From contig JAJPJD010000008.1 in the NCBI GenBank assembly GCA_021324355.1, forward strand, positions 1 to 47,120: a stretch of 47,120 nt of DNA, written 5' to 3'. The number at the start of each line of letters is the position of its first letter. Position 1 is the stretch's first letter. This stretch comes from Actinomycetota bacterium. GTDB taxonomy: Bacteria > Actinomycetota > Acidimicrobiia > Acidimicrobiales > RAAP-2. The notes below the pieces were generated by a model. That model saw only the letters and a list, made by a program, of their open reading frames with translations, was not told the DNA's origin and ran no database searches. Made by a program: the position numbers and the translations under genes. Of the stretch, positions 1-47,120 are shown piece by piece.

Positions 1-1209
1 CACCCGCTCTACGTGATGTACACGAGCGGAACGACAGCCAAGCCAAAGGGGATCCTGCACACCACTGGCGGCTACCTGACACATGTGGCCACGACGCACC
101 GGCTTGTGTTCGACCTAAAACCGGAAGAGGACGTGTTCTGGACCGCCGCGGACATCGGCTGGGTCACTGGGCACAGCTACATCGTGTATGGCCCATTGGC
201 CAATGCCACAACGTCTGTGATGTACGAGGGAACTCCTGACGCCGGTGGTCGGGATCGCTGGTGGCGGATCGTGGAGCAGTACCGGGTGTCGATCCTCTAC
301 ACGGCTCCCACCACCATTCGGACGCTCATGAAATGGGGGGAGCAGTTGCCGGCGGCCCACGACCTGTCCAGCTTGCGCGTGCTTGGTTCGGTTGGGGAGC
401 CGATCAACCCCGAAGCATGGATGTGGTACCGGCGGCATATCGGTGGGGACCGTTGCCCGATCGTGGACACCTGGTGGCAGACCGAGACCGGCGGAATCAT
501 GATCACCCCGCTGCCCGGAGTGACCGCGACCAAGCCGGGGGCGGCGATGACCCCGTTCCCGGGCATCAGTGCTGACGTAGTGGACAACGATGGCGTCTCG
601 GTGGGGAAAGGTCAGGGCGGTTATCTGGTGCTGACGCAGCCTTGGCCCGGAATGCTGCGGGGGATCTGGGGCGACCCCGATCGTTACCGTGAGACTTACT
701 GGTCTCGGTTCCCGGGGCGGTACTTCGCTGGCGATGGGGCCAAGCGGGACGACGACGGCGACCTGTGGCTGCTCGGGCGAATCGATGACGTCATGAACGT
801 GTCGGGGCACCGGATTTCGACGACCGAAATCGAGCACGCCTTGGTCGGGCACCCCGAGGTGGTCGAGGCGGCAGTGGTCGGCGCCTCGGACCCCACCACC
901 GGCCAGGCGGTGGTGGCGTTCGTGACCGTGCGCGGGGAGGAGGTCGAAGGCGCTGCCGGCCGGCAGCTCGTCGACGACCTGCGGGACCATGTGGCCAGGG
1001 TGATCGGACCGATCGCCAAGCCGAGGCAGATTCTGCTGACCCCGGAGCTCCCCAAGACCCGGAGCGGCAAGATCATGCGGCGGTTGCTGCGCGACGTCGC
1101 CGAGCATCGCGAGCTCGGCGACGTGACCACGCTGCTCGATCCGACCGTCGTGAACATGATCGACGAGAAGCTGCGGCAGCTGCCCCCGAGCGACGACGAG
1201 CTCACCTGA
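1..1209 (+). CDS. acs: Acetyl-CoA synthetase, C-terminal part (5' end outside window)
   Basis: This is the 3' portion of an AMP-forming acetyl-CoA synthetase, which activates acetate to acetyl-AMP and then acetyl-CoA. The reading frame is open from base 1, so the true start lies upstream; about 402 residues of a protein normally near 650 are visible. The adenylate-forming signatures appear in order: the P-loop [11 protein letters not shown] right at the left edge, TWWQTETGG in the middle, the hinge/ATP region [17 protein letters not shown] followed by [10 protein letters not shown], and near the end [11 protein letters not shown], whose lysine is the conserved catalytic residue and the usual acetylation switch. 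A propionyl-CoA synthetase is possible, but the tryptophan-rich TWWQTE block favours acetate. Nothing looks broken. Confidence 0.93.
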
Positions 1210-1254
1210 CGGCCGGCGAGGTCCCCGGTCAGCCCATGCGGCGCGCCGCTCAGT

Positions 1255-1278
1255 TGATTACGAGTAATATTGTAATCA
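1255..1278. promoter_or_regulatory. Operator-like palindrome overlapping -10 and start codon
   Basis: The sequence reads TGATTAC-N10-GTAATCA, a perfect 7-bp inverted repeat (1255-1261 and 1272-1278). A third copy of the GTAAT core lies inside it (1264-1268). It is strikingly AT-rich for this DNA. A -10 hexamer TAATAT (1265-1270) sits inside it, 7 nt before the ATG at 1278, so transcription would be leaderless and a protein bound here would block it. The product of the gene it controls looks like a ribbon-helix-helix protein, which makes autorepression a reasonable inference. Confidence 0.55.
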
Positions 1279-1925
1279 TGTTTGACCCACGGGAGTTCTA
1301 CGAGCAGTGGTACTGGCCCGGTGCCGGCCGCATCCGGCGAGGGGCACCACCTGGCCGGCGGGGCCGGCCGCGGGGGCGAGTGCGACGAGGCGAGGAGCGC
1401 ACCACGGCCGAGCAGCGGCAACGGATCGCGGCCTGGGTGGCGGGCCGATTGCCGGCAGGGTGGTACATCGAAGCGCCGCAGATCGAGGTCGATGCCGACG
1501 AGATCCTGATTGTCGGACGTCTACCCACCGTCGAGCTGCCGACCGGGTCCTCGGCCGAGGACCGGGCCACGGCCGAGGCGGCCCGGATCGCCGGTCACCG
1601 GGAGGAAACCCGCGACCAACGGGTGCAGATTGCCCGAGAGGCCCAGGACGCGTTCGATCGCATCGTGTCCTGGGGGGCCCGGTGCGGCGAAACCCTGGAG
1701 ATCTTCACCTCGGCCAGCGTGCCGGTCATGACCCGGCTCCACATGCCCGAGCGCCATGTGCTGGACACGCTGATCGACGCCGGTGTGTGCCGGAGCAGAA
1801 GCGAGGCACTGGCCTGGTGCGTGCGGCTGGTAGCCCGCAATGAGGAGGCGTGGATCTCCGAGCTTCGGGAGGCCTTTGCCCACGTGGAGGACGTCCGGTC
1901 CCGAGGTCCCTCGCCTGAGCGCTGA
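1278..1925 (+). CDS. Uncharacterized protein with ribbon-helix-helix-like C-terminus
   Basis: 215 residues, family not recognised. I chose the ATG at 1278 because a TAATAT -10 box ends 7 nt before it; an in-frame ATG at 1236 would put the promoter inside the gene. The N-terminus (about residues 15-40) is rich in Arg, Gly and Pro. A middle part carries the hydrophobic stretch IEVDADEILIVGRLP, followed by a charged helical segment. The last 55 residues, from MTRLHMPERHVLDTL through DAGVCRSRSEALAWCVRLV, have the strand-helix-helix pattern of ribbon-helix-helix DNA-binding domains, including the SRSEA turn. The palindrome on its start codon suggests it regulates itself. There is no toxin-like partner next to it; the next gene encodes an AhpD-like protein. 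The function of the N-terminal domain is unknown. Confidence 0.72.
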   Translation: MFDPREFYEQWYWPGAGRIRRGAPPGRRGRPRGRVRRGEERTTAEQRQRIAAWVAGRLPAGWYIEAPQIEVDADEILIVGRLPTVELPTGSSAEDRATAEAARIAGHREETRDQRVQIAREAQDAFDRIVSWGARCGETLEIFTSASVPVMTRLHMPERHVLDTLIDAGVCRSRSEALAWCVRLVARNEEAWISELREAFAHVEDVRSRGPSPER

Positions 1926-2000
1926 CGGTCGGGCCCGGTTGCGGCGCTTTCCGCTCGGTCGGGGCACACTGGTGGTCATTGGGCGAGGGAAGGAGGGCCG

Positions 2001-2342
2001 GTGGCGCAGCACTACCACGAGGTGATGGACGCAGTTCGCGTCTCCTACCAGGAGCTCCAGGAGGCCATCCCCGGCGTTGCCTCGGGCTACGCCGAGATGC
2101 ACAAGGCCGCCATGGGCGAAGGCGAGCTCCCGGCCAAGGTGAAGGAGCTCATGGCGCTGGCTATCGCCATCACTCGGGAGTGTGATGGCTGCATCGCCTC
2201 CCACGCCCGAGCGGCTGCCCGCCGCGGAGCCACTGCGGCCGAGGTCGCCGAGACCGTGGGGGTCGCCATCCTCATGAATGGCGGCCCAGCCACCGTCTGG
2301 GGTCCGCGAGCGCTCGACGCCTTCCACGAGTTCGGGGGCTGA
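2001..2342 (+). CDS. Carboxymuconolactone decarboxylase/AhpD-like protein
   Basis: 113 residues, the size of single-domain AhpD/CMD-family proteins. These form small helical oligomers, and the CxxC-bearing members act as peroxide-linked thiol reductants. The signature is visible around residues 50-75: a helix KELMALAIAI with Glu, then ECDGCIASH, giving the CxxC-x3-H motif of the AhpD redox centre. The GTG start is supported by the strong ribosome-binding site GGAAGGAGGG about 3-8 nt upstream. It lies between the RHH-like gene and a NifU-type gene, all on the plus strand, but the gaps are long enough for separate promoters. The substrate is unknown. Confidence 0.85.
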   Translation: MAQHYHEVMDAVRVSYQELQEAIPGVASGYAEMHKAAMGEGELPAKVKELMALAIAITRECDGCIASHARAAARRGATAAEVAETVGVAILMNGGPATVWGPRALDAFHEFGG

Positions 2343-2404
2343 GCTGCACGGCCCGGTCGCCAAAGCGGGCAGAATGGTGGAGAACAACGACGACCGAGGC
2401 CACG

Positions 2405-2767
2405 ATGGACGACGAACGCGACCAGACCGGGGGAAACGACCAGGGGGTGGCGCTGGACGACGACACCCGGGCCGAGCGCCTCGAGGCCCTTCAGGCGCTC
2501 ATCGACCTCATGCGGCCGGCTGTTCAGGCCGACGGCGGCGACCTGGTCCTGGTGAGTGCCGACGTCGAGCGGGGGATCGTCGAGGTCGAGCTGGCCGGTG
2601 CGTGCAGCTCGTGCGCGATCAGCACGGCGACCCTCCAAGGCGGCGTGGAGCGGATCCTGCGCGACCGGCTGCCCTGGGTGACCGAGGTCATCGGCGGACT
2701 CGACGACTCGATGGATGACCTCGAGAGCGCCGCCTTGGGGCGCGGCGCCTACGTGCCTCGCCTCTGA
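2405..2767 (+). CDS. NifU C-terminal-domain Fe-S scaffold protein
   Basis: 120 residues. An acidic, likely disordered N-terminal 25 residues precedes a NifU-like domain. The core reads ALIDLMRPAVQADGGDLVLV, then ELAGACSSCAISTATLQGGV, containing the CxxC that binds or transfers an iron-sulfur cluster. The end, ILRDRLPWVTEVIGG, matches the family's last helix and strand. Proteins of this type work as Fe-S carriers for client enzymes. Which clients are served cannot be told; acyl-CoA dehydrogenase, encoded convergently next door, is a flavoprotein and not an obvious one. Only 19 nt separate the two stop codons, so a shared terminator would have to lie inside coding sequence. Confidence 0.86.
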   Translation: MDDERDQTGGNDQGVALDDDTRAERLEALQALIDLMRPAVQADGGDLVLVSADVERGIVEVELAGACSSCAISTATLQGGVERILRDRLPWVTEVIGGLDDSMDDLESAALGRGAYVPRL

Positions 2768-2786
2768 TCGCTCGGCGCTGCCCGGC

Positions 2787-4544
2787 TTAGGCGGCCACGG
2801 TGCCCGGCTCGACCGGACCGTAACGGAGGATCGGCTCGAACAGGTCGAGCACCGTGCGATCGGGGTCGAGAAGGCCCCGGAGGGGTCGGTCGGCTAGCTT
2901 CCGGGCCACGAACCGCCGGGCCACCGCCGCCTTGCGGGCGTCGCCTTCGGCGGCCAGGCATCCCCCGGCTTCTTCGAGCAACAGCGCCGCTTCGGTGATG
3001 TCCGCGAGCACCTCGGCCAGGGTTCGTGCCTTGACCAATGCGAGATCCTCCGCGGCCTGGGCCAGCATGGAGATCGCCTGCCAGGCGTCGCGCCGGAGGT
3101 TGGCGACCACGTCTTTGGCCCCGGCCAGGACCCGGTGGGCGCCGGCAGCCTCAAGAGCCCGATCGACCCGGGCGCCCAGAGCGAGGTGGGCCGACTCAGC
3201 CCGAATGGCTCGCCGGACGTCGAGGGCCAGGATGTTCTCGGTCCCCTCCCAGATGGTGTGGCACTGGGCATCGCGCAGCTGCCGGGCAATGGGCCAGTCG
3301 TGCATGTATCCGTTGCCCCCGAAGACCTCGAGCGCGCTCGACGCGGCCCACAGGGCGACTCGCGTGCAGCGCATCTTGGCCAGCGGGATCAGGATGCGCC
3401 GCAGCAGCCGGGCCTCGTCAGGGTCGGCCGCCCCCCGGAGGGCGCCGGCGCATTCGAAGGCCACGCTCATCCCGGCCTCGAGGTCGACCAACAGGTCAAC
3501 GAGCGTCTCTCGCACCAATGGGTAGTGGTCGATCCGCTGGCCCCACTGGGTGCGCCGACCGGCGTAGATGGCGGCCTCGAGGAAACAGCGACGGTGGATG
3601 CCCAGACCCATGAGGGCGACGCCGAAGCGACTCCCGTTGACCATCTCCATCATCCGATTGATCCCTCGTCCGTCACGGGCGGCCTGCTGGCTGGCCCGGG
3701 CCGGGTCACCGCCAGCCAGCCACCCGCGAGCCCCGTCCAAGGACACTTCTCCGGTGGGAACCCCAACGGTGCCCAGCTTGGGCTTCAGGCGCTTGATGGT
3801 GAAGCCGTTCGGTGACCCGTCCGGCCGTCGGCTCGGAACGATGAAGGTGGCCAGGCCGCGGGTCCCTCCGGGGGCGCCTTGGGGGCGCGCCAGCACGATG
3901 AAGACGTCGGCATCCACGTTCGAACAGAAGTGTTTGTCTCCGAAGAGCAACCACTCGTCACCGTCGGCGACCGCCGTGGTGGTGTTGGCACCCACGTCGC
4001 TCCCGCCCTGGCGTTCGGTCAGGAACATCCCGCCTTCCCACGCCTCGGCCGGGTCGAGGCTGGTGAGCCGGGAGACCAGCAGGTCGCGGACCTCAGGAGG
4101 GGCGTAGCGCTCCACGATGTCGGCAGCGCCGGCCGTCATGCCCAGCGCGCAGTAGGCGGCGGTCTCGCACTGGCTGAGCAGGTACGCTCGAGCCGCAGTG
4201 ACCACGGCTGGGACCGGCCGACCGGCAAGCCGCTCGAGACCGACGAATCCGGTGCGGATCAAGTCGGCCTTGTTGGCGGTCCAGGTGGGGTGGTGAACGA
4301 CCTCGCCGATCTCGTAGCCCCACCGGTCGTAGCGGTTGAGGACGGGCCCGTGGGCGTCGGTTACCTCGGCCCGGGAAGCCAGGACCTTGCCCACCAACTG
4401 GCCGTACTCGGCCACGTGCTCCTCGGCGAACTTGCGATCGATCGGGTCCGGCAGGTGCCGGTCGAGGAGCGACGACAAGTTGGGGTCGAGCGCGTACCAG
4501 TCGAGGCCGATCGCTTGGTCATGCTCGGCATAGTCGGGGAGCAT
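2787..4544 (-). CDS. Acyl-CoA dehydrogenase, AidB-like
   Basis: 585 residues, longer than the ordinary 380-residue acyl-CoA dehydrogenases and in the range of the AidB/isovaleryl-CoA-type branch. It should carry FAD and oxidise or bind acyl-CoA. Landmarks: FLTERQGGSDVGANTT (FAD-binding loop), a lid segment GRRTQWGQRIDHYPLVRE, and near residue 420 FGGNGYMHDWPIARQLRDAQ with IWEGTENILALDV, typical of the C-terminal four-helix domain. The ATG at 4544 is preferred over a GTG three codons earlier because the -10 box TACGGT (4552-4557) ends 7 nt before it, so the mRNA would be leaderless. Substrate unknown; an AidB-like DNA-alkylation response role is possible but unproven. Confidence 0.88.
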   Translation of the reverse strand: MLPDYAEHDQAIGLDWYALDPNLSSLLDRHLPDPIDRKFAEEHVAEYGQLVGKVLASRAEVTDAHGPVLNRYDRWGYEIGEVVHHPTWTANKADLIRTGFVGLERLAGRPVPAVVTAARAYLLSQCETAAYCALGMTAGAADIVERYAPPEVRDLLVSRLTSLDPAEAWEGGMFLTERQGGSDVGANTTTAVADGDEWLLFGDKHFCSNVDADVFIVLARPQGAPGGTRGLATFIVPSRRPDGSPNGFTIKRLKPKLGTVGVPTGEVSLDGARGWLAGGDPARASQQAARDGRGINRMMEMVNGSRFGVALMGLGIHRRCFLEAAIYAGRRTQWGQRIDHYPLVRETLVDLLVDLEAGMSVAFECAGALRGAADPDEARLLRRILIPLAKMRCTRVALWAASSALEVFGGNGYMHDWPIARQLRDAQCHTIWEGTENILALDVRRAIRAESAHLALGARVDRALEAAGAHRVLAGAKDVVANLRRDAWQAISMLAQAAEDLALVKARTLAEVLADITEAALLLEEAGGCLAAEGDARKAAVARRFVARKLADRPLRGLLDPDRTVLDLFEPILRYGPVEPGTVAA

Positions 4545-4551
4545 GCAGTGC

Positions 4552-4557
4552 ACCGTA
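4552..4557 (-). promoter_or_regulatory. -10 box of leaderless promoter for acyl-CoA dehydrogenase
   Basis: TACGGT on the minus strand, 7 nt upstream of the ATG at 4544. It fits the TANNNT pattern seen before many genes here and decides between two candidate starts. It also gives the gene its own promoter inside the 42-bp gap after the Nramp gene. Confidence 0.5.
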
Positions 4558-4586
4558 CTGGCCGCCGCCGCGGGCGTGCTCGCCAG

Positions 4587-6209
4587 CTAGCCCAACCGGA
4601 TGGCCTTCACCAGCAGGAGCAGGGCTGCGATCACCAGGTAGGCCCGCAGCGCGTACATGGTCACGACCCGGCCCTTCGACCACTGAGGCCGCCCGAGCAG
4701 GCTCAGCGGCGGCATGCGCCACGTCTCGCGCCGCTCCACGGGCTCGGGTGGTGCCAGGGGCCGGCGATGCCACCGGACGACGAGGTAGAGCGCGCCGACC
4801 AGGTAGGTGACGCCGAGCACGCCGGCCAGGGCCAGCGCGAGCGTCCTCACGTCGATCCCGCTGAACAGGGTGGTCACCATGAGGACGAGGGACATCATGA
4901 GCAAGATGCTGACGATGACGAACGCCACCACGTTGAGCCAGGTGCGGTTCACCCACGGTCCGAGCACCTCACGGTCGTTGCACAGCAGGAGCAAGAAGAC
5001 CGTCGCGCTGGGCAACAGGACCCCTGCTAGCGCCTGCACGGCGGTGGTGATCACGCCCAGTGGTGCGCCGGGGATCAAGACGATCGTGGCTGCCAGGACG
5101 ACCAGGCCGGCGAAGATGCCGTAGAAGGCTTTGGCTTCGCGCCATCCACGGTGGAGCGAGTGGCGGGCCCCGAACACGTCTCCGAACGCATACGACGTCG
5201 ACAGGGTGACCGAGGCCGCGCCGATGATCGAGGCGTTGAGCAGGACTATGGCGAAGAGCACACCGGCAGCGTGGCTGACGTAGCGCTGTAGTCCGAGAGC
5301 CACCCCGCCAGCGTCGGTGAAGTGGCCGCTGAGGGGGGTGTGGTCGAATGCCGCGGCAACGATCGCCATGATGAGCACTGCGGCGAACACCGTGACCAGG
5401 GAGCCCAGGACGGTGTCGGTCCGCTCATAGTTGATCCATCGTGGGGTTATCCGCTTGTCGATGATGTTGGACTGCTGGAAGAACAGCTGCCAGGGTGCGA
5501 CGGTGGTGCCCACGATCGCGATGATCAGCAGCACCGAGGTCGAGTTGAAGCCTCCTCGCACCCCGGGGACCACCAGGGCGTGGAAGAGCGCGCCGGCCGA
5601 GGGGTGCCGGAAGACGGCCAGTGGGATGACCAAGAAGTTGGCGACGATGAAGACGAACATGAATCGCTCCCATCGCCGAAAACTGCCGGTCAGGGTCATC
5701 GCCACCAAGGCGACCCCGGCCACCGGGACCGAGACGTACTTGCTCACCCCGAAGTACCCGAGAGACAGGCTGACCCCGATGAACTCGGTGGCAATGGTGA
5801 GGAAGTTCAAAATGAACAGGTCACCGACGGAGAACGCGCCCCAGAACCGCCCGAACCGCTCGTTGATCAGGCGGGCATGGCCGACGCCGGTGACCGCCCC
5901 CAGGCGGACCACCATCTCCTGGTTGACCACCAGCACCGGGATGAGCAGGGGGAGGGTCCACAGGAGGCTCAGCCCGAAGTTCTGACCGGCCTGCGCGTAG
6001 GTGGCCACGCCCCCGGCGTCGTTGTCCCCGACCATCACGATGAGGCCCGGACCAATGATTGCCAGCAGCACGAGCAGCCGGGCCCGCCACGAGCGATGTT
6101 CGACCTGGTCGTGTTGTCGCAGGGTCCCGAAGGCCCCTTCGATGTCGCCGACGTGGGCTTCGTCGAGGACCGCGGTCGGGCGGTCCTGGCTCGGCACCGG
6201 GCTGGTCAT
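4587..6209 (-). CDS. Divergent Nramp-family divalent metal transporter (possibly Mg2+)
   Basis: 540 residues with about eleven hydrophobic segments between residues 45 and 530. Fold recognition rests on the TM1 region GPGLIVMVGDNDAGGVATYA and the TM6 region IVGTTVAPWQLFFQQS. Classical Mn2+/Fe2+ Nramps have Asp-Pro-Gly-Asn in TM1 and MPHNLFLHS-like residues in TM6, with a metal-selecting Met. Here the first is GDNDAGG and the Met-Pro-His is Ala-Pro-Trp. Loss of that Met is a feature of Nramp-related Mg2+ transporters, so Mg2+ is a plausible cargo. The upstream gene on the same strand encodes a soluble protein with MgtE-type Mg2+-sensing domains, which supports this. The start is backed by a near-perfect ribosome-binding site GGAGGTGATC ending 1 nt from the ATG. 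Confidence 0.86.
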   Translation of the reverse strand: MTSPVPSQDRPTAVLDEAHVGDIEGAFGTLRQHDQVEHRSWRARLLVLLAIIGPGLIVMVGDNDAGGVATYAQAGQNFGLSLLWTLPLLIPVLVVNQEMVVRLGAVTGVGHARLINERFGRFWGAFSVGDLFILNFLTIATEFIGVSLSLGYFGVSKYVSVPVAGVALVAMTLTGSFRRWERFMFVFIVANFLVIPLAVFRHPSAGALFHALVVPGVRGGFNSTSVLLIIAIVGTTVAPWQLFFQQSNIIDKRITPRWINYERTDTVLGSLVTVFAAVLIMAIVAAAFDHTPLSGHFTDAGGVALGLQRYVSHAAGVLFAIVLLNASIIGAASVTLSTSYAFGDVFGARHSLHRGWREAKAFYGIFAGLVVLAATIVLIPGAPLGVITTAVQALAGVLLPSATVFLLLLCNDREVLGPWVNRTWLNVVAFVIVSILLMMSLVLMVTTLFSGIDVRTLALALAGVLGVTYLVGALYLVVRWHRRPLAPPEPVERRETWRMPPLSLLGRPQWSKGRVVTMYALRAYLVIAALLLLVKAIRLG

Positions 6210-6370
6210 GGATCACCTCCTCGCGCTGCCCGCGGGCGTCCGTGTTGACACGCACGCCCTCAGTGCTCAGCGCGGGGTCGGTGAGGCGACCTCCTCCAGA
6301 CGCGCCGGGAGCGTGCGTGTCCTTGGTCTTGGGACGGGACTGGTACTCAGGGCTTGCTCCTCGGTCGGCC
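6210..6370 (-). promoter_or_regulatory. Structured leader before the Nramp-like gene
   Basis: This 161-bp gap contains a perfect 11-bp inverted repeat, GACACGCACGC (6247-6257) and GCGTGCGTGTC (6311-6321). The enclosed loop can itself form the hairpin GAGG-TCG-CCTC (about 6283-6293). Downstream there is a GCCCGCGGGC palindrome (6228-6237) and then the strong ribosome-binding site (6211-6220). As RNA on the minus strand this would be a long stem with an inner hairpin. It does not show the conserved sequences I know for the M-box or yybP-ykoY riboswitches. A metal-responsive leader is an inference. Confidence 0.4.
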
Positions 6371-7642
6371 TCAGGTCTCGGCGGCTGCCGGCCCGTAGTC
6401 TCGGCGCCAACCCGACGGCAGCAGGAGCTCCAGCAGGTCGTCGACGGTCACGACGCCGAGCACATCGCGATGCTCCGCGTCGAGGACGGGAGCAACGGTC
6501 AGATTGTAATCCGACATCTTGCGCAAGATTGCCTGCAGGTCCCAGTCCGGGTGGACGTGGGCCAGGTTCGGCGGGGCGAGCTCGCCGACCGTGTCATCGG
6601 GATCGGCTCGGACCAGCCGCAGGAGCGGGACCGCGCCGCAGGCCCGGCCCTCGTCGTCGAGGACAAAGACCACGCCGAGCGCCTCGTCGGGGGCCTGGCT
6701 GCTGGCCACCGCCCGCAGCGCCTCGGCTGCTGTGACCGGCCGCGGCAGGGCCACGAAGTCGGGGGACATGAGGCCGCCGGCGGTCTCGGGGTTGTAGTTG
6801 AGCAGCGACCGGATCTTGGCCTGCTGGGGCTGCGGGAGGAGGTTGAGGATGGGCAGCCGCCGGTCCTGGTCGAGTTCGATGATCAGGTCGGCGGCGTCGT
6901 CGGGAGCCATGCCGGCTAGCACCCGGGCCGCCTGGGCATCGGACCGGCTCTCCAAGAACTCGACCTGATGCTCGGGGTCGAGCTCTTCGAAGACGTCCGC
7001 CTCGAGCTCGCGGTCGGCTGCCACCGCTTCGATGATCTCCTCGCCTTCCTGGTGGGAGGCGGCCTCGACCAGGTCGGCAATCTGGGCTGGGTGGAGACGG
7101 GCCAGCTTGCGATAGGGGATGCGGAGCCGAGCCGAGGGGACGTGGGCCACGAACGGCTCGATCGTGGCCCAGTCGAGGACCGGAGTCCCCTGCTGGCGGT
7201 GGCGCCGCCGTGCTGACAGCACCCGGCGCAGCACGGTGCCGGCAGAGGCATCGACCCCAACCACCTCCCAGCGGCCTTCGGCGTTGGCCAGCTCGATCTC
7301 GGCCGCTCGGATCAGACGGCCGCCGACCACGTTGATGAAGTGGCGCCGGAGGAGGTCCCGGGCCAACAGCAGTTCTCCCGGCCGGCGCTCGAAACGGCGC
7401 AGCTCGGCCGCTCGGCCGGTGAACCGGACCGGATCTGCCCCGAGGTCAGCCAACTGGGCGACCGGGACGAACAGGTCCTCGCCGCCGATCCTGGCGACCG
7501 CCCCGACGATGGGCGGGTGCGGGCTGGTGCCGAGCCGGACGATCAGGTCAGTCAGCCTGCCGATCCGGTTCCCGGCGTCGTCGACCAGGGTCCGATGGAC
7601 GACATCGGAGAGGTGGACGATGTCGTTGGCCGTGGATCCCAT
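6371..7642 (-). CDS. Soluble MgtE_N-CBS protein with PRC-like N-terminus (Mg2+ sensor, no membrane domain)
   Basis: 423 residues from the ATG at 7642, which has GAGGAG 12 nt upstream; a longer frame to 7768 reads into the likely promoter. Two PRC-barrel-like segments cover roughly residues 5-75 and 90-150. They are followed by an MgtE N-terminal helical domain (about 175-285, with ARVLAGMAPDDAADLI and ILNLLPQPQQ), the junction NYNPETAGGLMSPDFVALP, and a CBS pair to about residue 410. In MgtE these domains sense cytosolic Mg2+ and gate the channel, but here the protein stops where the five-helix pore should begin. It lies directly upstream of the divergent Nramp gene on the same strand. Acting as that transporter's Mg2+ sensor is an inference. 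Confidence 0.85.
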   Translation of the reverse strand: MGSTANDIVHLSDVVHRTLVDDAGNRIGRLTDLIVRLGTSPHPPIVGAVARIGGEDLFVPVAQLADLGADPVRFTGRAAELRRFERRPGELLLARDLLRRHFINVVGGRLIRAAEIELANAEGRWEVVGVDASAGTVLRRVLSARRRHRQQGTPVLDWATIEPFVAHVPSARLRIPYRKLARLHPAQIADLVEAASHQEGEEIIEAVAADRELEADVFEELDPEHQVEFLESRSDAQAARVLAGMAPDDAADLIIELDQDRRLPILNLLPQPQQAKIRSLLNYNPETAGGLMSPDFVALPRPVTAAEALRAVASSQAPDEALGVVFVLDDEGRACGAVPLLRLVRADPDDTVGELAPPNLAHVHPDWDLQAILRKMSDYNLTVAPVLDAEHRDVLGVVTVDDLLELLLPSGWRRDYGPAAAET

Positions 7643-7795
7643 CGTGCAGTCGAGCTCCTCGCTCGGGAGGAGCGTAGCGCTGGCCCGCACCGGTGCGGTG
7701 CCTGGCGGCAGCCTGTGTTGGCATGCTGTTTGCGCCCGACCCCTCGGTCGGTGAAGGCTCTCGGCCATGGTCTGGGCGGCCGGAGGGCCTCAGGA
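7643..7795. promoter_or_regulatory. Divergent promoter region
   Basis: This 153-bp region separates the minus-strand MgtE-like gene from the plus-strand glycosyltransferase gene. A TACGCT -10 hexamer for the minus gene lies at 7671-7676, giving a short leader with GAGGAG. I see no clear -10 for the plus-strand gene; its ribosome-binding signals are GGAGGG and AGGA just before the GTG at 7796. Confidence 0.35.
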
Positions 7796-9175
7796 GTGAA
7801 GAGCCCCCGGCGCATCTTCCACCAGACCGTCGAGTCGTGGGAGCGGAGCCGCTCCCTCGTGGTTCCCCCGCCGGTGCCGGCCAAGCCGCCGGAGCCCGGA
7901 GGGCTGCGCATCGCCTTTCTCATCTACCGGGGCAACCCGCTCTGCGGGGGCCAGGGCGTCTACACGCGCCACCTCACCCGCGAGCTGGTGGCGCTTGGGC
8001 ACTCGGTCGAGGTCTTCGCCGGCCAGCCCTGGCCCGAGCTCGACGACGGCGTGGGATTCACCCCGGTGCCAGGTCTCGACCTCTACCGTGACCCGGACCC
8101 CTTTCGGGTGCCCCATCCCCGAGAGTTCAAGGACCTCGCCTCGGTGCTCGAGTTCGCGATCATGTGCTCGGCCGGCTTCGGCGAGCCATTGGCGTTCTCC
8201 AAGCGGGTGCGCACGCTGCTCGCGGGGCGGCGGGGGGACTTCGACCTAGTCCACGACAACCAGTGCCTCGGGACCGGGATGCTCGGGATCATCGCCGACG
8301 GCTGGCCGCTGCTCACCACGCTGCACCATCCCATCACGGTCGACCGCCAGCTGGCCTTGGACCACGCCACCAGTGCCTGGCAGCGCGTGACGACCCGCCG
8401 ATGGTTTGGGTTCCTGCGGATGCAGGTGAAGGTGGCGGCTCGGCTGCCAGCGGTGGTGACGGTCTCGGAGTCGTCCCGCCGGGACATCTCGACCCAGCTC
8501 GGGGTCCCTCCCGAGCGGGTCAGCGTGGTGCCGGTGGGCGTCGACCACACGGTGTTCGCGCCGATCCCTGGGGTTGTCCCGGTGCCGGGCCGCCTGATCG
8601 TGACCTCCTCGAGCGACGTGCCGCTCAAAGGGCTGGTGCCGCTGCTCGAGGCGGTGGCCAAGCTCCGCACCGAGCGGGAGGTCGAGCTGGTGGTCATCGG
8701 CCGACCCCGGCCTGGTGGCCGCGTCGACCGGGCCATCAGCCGCCTCGGCCTTGGCGACGTCGTGCGCTGCATCAGCGGGATCACCGATCGCGAGCTGGCA
8801 ACCCTCTACGGCCAGGCCGAGGTGGCGGTGGTCCCCTCGCTCTACGAGGGCTTCTCGCTGCCGGCGGTGGAGGCCATGGCCTGCGGCGTTCCGCTCGTGG
8901 CCACCACCGGCGGGGCGCTGCCCGAGGTGGTCGGGCAAGACGGCGAGACCGGCCTCCTGGTGCCGCCGGGCGACCCGGGGGCGCTCGCCTCGGCGATCGG
9001 CCGGCTGCTCGACGACCCGGCGCTGCGCCAGCGGCTGGGGGCGGCCGGACGACAGCGGGTGATGTCCAGGTTTACCTGGGCGGTGACTGCCAAGGGCACT
9101 GCCGCGTGCTACGAGGCGCTGCTCGCGGGGCGCCCGCTCCCGGGTGCGCCGGGGCCGGAGGGACCGACGTGTTGA
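7796..9175 (+). CDS. GT4-family glycosyltransferase
   Basis: 459 residues. A GT-B fold is indicated by the N-terminal Rossmann start LRIAFLIYRGNPLCGGQGVY near residue 37, and the C-terminal donor-binding signature SLYEGFSLPAVEAMACGVP with its E-x7-E pair. VPVGVDHTVF and the final SRFTW-type segment are also family features. It should transfer a sugar from a nucleotide donor to an unknown acceptor in the cytosol. I chose GTG at 7796, just after AGGA and 9 nt after GGAGGG; the upstream open frame overlaps the divergent gene and is unlikely to be coding. The last 7 bases overlap the next gene's start, so it is translationally coupled to a methyltransferase and then a toroid protein. Confidence 0.88.
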   Translation: MKSPRRIFHQTVESWERSRSLVVPPPVPAKPPEPGGLRIAFLIYRGNPLCGGQGVYTRHLTRELVALGHSVEVFAGQPWPELDDGVGFTPVPGLDLYRDPDPFRVPHPREFKDLASVLEFAIMCSAGFGEPLAFSKRVRTLLAGRRGDFDLVHDNQCLGTGMLGIIADGWPLLTTLHHPITVDRQLALDHATSAWQRVTTRRWFGFLRMQVKVAARLPAVVTVSESSRRDISTQLGVPPERVSVVPVGVDHTVFAPIPGVVPVPGRLIVTSSSDVPLKGLVPLLEAVAKLRTEREVELVVIGRPRPGGRVDRAISRLGLGDVVRCISGITDRELATLYGQAEVAVVPSLYEGFSLPAVEAMACGVPLVATTGGALPEVVGQDGETGLLVPPGDPGALASAIGRLLDDPALRQRLGAAGRQRVMSRFTWAVTAKGTAACYEALLAGRPLPGAPGPEGPTC

Positions 9176-9945
9176 CGGCCGACTTCGATCGCCTGGGGAT
9201 GGCGCCGGGGGACCGGGTCCTCGACCTCGGGTGCGGATTCGGCCGCCATGCGTTCGAGGCCGCCCGGCGGGGCGCCCAGGTGGTCGCCCTGGATGCCGGG
9301 GCTGCCGAGGTGGTGCAGGTCCGGGCGGTGCTGGCGGCAATGGTGGAGGCCGGCGAGCTTCCGCCGGGCCAGGTCCGGGCTGGGAGCGTGCGGGCCGACG
9401 CCCTGGCGCTGCCCTTTGCCGAGGGGAGCTTCGACCGGGTCGTCGCCTCCGAGGTCCTCGAGCACATCGTCGACGACCGGGTGGCGCTCTTGGAACTGGC
9501 CCGGGTCCTGCGCCCCGGGGGCACCATGGCGGTGACCGTGCCCCGGTGCGGTCCTGAGATCGTGAACTGGCTCCTCTCGGACGCGTACCACCAGGTCGAA
9601 GGCGGTCACGTCCGGATCTACCGGCGCAGCGAGCTGGTGCGGCGGGCCGCCGCCGCCGGGCTCCGTGCCACGGGCCGCCACCACGCCCATGGGCTGCACA
9701 CCCCCTACTGGTGGCTCCGCTGCCTGGTCGGGCCGACCAACGACCACAACCGCGCCGTTGCCGCGTTCCACCGGTTCTTGGTCTGGGACATCGAGAAGCG
9801 TCCGTGGCTGACCCGGGTGCTGGAACGGGTGCTCAGCCCGGTCATCGGCAAGAGCCTGGTCCTGTACTTCGAGAAGCCGGCGTCGGCCCCGGCTCGGTCG
9901 GCCGCCCCGGTCCGGGCCACCGGCCAACGGAGCCGGGCGGCATGA
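9169..9945 (+). CDS. Class I SAM-dependent methyltransferase
   Basis: 258 residues. Motif I is RVLDLGCGFGRHAFEAARRG, the acidic end of strand 2 is VVALDAG, and later come DALALPFAEGSFDRVVASEV and the post-motif EVLEHI with LARVLRPGG. This is the ubiE/COQ5-like methyltransferase layout. The C-terminal half (HGLHTPYWWLRCLVGPTNDH) is conserved-looking but not diagnostic. Start GTG at 9169 overlaps the glycosyltransferase stop and has GGAGGG 6 nt upstream. The next gene starts within its stop codon (ATGA). The target is likely whatever the glycosyltransferase makes, but this is inferred only from coupling. Confidence 0.87.
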   Translation: MLTADFDRLGMAPGDRVLDLGCGFGRHAFEAARRGAQVVALDAGAAEVVQVRAVLAAMVEAGELPPGQVRAGSVRADALALPFAEGSFDRVVASEVLEHIVDDRVALLELARVLRPGGTMAVTVPRCGPEIVNWLLSDAYHQVEGGHVRIYRRSELVRRAAAAGLRATGRHHAHGLHTPYWWLRCLVGPTNDHNRAVAAFHRFLVWDIEKRPWLTRVLERVLSPVIGKSLVLYFEKPASAPARSAAPVRATGQRSRAA

Positions 9946-11054
9946 GCGATCGGTCGGTCTCGGTCGAGATCCCCGAGGTGGGTGGCGTGCTCACGGCCGA
10001 CGAAGTCCTGGCCAGCGCCCGTTCGATCGCCCGGGTCCAGCGACGCGACGGGATGATCCCGTGGTTCGAGGGGGGTCACTGCGACCCCTGGAACCACGTC
10101 GAGGCGGCCATGGCGCTGTCGGTGTGCGGGCTCCACGAGGCGGCCGAGGCGGCGTTCGACTGGCTGGCCCGCCGCCAGCTGGCCGACGGCAGCTGGTTCA
10201 ACTACTACCTGGGTGGCTCGGTCAAGGACGCCCGGGTCGACACCAACGTGTGCGCGTACGTCGCGACCGGGCTCTTCCACCGATACCGAATCACCGGCGA
10301 CGCCAGCTTCTTGGCTCGGCACTGGTCGATGCTCGAGGCAGCGGTCGACTTCGTCCTGCGCCACCAGCGTCCGGACGGCTCGGTGACCTGGTCGCTCGAC
10401 CCCTCGGGCCGCCGGGAAAGCTACGCCCTGCTCACCGGCTCAGCCTCCATCTACCACGCCCTGCGCTGTGCGGTCGCCGTGGCCGAGGCCCTTGGCAAGG
10501 AGCGGCCCGAGTGGGAGCTGGCAGCCGGTCGGCTGGGCCACGCCGTGGCCCACCACGGCCGGTCCTTCGCACCCAAGGACGACTACGCGATGGACTGGTA
10601 CTACCCAGTGCTGAGCGGTTCACTGGCCGGCTGGGCAGCCCACTTCCGGCTGGTGTCCGGGTGGCAGCGATTCGTGATCGACGGGCGGGGCGTTCGCTGC
10701 GTGGCCAGCCAGGACTGGGTGACTGCGGCCGAGACGGCCGAGTGCGCGCTCACCCTCGACGCTCTGGGGCTCCGCGAGGCGGCCACCGAGCTGCTGGCAG
10801 CGGCCCAGGGGCTCCGGCTCGACGACGGCTCCTACTGGACCGGGATGGTCTACCCCGAGCAGGTGACGTTCCCAGCGGCCGAGCGGACCACCTACACCGC
10901 AGCCGCCGTGGTGCTCGCGGCGGACGCGCTGAGTCGAGCAACGCCGGGCTCGGGGCTGTTTCGGGGCGAGGGCCTGCCGGCACCCCTCGACCTCCCCGAG
11001 TCGAGCTGCCCGTGGGGGACCGGCGACTGCTCGGCTCCCGCAGCGGTGCTCTGA
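9942..11054 (+). CDS. Alpha-toroid (prenyltransferase/cyclase- or glycosidase-like) protein
   Basis: 370 residues made of paired helices with recurring DGSW-type turns: ADGSWFNYY, RPDGSVTW and DDGSYW. This is the look of an alpha/alpha toroid, as in terpene cyclases and prenyltransferase beta subunits; segments such as TNVCAYVATGLFHRY with RITGD also resemble six-hairpin glycosidases. I do not find the DxDD motif of class II terpene cyclases, so catalysis by that route is unlikely. PWFEGGHCDPWNHVEAAMAL near residue 40 may line the cavity. The ATG overlaps the methyltransferase stop by 4 bases. It converges with a second methyltransferase gene 8 bp away. I would name it only as a toroid protein of unknown reaction. 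Confidence 0.72.
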   Translation: MSDRSVSVEIPEVGGVLTADEVLASARSIARVQRRDGMIPWFEGGHCDPWNHVEAAMALSVCGLHEAAEAAFDWLARRQLADGSWFNYYLGGSVKDARVDTNVCAYVATGLFHRYRITGDASFLARHWSMLEAAVDFVLRHQRPDGSVTWSLDPSGRRESYALLTGSASIYHALRCAVAVAEALGKERPEWELAAGRLGHAVAHHGRSFAPKDDYAMDWYYPVLSGSLAGWAAHFRLVSGWQRFVIDGRGVRCVASQDWVTAAETAECALTLDALGLREAATELLAAAQGLRLDDGSYWTGMVYPEQVTFPAAERTTYTAAAVVLAADALSRATPGSGLFRGEGLPAPLDLPESSCPWGTGDCSAPAAVL

Positions 11055-11062
11055 GGCTCGGG

Positions 11063-11728
11063 CTAGGGCGGGGTCGTCGCCACCTTGCGCAGGATCCGGA
11101 GGCTCCCCTCGCGGCCGTCCTCCACGAACTGGCCCGACGCAAGGGCGTGGCGCCACAGGTCGTAGGGGGGGCGACCGCCCTCGGCCGGGTCCTCGAAGAC
11201 GTCGTGGATGGCCAGCCACCCGCCCTCGGCGACCAGCGGGGCCCAGCCCCGGTAGTCGGCCCACGCTGGCTCCTCGCCGTGGCCGCCGTCGATGAAGCAG
11301 AAGGCGAGCGGGGTCCGCCACCGAGCCGCCACCGTCGGCGAGTCTCCCACCACGCCGACGACACAGGCCTCCAGGCCGGCGGTGGCCACCGACCGGCGCC
11401 AGTGGGGCAGGGTGTCGATGCGCCCGTCGGTCGGGTCGACCAGGTCGGGGTCGTGGTGCTCCCAGCCCACCTGGTTCTCCTCGGAGCCTCGGTGGTGGTC
11501 GACGCTGAACAGGACCCCCCCGGTCTCCTCGGCGGCGCAGCCCAAGTAGATCGTCGACTTGCCGCACCAGGCCCCGATCTCCACCAAAAGGGGCCGAGGG
11601 AAGGCCCGGCCGGCCCGAGCGGCCGCGTCCAGCAGGGCCTCGCCCTCGTTGTCGGGCATGAAGCCCCTGGTCGAGCGGGCCAGTTCGATCAGCTGGCGGC
11701 GGCGGGCGCTCGCGGCGTGGTCGCTCAT
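11063..11728 (-). CDS. Methyltransferase_24-type SAM-dependent methyltransferase
   Basis: 221 residues. LLVEIGAWCGKSTIYLG is motif I of the class that includes cephalosporin-hydroxylase-like and O-methyltransferase-like enzymes; FSVDHHRG follows as the acidic strand-2 end, and CFIDGGHGEEPAWADY with WLAIHDVFEDP form the later metal- or substrate-facing motifs. The ATG at 11728 overlaps the stop of the UPF0016 gene upstream (ATGA), so it is at least translationally linked to that transporter. It also faces the glycosyltransferase-methyltransferase-toroid set, with its stop 8 bp from the toroid's stop. Substrate unknown. Confidence 0.84.
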   Translation of the reverse strand: MSDHAASARRRQLIELARSTRGFMPDNEGEALLDAAARAGRAFPRPLLVEIGAWCGKSTIYLGCAAEETGGVLFSVDHHRGSEENQVGWEHHDPDLVDPTDGRIDTLPHWRRSVATAGLEACVVGVVGDSPTVAARWRTPLAFCFIDGGHGEEPAWADYRGWAPLVAEGGWLAIHDVFEDPAEGGRPPYDLWRHALASGQFVEDGREGSLRILRKVATTPP

Positions 11729-12321
11729 GCCACCAGGGTGTACACGCCGTAGGCGCAGAATCCCAGCAGCGCGACGCCGCCGAGGCGGCGGATGGTCCCG
11801 AGCGGGAGGACCCGGACCAGGGCACGTCCCCCGAAGGCAGCCAGCGCGGCAGTCATCACCAGGGCGAGGAGGCCTCCCACGAACACCGAGACCGGGGAGC
11901 GGTCCCGGGCGGCCAGGTTGACCAGGAGCAGTTGGGTGAGGTCGCCGAACTCGCCCAGGGCGATCACCCCGAACGCCTCCGCCGCCACCCGCCAGCCCGG
12001 GGACGGCGAGCTCGGGGCACGTTCCCCCTCCCGGCGGCCCCGCTCCTCCTCTCGGCGTTCGGGGACCGCCAGCAGGTAGAGCGCGCCGAGCCCGAAGGCA
12101 GAGGTCACCACGATCTCGAGGGTGCGGTGGGGGATCAGCGTGAGGAACCGGCCGGCGACCACGGCCAACGCGCAGTGGCCGGCGAAGGCGGTGGTCGCGC
12201 CGCAAAAGACAGCCAGTGGCCGGCCACGGCTGCCCATGACGATGCTGGCGATCATCGTCTTGTCGGGCAGTTCGGCCAGCGCGACCAGCCCGAAGACGCT
12301 CGCGGCGACGGCCAGGTCCAT
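11725..12321 (-). CDS. TMEM165/UPF0016 (GDT1) family cation transporter
   Basis: 198 residues with six predicted membrane helices in two pseudo-repeats. The duplicated signature is clear: ALAELPDKTMIAS near residue 15 and ALGEFGDLTQLLLV near residue 120, corresponding to the E-x-G-D-(K/L)-T motifs. The loop between halves is charged (about residues 78-100). Members export Mn2+ or exchange Ca2+/H+, so this is probably a Mn2+/Ca2+ efflux protein in the plasma membrane. It starts 17 nt after pepN and overlaps the following methyltransferase gene by 4 nt, so the three probably form one transcript. Confidence 0.87.
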   Translation of the reverse strand: MDLAVAASVFGLVALAELPDKTMIASIVMGSRGRPLAVFCGATTAFAGHCALAVVAGRFLTLIPHRTLEIVVTSAFGLGALYLLAVPERREEERGRREGERAPSSPSPGWRVAAEAFGVIALGEFGDLTQLLLVNLAARDRSPVSVFVGGLLALVMTAALAAFGGRALVRVLPLGTIRRLGGVALLGFCAYGVYTLVA

Positions 12322-12338
12322 GCCTCGGCCCGGCGCGA

Positions 12339-14921
12339 CTAGGTGCCGGTCGAGCCGGCCTGGAGCAGGGTCTGGGGCAGCGTGGCCCGCTCGCGTTCGA
12401 CGAACTCGACGTTGATCCACAGCCGCTCGACCGCCTGGTCGACGCTGCGCTGGCCCGAGCGCAAGGGGTGCGCGGCGATGAACTCGGTGACCTTTTGGGC
12501 AACGGCGCGGTCCCGGCAGAGAACGCGGATCCCTTGGAGCATGCGGGCATGGCTGTTGACCGAGAACCGCGCGAGGGCCTCGTCGAAGCGCTCGGCGAGC
12601 GCGTCGAAGACCGCCGGCCCACCGACCCGGTTGGCGAGGAGGGAGGCGACCAGGATGGGCCCGTTCTGGGGGCGGACCTCGTCGAGGGCCAGCGACAAGG
12701 TGGCGGTGGCCAGCTCTGGGTCGGGGAAGGCGGCCAGCGCGCTCAGGTAGCGGAGCTCCTCCTGGGGAGTCGTGGCGGCCCGGTATCGGCGGTAGCAGGT
12801 CTCGTAGTCGCCCGGTCGGAGGTGGTCGGCCACCACCTCGAGCACCGCCGACTCGAGGTTGGGGTCGAGCGGCGGCCCGCCGGCGGTCGCCTGGTCGAAG
12901 CGGCGCAGAGCCTCAGCCCGGACCGCAGGGTCCTTCCCCAGGGTGCCCAGCGCGCCGAGCAGCACTGAGCGCAGGTTGGGGATCCGCTCGCCTTCGCCGG
13001 GCGCCGGCTCCCAGCCCAGGGCGGCGAAGCGGGGGCCGAGAAGGGACCGGGTGGCCGCGGCCAGGGTCTCGGCTCCCTGGTCGTCGACCGCCCGCCGACA
13101 CAGGCCGAGCGCACCAGCCACGGTCGAGAAGGCAGCCGGCTCGGTCTCCTGGTCGAGACGAGCCGCCAGCCGGAGGAACCGGCCGAGTGGCACCCGACCG
13201 GCCAGCACGAGCGCCCAGGTGTCGGCGACGAGGTTCGCCCGCTCGAGCGGACCGAGGGCACCGAGGCTGGCCGCCAGCGCCTCCAGATCCGCCTCCTCGT
13301 AGGCAGTCCGGTAGGCGCCCCAGCCCCCGGCGTTGATCACGACCGGCCGTTGGAGCCGGGGGAGCGTGCCGGTTGGGCCCTCGAGGAGCACCGGCACCGG
13401 CTCGCCGCCGGCAACCGAGCGGACCAGCACCGGGACCGACCATCGTTCGCCGATCGCGCTCGGCCCGTCGGTCCGCCGGTAGATGAAGGGCTCCTGGGTC
13501 AGCTGATCGCCCCGGGCGCTGACCAGCGGGTGGCCGCCCTGGAGGATCCACGAGTCGGCCACCGACCGGACTGGCTTGCCGCTCACCGCCTCCAGGGCAT
13601 CCCACAGGTCGCTCGTGACGGTGTTGCCGTAGCGGTGCTGATCGAGGTAGCGGCGGACACCGTCGCGAAACGCCGCCTCGGAGAGGAACTGTTCCAGCAT
13701 GAGCAGGACGCTGCCACCCTTTTGGTAGGTGAGGACGTCGAACATCCCCTCTGCGTCCTCCGGCGTGCCGACCGGGTACTCGATCGGGCGGGTCGTGTGC
13801 AGCCCGTCGACTGCCAGTGCAGCCTCCCGCTCCATCCCGAAACTGACCCAACGGTCCCAGTCGGGACGGAAGGCGTCAACGCACTTTGTGCCCATAAAGG
13901 TCGCGAACGCCTCGTTGAGCCAGATCCCCTCCCACCACCGCATCGTGACCAGGTCTCCGAACCACATGTGGGCGAGCTCGTGGGAGACGACGTCGGCCAC
14001 TCGCTCCAGGTCGGAGCGGGCCGCCTTGGTCTCGTCCACCAGCAGGGCGGTCTCCCGAAAGGTCACACAGCCCAGGTTCTCCATGGCCCCGAAGGCGAAG
14101 TCGGGCACGGCCACCAGGTCGAGCTTCTCTGCCGGGTAGGGGATCCCGAAGTACTCAGCGAAGTAGCCGAGCGCATGCGCGGCGACCCTCAGGGCGTAAC
14201 TGGCCAGGGCACCTTTGCCCGGGACGTGGACCACTCGGACCGGGACTCCGGCGACGTCGATCGGTGGGGTCTCTTCGAACGGGCCGACGACCAACGCGAC
14301 CAGGTAGGTCGACATGACCATGGTCGGGGCGAAGCGGACCGCTCGGCGACCGCCACCCACCTCGCGTACTTCGGCCACCGGAGCGTTGGAGTAGGCGTTC
14401 AGGCCTTCGTCCAGGACCACGGTGATCTCGAAGACCGCCTTGCGGTCGGGCTCGTCGAAGCAGGGGAAGGCCCGACGGGCGTCGGCCGGCTCCATCTGGC
14501 TGGTGGCGATGGTCCGAGTCTGGCCGTCTGCGTCGACGTAGGTGCTTCGGTACAGGCCTCGCAGGTGCTCGTTGAGCGGGGCTTCGAAGCGGCAGGAGAG
14601 CACTGCCCGGCCCGGCCCGGCTGGCCGCTCCAGGGCGAAGACCGCCCGCTCCTGCTCCGGCTGGAGGGCGACCTCGGCGCCGATCCTGGTCCCGTCGGCG
14701 AGTTCCAGCCCGGCGCCGTCGATGGCGAGGTCGGCGGCGTTGAGGGTGATGGCGTCCAGCTCGGTGGCGAGGTCGACCGTGATCTCGACGGTGCCCGAGA
14801 ACCGCTGGTTGGCCAGGTCGACGTCGACGGTGAGGCCGTAGTGGACCGGGGTGACCGAGCGGGGGAGCCGGTGGGGCTCGTCTGGCGCGCCTGGGTGGGT
14901 GGCCGAGCTTCGGGGAGGCAT
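12339..14921 (-). CDS. pepN: Aminopeptidase N (M1 family)
   Basis: 860 residues, the usual length for actinobacterial M1 aminopeptidases. It removes N-terminal residues from peptides in the cytosol and needs Zn2+. The exopeptidase motif GAMENLG lies near residue 275, followed by the zinc site HELAHMWFGDLVTM with the distal Glu in WLNEAFATFMG. A long helical ERAP1-like C-terminal domain follows from about residue 520. The ATG at 14921 is preceded by TAGGGT (14929-14934) at a 7-nt distance, a leaderless promoter. It is divergent from the sugar-kinase gene and heads the run pepN, UPF0016 transporter, methyltransferase. Confidence 0.93.
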   Translation of the reverse strand: MPPRSSATHPGAPDEPHRLPRSVTPVHYGLTVDVDLANQRFSGTVEITVDLATELDAITLNAADLAIDGAGLELADGTRIGAEVALQPEQERAVFALERPAGPGRAVLSCRFEAPLNEHLRGLYRSTYVDADGQTRTIATSQMEPADARRAFPCFDEPDRKAVFEITVVLDEGLNAYSNAPVAEVREVGGGRRAVRFAPTMVMSTYLVALVVGPFEETPPIDVAGVPVRVVHVPGKGALASYALRVAAHALGYFAEYFGIPYPAEKLDLVAVPDFAFGAMENLGCVTFRETALLVDETKAARSDLERVADVVSHELAHMWFGDLVTMRWWEGIWLNEAFATFMGTKCVDAFRPDWDRWVSFGMEREAALAVDGLHTTRPIEYPVGTPEDAEGMFDVLTYQKGGSVLLMLEQFLSEAAFRDGVRRYLDQHRYGNTVTSDLWDALEAVSGKPVRSVADSWILQGGHPLVSARGDQLTQEPFIYRRTDGPSAIGERWSVPVLVRSVAGGEPVPVLLEGPTGTLPRLQRPVVINAGGWGAYRTAYEEADLEALAASLGALGPLERANLVADTWALVLAGRVPLGRFLRLAARLDQETEPAAFSTVAGALGLCRRAVDDQGAETLAAATRSLLGPRFAALGWEPAPGEGERIPNLRSVLLGALGTLGKDPAVRAEALRRFDQATAGGPPLDPNLESAVLEVVADHLRPGDYETCYRRYRAATTPQEELRYLSALAAFPDPELATATLSLALDEVRPQNGPILVASLLANRVGGPAVFDALAERFDEALARFSVNSHARMLQGIRVLCRDRAVAQKVTEFIAAHPLRSGQRSVDQAVERLWINVEFVERERATLPQTLLQAGSTGT

Positions 14922-15006
14922 CGCCGAGACCCTACTCCGGGAGCCGTCCAGCCCCGGAGGAGGGTTTCGGTGCCGACGTCGCCCTTCGGTTGGCTACGGT
15001 GGCGCG
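14922..15006. promoter_or_regulatory. Divergent leaderless promoters (pepN / sugar kinase)
   Basis: On the minus strand TAGGGT (14929-14934) lies 7 nt before the pepN ATG. On the plus strand TACGGT (14995-15000) lies exactly 6 nt before the GTG at 15007. Neither gene has a convincing ribosome-binding site, so both transcripts probably begin at or next to the start codon. Confidence 0.55.
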
Positions 15007-16053
15007 GTGTCGGATCCTGATGGCGCACACCCCGACGGGGGCCGGGACGACCCCCGCCCGCCCCTCGACCTGGTCGCCGTCGGCTCGGCGTTGGTCGACG
15101 TGATCATCCGGGCGTCTGTGACCGACCTGGCGGAGCTGCAGCTGCCCAAGGGTTCCATGTCCCTCGTGGACCGGGATCGGGCTGAGCACATCGGGACCCG
15201 AGCGGTCGATGCGATCGAGCGCTCCGGCGGTTCAGCTGCCAACACCGCGGTGGGCGTGGCCAGCCTCGGCGGGTCGGCAGCGTTCGTGGGCAAGGTGGTC
15301 GACGACCGCTTGGGAAAGGTCTTTGTCGAGGACCTCCGAGCCAGCGGCGTGGTCTTCGAGCCGGTGGCCGACCGCTCGGGGGACGAGCAGGTCGGCACCG
15401 GTCGGTGCCTGGTGGTGGTCACCGAGGACGCCGAGCGGACCATGGCCACCTACCTCGGCGCGGCCACCACCATCCAGCCGGCGGACGTCCCGCTGGACTT
15501 GGTGGCCCGCGCTCAGGTCCTCTATCTGGAGGGCTACCTGTGGGACGTGCCCAGCGCGGTCGAGGCCATGCGTCGGGCGGTGGCTGTTGCCCACCAGGCC
15601 GGAGCAGCGGTCGCGCTCTCGCTCTCGGACCACTGGTGCGTGCAGCGGCACCGGCGCCAGTTCCTCGAACTGGTCCGAGACGACCTCGACATCCTCTTTG
15701 GCAACGAGGAGGAGCTGATCTGTCTGTTCGACGCGCCGAGCTTCGACGCCGCCGTGGAGGCGGCCCTGGAGACCGGTCTTCTGGTCGCGGCCACACGCGG
15801 CCCGGCCGGCTCAGTGGTCACCACTCCCCACGGACCAGTGCAGATCGACGCCCATCCGGTCCGCCACGTCGTTGACACCACCGGGGCAGGGGACCTCTAC
15901 GCCGCCGGGTTCCTCTACGGGCTCACCCATGGGGCGGAGCCCACCCGCTGCGCCCGACTTGGCAGCCTGTGCGCCGCCGAAGTCATCGCCCACCTGGGCG
16001 CCCGCCCGGAGGCCGACCTGCGGGCGATGGCCGCCACCGCCGGCCTCCTCTGA
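15007..16053 (+). CDS. PfkB-family sugar/nucleoside kinase (adenosine kinase-like)
   Basis: 348 residues. The N-terminal PfkB pattern is LDLVAVGSALVDVIIRAS; the substrate loop SGGSAANTAVGVASLGG is near residue 75; and the C-terminal signature DTTGAGDLYAAGFLYGL, with the catalytic Asp, is near residue 295. TRGPAGSVVTT is the usual strand before it. The family phosphorylates sugars or nucleosides; the overall spacing resembles adenosine kinases, but the substrate cannot be fixed. The first 20 residues are acidic and Pro/Gly-rich. GTG at 15007 is chosen because the -10 box ends 6 nt upstream; a longer open frame crosses into the pepN promoter. Confidence 0.88.
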   Translation: MSDPDGAHPDGGRDDPRPPLDLVAVGSALVDVIIRASVTDLAELQLPKGSMSLVDRDRAEHIGTRAVDAIERSGGSAANTAVGVASLGGSAAFVGKVVDDRLGKVFVEDLRASGVVFEPVADRSGDEQVGTGRCLVVVTEDAERTMATYLGAATTIQPADVPLDLVARAQVLYLEGYLWDVPSAVEAMRRAVAVAHQAGAAVALSLSDHWCVQRHRRQFLELVRDDLDILFGNEEELICLFDAPSFDAAVEAALETGLLVAATRGPAGSVVTTPHGPVQIDAHPVRHVVDTTGAGDLYAAGFLYGLTHGAEPTRCARLGSLCAAEVIAHLGARPEADLRAMAATAGLL

Positions 16054-16094
16054 GCGCGGACGAGCTCGGGGACCTCGGTCCTAGGATCGGTGCG

Positions 16095-16478
16095 GTGCGC
16101 GAGCGATGGCTGTCTCGCCGGGCGGTGGTCCTCCACCTGGCGGTGGCGGTGTGGGTCCCCGGCTGCCTGATCGCCGGCTGGTGGCAGGTGACCAGGGCCC
16201 TCGACGGGAACGGGCTGAGCTACCTGTACTCGGTCGAGTGGCCGGTGTTTGCGCTGGTCGGGATCTGGGTGTGGTGGTCGCTGCTTCATACCGACCCCGA
16301 TTCAGTCGGCGCTCGGGCTCAGCGGCGCCTCGAGGCCGAGCGGGCTCGGGCCGGCCTCCTCCCGCCCCCGCCGCAGCGCCGGCGGGAGGAGGAGGACGAG
16401 GAGCTGGCCGCCTACAACGACGAACTGGCTCGTCTCGCCGCCGAGGGACGCCCGAAGACCTGGCGGAGCGCGCGGTGA
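16095..16478 (+). CDS. Small two-TM protein with conserved DEELAAYN / GRPK-W tail (paralogue of 29989-30354)
   Basis: 127 residues, family function unknown. A short basic N-terminus (RERWLSRRAV) precedes two membrane helices at about residues 10-30 (ending in VPGC) and 46-64 (ending WWSLLH). A charged linker then leads to the cytosolic tail EEDEELAAYNDELARLAAEG and RPKTW. The pattern WQV-x-RAL-x-GN-x-LS-x2-Y-x2-EWP between the helices recurs in the gene at 29989-30354. The GTG at 16095 follows TAGGAT (16082-16087) by 7 nt, a leaderless arrangement. Its stop overlaps the DUF3817 start by 4 nt, so the two membrane proteins are coupled. Confidence 0.8.
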   Translation: MRERWLSRRAVVLHLAVAVWVPGCLIAGWWQVTRALDGNGLSYLYSVEWPVFALVGIWVWWSLLHTDPDSVGARAQRRLEAERARAGLLPPPPQRRREEEDEELAAYNDELARLAAEGRPKTWRSAR

Positions 16479-16810
16479 GCGGCGCGTTCCTCCGCTACCG
16501 GATCATGGCGTACGTGGTCGGGGTGGGGCTGGCGATCCTGGTGTTCGTGGGCGTCCCGTTGCAGTACGCCGCCAATGCGCCCGGCGTGGTCCAGGTCGTC
16601 GGCCCGATTCACGGCGCGCTGTACATCGTGTACCTGCTGGCCGCAGCCGACCTGGCCCGTCGGGCCCGGTTCGGCCTCCTCCAGCTGGCTGCCATGGTTG
16701 CTGCCGGCTTCGTGCCGCTGCTCGCCTTCGTGATGGAGCGACAGGTGGCGCACCGTCTGGCTCGGGAGCATCCAGTCGAGGCAGCGGTGCCCGGGGGCCA
16801 GTCGGGCTGA
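16475..16810 (+). CDS. DUF3817 integral membrane protein
   Basis: 111 residues with three hydrophobic segments. The family landmark is GPIHGALYIVYLLAAADLARR after the second helix, preceded by RIMAYVVGVGLAILVFVGVP at the N-terminus and ending in a third helix near LLAFVMER. The role of DUF3817 proteins is not established. The GTG start overlaps the stop of the two-TM protein upstream (GTGA), implying co-translation and perhaps a shared complex. A bidirectional hairpin ends the unit. Confidence 0.83.
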   Translation: MSGAFLRYRIMAYVVGVGLAILVFVGVPLQYAANAPGVVQVVGPIHGALYIVYLLAAADLARRARFGLLQLAAMVAAGFVPLLAFVMERQVAHRLAREHPVEAAVPGGQSG

Positions 16811-16828
16811 GCAGCCGGTCCGACTGGC
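16797..16828. terminator. Bidirectional hairpin between convergent genes
   Basis: GCCAGTCGG (16797-16805) pairs perfectly with CCGACTGGC (16820-16828); the loop contains GGCT-GAGC-AGCC, which can add an inner stem. It lies between the DUF3817 stop (it overlaps the last codons) and the stop of the minus-strand gene at 16828. There is no U-tract, as is common for actinobacterial terminators. Confidence 0.5.
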
Positions 16829-17445
16829 TATGCCGCCTCGCGGGGGTCGGGCGGGAGGAACGCCAGCGGGAGGTCAGCCAGCTGCACGAGGACCGACGAC
16901 ACCCAACGGGTGAGCCCGTCGATGGTGGGGGCGATGGTGCTCGGGTCCTCCAGGTGGTGCTCCTCGAAGCGGATGGACCCCTCGTAGGTGGCCTCCACCG
17001 CCCACCGCACCGGTGCGCCCAGACGCCCCGGACCGTCCTCGAGCACCTGCTCGATGGTGGCAGAGGTCCGGACCAACGCGTCCGGCCCAAGGTGCGGGCT
17101 CTCGGGCGGCAGCACCGCCGCCACCGTGTCGAGCGCCGGCGGCTCGGCCAGCCGCTGGATTCGCAGGGCCACCTCGACAATGACCTCCGGCAGCTCGCTC
17201 GGGGTCTCGCCGATCGACCAACTCCGGTACGCGGTCTGGCTCCAGGTCGGCCAGTCGAAGGACAGGTCGGCTCTGACCCTGGCCGGGTGCTCCTCGCCGG
17301 GGAGGCTGTAGGAGGTTTCGAAGGAGATGTCGCCCAAAAAGACGTCGACCTGGAACCGTTCTTCGACCGCCTGGCGTTGGAGCAGCGCAGCGTCGAAGGA
17401 GCGGTGGAGGGCGTCGATGAGGGCGACGAGGAGGTGATCGATCAC
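16828..17445 (-). CDS. Uncharacterized protein
   Basis: 205 residues, not recognised. There is no signal peptide or membrane segment. An N-terminal amphipathic helix (DHLLVALIDALHRSFDAALL) is followed by alternating hydrophobic/charged strands (FQVDVFLGDISFETSYS; RVRADLSFDWPTWSQTAYRS), suggesting a mainly beta fold, and a C-terminal segment DGLTRWVSSVLVQLADLPL. The start is GTG at 17445, with a possible -10 TATCCT 9 nt upstream. It is divergent from the phosphodiesterase gene. Third-position G/C bias is as strong as in its neighbours, supporting real coding. Confidence 0.7.
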   Translation of the reverse strand: MIDHLLVALIDALHRSFDAALLQRQAVEERFQVDVFLGDISFETSYSLPGEEHPARVRADLSFDWPTWSQTAYRSWSIGETPSELPEVIVEVALRIQRLAEPPALDTVAAVLPPESPHLGPDALVRTSATIEQVLEDGPGRLGAPVRWAVEATYEGSIRFEEHHLEDPSTIAPTIDGLTRWVSSVLVQLADLPLAFLPPDPREAA

Positions 17446-17474
17446 GACCGGCCGAGGATATCTACGATCTGGTC
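17446..17474. promoter_or_regulatory. Overlapping divergent leaderless promoters
   Basis: In just 29 bp, TACGAT (17463-17468, plus) stands exactly 6 nt before the ATG at 17475. On the minus strand TATCCT stands 9 nt before the GTG at 17445. The two genes can hardly be transcribed independently if both sites are used. Confidence 0.45.
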
Positions 17475-18341
17475 ATGACCGACGGCCGCCCCTGGCTGGA
17501 ACGGCGCGTGCTCGCCTACGCCCACCAGGGCGGGGCCTGGGAAGGGCCGTCGTCCACCTTGTTCGCGATGCGCCAGGCGGTGGAGTCGGGCGCGCCCGCC
17601 ATCGAGCTCGATGTGCACGCGACCAGGGACGGACACCTGGTGGTCTGCCACGACCCCACGGTTGATCGCACGACCGACGGGACCGGAGCGATCGCCGACC
17701 TCACGTTGGCGGAGATCAAGGCGCTCGACTCTGCCTACTGGTTCATCCCAGGGGCCGATGTCACGGTCGGCCGGCCGGACTCCGAGTACCCCTACCGGGG
17801 CAGAGCCCCTGGCGACCCCGAGTTCACCATTGCCACGCTGGCCGAGGTGCTCGAAGCCTTTCCCGGCACCATCCTCAACCTCGATATCAAACAGTCCGCT
17901 CCAACGGTCCCTCCGTACGAGCGGGCGCTCGCCGAGCTGTTGGCCCGCTACGGACGACACGACGACGTCATCGTGGCCTCCTTCGACGACGCGGTGACCG
18001 ACACATTCCGTACGTACGCGCCTGACGTCCCGACCTCGGCCGGCACCGCGGCCACCGCGGCGTTCTGGCGGGCGGTCAACCACGGTGAGGAGCCACCCGA
18101 GCTGCCGGTAGTCGCCCTCCAGGTACCCGAGCGCTTCGGCGACATCGTGGTGGTCGACGAGCGATTCGTCGCGGCCGCCCACCGCCAGGGCCTGGCCGTG
18201 CACGTCTGGACAGTCAACGACGTCGCGGCCATGGAGCGCCTGATCGACCTGGGCGTCGACGGGATCATCAGCGACGTGCCCCGCCAGCTGGTGAGGGTGC
18301 TCGAGGATCGCGGGGTGCGGTGGCGGGACGTTGCCCGGTAG
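17475..18341 (+). CDS. Glycerophosphodiester phosphodiesterase family protein
   Basis: 288 residues, a TIM-barrel GDPD. These enzymes cleave glycerophosphodiesters to glycerol-3-phosphate and an alcohol with a divalent metal. The N-terminal block is AYAHQGGAWEGPSSTLFA, then AIELDVHATRDGHLVVCHDP with the catalytic Glu-x-Asp and His, and at the end VWTVND with LGVDGIISDVP. The first motif is His-Gln instead of the usual His-Arg, and the normal E-N-T triplet is replaced by SST, so the substrate may differ. There is no signal peptide, so it acts in the cytosol. The ATG is leaderless, 6 nt after TACGAT. Confidence 0.87.
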   Translation: MTDGRPWLERRVLAYAHQGGAWEGPSSTLFAMRQAVESGAPAIELDVHATRDGHLVVCHDPTVDRTTDGTGAIADLTLAEIKALDSAYWFIPGADVTVGRPDSEYPYRGRAPGDPEFTIATLAEVLEAFPGTILNLDIKQSAPTVPPYERALAELLARYGRHDDVIVASFDDAVTDTFRTYAPDVPTSAGTAATAAFWRAVNHGEEPPELPVVALQVPERFGDIVVVDERFVAAAHRQGLAVHVWTVNDVAAMERLIDLGVDGIISDVPRQLVRVLEDRGVRWRDVAR

Positions 18342-18360
18342 CCCTCCGGTGCGCCGGGTC

Positions 18361-18444
18361 CTAGCCCCGACCGGCGTTAGGGCGTTTGCCGTGGTTCGCC
18401 TTGCTCTTCTTGCGGATCCGGCGCTTCACCGTGCGCTTGGACAT
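18361..18444 (-). CDS. Ribosomal protein bL37 (27 aa)
   Basis: A 27-residue, extremely basic protein that begins MSKRTVKRRIRKKSK and continues ANHGKRPNAGRG. The core KSKANHGKRPN matches what I know of bL37, the small 50S protein seen in mycobacterial ribosome structures, apart from a three-residue C-terminal extension. It lies antisense in a 184-bp gap that would otherwise look empty. A TAAACT hexamer ends 9 nt before the ATG and there is no ribosome-binding site, so a nearly leaderless transcript is likely. Its stop is 19 bp from the convergent phosphodiesterase stop. No alternative function fits such a composition and motif. Confidence 0.85.
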   Translation of the reverse strand: MSKRTVKRRIRKKSKANHGKRPNAGRG

Positions 18445-18525
18445 GGAGGGCGAAGTTTAGCCTCGGACTCGGCAGGGTCCGCCGGTCGCCCGCCACCCGT
18501 GGTGCTCGGCCCGTAGGATGCCGCG

Positions 18526-19176
18526 ATGACTGGGGAGCACACCGAGGTGCTCCTGGCGCTGATGGACCAGGTCGAGCACTTCACGCTCAGCCGGGCTTCA
18601 GAAGGCCTGACCGATGAGGAGTTCTTCTGGCAACCATTCGCGGCCGTCTGGAGCATTCGTCGGCGCGACCAGTGCCGGACGCCGAACCCTTTCGGAGCTG
18701 GTGCGTGGGTAGCCGACTTCGCGATCCCCGAGCCAACGCCTGTTCCGATCACCACCATCGCCTGGTTGTACTGGCACATCGGGTCGGTGCCGGGCCGTCT
18801 GGTCGAGATTGACCTGTTGGGCGGGACGCACCCTCTGGCCAGCGGCTGGACGTCCCCCTATCTGAGCCACCACCCGATTTTCACCAGTGCTGCCGACGCA
18901 GTCGCCGCGCTGCGGAGCGGCTGGGAGCGGCTTCGCCGGAGGTTGGAACGGGCCGATGACGAGCAACTCACCGTGACCTCGGCCAGCTACACCTATGCCG
19001 CCGTCCCACCACGAGGCGGGGTATGCGTGCTCGGTCCTGCTGGACCAGCGCTCTCGGCTAGGCGCGTCATCGCCAATACGCTGGTCGAGATCAGTCATCA
19101 TGGCGCGCAGATCGGGGTGTTGCGCGACCTGTACGCGTGGCGGCACGCAGGGTTCCAAGTCGAGACGCAGGACTAA
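18526..19176 (+). CDS. DinB-like four-helix-bundle protein
   Basis: 216 residues, all-helical, with the DinB/YfiT superfamily layout. The first helix is LLALMDQVEHFTL; the second contains the metal-site His in LYWHIGSVPGR; the last conserved helix is VEISHHGAQIGVLRDLYAWR, supplying one or two more His. The family includes metal-dependent thiol transferases (bacillithiol or mycothiol) and many uncharacterized members. An insertion between helix 1 and 2 (residues 40-75) is long. The ATG is leaderless, exactly 6 nt after TAGGAT (18514-18519). It has no operon partner: downstream is a long gap. Confidence 0.8.
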   Translation: MTGEHTEVLLALMDQVEHFTLSRASEGLTDEEFFWQPFAAVWSIRRRDQCRTPNPFGAGAWVADFAIPEPTPVPITTIAWLYWHIGSVPGRLVEIDLLGGTHPLASGWTSPYLSHHPIFTSAADAVAALRSGWERLRRRLERADDEQLTVTSASYTYAAVPPRGGVCVLGPAGPALSARRVIANTLVEISHHGAQIGVLRDLYAWRHAGFQVETQD

Positions 19177-19850
19177 GCCCGGAGGAAGCCGGGCTCGGCG
19201 GGCCGCTCGCGGTTGGCTCGGACGTGTCTGTGCCCGGGCCGGCGGGACTGGCCGCCCGCGGTCATGCCACGAGCGTCGCATCGCAGGGCCCCAGGCGGCC
19301 CCGGCGCCCGTGGTCGCTTACGCCGTGTTTGGCCGGCTGTCCCGGTCCTTGGCCAGCGACTTCCCTCCGCTGGTCCGCTCCCTGGCAGTCCTGGTGGCGC
19401 GTTCCTTGCCACCAGGGGTTCCTTTGGACCAGACGGTCCTGGCGGCACTCGAGCGTCGCTTCGACTCCAGCCTGATGGTCTTCGACCACCTGGCGGCGGT
19501 GCATCGAGCGGGGCGACGAGCCGGACCACTGTCGGGAGGAGTGGTGGTTCGCTGGAGTCGCCCTCCCTGGTCGTGGTCGGCCGTCAGGACCGGATCTCGC
19601 CGGCCCAGAACGCCCAGGCCCTCCGGGGCGAGTCCCCGGCTGGGTGAGGGCGACGCAGCTCGACCGGGCCGGCGATGCCCTGCGGCCCGAGCGCCGACGC
19701 CGTTGCCACTGCGGTGCTCGCCCACCTGGCTCGGGCGGGTCGCACCGGGTGAGCGCTGCGAGGAGGCCGTGGCGGTCTGGCGGTTGAGCCGGCTCGGGCC
19801 ACTTCCGACGCCTGCGGCCCGCCTGGGCCGGGCCGGTAGCGTCTGGTCCG
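19177..19850 (+). pseudogene. 674-bp gap with possible hydrolase-gene debris
   Basis: No intact gene is visible. Around 19556-19645 one frame reads SPSLVVVGRQDRISPAQNAQ, close to the strand and acid loop near the C-terminus of alpha/beta hydrolases, and a third frame near 19680-19750 (ADAVATAVLAHLARAGR) looks like a protein end. About 19310-19500 is open in yet another frame. These pieces are consistent with a decayed hydrolase gene split by frameshifts, but the evidence is thin. Chance open frames are common at this G+C. The ychF promoter lies at the right end. Confidence 0.3.
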
Positions 19851-20933
19851 ATGCAGCGCCTCGGCCTCGTGGGCCTCGCCAACTCGGGCAAGTCCTCGCT
19901 GTTCAACGCCCTGACCGGTGGCCATGCCGTGGTCGCCCCACACCCCTTCTCCACCGTGGAGACCTCGGTCGGCGTAGCCCCTCTTCCCGACGCGCGACTC
20001 GACGCCCTGGCTCGGCTCAGTCGGTCGGCCAAGGTAGTGCCGGCAGGGGTGGAGCTGGTCGACATCGCCGGGCTGGTCGCCGGGTCGGCGAGCGGGGAGG
20101 GGATGGGCAACCGGTTCCTGGCCGGGATCCGGGAAGTCGACGCGCTGGTGGTGGTGCTGCGCGCGTTTCGCGATGACGCCGTTCCCGGGGTGGACGACCC
20201 GCTGGCCGCGCTCGAGACCCTGGAGCTCGAGCTCATCCTGGCCGATGCCGCCTCGCTCGAGGCCCAGGCGGATCGGCGACGCAAGCAGGCTCGCCTGCGA
20301 AAGGACCCCGCCCTGGGCCGAGAAGCAGAGGCGATGGACGAAGCGATGGCGGTTCTCGACCACGGGGTCCCGCTCTTTCGCGCTCAGCTGGACCCCGAGG
20401 TCCGAAGCAGACTCCGCAACTCCTTCCTCCTCACCGACAAGCCGGTGCTCGCGGTGGTCAACCTTGGCGAGGACCAGCTCGACGCGGCGGCGCAGCTGAC
20501 CGAGCCGGTGGCCGCTCACCTTGGGTCGGCGGCCGAGGTTCTCGGGGTCTGCGTCCAGCTCGAGGCCGAGGCGGCCCAGCTGGCCCCGGCTGAGCGAGCC
20601 GAGCTCCTCGCCGGACTTGGGCTGGGCGAGGGGGTCGTGCCCAGGGTCGCCGAAGGGGCTTTTCGCCTGCTCGGGCTCCGGACCTTCCTCACCACCGGAG
20701 AGAAAGAGACCCGAGCGTGGATCTTCCGGGCCGGCGCGCTGGCCCCGGAGTGCGCCGGGGTGATTCACTCGGACCTCCAGCGCGGCTTCATTCGGGCTGA
20801 GGTGATTCACTGGGACGAGCTGGTCGAGCTCGGAGGGTGGCAGCAGGCCAAGGCAGCCGGCCGGGTCCGGGTCGAGGGAAAGGACTATGCCGTGCGCGAC
20901 GGCGACGTCCTCGAGATCCGGTTCAACGTCTAA
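19851..20933 (+). CDS. ychF: YchF/Obg-family nucleotide-binding protein
   Basis: 360 residues, full length. YchF is a ribosome-associated P-loop protein that hydrolyses ATP better than GTP and is linked to oxidative-stress control. G1 is GLANSGKSSLFNALTG (more often GLPNVGKST). PHPFSTVET follows, then the switch II region LVDIAGLVAGSASGEGMGNRFL; the NxxE-type G4 is LAVVNLGEDQL. The C-terminal TGS-like domain starts near residue 275 (TFLTTGEKETRAWIF) and ends YAVRDGDVLEIRFNV. The ATG follows TAGCGT (19837-19842) by 8 nt. The DUF192 gene begins 7 nt after its stop. Confidence 0.94.
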   Translation: MQRLGLVGLANSGKSSLFNALTGGHAVVAPHPFSTVETSVGVAPLPDARLDALARLSRSAKVVPAGVELVDIAGLVAGSASGEGMGNRFLAGIREVDALVVVLRAFRDDAVPGVDDPLAALETLELELILADAASLEAQADRRRKQARLRKDPALGREAEAMDEAMAVLDHGVPLFRAQLDPEVRSRLRNSFLLTDKPVLAVVNLGEDQLDAAAQLTEPVAAHLGSAAEVLGVCVQLEAEAAQLAPAERAELLAGLGLGEGVVPRVAEGAFRLLGLRTFLTTGEKETRAWIFRAGALAPECAGVIHSDLQRGFIRAEVIHWDELVELGGWQQAKAAGRVRVEGKDYAVRDGDVLEIRFNV

Positions 20934-20940
20934 GCGGGCG

Positions 20941-21282
20941 ATGCAGACCGGCTGGGTTCTCCGGGATGGCCAGGTGTTGGCGGCGGCGGAACGGGCGGAG
21001 TCGTTCCTTGAGCGCAGCCGGGGCCTGATCGGTCGTCAGAGCTTCGACGGTGCGATGATTCTCCCCCACACCCACTCCATCCACTCGTTCGGCGTGCGCT
21101 TCCCCCTCGACGTCGCGTTCTTGGACGACGATCTGGTCGTGCTGTCAGTGGTGCGGCTGCGGCGGTTCGGGATCACCCTTCCTCGGTTCAGGGCCAGCCA
21201 CGCCTTGGAGGCCAGGGCCGGGTGTTTCGAGCGCTGGGGACTGCAGCCGGGCGATGCGCTCGAGTTCCGCCCAACGCCGTGA
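20941..21282 (+). CDS. DUF192 family protein
   Basis: 113 residues. The family pattern is seen in SRGLIGRQSFDGAMILPHTH, SIHSFGVRFPLDVAFLDDD and the late HALEARAGCFERWGLQPGD. DUF192 proteins have a small beta fold of unknown function and are often secreted in other bacteria; this one lacks a signal peptide, so it is cytosolic. It starts 7 nt after ychF and its stop overlaps the rsmI start by 4 nt, so the three are probably co-transcribed. Confidence 0.84.
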   Translation: MQTGWVLRDGQVLAAAERAESFLERSRGLIGRQSFDGAMILPHTHSIHSFGVRFPLDVAFLDDDLVVLSVVRLRRFGITLPRFRASHALEARAGCFERWGLQPGDALEFRPTP

Positions 21283-22157
21283 GCGGGCTGCCCGGGTCGC
21301 TGCAGGTGGTCGCGACGCCAATCGGGAACCTGGGCGACCTGTCCCGCCGGGCCCTCGACGTCCTTGCCTCGGCCGATGTGATCTGCTGCGAGGACACCCG
21401 CCGGACCCGAGCGTTGCTCGCTGCCGAGTCGCTGCCTTCCAGCCCCCGGCGGCTGCTCTCGCTCCACGGCCACAACGAAGCCACCCGCATCGGGCAGGTA
21501 CTCGAGTTGCTTCGAGCCGGCAGGACCGTCGCCCTGGTGAGCGACGCCGGTACGCCGACGATCTCGGACCCCGGTGCCCGGCTGGTCGCCGCGGCCGTTG
21601 ATGCCGGGTACGGGGTCAGCGCGGTCCCCGGACCGTGCGCGCCCGTGAGCGCGCTGGTGGTGAGCGGGCTTCCCACTGAGCGCTTCTGTTTCGAGGGGTT
21701 CCTCCCGCGCAAGGGCCCCGAGCGGCGCCGGCGACTGGCCGAACTGGCGTCGGAGGAACGCACCGCGGTCATCCTCGAGGCACCGGGCCGCCTGGCGATG
21801 CTGTTGGCCGACCTGCAGGGCGCGATGGGTGACCGTCGAGTGGCGGTGTGCCGGGAGCTCACCAAAGTCCACGAGGAGGTCTGGCGAGGACGGCTCGCCG
21901 ACGCGGCCACCCATTTCGGGCAGCAGCCGGTGCGCGGTGAAGTGGTCGTGGTCGTCGAGGGGCGCTCGGCCCCGGTGGCTTCGCAGGAGGCTCTCTCCGC
22001 GTCGGTCCGGGCCCACCTGGCCGGCGGCGACAGCCCTCGACAGGCGGCCGAGGCCACCGCGGCCGAGCTCGGGGTGTCCCGGCGGCGCGCCTACGCCGAG
22101 GCGTTGGCCCAGCGGGACCGGGATGGGCGCTCGGGGCTTCCGTCGGGGCCCCGGTAA
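21279..22157 (+). CDS. rsmI: 16S rRNA (cytidine-1402 2'-O)-methyltransferase
   Basis: 292 residues. RsmI methylates the ribose of C1402 in the decoding centre. Tetrapyrrole-methylase-fold motifs are all present: LQVVATPIGNLGDLSRRAL at the N-terminus, CEDTRRTRALL, LHGHNEATR, ALVSDAGTPTISDPGARLV and VPGPCAPVSALVVSGLPTERF. The C-terminal helical region ends in a QAAEATAAELGVSRRRAYAE winged-helix-like segment. The start GTG at 21279 overlaps the DUF192 stop (GTGA). The stop codon TAA is shared with the -10 box of metG. Confidence 0.93.
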   Translation: MSGLPGSLQVVATPIGNLGDLSRRALDVLASADVICCEDTRRTRALLAAESLPSSPRRLLSLHGHNEATRIGQVLELLRAGRTVALVSDAGTPTISDPGARLVAAAVDAGYGVSAVPGPCAPVSALVVSGLPTERFCFEGFLPRKGPERRRRLAELASEERTAVILEAPGRLAMLLADLQGAMGDRRVAVCRELTKVHEEVWRGRLADAATHFGQQPVRGEVVVVVEGRSAPVASQEALSASVRAHLAGGDSPRQAAEATAAELGVSRRRAYAEALAQRDRDGRSGLPSGPR

Positions 22158-22160
22158 CGT
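22155..22160 (+). promoter_or_regulatory. -10 box of leaderless metG promoter
   Basis: TAACGT ends exactly 6 nt before the metG GTG at 22167 and includes the rsmI stop codon. The intervening GGAGCG could serve as a weak ribosome-binding site for read-through transcripts. Confidence 0.5.
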
Positions 22161-22166
22161 GGAGCG

Positions 22167-23705
22167 GTGGGCCGCTTCTTCCTCACCACGCCGATCAATT
22201 ACGTGAACGATGCGCCCCACATCGGCCACGCCTACACCACCGTCAATGCCGACGCCCTGGCCCGCTGGCACCGGCTGGCGGGTGACGAGGTCTTCTTCCT
22301 GACCGGCACCGACGAGCACGGTGCCAAGGTGGCCGAGTCGGCGGCCGAGCACGGGATGGAGCCGCGGGCGTGGGCCGACCTCACGGCGGCCCGCTTCGAG
22401 GAGGCCTGGCGAGGGCTCGACATCGCCTTCGACGATTTCATCCGCACTAGCCAGCCCCGCCACTACCGGGCGGTGCAGGCGTTCCTCACGCGCATTTACG
22501 ACAACGGGTACATCGACAAGGGCCTGTACCAGGGTCTCTACTGTGTCCGTTGCGAGGACTACTACACCGAAGAGGAGCTGGTGGAGGGGAACTGCCCCAA
22601 CCACGGGACGCCGGTCACCTATATGGAGGAAGAGAACTACTTCTTCCGCCTGGACCAGTTCACCGAGCCTCTCTTGGAGTGGTACGAGCAGCATCCTGAG
22701 GCGGTCCGGCCGGCGTCCAAGCGTAACGAGGCACTTGGGTTCATCAAGGGCGGGCTCCGGCCCATCTCGATCACCCGGGCGTCGCTGCGCTGGGGCGTGC
22801 CCGTTCCCTGGGACGAGGGCCACGTCTTCTACGTCTGGTACGACGCGCTGGTCAACTACCTCACCGCCATCGGCTACGGCACCGACGAGGGGCGCTGGGC
22901 CCAGTGGTGGCCGAGCGTGCACCACCTCATCGGCAAGGAGATCCTCCGCTTCCACTGCGTCTGGTGGCCGGCGATGTGCATGGCCGCCGGGATCGAGCCA
23001 CCGGCCAACATCTTCGTCCACGGCTGGCTGCTGTTCGGCGGCGAGAAGCTGTCCAAGACGATGCTCCAGCGGCTCCGCCGGTCGGCAGAAGAGGTCCAGC
23101 TCACCGACGTCGCACCTGAGGTGCTGACCGACGACTTCGGGGTCGACCCGATCCGTTACCACCTGCTGCGGGTCCCGCTCGGCAACGACAGCGAGTTCTC
23201 CTACGACTCGATCGTTGCCCGCTACAACGCGGACCTGGCCAACAACCTCGGCAACCTGGCCTCCCGGGTGGCCACCGTGGTCGGGTCCAAGTGCGGCGGG
23301 ATCGGTCCGCCTCCTGACCCGGCGAGCCCGCTCGCCCCGTTGGCGGCGGCCGCAGTGGCCGAGGCCAGCGCGGCGTGGGAGACCTTCGCGCCTCACGAGG
23401 CGCTGGCTGCCACCTGGCGCTTGATCGGGGCGGCGAACGCCCACCTGGAAGCGACCGAGCCGTGGAAGCTCGCGCCCGGTGACGAGCTCGAGGGCGTGCT
23501 CGGGAGCGCTCTTGAGACCCTGCGCATCGTCGCCCTGCTGGTCAGCCCGGCCATGCCGGCCAGCGCCCGCGAGCTGTGGCGCCGGATCGGCTTGCCCGGG
23601 GTCCCTGAGGATCGACGGGTGCCGACGGACGCCGCCTGGGGCGGGTACCCCGGCGGGCTCCCGGTGGTCAAGGGCGAGCCGCTGTTCCCCCGACGGCGGG
23701 CCTGA
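22167..23705 (+). CDS. metG: Methionyl-tRNA synthetase
   Basis: 512 residues, the short form without a C-terminal tRNA-binding domain. It charges tRNA-Met. The HIGH-type motif is APHIGHAY near residue 15, TGTDEHGAKV follows, a single zinc knuckle CVRCEDYYTEEELVEGNC sits near residue 127, and the KMSKS equivalent is KLSKT near residue 294. FDDFIRTSQPRHY and DFGVDPIRYHLLR are further synthetase markers. It lies between rsmI and tatD, the usual order in many bacteria. tatD begins 5 nt after its stop. Confidence 0.96.
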   Translation: MGRFFLTTPINYVNDAPHIGHAYTTVNADALARWHRLAGDEVFFLTGTDEHGAKVAESAAEHGMEPRAWADLTAARFEEAWRGLDIAFDDFIRTSQPRHYRAVQAFLTRIYDNGYIDKGLYQGLYCVRCEDYYTEEELVEGNCPNHGTPVTYMEEENYFFRLDQFTEPLLEWYEQHPEAVRPASKRNEALGFIKGGLRPISITRASLRWGVPVPWDEGHVFYVWYDALVNYLTAIGYGTDEGRWAQWWPSVHHLIGKEILRFHCVWWPAMCMAAGIEPPANIFVHGWLLFGGEKLSKTMLQRLRRSAEEVQLTDVAPEVLTDDFGVDPIRYHLLRVPLGNDSEFSYDSIVARYNADLANNLGNLASRVATVVGSKCGGIGPPPDPASPLAPLAAAAVAEASAAWETFAPHEALAATWRLIGAANAHLEATEPWKLAPGDELEGVLGSALETLRIVALLVSPAMPASARELWRRIGLPGVPEDRRVPTDAAWGGYPGGLPVVKGEPLFPRRRA

Positions 23706-23710
23706 GCGCG

Positions 23711-24511
23711 ATGAGTTCGAGCGCGGTTCAGGGCTGGTTCGACTCCCACTGCCACGTCCAGGACCCCTACGAGGCCGACCTGTCGGTGCTCACGCGCGCT
23801 GCCGAGGCCGGCGTGACCGACGTGGTCTGCGTGGGCACCGACGCCAGCTCCTCGGCCGCCGCGCTCGCCCTAGCCACCACCCCCCCGGCCACGGCGCCAC
23901 GGGTGTGGGCGACGGTCGGCCTCCACCCCCACGAGGCGTCGCGGGGGGTCGACGAGGTGGCCCGCCTCGTCGCTTCGGCCATGGCCGGCGAGCACCGGCC
24001 GGTCGCGCTGGGGGAGTGCGGTCTTGACTACTACTACGAGCACTCGCCCCGAGAGATCCAGCGGGAGGTCTTCGCGGCCCAGGTCGCCCTGGCCATCGAG
24101 CACGACTTGACCCTGGTCATCCACGCCCGGGCCGCCTGGGACGACCTCTTCGACATCCTGGCGGCCGAGGGGCTGCCCGACCGGGCGGTCCTGCACTGCT
24201 TCACCGGTGGGCCCCAGGAGGCCCGCCGGTGCCTCGACGCCGGGCTCTACGTCTCGTTCAGCGGGATCGTCACGTTCAAGAACGCGCCCGAGGTCCGGGC
24301 GGCTGCCGACCTGGTCCCGCTGGACCGCCTCTTAGTGGAGACCGACAGCCCGTTCCTCGCCCCGGTCCCGCACCGAGGGGCGCGCAACGAGCCTGCCTTC
24401 GTCGCGGTGGTGGGGTCGTTCGTCGCCGAGCTGAAGGGGCTGGACCCCGCCGAACTGGCGGCCTCGAGCGGGCGCGCCGCGGTGGCCGCGTTCGCCCTCC
24501 CGCCCAACTGA
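23711..24511 (+). CDS. tatD: TatD-family metal-dependent deoxyribonuclease
   Basis: 266 residues, the family's normal length. A TIM-barrel metal hydrolase with 3'-5' exonuclease activity in characterised members. Metal ligands: DSHCHVQDP at the N-terminus, the Glu in LGECGLDYYY, IHARAAWDD, LHCFTGGPQ and the final Asp in LLVETDSPFL. It sits after metG, as in most bacteria. The Leu codon at 24332 is TTA, one of only two in-frame TTA codons I could find in the window's genes. Confidence 0.94.
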   Translation: MSSSAVQGWFDSHCHVQDPYEADLSVLTRAAEAGVTDVVCVGTDASSSAAALALATTPPATAPRVWATVGLHPHEASRGVDEVARLVASAMAGEHRPVALGECGLDYYYEHSPREIQREVFAAQVALAIEHDLTLVIHARAAWDDLFDILAAEGLPDRAVLHCFTGGPQEARRCLDAGLYVSFSGIVTFKNAPEVRAAADLVPLDRLLVETDSPFLAPVPHRGARNEPAFVAVVGSFVAELKGLDPAELAASSGRAAVAAFALPPN

Positions 24512-24607
24512 TCTGGCACCTGAGCTGGACTCTTCGCCAGTTGCGGCCGTGGGGGCCGGTTCCTAAGATCCCCGGCATCCTGCGCCGGTCCCCTGGTCGG
24601 CACGGGG

Positions 24608-25180
24608 GTGTGGTCCCCGAAGAAGGGCGGAGGTCTGAGGGAACAACGCACCGGGGGGAGGCGCCTGCTCGTCGGCTCGCTGCTCGGCGCCGGGCTGGTG
24701 GTGGCGCCGCTCCTGCTGTTGGGCGCTGGCGTGGCGCCCCGGGCCGCAGGTGGCGCTGGTGCCGCTGCGGCCATGGGCGCGCGTGCCCAGCCGGGCCTGC
24801 TTGGCGGTCTCAGCCTGGCCTTCCAGGCGCCGGGCGACACCACCACCGCCACCAGCCCACCTGCGACCACCACGACCGAGGTCGATCCGACGACCACCAC
24901 GGCACCGCCGCCGCCCCCGAGGCCGGCCGTCACCCAGGCGTCGGCCGACGGTCTGGCCACCTGGTACGCGGCGGCGCCGGCGGGGCGCTGCGCGAGCCCC
25001 TGGCTTCCCTTCGGTACGGTGCTGACCGTGACCGACCTGTCCACCGGGGCGTCCATCACCTGCGTGGTCGACGACCGCGAGGCGGCCGGGTACCCCCATG
25101 TGGTCGACCTGTCGCCGTCGGGCTTCGCGTCTCTGGCGCCCCTCGGCCAAGGCACGATCGAGGTCGACATCTCCTGGTGA
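24608..25180 (+). CDS. Exported RlpA-like double-psi beta-barrel protein
   Basis: 190 residues. An N-terminal basic stretch and hydrophobic helix (about residues 18-42) form a signal anchor, followed by a Thr/Pro/Ala linker (residues 76-105) that would cross the cell wall. The C-terminal 85 residues are a double-psi barrel: DGLATWYAAAPAGRCASPWL, PFGTVLTVTDLSTG, ITCVVDDRE and VVDLSPSGFASLAP. The Asp of the VNDRG-like motif is present, but the TANGE-like loop of RlpA with its catalytic Glu is absent, so lytic activity is doubtful. Two cysteines could bridge. It occupies the tatD-ksgA slot, where many actinobacteria carry rpfB. A TAAGAT -10 lies 38 nt upstream. Confidence 0.78.
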   Translation: MWSPKKGGGLREQRTGGRRLLVGSLLGAGLVVAPLLLLGAGVAPRAAGGAGAAAAMGARAQPGLLGGLSLAFQAPGDTTTATSPPATTTTEVDPTTTTAPPPPPRPAVTQASADGLATWYAAAPAGRCASPWLPFGTVLTVTDLSTGASITCVVDDREAAGYPHVVDLSPSGFASLAPLGQGTIEVDISW

Positions 25181-26001
25181 GCCTGTCGCGCGCCGACGTC
25201 CAGCGGATGCTGGCCGCTCACGGCGTGAGACCGGCCAAGGCCCTCGGCCAGAACTTCGTGGCTGATCCCAACACGGTGGCCCGCATCGCCCGGCTGGCCG
25301 AGCTGACCCCGGGGGCCACCGTGGTCGAGGTCGGCGCCGGGCTGGGCTCACTCACCCTGGCGCTGGCGGCCGAGGGGGCGCACGTGGTGGCGGTCGAGGT
25401 CGACCGCCGGCTGGCCGCCGCGCTGCGCGACGCGGTGGCCGGCCTGGCGGTGGACGTCGTGGAGGCCGACGCGCTCGAGCTGTCCTGGCCTGGGCTTTTG
25501 GCCGGGCGGCCGGAACCGATCGAACTGGTGGCCAACCTCCCCTATCGGGTGGCGACCCCGGTCATGCTTCGGGTCCTGGAGGAGGCGCCGGCGATCCGCC
25601 GCTGCCTGGTGATGGTGCAGCGGGAGGTCGGCCAGCGCTGGGTGGCCGGCCCGGGCGACCCCGCCTACGGCGCGGTGTCGGTGCGAGTCGCCTACTGGGC
25701 GACCGCCACGGTGGTCGGCCGGGTGCCGGCAACCGTGTTCGTGCCCCGCCCTCGGGTCGACTCGGTCCTGGTCCGGCTGGGCCGGCGGGAGCGGCCGGGG
25801 ATCGATCCTGATGTGGTCCCTTACTCCCGGTTCGTCTCGGTGCTCCGGGCCGGCTTCGCCCACCGTCGCCAGATGCTCCGGCGCGCCCTGGCCGGGGTGG
25901 TCGATCCTGGCGCCTTCGAGCGGGCCGGTGTGGACCCGGCAGCGAGAGCTGAGACCCTGGACCTCGCGGCCTGGGGCCGTTTGGCCGAACCCCTCAGGTG
26001 A
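25177..26001 (+). CDS. ksgA: 16S rRNA dimethyladenosine transferase
   Basis: 274 residues. KsgA (RsmA) dimethylates A1518/A1519 near the 3' end of 16S rRNA and acts as a late 30S checkpoint. Motifs: KALGQNFVADPNTVARI at the N-terminus, motif I VVEVGAGLGSLTLAL, VVAVEVDRRLAAALR, motif IV VANLPYRVATPVMLR, MVQREVGQRW, and FVPRPRVDSVLVRL. The C-terminal helical domain is complete. GTG at 25177 overlaps the wall-protein stop (GTGA); its own stop overlaps ispE the same way, so the three are translationally coupled. Confidence 0.95.
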   Translation: MSLSRADVQRMLAAHGVRPAKALGQNFVADPNTVARIARLAELTPGATVVEVGAGLGSLTLALAAEGAHVVAVEVDRRLAAALRDAVAGLAVDVVEADALELSWPGLLAGRPEPIELVANLPYRVATPVMLRVLEEAPAIRRCLVMVQREVGQRWVAGPGDPAYGAVSVRVAYWATATVVGRVPATVFVPRPRVDSVLVRLGRRERPGIDPDVVPYSRFVSVLRAGFAHRRQMLRRALAGVVDPGAFERAGVDPAARAETLDLAAWGRLAEPLR

Positions 26002-26789
26002 GCGTCGTCGGTTCTCCGGCCAGGGTGAGCGCCCCGGCCAAGCTGACGCTCAGTTTGCGGGTGCTGGGCCGCCGGCCGGACGGCTTCCACGAGCTCGACG
26101 CCGAGATGGTCGAGCTCGACCTGGCCGATGAGCTGGTCATCGATCCGGCTGGCGAGGGGGTCGAGGTGATCTTTGAGGGGCCCCGAGCGCCGGTGCCGAC
26201 CGGGCCGGACAACTTGGTGGCCCGGGCCCTGGCAGCGGTGGGCCGCCAGGCCGGCGTTCGGCTCCTCAAGCGGATCCCGGTCGGTGGCGGGCTCGGGGGA
26301 GGATCGGCCGACGCCGCGGCGGTGCTCCGGTGGGCCGGGTGCAGCGACCTGACGGTGGCGAGCCGGCTGGGTGCCGACGTCCCCTTCTGCGTGGTCGGTG
26401 GCCGAGCCCGGGTGCGGGGCGTCGGGGAGCGGGTCGAGCCGCTGGCCCCGGTCGACCGGTCCTTCGTGTTGCTCCTCCCGCCGCTGGCGATCAACACCGC
26501 CGCGGTCTACCAGGCGTGGGACTCGCTCAGTCCGGCGGAGCGGCACGCATCCGAGGGCACCAACGATCTGGAAGCCGCGGCCCTGCGGGTTCAGCCAGCC
26601 CTGGCCCGCTGGCGGGACGCGCTGTGCGAGCGCACCGGGCAGCGGCCGTGCCTGGCCGGCAGCGGCTCGAGCTGGTTCGTGGAGGGAACCCCCGAGGCGT
26701 TGGGGCTCGAGGGCGCCGACCACCTGGTCGTGGGGGGAGAGAGTGGGAGGTTGCTCGCGGTGCGGACGGTGGCCCGGCCGAAGGGATAA
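25998..26789 (+). CDS. ispE: 4-diphosphocytidyl-2-C-methyl-D-erythritol kinase
   Basis: 263 residues, slightly shorter than usual (about 280-310). A GHMP kinase of the MEP pathway to isoprenoids. APAKLTLSLRVLGRRPDGFH is the N-terminal signature, RIPVGGGLGGGSADAAAVL the ATP loop, LGADVPFCVVGGRARVRG the substrate region, and LAGSGSSWFVEG the C-terminal GHMP loop (GSGSS in place of GSGST). It starts with GTG inside the ksgA stop. The order ksgA-ispE is standard for actinobacteria. It faces bS22 across 6 bp. Confidence 0.94.
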   Translation: MSVVGSPARVSAPAKLTLSLRVLGRRPDGFHELDAEMVELDLADELVIDPAGEGVEVIFEGPRAPVPTGPDNLVARALAAVGRQAGVRLLKRIPVGGGLGGGSADAAAVLRWAGCSDLTVASRLGADVPFCVVGGRARVRGVGERVEPLAPVDRSFVLLLPPLAINTAAVYQAWDSLSPAERHASEGTNDLEAAALRVQPALARWRDALCERTGQRPCLAGSGSSWFVEGTPEALGLEGADHLVVGGESGRLLAVRTVARPKG

Positions 26790-26795
26790 GGGACC

Positions 26796-26894
26796 TTACT
26801 TGCCCGCCCGACGCTGCCAGCGCGTCGCCTTCAGCATCTTCTTGTGCTTCTTCTTGCGCATGCGCTTGCGGCGCTTCTTGATCAACGAACCCAT
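26796..26894 (-). CDS. Ribosomal protein bS22 (AURKAIP1/COX24 domain, 32 aa)
   Basis: 32 residues, about half Lys/Arg: it begins MGSLIKKRRKRMRKKKH and ends LKATRWQRRAGK. This matches the AURKAIP1/COX24-type small protein identified as bS22 in mycobacterial 30S subunits (MGSVIKKRRKRM-like start). It is antisense to and 6 bp from the ispE stop. TAGGGT on the minus strand ends 11 nt before the ATG, so the leader would be absent or only a few nucleotides. As with bL37, it is easily missed by gene finders because of its size. Confidence 0.9.
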   Translation of the reverse strand: MGSLIKKRRKRMRKKKHKKMLKATRWQRRAGK

Positions 26895-26946
26895 GCCGGG
26901 CGGTCACCCTACCAGCCGCCCTGCGCACCTCGGCCAGTTGGGGTAC

Positions 26947-26980
26947 GCCAGGGGTAGGGGTGGAGGCCCCTACCCCTGGC
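26947..26980 (-). terminator. Perfect 14-bp hairpin
   Basis: GCCAGGGGTAGGGG (26947-26960), a 6-nt loop TGGAGG, then the exact complement (26967-26980). On the minus strand it begins within the last codons and the TAG stop of the putative small gene at 26970-27254 and is upstream of bS22, so it is best read as a terminator insulating bS22. There is no U-tract. On the plus strand it could also stop read-through from ispE. Confidence 0.55.
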
Positions 26981-27254
26981 GCGGGCGGGCCGCTGAGGGT
27001 GCGACGGCCCAGACCGAGGCGCAGCCGCCGGCACCGGGCCGCAGCCGCTCGGGCACCGACCCGGTCCGGTCCCGCACCGGCACGACCGCCAACGACCGGG
27101 TGGCGCTCCCGGCCATGAGGGCGGAGACGGACCCGGCGATCGCTCCGATGCGGGCCCTGCCGTGCTCGAGCGACCGACGAATGGTGCGGCGGACACGGCG
27201 GCTTGCTTCGCGTCCTGCGGTGCTGCGAGCACGGATGGGGTGGGGGGTCCTCAC
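26970..27254 (-). CDS. Possible small basic protein downstream of the two-component system
   Basis: 94 residues, unrecognised and uncertain. The GTG at 27254 has GAGGAG 5 nt upstream, and third codon positions are mostly G or C, as in real genes here. The N-terminal third is strongly basic (REASRRVRRTIRRSLEHGR), followed by a mildly hydrophobic stretch IGAIAGSVSALMAGS and a Pro/Gly-rich end. The hairpin at its stop and the CTAAGA repeats upstream give it transcription-unit boundaries. It could instead be non-coding leader between the kinase gene and bS22. Confidence 0.4.
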   Translation of the reverse strand: MRTPHPIRARSTAGREASRRVRRTIRRSLEHGRARIGAIAGSVSALMAGSATRSLAVVPVRDRTGSVPERLRPGAGGCASVWAVAPSAARPRQG

Positions 27255-27291
27255 GGTTGCTCCTCGGTCACCGCCATGGTGCCCAGGCGAG

Positions 27292-27330
27292 CTAAGACCA
27301 CCCGGAACCGACGCTAAGAACCCCCTAAGA
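27292..27330. promoter_or_regulatory. Phased CTAAGA repeats (candidate response-regulator box)
   Basis: CTAAGA occurs at 27292, 27314 and 27325, that is with offsets of 22 and 11 bp, one and two helical turns. The last copy overlaps the kinase stop codon. Read on the minus strand the two close copies are TTCTTAG-N4-TTCTTAG, and a TAGCGT -10 candidate (27311-27316) overlaps the second. OmpR-family regulators bind direct repeats at 11-bp spacing. A related pair lies before the response-regulator gene. Confidence 0.45.
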
Positions 27331-28800
27331 AGCCGGGCGGGCCTGGTCGGCTGGGCCGAGCAGCACCCCGTCGGCCAGCCGGTCTGGTGCCGGCACGACC
27401 GGGAGGTGCAGGGTGACGATGGCCCCGCCGTCGGGGGCGTTGGCGGCGCCGACCGAACCGCCCTCTTCGGTCGCGACCTGGGCCACGATGGCCAGCCCCA
27501 GCCCCGAGCCGGGCAGCGCCCGGGCGGCCCGGGATCGGTAGAAGCGGTCGAAGATGTGCGGGAGGTCCTCGGGATCGATGCCGGGACCGTGGTCACGCAC
27601 CGAGACGTCGCCCGAGCGGCAGAGCACTTCGACCACCCCGCCGTCGGGGCTCCACTTGATCGCATTGTCGAGGAGGTTCCCCACGGCGCGGGCGATCCGC
27701 TCGCTGCGGCCCTCCACCCAGGTCGGCTCCACGCTGGTGAGGAAGCGCACGCCACGGGGACGACCGTGGGAGGCGGCCAGCTCCACGCAGTCCTCGACCA
27801 GCTGGTCGAGGCGCAGCGGCGCGGCGCGTTCTTCGGTGTGGTCGCCCCGGGCCAGCTCGGCCAGGTCGCTGACCAGGTTGGTGAGCTCCTCCATCTGGGT
27901 GAGGACGTCGGCGACCAGGACCTCCCGCTCGGGCTCGGAGAGCTCGTCGATCCGCCGGACGATCTCGAGATTGGTCCGCAGGCTGGTGAGCGGGGTGCGC
28001 AGCTCGTGGGAGGCGTCCACCACCAGCTGGTGCTGGGACTCGTGGGAGGCCTCGAGGGCGCCGAGCAGGCGGTTGAACGCCCGCCGCAGCCGCCCGAGCT
28101 CGTCGGGCCCGCCCGGGTCGAGGCGCTGGGACACGTCCATGGTCCGGGCCAGCTCCTCGATGGTGGCGGTGAGCTCGTTGAGGGGGCCGACCGCGGCCCT
28201 GGCTGCGATCAGGCCGAGGACCACCGCCAGGATCAACGCGATCAGCGCCACCACCAGCAGGGCCAGCCCGAGGTGGCCGAGCTGCAGGTTGACCCCCGCC
28301 AGGGGGGCGGCGACCTGGAGGGCCCCGCTGGCCGACTGCTGGAAGAACCCGAACCGGACGATCACGGTCAGCGGCGTCACGTACTCCCGGTACTGCTGGT
28401 TTCCGACGGTGACGTCGGTGTAGTAGGGGGGCTCGGTCCCGGCGGCGACCGCCCGGACCGAGCTGGTCACTGGGAGGACCGGCGCGCTGGGGTCGGCCCC
28501 CCCGGGGTAGAAGAACTGGGCGGTCGCCCCGTAGATGCCGCTGATGAGGCCGGTGGTCGGGTTGTAGGAGATGCTGCTGGCCGCCTCGACCTCGTGGGTG
28601 GCTTGCTGGAGGTCCCCGTTGACCGAGTTCAGCAGCGCGTTGCGAGACGCCAGGTAGGCACCGAGCGAGGCGGCCAGGATGGCCAGCCCGCCAACCCCCA
28701 GTGCGACCCAGACCATCCGGGCCCGGACGCTGGTGCGTCCTGCGAGAAGGCTGTGGCCTGCCTGGAGGGCAGCGCTCCAGAGGCGGGCGAGGCGTCTCAC
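27325..28800 (-). CDS. MprB-like sensor histidine kinase
   Basis: 491 residues. A short basic N-terminus leads to TM1 (about 29-50), an extracytoplasmic domain of about 125 residues, TM2 (about 176-200), and a HAMP domain (200-253). HisKA follows with the phospho-accepting His265 in [14 protein letters not shown], then an HATPase domain with [11 protein letters not shown] (N box), VRDHGPGID (G1) and [13 protein letters not shown] (G2). It autophosphorylates and passes phosphate to the regulator encoded just upstream. Start GTG at 28800 overlaps the regulator stop (GTGA). By architecture it resembles envelope-stress kinases such as MprB; the signal is unknown. Confidence 0.92.
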
Positions 28801-29468
28801 CGGTCGCGCAGCACGTAGCCCACGCCGCGCACGGTGTGGATGAGCCGCGGTTCGCCCCCCTCCTCGGTCTTGCGGCGCAGGTAGCCCACGTAGACCGCGA
28901 GCGAATTGGTTCCCGAGTCGAAGTCGTAGCCCCACACCCGCTCCAAGATGAGGTCGCGGGTCAGCACCTGCCGCGGGTGCCGGAGGAACAGCTCGAGGAG
29001 GTCGAACTCGATCCGGGTGAGGGAGAACGACCGGCCAGCCCGACGAGCCTCCCGGGTGCCCAGGTCCAGCTCGAGGTCGCCGAAACGCAGCAGCTCGCCG
29101 GCCTCGCCACTGCGGCGGCGCAGCAGCGCCCGCAGCCGGGCCAGCAGCTCGGCCAGCGCGAACGGCTTGACCACGTAGTCGTCGGCGCCGGCGTCGAGGC
29201 CCTGGACCCGGTCGTGGACGGCGTCCCGTGCGGTCAGCATGAGCACCGGGGTGTCATCGTGCGCGGCTCGCATCCGCTTGCAGACCTCCAGCCCGTCGAT
29301 GTCGGGCAGGCCCAGGTCGAGCACGACGGCGTCGGGCGGCGAGAGGGCCAGGGCCTCGAGGCCCTGGCTCCCGCTGGCTGCGGTCTGGACCTCGTAGCCC
29401 TCCAGTCGCAGGGCGCGCTCGAGCGACGCGTTGACCGCCGGGTCGTCGTCGATCACCAGGATCCGCAT
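28797..29468 (-). CDS. OmpR/PhoB-family response regulator, MprA-like
   Basis: 223 residues. The receiver domain has the acidic pocket IDDDP at residues 6-10, phospho-acceptor Asp51 in [16 protein letters not shown], and the conserved Lys in VVKPFAL. The winged-helix DNA-binding domain (about 125-223) includes [40 protein letters not shown], and ends [16 protein letters not shown]. Sequence style is close to MprA. Its promoter has a TAGGCT -10 with GGTAAG direct repeats next to it, consistent with autoregulation. The leader would be about 70 nt; the ribosome-binding site AAGGGCGG is weak. Confidence 0.94.
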
Positions 29469-29546
29469 TGGGAGCCGCCCTTCGGCCCGCCGGCCGGCCC
29501 CACTGGCCGCCGCCGGGACCAGCGACGCTCGTTCTTCCAGCTCGCG

Positions 29547-29579
29547 AGCCTACCGGGGCCGGGTAAGGGTTCGGTAAGA
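29547..29579 (-). promoter_or_regulatory. Response-regulator gene promoter with 11-bp direct repeat
   Basis: On the plus strand GGTAAG occurs at 29562-29567 and 29573-29578, exactly 11 bp apart. On the minus strand this is CTTACC-N5-CTTACC followed after 9 bp by the -10 hexamer TAGGCT (29547-29552). The placement over the -35 region suits an activating OmpR-type regulator, most simply the one encoded by this transcript. Confidence 0.5.
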
Positions 29580-29644
29580 GGGGAGGGCGGCCCTGTTGAC
29601 GGGCCGCGAGGGACCTCGGGTCATGTGCTAACGCGGTGGGGTGG

Positions 29645-29717
29645 TGGCGGGTAGTTCAATCGGCAGAACGCCGGACTTTGGATCCGGAGGTTGGAGGTTC
29701 GATCCCTCCCCCGCCAG
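29645..29717 (+). tRNA. tRNA-Gln (anticodon TTG)
   Basis: A 73-nt cloverleaf: acceptor TGGCGGG/CCCGCCA, D stem GTTC/GAAC, anticodon stem CCGGA/TCCGG with loop CTTTGGA (anticodon TTG), variable loop AGGTT, T stem GGAGG/CCTCC with TTCGATC. Discriminator is G. The 3' CCA is not encoded. It ends 3 bp before the stop of the convergent zinc-ribbon gene. Confidence 0.96.
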
Positions 29718-29720
29718 CGC

Positions 29721-29915
29721 TCAAGCCTCCGCTCGGACCGGGGCCTCGCTGCACTGGTGGTCCCCGGTCACCACGTGGCGCCAGTTGCCGTGCTCGGGCC
29801 CGCCGAAGAAGAAGACGATGTCGTAGCCGCAGTGGCGACAGATCGCGGTCACCTGGTCGCGCCGACCAGCGCTGTGGATGCTCTGGCTCCCTGGCTCGGC
29901 ATAGGTTCCCGACAC
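29721..29915 (-). CDS. Small zinc-ribbon-like protein (64 aa)
   Basis: 64 residues; not a family I can name. The core is VTAICRHCGYDIVFFFGGPE followed by HGNWRHVVTGDHQC, giving CxxC plus later His and Cys suited to a structural zinc. The start GTG at 29915 is supported by TAAAGT on the minus strand (29924-29929) ending 8 nt upstream, the leaderless pattern of the region. It ends 3 bp from tRNA-Gln, and antisense frames there are not convincing. Function unknown; small zinc ribbons often bind nucleic acid or a partner protein. Confidence 0.62.
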   Translation of the reverse strand: MSGTYAEPGSQSIHSAGRRDQVTAICRHCGYDIVFFFGGPEHGNWRHVVTGDHQCSEAPVRAEA

Positions 29916-29988
29916 GGCCGCCGACTTTATGGTGGCGCTGGCGGGGCTGACAAATGCCAGCCCGGGTTCAGTGCGCCGCCGCCGGTTG

Positions 29989-30354
29989 TCACCATCGCTT
30001 CGGGCGTCCGCTCGTGTGGAGCGCAGCGAGGTAGCGGTTGTAGGCGGCCAGCTCCTCGTCCTCCCTATGGGATGGCGCCGGGACCTCCGCCTCGGCCTCG
30101 CCCGGGGTTTCGTCCTGCCGGGTCCCTTCCTCGGGCGGTGGCGAGCCGGCCGGCTGGTCGTGGACCAGCTTCCACCACAGGTACGTGCCGTAGGCACCGA
30201 AGAACGGCCACTCGAAGACGTAGGCCCAGCTGAGCTCGTTGCCCGAGAGGGCCCGGTGGACCTGCCAATCGCACAGCGCCGCGCACCCTGGGACGAAGAC
30301 GGCGAGCGCGGCGTGCATCCCAATCGCCCGGCGCGAGAACCACCTGGTCGCCAC
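29989..30354 (-). CDS. Small two-TM protein, paralogue of 16095-16478
   Basis: 121 residues sharing the layout and key positions of the protein at 16095-16478: RWFSRRAIGMH start, first helix ending VFVPGC, WQVHRALSGNELS, EWP, second helix ending WWKLVHD, an acidic/Pro-rich linker, then EDEELAAYNRYLAALHTSG and RPKRW at the very C-terminus. The GTG at 30354 is exactly 6 nt after TAGCGT (30361-30366), a leaderless promoter. It is divergent from glmU. Unlike its paralogue it has no DUF3817 neighbour. The conserved tail suggests a protein-binding role; nothing more can be said. Confidence 0.78.
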   Translation of the reverse strand: MATRWFSRRAIGMHAALAVFVPGCAALCDWQVHRALSGNELSWAYVFEWPFFGAYGTYLWWKLVHDQPAGSPPPEEGTRQDETPGEAEAEVPAPSHREDEELAAYNRYLAALHTSGRPKRW

Positions 30355-30436
30355 GGCTCGACGCTACCGCCCTGCCTGTCGGGTCGACCGGGCGGGCGGC
30401 GCGAGCACCTCTCGGCAAGCGAGGCGAGAATGGGGC

Positions 30437-31531
30437 ATGACCGCGAGGGGACCGTTGCAAGCCATCGTCTTGGCCGCGGGCGAGGGCACGAGGATGCGCT
30501 CAGAGCGCCCCAAGCCGCTCCACCGGCTGTGCGGACGCCCGATGGTGCTCCATGTCCTCGACGCACTGGCCGAGCTGGACCTGGACCGGGTGGTGGTGGT
30601 GGTGGGGCACGGGGCCGAGTGGGTCACCAAGACCCTGGCCGAAGAAGCCCCGCCGGGTCTGCCGATCGAGTTCGTCGAGCAGTCGGTCCAGCGGGGGACC
30701 GGGGACGCGACCGCGGTCGCCCTCACCGGCCTTCCCGAGGACGACGAGGAGGCCGACGTGGTGGTGCTCCCCGGCGACGCCCCGCTGCTCCGGCCCCCCA
30801 CCCTGGCCGCGTTGGTCCGGCACCACCGGGCCACCGGGGCCGCGGCCACGCTGCTCACCGCCGTGGTGGACCGTCCGACCGGCTACGGCCGGGTGGTCCG
30901 CTCCGGCGACGAGCAGGTGGTCCGGGTAGTCGAGGAGACCGACGCCAGCCCGAGCGAGCGCCGGATCAACGAGGTGTGCACCTCGGTCTACTGCTTCCGG
31001 CGCTCGCTGCTGCCCCCGGCCCTGCGTCGGCTCAGCCCGACCAACGCCCAGGGCGAGTACTACCTCACCGACGTGGTCGAGGTGCTCTCGGGTGCCGGCT
31101 ACTCGGTCCGGGCCATGGTGGTGGAAGACCCGGTCGAGACGGCCGGCGTCAACGATCGCGCCCAGCTGGCGGCGGCCGAAGCCGAGGTGCGGGACCGGAT
31201 CAACGAGCGCTGGATGCGCCGGGGGGTCACCATGTGGGACCCCGAGCGCACCTACGTCGACACCTCGGTCCAGCTGGCCCCGGACGTCGCACTGTGGCCC
31301 GGGGTGGTCCTGCGCGGCTCGTGCGTGCTTGGCACCGGGGTCGAGATCGGCCCCGACTCCACCCTCATCGACACCGAGGTCGGCGAGTGGGCCGAGATCC
31401 GCTACTCGATGTGCGAGCGTGCCCGAGTTGGCTCCCGGGCCCGGGTTGGCCCGTTCGCGGTCCTCGGGCCGGGCGCCGTCGTGCACGAGGGTGAGTCGGT
31501 GGGCCCGTTCGAGACCAGGCCGGCGTCCTGA
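30437..31531 (+). CDS. glmU: GlmU-type UDP-GlcNAc pyrophosphorylase with truncated acetyltransferase domain
   Basis: 364 residues against about 456-495 for bifunctional GlmU. The N-terminal uridyltransferase is complete: VLAAGEGTRMRSERPKPLH, QRGTGDA, LPGDAPLL, GYGRVV, GVNDRAQL. The usual EINTG-like motif reads EVCTSVY, with Cys181 where an Asn contacts UDP-GlcNAc. The left-handed beta-helix begins near residue 268 but stops at VGPFETRPAS, after roughly half its coils, so the acetyl-CoA-site Arg/His/Tyr/Asn/Lys residues of the second half are missing. prs starts 43 nt downstream, leaving no room for a frameshifted remainder. GlcN-1-P acetylation must come from another protein, or the enzyme uses a different sugar. 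Start ATG at 30437. Confidence 0.87.
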   Translation: MTARGPLQAIVLAAGEGTRMRSERPKPLHRLCGRPMVLHVLDALAELDLDRVVVVVGHGAEWVTKTLAEEAPPGLPIEFVEQSVQRGTGDATAVALTGLPEDDEEADVVVLPGDAPLLRPPTLAALVRHHRATGAAATLLTAVVDRPTGYGRVVRSGDEQVVRVVEETDASPSERRINEVCTSVYCFRRSLLPPALRRLSPTNAQGEYYLTDVVEVLSGAGYSVRAMVVEDPVETAGVNDRAQLAAAEAEVRDRINERWMRRGVTMWDPERTYVDTSVQLAPDVALWPGVVLRGSCVLGTGVEIGPDSTLIDTEVGEWAEIRYSMCERARVGSRARVGPFAVLGPGAVVHEGESVGPFETRPAS

Positions 31532-31574
31532 GCCCTCGGGCGCCCGGAGCGCAGGGCGCGGTAGGTTTCTCCCG

Positions 31575-32546
31575 GTGGAGCTGATCCCGAAACGCAAGCT
31601 CGAGCTCGTGTCGGGACGCTCGAACCGTCCGCTCGCCGAGGCCATCGCCCGCCACCTCGGGGTCGAGCTGGGCGAGCCCAACCTCCGGGAGTTCGCCAAC
31701 GGCGAGATCTACTGCCGCTACGACGCCTCGATCCGGGGCCACGACGTCTTCATCATCCAGACCCATTCGCGGCCGGTCAACGACTCGCTGATGGAGCAGC
31801 TGATCATGATCGACGCCGCCAAGCGAGCCTCGGCCAAGACCATCACTGCGATCTGCCCCTGCTACGGCTACGCCCGTCAGGACCGCAAGTCGACCAGCCG
31901 GGAGCCGATCACCGCCAAGCTGGTGGCCGACCTGCTGCAGGCGGCCGGGGTCGACCGGGTGGTGAGCGTGGACCTCCACGCCGGGGCCATCCAGGGGTTC
32001 TTCGACGTGCCCTTCGACCACTTGCGGGCGAGCCCGGTGCTCGAGGAGTACCTGCGCACCCGGGCCGGGGGCGACCTGGTCATCGTGGCCCCCGACGCGG
32101 GCCGAGTCCGGGTCGCCGAGGGCTTCGCCCAGCAGCTCAACGCCGATCTGGCCCTGGTCCACAAGCGCCGCCCGACCGGGACCTTCAACCAGGTCGAGGT
32201 GCGCCACGTGGTCGGCGAGGTCGAAGGGCGCCACTGCGTCCTCGTGGACGACATGATCGACACCGCCTCGACCATCTGTGCGGCCGCCGAGCGGCTGGCC
32301 GATGCCGGTGCGGCCGACATCTGGGCCATGGCCACCCACGGGGTGTTCTCCGAGCCCGCGGTCGAACGGCTGGAGAAGGCGCCGGTGTCCCGGGTGGTGG
32401 TGACCGATACCCTGCCGGTGCCCGAGGACGTCCGGTTCGAGAAGCTCGAGGTGCTCTCGGTGGCCAAGATCATCGCCGACGCGATCAACGCCGTCTTCGC
32501 CGAGACCTCGGTGTCGGAGATCTTCGGGGGCGCCAACCAGGTCTGA
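31575..32546 (+). CDS. prs: Ribose-phosphate pyrophosphokinase
   Basis: 323 residues, standard length. It makes PRPP for nucleotide, His and Trp synthesis. KLELVSGRSNRPLAEAIA begins the first domain; REFANGEIYCRYDASIRGHD, ICPCYGYARQDRKSTSREPI and VVSVDLHAGAIQGFFDVPFD are the ATP/metal region; the PRPP loop is VLVDDMIDTAST (Ser replaces the common Gly). TAGGTT (31562-31567) lies 7 nt before the GTG, so this gene has its own leaderless promoter between glmU and prs, a typical actinobacterial pair. Confidence 0.96.
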   Translation: MELIPKRKLELVSGRSNRPLAEAIARHLGVELGEPNLREFANGEIYCRYDASIRGHDVFIIQTHSRPVNDSLMEQLIMIDAAKRASAKTITAICPCYGYARQDRKSTSREPITAKLVADLLQAAGVDRVVSVDLHAGAIQGFFDVPFDHLRASPVLEEYLRTRAGGDLVIVAPDAGRVRVAEGFAQQLNADLALVHKRRPTGTFNQVEVRHVVGEVEGRHCVLVDDMIDTASTICAAAERLADAGAADIWAMATHGVFSEPAVERLEKAPVSRVVVTDTLPVPEDVRFEKLEVLSVAKIIADAINAVFAETSVSEIFGGANQV

Positions 32547-32574
32547 CCTCGCCAGGGCGCCTCCCGGCGCCGGG

Positions 32575-32685
32575 TAGCCTTGGGGCCGAGCGCGGTGGCA
32601 GGGCCGCCAGGCGGCCGAGACCCTGCGCCAGCACGTGAGCGGCGGCCGGGTGCGTCGCCCACCCGGCCCGAGGAGAGAGGGACCG
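32575..32685 (+). promoter_or_regulatory. Promoter and hairpin-rich leader of rplY
   Basis: A -10 hexamer TAGCCT (32575-32580) would start a leader of about 100 nt. It contains GGCCG-CCAGG-CGGCC (32602-32616), which competes with an outer CAGGG/CCCTG pairing (32599-32603/32621-32625). A very stable hairpin GGCCGGGTG/CACCCGGCC (32644-32652/32660-32668) lies directly before the ribosome-binding site AGGAGAGAGG (32671-32680). Most genes here have no leader, so a structured one before a ribosomal-protein gene suggests autoregulation. Confidence 0.45.
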
Positions 32686-33333
32686 ATGCCCGAGATCGTC
32701 TTGGAGGCCCAGCTGGGCCGGCCTACCGGGACCCGCGCCGCCCGCCGGCTCCGCCGGGCCGGCATGGTCCCGGGGATCATCTACGGCCACGGCACCGAGC
32801 CGGTGTCGGTGGCGGTTGGCGCCAAGGACCTGCGCAGCGCGCTGAGCGGCGACGCCGGGACCAATGCGCTGTTGTCGCTGCGAGCCGGGACCAAGACCTA
32901 CCTGACCATGGCCCGGGAGCTCCAGCGCCATCCGGTGCGCGGGACGGTGACCCACGTCGACTTCGTCGTGGTCCGCCGGGACGAGGTCATCTCGGCCGAG
33001 GTCCCGATCAGCCTGGTCGGCGAGGCGGTCGAGGTCGCCCATGGCGACGGCATGGTCGAGCAGCAGCTGTTCAGCCTGTCGGTGCGGGCGAGACCGGCCG
33101 ACATCCCCCACGCGGTCGAGCTCGATGTCTCGGGGCTGACCATCGGCAGCGCCCTGCGGGTGGCCGACCTGGCCCTCCCGCCCGGCGTCGAGGTGGACGC
33201 CGACCCCGAGACCACGGTCGTCGTCGGCCACCCGCCGCGGGTGGAGACTGCGGCTGCGGCGGCTGGGGGCGAGACCGAGGCGCCATCGGCCGAGCCGGCC
33301 GCGCCGGCCGAGACGTCCGGCGACGAGGCCTGA
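32686..33333 (+). CDS. rplY: Ribosomal protein bL25, CTC-type
   Basis: 215 residues: the two-domain general-stress (CTC) form. The N-terminal domain, to about residue 95, binds 5S rRNA and starts with the GTRAARRLRRAGMVPGIIYG signature; the TL5/CTC beta domain follows, to about residue 185. The last 30 residues are an Ala/Glu/Pro-rich acidic tail. The ATG has a strong ribosome-binding site and a structured leader. The position between prs and pth is the usual one in bacteria. Confidence 0.94.
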   Translation: MPEIVLEAQLGRPTGTRAARRLRRAGMVPGIIYGHGTEPVSVAVGAKDLRSALSGDAGTNALLSLRAGTKTYLTMARELQRHPVRGTVTHVDFVVVRRDEVISAEVPISLVGEAVEVAHGDGMVEQQLFSLSVRARPADIPHAVELDVSGLTIGSALRVADLALPPGVEVDADPETTVVVGHPPRVETAAAAAGGETEAPSAEPAAPAETSGDEA

Positions 33334-33402
33334 CCCCTGGCGCGCCTGCACCTGCATCGCTCGGCCACGGCGCCCCGCCGTGGCACCCCCGCCGACCTGC
33401 TG

Positions 33403-33975
33403 GTGGTTGGGCTCGGGAATCCCGGAGCGCAGTTCGCGCGGACCAGGCACAACGCCGGGGCCGATGTGGTGGCCGAGCTGGCGCGCCGCCACGGGACCGG
33501 CCGGCTCCGGGTGCTGCGGGCCCAGCGGGCCGCGGTGGAGGAGGTTCGGGTCGGGGACCAGCGGGTCGCGCTGGCCGTGCCGACCACCTACATGAACGAC
33601 TCGGGGAGCGCCGTGGCGCCGCTGGTCCGGCGGTTCGGCATCGAGGATCCCCGGTCCCTGGTGGTCGTGCACGACGAGCTCGACCTCCCACCTGGTGCAC
33701 TGCAGGTGAAGGCGGGCGGCGGCCTGGCCGGCCACAACGGCCTGCGGTCCATCGAGGCACACCTGCACACCACGGACTTCGTCCGGGTCCGCATCGGGAT
33801 CGGCAAGCCCCGCAGTGGGTCCGGGGCCGACCACGTCCTCGACCGGCCGCCGCCGGCCGAGCGGGCGCTGCTCGAGGAGGCCATCGTCCGGGCCGCGGAC
33901 GCGGTCGAGGTGATCGTGACTGACGGGATCACTGCCGCCATGAGCCGGTTCAACGCCCGGGTGTCCGACCGCTGA
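33403..33975 (+). CDS. pth: Peptidyl-tRNA hydrolase
   Basis: 190 residues as annotated. It releases peptides from prematurely dropped peptidyl-tRNA. Catalytic and tRNA-contact residues are visible: VGLGNPG, RTRHNAG (catalytic His), YMNDSGSAV (Asn), VVHDELDLPPG (catalytic Asp) and GGLAGHNGLRSI (Asn). The start is uncertain: GTG at 33403 gives MVGLGNPG, which clips the first beta strand. The frame is open back to the rplY stop and reads LLVVGLGNPG, but contains no ATG, GTG or TTG upstream; a CTG at 33337 would give a normal N-terminus. mfd starts 1 nt after its stop. Confidence 0.9.
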   Translation: MVGLGNPGAQFARTRHNAGADVVAELARRHGTGRLRVLRAQRAAVEEVRVGDQRVALAVPTTYMNDSGSAVAPLVRRFGIEDPRSLVVVHDELDLPPGALQVKAGGGLAGHNGLRSIEAHLHTTDFVRVRIGIGKPRSGSGADHVLDRPPPAERALLEEAIVRAADAVEVIVTDGITAAMSRFNARVSDR

Positions 33976-33976
33976 G

Positions 33977-36900
33977 ATGACCGTGGACGTCGAAGCCGGG
34001 CCACTGGCCCCGTTGGCGCCGCTCGTGCGCTCCCACTCGGCCGTCGCGGCCATCGTGGGCCGGACCGACGCCACCCTCGCCGTCTCGGCCGCGGCGCGAC
34101 CCTTTGCCCTCGCTGGTCTGGCGCAGCTCTCCGAGCTCCGGCCGATGCTGGTGGTCACCCCGACGCTGGCCGATGCCGAGCGATTGGCCGAGGACCTCCG
34201 CTGCTTCGCTGGACCCGACGCGGTGGCGCTGCTCTTGCCCTGGGAGACCCTGCCGCTCGAGCGGGTGAGCCCCGACGTCCACACCATGGGTTCGCGGCTC
34301 GAGGTCCTGTGGCGCCTCTTCGGGTCCGAGCCGGTACCGGGCCGAGGCGAGCTGGCCATGGTGGTCGCCCCGGTGCGCGCCGTGCTGCAGCGGCTCGGCC
34401 CCTGGGCTGACGCAGCCCGGCCGGTGGTCGTGCGGCGGGGCCAGTCAGTCGATCGCGACGACCTGCTGGCGCGCCTCAGCGCGCTCGGCTACCGCCGGGA
34501 GCACCAGGTCGAGCACCGGGGCGAGCTCGCGGCACGCGGCGGGATCGTCGACGTCTTTCCCTCGACCGCCGACGACCCGATCCGGCTCGACCTGTTCGGC
34601 GACGAGGTGGACCGGCTGACCACCTTCGACGTGGCCGACCAGCGCGCCCGGACGCCGCTGGAGCAGGTGGCCATCTTCGGGTGCCGGGAGCTGGTTCCCA
34701 CCCCCGGGCTGCGAACCCGGGCCGCGGCGCTGGTCGGTCGGGGGCCGTTCAGTCGAGGGCAGTGGGAGCGGCTGGCCGACGGGGAGCTCTTCGATGGGAT
34801 GGAGGCCTGGTTGCCGTGGTTGTGCCCCGAGGAGGTCCTCCTTCCCGACCTGCTCGGGTCGGGGGCGCGGGTGGTCCTCACCGAGCCCCGCCGGTTGCGC
34901 GACCGGGCGCTCGAGGTCGTCGACGAGGAGGGGGCGCTCACCGAGACCCTGGCCAAGACCTGGGGAGCGGGTGCCGAGCCAGACCCTCTGCCCCGGCTGC
35001 ACCTGGGTTTCGAGCGGCTGCTGGCCCGGACCGAGGCCGCCGTGGTGTCGATGCCGGCGGTGGCCGACGCCCCCGAGACCCCGGCCCTGGCGGCCGGCGC
35101 GGTGCCGCCGGTCGCCGGCGACCCCGGACGGCTGGCCGAACAGGTGGTGGCGTGGGCAGGGCGGGGGTTCGCAGTGGTCGTCTGCACCTCGAGCCCGTTG
35201 GCCGCCCAGCGCGTCTCGGACCTGTTGTCAGGGGAGGGGGTGCAGGCCCCGGTGCTGCCCTCGGCTGAGACCAGGCCGGGGGTCGCGGTGGTGGTCGCCC
35301 CCCTCTCGGCGGGGTTCGTGCTGGAGGAGGCCAAGCTGGCGGTGGTGGCCGAGTCGGACGTGACCGGCCGGCGGGTGCCCCACCGGCGCCCCCGGCCTCG
35401 GTCCCGGCCGGCCGATGGGTTCTTCGACGACCTGGCCCCGGGGAGCTACGTGGTCCACCGCCAGCACGGGGTCGCTCGCTATGCCGGGGTCACCACCCGC
35501 ACCCTCGCCGGCACCACCCGTGACTACCTGGTCTTGGAGTTCCGGGGCAGTGACCGGCTGTACCTTCCGGTGGACCAGATCGATGCCGTCACCCCCTACA
35601 GCGGTGGCGAGACCCCCACCCTGTCCAAGATGGGCGGCGCCGACTGGCAGCGGACCCGGGCCCGGGCCCGGGCGGCGGCCGGCGAGGTCGCGGCCGGGCT
35701 GGTGGCGCTGTACCGCAGGCGGGCCACCATCGCCGGCCACGCCTTCAGCCCCGACACCCCGTGGCAGCGGGAGCTCGAAGCCTCGTTCCCCTACGCCGAG
35801 ACCCCCGACCAGCTGCGGGCGATCGACGAGGTGAAGCAGGACATGGAGTCGGACCGCCCGATGGACCGACTGGTCTGCGGCGACGTCGGCTTCGGCAAGA
35901 CCGAGGTGGCCCTGCGGGCGGTGTTCAAGGCGGTCCAGGACGGGAGGCAGGCAGCCGTCCTGGTGCCGACCACCTTGCTCGCCAGCCAGCATTTCGCGAC
36001 GTTCTCCGAGCGTTTCAAGGGCTTCCCGGTGCGAGTCGAGCTGCTGTCGCGGTTCCTTTCGCCGGCCCAGGCGTCGGAGGTCATCGACGGGCTGGCCGAC
36101 GGCTCGGTGGACGTGGTGGTGGCGACCCATCGGCTGCTGGCCGAGCGGGTCCGGTTCAAGCGCCTGGGGCTGCTCGTGGTCGACGAGGAGCAGCGCTTCG
36201 GGGTGACCCACAAGGAGGCGGTGAAGGCGATGAGCGCCGGGGTCGACGTGCTGACCCTGACCGCCAGCCCGATCCCTCGGACCCTGGAGATGGCGCTTAC
36301 CGGCATCCGCGACCTGTCGATGGTCAACACGCCGCCGGTCGACCGCCAGCCGATCCTGACCTACGTCGGCGAGGAGGACGAGGCGGCGGTGTCGGAGGCC
36401 ATCCGACGAGAGCTGCTCCGGGAGGGCCAGGTCTTCTACCTGCACAACCGGGTCGCCGACATCGAGGCAGTCGCCCGCCGCCTGCGACAGCTGGTCCCCG
36501 AGGCTCGGGTGGCGGTCGCGCACGGCCAGATGGACGAGGGCAGCCTCGAACAGGTGGTGCTCGACTTCTGGGACCAGAAGTACGACGTGCTGGTCTGCAC
36601 CACCATCATCGAGTCCGGCATCGACATGCCGACGGTCAACACCTTGGTGGTCGACCGGGCCGACCTGCTGGGGCTGGGCCAGCTGCACCAGATCCGAGGG
36701 CGGGTCGGCCGCGCCGGGGCGCGGGCCTACGCCTACTTCTTCCACCCGGCCTACCGGGCGCTGAGCGAGGCCGCCTACGAGCGGCTGCGGACCATCGGGG
36801 AGCACACCGAGCTGGGGTCGGGGTTCAAGATCGCGATGCGCGACCTGCAGATCCGAGGAGCTGGCAACCTGCTCGGCCGGGACCAGTCGGGGCACATCGC

Positions 36901-37465
36901 GGCGGTCGGCTACGACCTGTACGTCCAGATGGTCGCCGAGGCGGTGGCGGAGGCCAAGGGGGAACGGGAGGCCGAGCCGCCCAGCGTCTCGATCGATGTG
37001 CCCGGCGACGCCCACCTGCCGGCCGACTACGTCGAGGCCGAGGACGCTCGCCTGGAGGCCTACCGGCGGCTCGCCGCCGCCCGGACCCGAGAGGAGGTCG
37101 ACGACCTCGGGCGCGAGTGGCTCGATCGGTACGGACCGCTCCCGGTGCCGGCCGAGGGGCTCCTCGAGCTGGCCCGGCTCCGGGCGACCTGCCTGCGACT
37201 GGGGGTGACCGAGGTGGCGGTGCTGGCCGGTCGGGCCGCCAGGCGTCGACCGGTGGCCCGAGTCACCGGGATCCGGTTGGCCCCGAGCGCCCAGGCACGC
37301 CTGCACCGCCTGAGCGCCGACGCCACCTACCGTGACCAGCTCAGCCAGCTGCTCGTCCCGCTGGCCGAGCCGGAGCGGGCAGCCCGTGACCTGCGCGTGC
37401 TCCTCGAGCGCTTGGTCCCTGAGACGGGGGAGGGGACCGGGGCCGGTAACATGCCGGGCGCGTGA
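33977..37465 (+). CDS. mfd: Transcription-repair coupling factor
   Basis: 1162 residues, full length. Mfd removes stalled RNA polymerase and recruits UvrA. A UvrB-like N-terminal module spans about residues 1-350 (LPWETLPLE, RGGIVDVFPSTADDPIRLD). The CarD-like polymerase-interaction domain begins near 484 (LAPGSYVVHRQHGVARYAG). Translocase motifs follow: Walker A GDVGFGKTEVA near 635, DEEQRFG near 737, TASPIPRTLEMAL, and RGRVGRAGARAYAY. The C-terminal regulatory domain ends near the stop. It starts 1 nt after pth and overlaps the SurA-like gene by 4 nt. Confidence 0.97.
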   Translation: MTVDVEAGPLAPLAPLVRSHSAVAAIVGRTDATLAVSAAARPFALAGLAQLSELRPMLVVTPTLADAERLAEDLRCFAGPDAVALLLPWETLPLERVSPDVHTMGSRLEVLWRLFGSEPVPGRGELAMVVAPVRAVLQRLGPWADAARPVVVRRGQSVDRDDLLARLSALGYRREHQVEHRGELAARGGIVDVFPSTADDPIRLDLFGDEVDRLTTFDVADQRARTPLEQVAIFGCRELVPTPGLRTRAAALVGRGPFSRGQWERLADGELFDGMEAWLPWLCPEEVLLPDLLGSGARVVLTEPRRLRDRALEVVDEEGALTETLAKTWGAGAEPDPLPRLHLGFERLLARTEAAVVSMPAVADAPETPALAAGAVPPVAGDPGRLAEQVVAWAGRGFAVVVCTSSPLAAQRVSDLLSGEGVQAPVLPSAETRPGVAVVVAPLSAGFVLEEAKLAVVAESDVTGRRVPHRRPRPRSRPADGFFDDLAPGSYVVHRQHGVARYAGVTTRTLAGTTRDYLVLEFRGSDRLYLPVDQIDAVTPYSGGETPTLSKMGGADWQRTRARARAAAGEVAAGLVALYRRRATIAGHAFSPDTPWQRELEASFPYAETPDQLRAIDEVKQDMESDRPMDRLVCGDVGFGKTEVALRAVFKAVQDGRQAAVLVPTTLLASQHFATFSERFKGFPVRVELLSRFLSPAQASEVIDGLADGSVDVVVATHRLLAERVRFKRLGLLVVDEEQRFGVTHKEAVKAMSAGVDVLTLTASPIPRTLEMALTGIRDLSMVNTPPVDRQPILTYVGEEDEAAVSEAIRRELLREGQVFYLHNRVADIEAVARRLRQLVPEARVAVAHGQMDEGSLEQVVLDFWDQKYDVLVCTTIIESGIDMPTVNTLVVDRADLLGLGQLHQIRGRVGRAGARAYAYFFHPAYRALSEAAYERLRTIGEHTELGSGFKIAMRDLQIRGAGNLLGRDQSGHIAAVGYDLYVQMVAEAVAEAKGEREAEPPSVSIDVPGDAHLPADYVEAEDARLEAYRRLAAARTREEVDDLGREWLDRYGPLPVPAEGLLELARLRATCLRLGVTEVAVLAGRAARRRPVARVTGIRLAPSAQARLHRLSADATYRDQLSQLLVPLAEPERAARDLRVLLERLVPETGEGTGAGNMPGA

Positions 37466-38559
37466 GGCGGCACCCCCTTGTTCTCGGCGCCCTCGCCGTC
37501 GTGCTCGCGGCCGGCGCCGTGGTCGCCGCCGGATCCTTCTCGGTGCCCAGCCAGGCCGCGACCGTCAACGGGGTGTCGATCAGCCGGGCGACACTGGACG
37601 CCCAGCTGGAGGCGATCGCCGACGACGCCGCCTTCAGCTGCTACCTGGCGGCGTCGGTGGCGGTCCGCTCGGGCGGCCTGGCCACCCTGCCGTCGATCAG
37701 CGGCAGCGCCACGTCGACGTTCGACACCGCGTTCGTCGACTTCTGGTTGAGTCAGCAGGTCGACGACCTGCTGATCGAGGGCCTGGCGGCGCGCCAGCAC
37801 CTGGCGATCGACACCGGGGCGCTGGACGCCGGGCGGGCCGACCTCACGAGCTCGATCAACGCGGTCCTGGGGGACGCCGCCGCCAGCAGCGGCCAGGGCG
37901 CGCTGTGCGCGCCGAGCGGCGCCGCGGTGGTCTCCACGCTGCCCCCGAGCATGGTTGCCACCCTGGTCAGGGCCCAGGCCGCAGCCGACCTGGTCCTCTC
38001 GCACGCCGCCGGCTACGGCCTCGGGCCCTCCGAGTTGGCCCGGTACTTCGTGGGCCACCAGGCCCAGTTCCAGACCATCTGTTTGAGCGCCATCCAGGTC
38101 GCGACCCAGGCGACGGCGTCGGCGGTGCGGGCAGCCATCGAGGCCGGCGAGCCGTTCGCGGCGGCCGCCACGGCGGACTCGACCGACCCCACCAGCGCGG
38201 CCGCTGGCGGCGCGCTGGGGTGCTACCAGGCTGACGACGGCGCCTACCCGACCGTGGCCGCCGATGTGAAGGGTCTCGCGGTCGGCCAGGTCAGCCAGCC
38301 GGTGGCCAACAACGGGTCCTACCTCCTGCTGCTGGTGACCGGCGTCAAGCCGGCCTCCTTCGATTCGGTGATCCCGGCCGTGCGCGAGGCCGTCCTCTCG
38401 ATGGGGTCGGCCAAGGCCAGCGCCGAGCTCCGGGCCTTCACCGAGCGGGCCTCGGTCGTTGTCGACCCTCGGTACGGCCGGTGGTCGTCGCGCTCGGGCG
38501 TGGGCATCGCCCCGCCGGCCACCCCCCGCCCGGCCGACCTGCTCGACCCGGGCGTGTGA
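37462..38559 (+). CDS. Exported SurA/parvulin-like peptidyl-prolyl isomerase protein
   Basis: 365 residues. A signal peptide is visible (RRHPLVLGALAVVLAAGAVV, likely cleavage after SVPSQA); no lipobox Cys, unlike related lipoproteins in other actinobacteria. A SurA-N-like helical region begins ATVNGVSISRATLDAQLEAI. A degenerate PpiC-like domain spans about residues 190-295 (AVRAAIEAGEPFAAAATADS, GGALGCYQADDG, VGQVSQPVANNGSYLLLLV). The mfd-SurA-like-mazG order is common in actinobacteria. It probably acts as a chaperone at the outer face of the membrane. GTG overlaps the mfd stop, and TAACAT 9 nt upstream could give a separate promoter. Confidence 0.82.
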   Translation: MRRHPLVLGALAVVLAAGAVVAAGSFSVPSQAATVNGVSISRATLDAQLEAIADDAAFSCYLAASVAVRSGGLATLPSISGSATSTFDTAFVDFWLSQQVDDLLIEGLAARQHLAIDTGALDAGRADLTSSINAVLGDAAASSGQGALCAPSGAAVVSTLPPSMVATLVRAQAAADLVLSHAAGYGLGPSELARYFVGHQAQFQTICLSAIQVATQATASAVRAAIEAGEPFAAAATADSTDPTSAAAGGALGCYQADDGAYPTVAADVKGLAVGQVSQPVANNGSYLLLLVTGVKPASFDSVIPAVREAVLSMGSAKASAELRAFTERASVVVDPRYGRWSSRSGVGIAPPATPRPADLLDPGV

Positions 38560-39947
38560 GGGCGTCGGTGCTGGCACCGACGGTCACCGTCGTCGGGCTG
38601 GGGCCGGGCTCCCCCGAGCAGCTGCCCGAGGCGTCCCGTCGGGTGCTGCTCGGTGCCGACCGGGGCTTCCTGCGCACCGGGCGCCACCCCTCGGCTCGGG
38701 GGCTCGGCCACCTCCCGACCTTCGATCGGCTGTACGAGGAGGGCTCGGACTTCGACCAGCTCTACCGGCGGATCGTCGAGGCGCTGGTCGCCGCCGCTCG
38801 GGCCGAGGCGGCGGCGGGCCGGCGCGTCGTCTACGGGGTCCCCGGTTCGCCGCTGGTCGCGGAGGCCACGGTGGCGATGCTGCGCGCTGACCCCCGGGTG
38901 CGGCTGGAGGTGGTCCCAGCGCTCTCCTTCCTCGACCTGGCCTGGGCCGCCCTCGGCATCGACCCGGTCGCGGCCGGGGTCCAGCTGGTCGACGGGACCC
39001 GGTGCGAGGTCGAGCTGGCCGGCCGCACCGGCCCGTTCCTGGTCGCCCAGTGCTGGTCCAGAGCCGTCCTGTCGCGCCTCAAGCTGGCCGCGGGGTCGGG
39101 CACCGACGAGCCCGGCTCGGCGGTCCTCCTGCACCACCTGGGGCTCCCCGACGAGCAGGTGCTGGAGGTGCCCTGGCACGAGCTGGACCGGGCGCTCGAG
39201 CCCGACCAGCTCACCTCGGTGTTCGTCGCTGGCACCGGCGCCCCGGTGGCAGCCGAGATGGCCCAGCTCGACGAGCTGGTGCGGACGCTGCGGGAGCGCT
39301 GCCCGTGGGACCGAGAGCAGACCCATGCCTCGCTCACGCGCCACCTGGTGGAGGAGACCTACGAGGTCCTCGACGCGATCGACGAGTTGGACCGAGCCGA
39401 GGACCCCGAGCCTGCCGCCCGGGGCGCCGAGCACCTGGAAGAAGAGTTGGGCGACCTGCTGTTCCAGGTGTTCTTCCACGCCCGGCTGGCGGCCGAGGAG
39501 GGATGGTTCACCGTGGCCGACGTGGCCCGAGCCGTCCACGACAAGCTGGTCGGGCGCCACCCCCACGTCTTCGGTGACGCCGCGGCGGCCACGGCCGGGG
39601 AGGTCATGGCCAACTGGGAGGCCATCAAGGCGGCCGAGAAGGGTCGGACCTCGGTCACCGACGGGGTCCCGTCGGCACTGCCGGCGCTCCAGCTCGCCGC
39701 GGAGCTCGAGCGCAAGGCGCGCTCCCTCGGCTTGCCCGACCCGGCGCCGGACCACCGGGCGCGGGTGGAGCGGGCCTTGGACGCGTGGGCCGCGGCGCCC
39801 GGCCCGGACCACCTTGGTGATCTCCTCTACCAGGTGGCTGCCTGGGCCGCATCGGTCGGGGTCGACCCCGAGCAGGCCCTGCGATCCCGAGCCCAGGCCG
39901 CCCGGCGCCGGATCGTGGCCTACGAGCGCGAGCTCGGCACACGCTGA
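38556..39947 (+). CDS. mazG: MazG nucleotide pyrophosphohydrolase fused to a tetrapyrrole-methylase-like domain (YabN type)
   Basis: 463 residues. The N-terminal 220 residues are a tetrapyrrole-methylase fold (VTVVGLGPGSPEQLPEASRR; VVYGVPGSPLVAEATVAML), as in Bacillus YabN. The C-terminal half carries two MazG modules: LRERCPWDREQTHASLTRHL, EETYEVLDAID, EEELGDLLFQVFFHARLA, and later HLGDLLYQVAAWAASVGVD. MazG hydrolyses NTPs and damaged nucleotides to NMP and PPi; the role of the fused domain is not known. Start GTG at 38556 overlaps the SurA-like stop. Confidence 0.93.
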   Translation: MRASVLAPTVTVVGLGPGSPEQLPEASRRVLLGADRGFLRTGRHPSARGLGHLPTFDRLYEEGSDFDQLYRRIVEALVAAARAEAAAGRRVVYGVPGSPLVAEATVAMLRADPRVRLEVVPALSFLDLAWAALGIDPVAAGVQLVDGTRCEVELAGRTGPFLVAQCWSRAVLSRLKLAAGSGTDEPGSAVLLHHLGLPDEQVLEVPWHELDRALEPDQLTSVFVAGTGAPVAAEMAQLDELVRTLRERCPWDREQTHASLTRHLVEETYEVLDAIDELDRAEDPEPAARGAEHLEEELGDLLFQVFFHARLAAEEGWFTVADVARAVHDKLVGRHPHVFGDAAAATAGEVMANWEAIKAAEKGRTSVTDGVPSALPALQLAAELERKARSLGLPDPAPDHRARVERALDAWAAAPGPDHLGDLLYQVAAWAASVGVDPEQALRSRAQAARRRIVAYERELGTR

Positions 39948-39989
39948 GGTCCCAGCACGGCGTTCCCCGATCCGCCGGCGCGCAGTGGC

Positions 39990-41855
<1,866 letters not shown>

Positions 41856-41859
<4 letters not shown>

Positions 41860-42356
41860 GCGCCGCCCGCTTGCCGTCGGGCGGGGACGAAGGCGATCGG
41901 ACGGCAGTTGGCAGGCTCCTCGGTCGCCCCCCCCGGGGACCGTTCCGGGTGGTCCGCCGGCGGCCGGACGGCTCGCCGGTGGTGATCGAGAACGCGCCGA
42001 TCCTCGACGACGGCACCCCGATGCCGACCCGCTACTGGCTCGTCGACCCAGAGCTGCGGGACGCAGTGAGCCGGCTCGAGGCGGCCGGCGGGGTGCGCGC
42101 CGCGGCAGCGGCGGTGGACGCGGCCGAGCTCCGTGCGGCCCACCGGCGCTACGCCGAGTTGCGGGACGCCGCGATCGAACCGGGCCACCGCGGCCCGCGG
42201 CCTTCGGGGGGCGTGGGCGGCACCCGGGCCGGGGTGAAATGCCTCCATGCCCACCTGGCGTTCCTCCTGGCCGGGGGCGCAGATCCGGTGGGTCGCTGGA
42301 CCGCCGAGCGGGTGGCGCCGGTGCTGGCTCGCCTCGGGTTGCTCGAGGGGCGCTGA
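41856..42356 (+). CDS. DUF501 family protein
   Basis: 166 residues. The family core is visible: VGRLLGRPPRGPFRVVRR, VIENAPILDDGTPMPTRYWL, VSRLEAAGGVRAA and GTRAGVKCLHAHLAFLLAGG with the conserved Cys-Leu-His pattern, followed by DPVGRW. Function unknown; it is conserved between ftsB and ppx in actinobacteria, suggesting a link with division or phosphate/stringent metabolism. The start is TTG at 41856, within the ftsB stop (TTGA), implying translational coupling. Confidence 0.88.
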
Positions 42357-42357
42357 G

Positions 42358-43284
42358 GTGGCACCCGATCAGGCGCGCCCCGCGGTGGCCGCGCTCGACT
42401 GCGGGACCAACTCGACTCGGCTGCTCGTCGTCTCGGCTGGGCGCTCGCTGGAACGCCTCATGCGCATCACCCGGCTCGGCCAGGGGGTCGACGCCAGCGG
42501 CCGGCTCGATCCGGCCGCGGTGGCCCGGACCTTGGAGGTGCTGGCCGAGTACCGGCGGCGCATGGACGCCCACCACGTTGAACGGGCCCGGCTGGTGGCC
42601 ACCTCGGCGGTGCGCGATGCCCGCGACGGCGAGGAGTTCCTGGCCTTGGCGTCGGCCACGGTCGGGGTCGGCGCCGAGCTCTTAGACGGGGAGGCCGAGG
42701 GGGCCCTGGCGTTTGCCGGCGCCACCGCCGGCCTTGGGCTGGATCCGTCGCGCGCCGTGGTCGTTGACATCGGCGGGGGCTCCACCGAGCTGGTGGTCGG
42801 CGGTCGGGAGACCCGAGTGGTCTCCCTCCCGCTGGGTTGCGTCCGGCTGACCGAACGGTTCTTGGCCCACGACCCGCCGACCCCCGACGAGCTGGCGTCG
42901 GCCGCCCACTACGTGCGGGAGCAACTGGAGGCCGCCGTGGCCCGGCTGCCCGAACTGGCCGAGGGCGGGCGCACGCTCATCGGGCTGGCCGGCACGGTCT
43001 CGACCCTTGGCGCGCTCGCCCGAGGCCTGGCCCACGACGACCGGGACCGCATCCACCGCACGCGCCTGTCGGCGGCCGAGGTCGCCAGCTGGTGCGACCG
43101 GCTGGCGGCTGAGCCGTCCGATCGCCGGGCCCGACTGCCGGGGCTCGCCCCCGGGCGCGAGGACGTGATCGTGGGCGGGGTGCTGGTGCTGCGCGAGGTG
43201 ATGGAACGGTTCGGCTTCGAGGCCTGCACCGTGTCGGAGGCCGACCTGCTCGACGGGCTGGCCGCGACTCTCGAGGCGGCGTAG
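42358..43284 (+). CDS. Ppx/GppA family exopolyphosphatase
   Basis: 308 residues, the short single-catalytic-module form common in actinobacteria. It belongs to the ASKHA ATPase fold: VAALDCGTNSTRLLVVSAG, then LVATSAVRDARDGEEFL, VVVDIGGGSTELVVGG (phosphate loop), LPLGCVRLTERFL, and LIGLAGTVSTLGAL. These enzymes remove phosphate from polyphosphate or pppGpp. GTG is 1 nt after the DUF501 stop. The codon at 42682 is TTA (Leu), the second in-frame TTA found in the window. Confidence 0.92.
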   Translation: MAPDQARPAVAALDCGTNSTRLLVVSAGRSLERLMRITRLGQGVDASGRLDPAAVARTLEVLAEYRRRMDAHHVERARLVATSAVRDARDGEEFLALASATVGVGAELLDGEAEGALAFAGATAGLGLDPSRAVVVDIGGGSTELVVGGRETRVVSLPLGCVRLTERFLAHDPPTPDELASAAHYVREQLEAAVARLPELAEGGRTLIGLAGTVSTLGALARGLAHDDRDRIHRTRLSAAEVASWCDRLAAEPSDRRARLPGLAPGREDVIVGGVLVLREVMERFGFEACTVSEADLLDGLAATLEAA

Positions 43285-43332
43285 GGGTCCTCCGGTAGGG
43301 GCTGCTGGCACGGCGGGGGCGGACCTGCCACC

Positions 43333-43989
43333 ATGCGCCCAATGAGGACCGGGAGGTCGTCGGCCCCTGAACCCCTGGAGCTGGCCGGCCGGCGCGTGAC
43401 GCTGCGGACGCTGTGCGAGGCGGACTACGACGCCTGGCACGAGATCCGGGTGCGGTGCCGGGACTGGCTGCTGCCATGGGAGCCTCGCCCGGCCGGGGCT
43501 CCGCCCCCCTCGGAGGATCGGGCCAGCTTTGCCGCCCGGTGCGCCCTGCGCGAGCGGGAGCGCCAGGTCGGTACCGGGTACGGCTTCGGGATCTTCGTCG
43601 GAGCCCGGCTGGTGGGCGAGCTCACCCTCTCGTCGGTCCAGCGCGGCCCGTTCCAGAGCGCCTCCATCGGCTATTGGATCGACCGGGACTGGGCCGGCCA
43701 GAGCCTGATGCCCGAGGCGGTGGTGGTCGCGCTGCGCTTCGCCTTCGAGACCCTCCAGCTCCACCGAGTCGAGGTCTCGATCATCCCTCGCAACCGAGCC
43801 AGCCGCCGGGTGGCCGAGAAGCTCGACCTGCGGCTGGAGGGGATCTCCGAGCGGTACTTGGAGATCGACGGCCGCTGGGAGGACCACGTCCGCTACGCGA
43901 TGACGGCCGAGGAGTGGCAGCAGCGGGGTCCCGAGCTGGTCTCGGCCTGGCTGGACGCCCCGGCTGGGGAGCAGGCCGAGCGGCGCTGA
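43333..43989 (+). CDS. GNAT acetyltransferase, RimJ/RimL-like
   Basis: 218 residues. GNAT fold: RRVTLRTLCEADYDAWHEIR at the start, SIGYWIDRDWAGQSLMPEAV (the acetyl-CoA loop is less regular than Q-x2-G-x-G/A), FAFETLQLHRVEVSIIPRN and ASRRVAEKLDLRLEGISERY. This block is typical of RimJ-type N-terminal protein acetyltransferases. A ribosomal-protein target is plausible but not shown. Start at ATG 43333, or a second ATG three codons later at 43342. It converges with the P450 gene 16 bp away. Confidence 0.88.
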   Translation: MRPMRTGRSSAPEPLELAGRRVTLRTLCEADYDAWHEIRVRCRDWLLPWEPRPAGAPPPSEDRASFAARCALRERERQVGTGYGFGIFVGARLVGELTLSSVQRGPFQSASIGYWIDRDWAGQSLMPEAVVVALRFAFETLQLHRVEVSIIPRNRASRRVAEKLDLRLEGISERYLEIDGRWEDHVRYAMTAEEWQQRGPELVSAWLDAPAGEQAERR

Positions 43990-44005
43990 GGCCGGGGTTG
44001 GGTCG

Positions 44006-45283
<1,278 letters not shown>

Positions 45284-45332
45284 CGGGCCATGATGGCAGA
45301 GCGGGCCCTGTGGTGCCCTGCCGGTTCTCGGC

Positions 45333-46544
45333 TCAGGGGCGTCCGGCTGCCACCAGGCCGTCGGTGAACAGAGGGGAGAAGCGGACGGTCTGGCCGGTGT
45401 AGGGAGCCTCGATCACCGTCTGGGAGCCATAGGGGCCCGAACCGACGTACATGACCACGTGGTCGATCTGTCCGTCGCCGTCGAGGTTGTAGTAGAAGAG
45501 CAGGTCGCCCGGCTCGAGTTGGTCCAGGGGGACGTGGGGGACCGCCGCCGCCTGGTCGGCGGCCACTCGGGGGATGGCGACGCCGGCCTGGGCCCAGGCC
45601 CACTGGGTCAACCCCGAGCAGTCGAAGCCGCCGCCCGGGGTCTCTCCGCCCCAGACGTACGGCACGCCCAGCTGGGACTCGGCGGCGGCCACCGCCCGGG
45701 CACCGGCGCTCGACCCGGTCGCGCTGCCCGAGACCCTCGGCGCGCCGCTGGCGCTGGCGGCGGCATTGGCGGCGGCCACCGCGGCCGGAGCGCCGGGGTC
45801 GCCCAGGGCCAGCGCGACGGTGGCATCCACGGTGGCGTTGCGGGCCGCCGACCCAGCGTCGGAGGGGTGGGAAAGGGCGTAGGCGGCCTCGGCCTGCGCC
45901 TGTTGCTCGGCGTAGCGCGCCACCTCGGTGCCCAGCGCGCCGCGAAGCTCGGCCAGGGTTGCCTGGGCCGCCGCCGCCGCCTGCTGGTTGGCCACCTGGA
46001 GGGCGCGCATCTGGCCCAGGGCGTTCTGCGCCATCTGCTCCTGGTCCTGCTCGAGGTTGGTCGTGGCGGCCAAGCGGCCCTCTTTCAGGTCCAGCGACCC
46101 GAGGATCGCGGTGATGTTGCCGACCACGTCGGTCTGGTACTGGCTCCAAGCGACCGAGTCGGTGGGGGAGGTCGCGAACAGCGAGTCGATCCGGCCGGCC
46201 GGCTGGCCATAGACGTAGGCATAGACCGCGTCGCGGGCCAGGTGGCGCTTCTCGGCCAGGACCTGGCGGCGGGTCTGCTCGAGTTCACCACGGGTCCGGG
46301 CCAGCTGGGACTCGACTTGGCTCAGCTGGGCCTGCGCTGCGACGTAGGCGGCGTCGAGGGCCGCGCTCCTCTGCTGCTCGTTGGCGATAGTGGTCTCCAA
46401 CTGGGCCAGCTCGGTCTGGCTCGGGGCAACCTGCGCCGCGGTGGGATCGGCGCCGGCCGGCCGGCCAGCGAACGCCAGGATCCCGAGAAACGACGCCACC
46501 AGAACCAGGGCGCGCCCAGTCATCCGACACTTGGCCGAAGCCAT
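45333..46544 (-). CDS. Secreted NlpC/P60 peptidoglycan endopeptidase, RipA-like
   Basis: 403 residues. A signal peptide (RALVLVASFLGILAFAGRPAGA) is followed by a long coiled-coil region (about 40-230) rich in Gln/Ala/Glu, an Ala/Ser/Gly-rich linker, and a C-terminal NlpC/P60 domain from about 285. The catalytic Cys309 is in FDCSGLTQWAW, His362 in DHVVMYVG, and Glu379 in VIEAPYTG; a Cys-His-Glu triad is that of RipA rather than Cys-His-His. It should cut cell-wall stem peptides, probably at the septum, with the coiled coil restraining or docking the enzyme. ATG is leaderless, 6 nt after TAGTCT. Confidence 0.92.
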   Translation of the reverse strand: MASAKCRMTGRALVLVASFLGILAFAGRPAGADPTAAQVAPSQTELAQLETTIANEQQRSAALDAAYVAAQAQLSQVESQLARTRGELEQTRRQVLAEKRHLARDAVYAYVYGQPAGRIDSLFATSPTDSVAWSQYQTDVVGNITAILGSLDLKEGRLAATTNLEQDQEQMAQNALGQMRALQVANQQAAAAAQATLAELRGALGTEVARYAEQQAQAEAAYALSHPSDAGSAARNATVDATVALALGDPGAPAAVAAANAAASASGAPRVSGSATGSSAGARAVAAAESQLGVPYVWGGETPGGGFDCSGLTQWAWAQAGVAIPRVAADQAAAVPHVPLDQLEPGDLLFYYNLDGDGQIDHVVMYVGSGPYGSQTVIEAPYTGQTVRFSPLFTDGLVAAGRP

Positions 46545-46550
46545 CCGAGC

Positions 46551-46556
46551 AGACTA
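46551..46556 (-). promoter_or_regulatory. -10 box of leaderless NlpC/P60 promoter
   Basis: TAGTCT on the minus strand ends exactly 6 nt before the ATG at 46544. There is no ribosome-binding site. It is divergent from the tRNA at 46598. Confidence 0.5.
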
Positions 46557-46597
46557 TGGAGGGTGGACCGGCCGGGTGGGGGATGCTCGCCGCCGCC

Positions 46598-46671
46598 GGG
46601 GGCGTAGCCCAAGAGGTAGAGGCAGGGCGCTTAAACCGCCCCGAGTGAGGGTTCGAATCCCTCCGCCCCCA
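46598..46671 (+). tRNA. Unusual class I-sized tRNA with anticodon TAA (Leu codon UUA)
   Basis: A 74-nt cloverleaf: acceptor GGGGGCG/CGCCCCC, D arm GCC..GGC with 3 good pairs, anticodon stem GGGCG/CGCCC, loop CTTAAAC (U33, anticodon TAA, A37), variable loop CGAGT of only 5 nt, T stem GAGGG/CCCTC with TTCGAAT, discriminator A. CCA is not encoded. The anticodon and A73 suit leucine, and the loop equals that of bldA-type tRNA-Leu, but tRNA-Leu normally has a long variable arm. The structure is intact, so it does not look like a pseudogene. Confidence 0.85.
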
Positions 46672-46673
46672 CT

Positions 46674-46729
46674 CCAGTTCCGGCGTCGCCGCGGGGCCTG
46701 CCCCTGACCTTCTCCCAGTTCCGGCGTCG
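46674..46729 (+). repeat. 15-bp direct repeat next to the tRNA
   Basis: CCAGTTCCGGCGTCG occurs at 46674-46688 and 46715-46729, 41 bp apart. The first copy begins 3 bp after the tRNA ends. Confidence 0.6.
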
Positions 46730-46786
46730 AGGCCGACCAGCCGGTCCTTGGCGTCGATGTTGGCCCCGACGCGGGCCTAAGGATGG

Positions 46787-46824
46787 AGGTCGATCGTTCC
46801 CGAGTAGGTCGATCGTTCCCGAGT
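46787..46824 (+). repeat. 19-bp tandem duplication
   Basis: AGGTCGATCGTTCCCGAGT is present twice head to tail (46787-46805 and 46806-46824), exact, followed by AGT. It contains the palindrome CGATCG. Probably slippage or insertion-related scarring; I see no longer array. Confidence 0.75.
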
Positions 46825-47069
46825 AGTTGGCGTGGAGGAGCTTGTGCCACTGGTCCTCGGCCTTGGCGAGGCGTGGGGTGAGCAGATCGCGTTGGGGGCG
46901 TCGATGCGCTGGTGCTCGACGATCTCGGCGGCTTTGGCCGCGCGGGGGCGTGTACCCATGAGGCCAGCAGCTGGATGCGCTGGACTGTGGGTAGTGCTCA
47001 CGGAAAGCGGCAGGGTGGCGTCTCAGCTCTGGTGTAAAAGCCGACTGACGCAAGTTCCAGTTGGTCATC

Positions 47070-47120
47070 CTACGCGGCGGCTGTAACAGCGCCGTCGACC
47101 ACTTCCTCGTCCTCGTGTTC
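47070..47120 (-). CDS. Possible 3' end of a gene entering from the right
   Basis: On the minus strand the last 51 bases read EHEDEEVVDGAVTAAA then TAG. The acidic-then-alanine end is a plausible protein C-terminus, with codon use similar to genes here except ACA and GTT. Only 16 residues are visible, so no function can be assigned and chance is possible. Confidence 0.25.
   Translation of the reverse strand, partial: EHEDEEVVDGAVTAAA

Follow-up and report, generated by a model that had tools for sequence, protein, structure and literature searches.

One point of reference for the tRNA gene described here is bldA of Streptomyces, a class II tRNA-Leu(UAA). Bacterial or cytosolic leucine tRNAs are presented as class II in the accessible portions of PMC7609411 and PMC9976931, and those of PMC4810241 name no bacterial exception with a short arm. 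According to the accessible text of PMC9976931, the leucine determinants of E. coli are A73, the A15-U48 pair, G18G19 and A20a, and leucylation shows no correlation with how the long arm folds or with its sequence; LeuRS recognises the human mitochondrial tRNA-Leu(UUR), which has no long arm, with A14 and A73 serving as determinants. Bacterial leucine tRNAs without the arm appear in passing, at least in the parts of these papers that are available: a Mycobacterium tRNA cluster includes a short-loop tRNA-Leu(TAG) (PMC6582537), and the tRNA-Leu-2, 3 and 5 of M. tuberculosis are singled out as especially long-looped (PMC11541572), which implies that the other tRNA-Leu of this species are not long. 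In humans, a tRNA-Leu(CAA) gene devoid of the long arm scores as tRNA-Met (PMC8450103, in part). A search of the open literature, with subscription journals and preprints outside its scope, found no systematic account of short tRNA-Leu.

The tRNA analysed here shares with class II tRNA-Leu(UAA) the anticodon, A73, A14, A15-U48 and G18G19, but has no long variable arm (10 nt or more in class II), is 74 nt rather than 83-89 nt long, and carries A9 and a C13.A22 mismatch in place of G9 and a G13-type mismatch. Its likeness to the human mitochondrial tRNA-Leu(UUR) consists in the missing long arm, A73 and A14, whereas the latter is organellar and charged by a mitochondrial LeuRS; with the Mycobacterium tRNA-Leu(TAG) of PMC6582537, the shared feature described there is the short loop.

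An intact class I-bodied tRNA gene conserved in the family

The window, that is, the whole stretch of 47,120 nucleotides that was analysed, is contig C47 of a 2.45-Mb draft genome (G000; 64 contigs, 95.96% complete). The tRNA gene and its parts are the following.

46598-46671, plus strand: gene for a class I-sized tRNA-Leu(UAA); 74 nt with A73 counted, no encoded CCA
46607-46624, plus strand: D arm, with A14 at 46611, A15 at 46612, the C13.A22 mismatch at 46610/46620, and G18G19
46632-46634, plus strand: anticodon UAA, in the loop CUUAAAC (46630-46636)
46642-46646, plus strand: 5-nt variable loop CGAGU, with U48 at 46646
46671, plus strand: discriminator A73

The Rfam tRNA model matches 46598-46671 with 60.4 bits (E 1e-10; gathering score 29), and ARAGORN calls a tRNA-Leu(taa) on the plus strand at 46598-46672, the final base being one past the discriminator; ARAGORN names tRNAs by the anticodon alone, so that its 'Leu' is no evidence of identity. 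The acceptor stem (GGGGGCG/CGCCCCC), the D stem (GCC/GGC plus the C13.A22 mismatch), the anticodon stem (GGGCG/CGCCC) and the T stem (GAGGG/CCCUC) can all be read from the sequence. Judged by its sequence, this tRNA is intact and looks like a working one, and the intact cloverleaf, UAA anticodon and 5-nt variable loop described in the earlier note agree with the program calls and with the sequence as read. A scan that used only the sigma-70 consensus found no such promoter and no terminator near the gene. Directly 3' of the tRNA, a 17-base stretch, CTCCAGTTCCGGCGTCG, is repeated about 40 bases further on with one extra C (46672-46729; seen by eye), and two head-to-tail copies of a 20-base unit, GGTCGATCGTTCCCGAGTAG, lie close to the contig end (46788-46827).

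Conservation was assessed by blastn in a panel of 100 genomes, namely G000 and 99 relatives (60 of the same family and 39 others of the order). Copies with 83-95% identity (E < 1e-12) are present in 57 of the 60 same-family genomes, which makes the gene more than a chance resemblance; no match was obtained in G016 or G021, and that in G044 is limited to a 26-base fragment. In eight of the 39 other genomes of the order, the match extends over 73-74 bases (E < 1e-11). The mean identity among 24 family copies is 93% within the tRNA, against 28% in the 60 bases upstream and 26% downstream. All 30 loci fetched from the blastn matches, the window copy included, are called as tRNA-Leu(taa) of class I size. 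The variable loop is 5 nt long in each of the 29 distinct family sequences, in which A14, A15-U48, A73 and C13.A22 are also invariant; these sequences were mostly found by blastn, so that the C13.A22 motif is for the most part not imposed on this set.

Probable leucine identity and the meaning of UUA

Every one of the 44 tRNAs that the Rfam model finds in G000 was inspected. The class II leucine tRNAs among them have the anticodons CAA, CAG, GAG and UAG, and UAA is present in the short tRNA only. Whether the genome has another, long-arm tRNA-Leu(UAA) is a question that the earlier note had raised; there is none among the 44 tRNAs, and a missed copy has some room in a 96%-complete draft. The long-arm UAA pattern is likewise found in none of the 61 family genomes, G000 included, an absence that carries less weight than full tRNA lists such as those of G000 and Mycolicibacterium sediminis. 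Thus, the short tRNA appears to be the sole UUA reader of G000.

The tRNA has A14, A15-U48, G18G19 and A73, which are published leucine determinants (PMC9976931, accessible sections), and A73, which the earlier note matched to leucine identity, is present in all 29 distinct family sequences. All four class II leucine tRNAs of G000 have A14, A15-U48 and A73 as well. Among the 36 class I-sized tRNAs of this genome, all four bases of the set are combined only in the window tRNA and in tRNA-Lys(CUU), and hence they are not unique to leucine. LeuRS is represented in G000 by one match above the curated cut-off, which covers positions 1-841 of the 843 of the profile. Because bacterial LeuRS can dispense with the long arm and reads A73, A14, A15-U48 and the corner formed by G18G19, this single full-length enzyme would charge the short tRNA with leucine, and the charged tRNA would then decode UUA and perhaps, by wobble, also UUG.

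The alternative that the tRNA carries another amino acid and that UUA is recoded in this lineage bears directly on the codon itself. The protein-coding genes of the window that matter here and for the gene neighbourhood are listed below; the Pfam scan covered 16 window proteins.

23711-24511, plus strand: TatD-family nuclease, UUA at residue 208 in the conserved RLLVETD motif
33977-37465, plus strand: mfd (TIGR00580), where the conserved neighbourhood that precedes the tRNA begins
40041-41333, plus strand: enolase, conserved neighbourhood
42247-43284, plus strand: Ppx/GppA phosphatase, conserved neighbourhood, UUA at residue 146
43333-43989, plus strand: GNAT acetyltransferase, conserved neighbourhood, weakly RimJ-like and under the curated cut-off

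UUA accounts for two of the 13,273 codons in the 37 predicted genes of the window, which bears out its rarity as noted earlier; a rougher first gene set, which included a doubtful 1083-aa frame antisense to enolase that the recount leaves out, gave two of 12,766. This open frame (38322-41570, minus strand) has no family match, lies antisense to enolase and its neighbours, and is probably a high-GC artefact. Such rarity would make recoding easier to accommodate. The class I body of the tRNA and the occurrence of the same four identity bases in the tRNA-Lys(CUU) of G000 also speak for it. The meaning of the codon was examined in alignments of genes at the mfd and LeuRS loci and in their surroundings, taken from 24 family genomes and six others of the order (30 in total), a column being taken to have a majority if at least half of the residues from other codons agree. 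Of 125 family UUA sites, 97 fall in majority columns and 28 in columns without a majority; UUA is aligned with leucine in 87 of the 97, these columns not being independent of each other, and the remaining ten have majorities of R (three), S (two), F, A, I, V and G (one each). For comparison, TTG faces leucine in 650 of 750 columns, CTA faces leucine in 70 of 79, and ATA faces isoleucine in 20 of 42. Of the two UUA codons of the window, that at residue 208 of the TatD-family nuclease corresponds to the second leucine of RLLVETD, a leucine also in the three solved homologues shown; the second, at residue 146 of Ppx, is aligned with isoleucine in the three shown. Furthermore, only leucine anticodons occur among the 79 free-anticodon viral copies called as tRNAs, among the matches listed (see below). 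The codon test rejects recoding, which is contradicted by the aligned columns, by the viral anticodons and by the leucine determinants of the tRNA, and which we regard as extremely improbable. As far as aligned codons can tell, UUA still means leucine in this family.

A role outside translation was the third possibility raised in the earlier note. A purely non-translational role is unlikely given that the tRNA is apparently the only UUA reader, that it is conserved against its flanks, and that its pattern nearly excludes the long form. A regulatory role on top of translation, such as a timing of gene expression through rare UUA codons in the manner of bldA, a key regulator in Streptomyces (PMC4932002, in the part available), would fit the rarity of UUA, which is shared with Streptomyces; however, UUA is also present in ordinary genes, for example in mfd and LeuRS of other family members, and we consider such a role rather unlikely. 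With no long UAA form in sight, leucine determinants in place and UUA aligned with leucine, only the short tRNA-Leu among the three options is favoured by the sequences. The tRNA is therefore best read as a functional class I-bodied tRNA-Leu(UAA) with an N-N-A-G-U variable loop that very probably replaces the class II form and would be served by the ordinary LeuRS.

Short leucine tRNAs in phages, plasmids and other bacteria

The same scaffold is found well beyond this family. Matches to the 74-mer include two plasmid and 21 phage records, and the eight of these 23 that were inspected contain three short tRNA-Leu(UAA), four short tRNA-Leu(UAG) and one tRNA-Trp (phage MD18); phage records already label such genes tRNA-Leu. 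A motif scan of viral contigs gave at least 120 stretches with the UAA motif, and 79 of 80 loci examined are called tRNA-Leu(taa) by ARAGORN. With the anticodon left free, the viral motif again gave at least 120 stretches, and 79 of 80 loci are called tRNAs, all with leucine anticodons (UAA 30, UAG 28, CAA 17, GAG 2, AAG 1 and CAG 1, among the matches listed); the two viral sets overlap. Two of the 79 viral tRNA-Leu(taa) found with the UAA motif (L192 and L194; 81 and 83 positions in all) present the reverse mixture, a short-type D arm with a longer variable region.

In genome contigs, the UAA motif occurs in at least 118 stretches, and 78 of 80 loci examined are tRNAs of 73-76 nt, mostly with no other tRNA in the stretch examined. 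Among the matches listed, the record titles name Mycobacterium, Nocardia, Rhodococcus, Gordonia, Corynebacterium, Arthrobacter and others. Cyanobacteria account for three loci, which lie in tRNA arrays with over 20 members, and some records are titled as other phyla, so that this set is mainly rather than purely actinobacterial; three loci titled Acidimicrobiaceae or Acidimicrobiales (L267, L297 and L308) hold copies close to that of the window. The complete genome of Mycolicibacterium sediminis encodes 46 tRNAs, in which the leucine tRNAs with UAA and CAA are short and those with GAG, CAG and UAG are long. Its short tRNA-Leu(UAA) resembles that of the window in its class I body, in being a lone chromosomal gene and in being the only UAA reader of the genome, and the two genomes differ in tRNA-Leu(CAA), which is short in M. 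sediminis and long in G000. The short class I-bodied tRNA-Leu(CAA) of M. sediminis (L574, around 10240, and L493) is the only CAA leucine tRNA of that genome. The premise of the earlier note, in which UUA is served in bacteria by tRNA-Leu with the long arm, is thus not general, as seen from the short forms in genome contigs and in M. sediminis, and the short form is common in the viral and actinobacterial samples rather than a one-off.

The distinct sequences sampled, 63 mainly actinobacterial and 183 viral (repeated sequences and those with unparsed brackets left out), allow the identity bases to be compared. U48 is present in 63 of 63 and 177 of 183, respectively, and A73 in 63 of 63 and 181 of 183, neither base being imposed by the search pattern; A15-U48 is kept in all 29 family sequences, in all 63 of the former set and in 177 of the 183 viral ones. 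The patterns do impose C13, A14, A15 and A22, or most of them, and the D-arm motif is accordingly to a large extent imposed in the viral and actinobacterial sets. The acceptor, anticodon and T stems vary across the 63 and 183 sequences, with pairing mostly kept (88-100% per pair). The window tRNA fits this short group in its 4-6 nt variable loop with U48 (CGAGU) and in its D arm, UA-GCCC-AA..GG.AGAGGC with C13.A22. Compared with the short tRNA-Leu of phage and plasmid arrays, it shares the D-arm signature, the mostly N-N-A-G-U loop, A73 and a leucine anticodon, but differs in being a lone chromosomal gene that is fixed in the family and is apparently the only UUA reader, and in its acceptor and anticodon-arm sequence.

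The abundance of the scaffold in viral contigs (at least 120 stretches), its presence in phage and plasmid tRNA arrays and the short-loop tRNA-Leu(TAG) in the Mycobacterium tRNA cluster (PMC6582537, in part) could be taken to mean that the window gene came in recently with a phage or plasmid, or is the relic of an integration site, and contributes little to host translation. Such an origin is very improbable for a gene that is present in 57 of 60 family genomes at a conserved place downstream of mfd-eno-ppx, that is the only UAA-anticodon tRNA found in G000, whose 29 distinct family sequences all fall in a single clade (support 0.994), and whose 3' end has no second copy within the window.

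Probable exchange of long and short forms and its implications

Within the order, the strict long-arm UAA pattern was detected in 16 of the 39 other genomes. Long and short patterns are combined in none of the 100 genomes of the panel, with 10.6 expected (p 1.6e-9, a value that ignores relatedness). Among 296 genomes of the phylum, 70 match the short pattern and 109 the long one: 69 have the short only, 108 the long only, one has both against 25.8 expected (Fisher p 1.8e-15, again ignoring relatedness), and 118 match neither, which indicates that the patterns miss variants. The two UAA patterns nearly exclude each other. The short-type match of the one genome with both (G156) has another D arm and may derive from a mobile element.

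The gene neighbourhood connects the two forms. mfd and the tRNA are on one contig in 14 of 24 family genomes, with the tRNA 7.6-21 kb downstream of mfd and, in two of these genomes (G012 and G031), on the opposite strand; in the remaining ten, mfd and the tRNA are on different contigs or one of them was not found. The window and seven of these 14 genomes were mapped gene by gene and have the order mfd, enolase, DUF501, ppx, GNAT, tRNA-Leu(UAA), with a gap of 1-10 kb between GNAT and the tRNA in the family. Of the genomes with a long-arm UAA tRNA in other families of the order, five were examined, and three of them, from three families (G062, G071 and G093), have the same series followed, 7-11 kb past GNAT and in the same orientation, by a long-arm tRNA of 83-88 nt. 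In the other two, the long-arm tRNA is about 59 kb from mfd on its other side (G066) or on a different contig (G094). DUF501, ppx and GNAT precede a short tRNA in G087, and the GNAT gene is near a short one in G092; ppx and GNAT were not found in the stretches read for G066, G098 and two Mycolicibacterium loci. Since the long-arm gene occupies the same wider neighbourhood in three families, it is likely that one form took the place of the other close to a single ancestral site. The replacement could have occurred by loss of the arm, by gene conversion or by a swap with a phage-borne copy.

A tree was built from 348 distinct sequences of 349 kept from 352; with about 70 columns, it is weak, and the search pattern introduces some bias. 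In this tree, 270 of 271 short forms fall in one split of 272 (support 0.86) and all 42 long forms in a split of 44 (support 0.998). Outside the family, the highest identities to the window tRNA, counted over aligned positions, are those of a viral sequence (L184, 76.1%), of a long-arm tRNA from the same order (L103, 74.6%) and of one from a record titled Planctomycetota within the mainly actinobacterial set (L259, 73.2%). C38 is present in 28 and G31-C39 in all of the 29 family sequences, and both are shared with all 16 long forms of the order; other short UAA forms sampled mostly have A38 (55 of 63 mainly actinobacterial and 75 of 90 viral), combined in most of the mainly actinobacterial ones with A31-U39. 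These bases point to the long form of the order; GC pressure could explain them. The long-type tRNA-Leu(UAA) L103 (from G075) has a 13-nt variable region and a T stem identical to that of short family copies, and is a possible intermediate.

Altogether, the short tRNA-Leu(UAA) is a clearly real and hardly described variant that entails no change of the genetic code. A class I-bodied leucine tRNA that apparently reads UUA, and in one complete genome UUG too, lets the true requirements of LeuRS and the ribosome be tested in nature, and it offers a short leucine tRNA scaffold common to phages and their hosts; annotation filters based on isotype models could flag such sound tRNA genes as odd. A tentative and rather less probable extension is that the leucine tRNAs with a class I body all belong to a single old lineage that has moved between phages and bacteria and has repeatedly displaced the class II UUA gene and, in M. 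sediminis, the UUG gene too. If so, a possible advantage would be that toxins or nucleases which hold on to the variable arm of class II tRNAs are evaded, and the long and short tRNA-Leu would be freely exchangeable parts.
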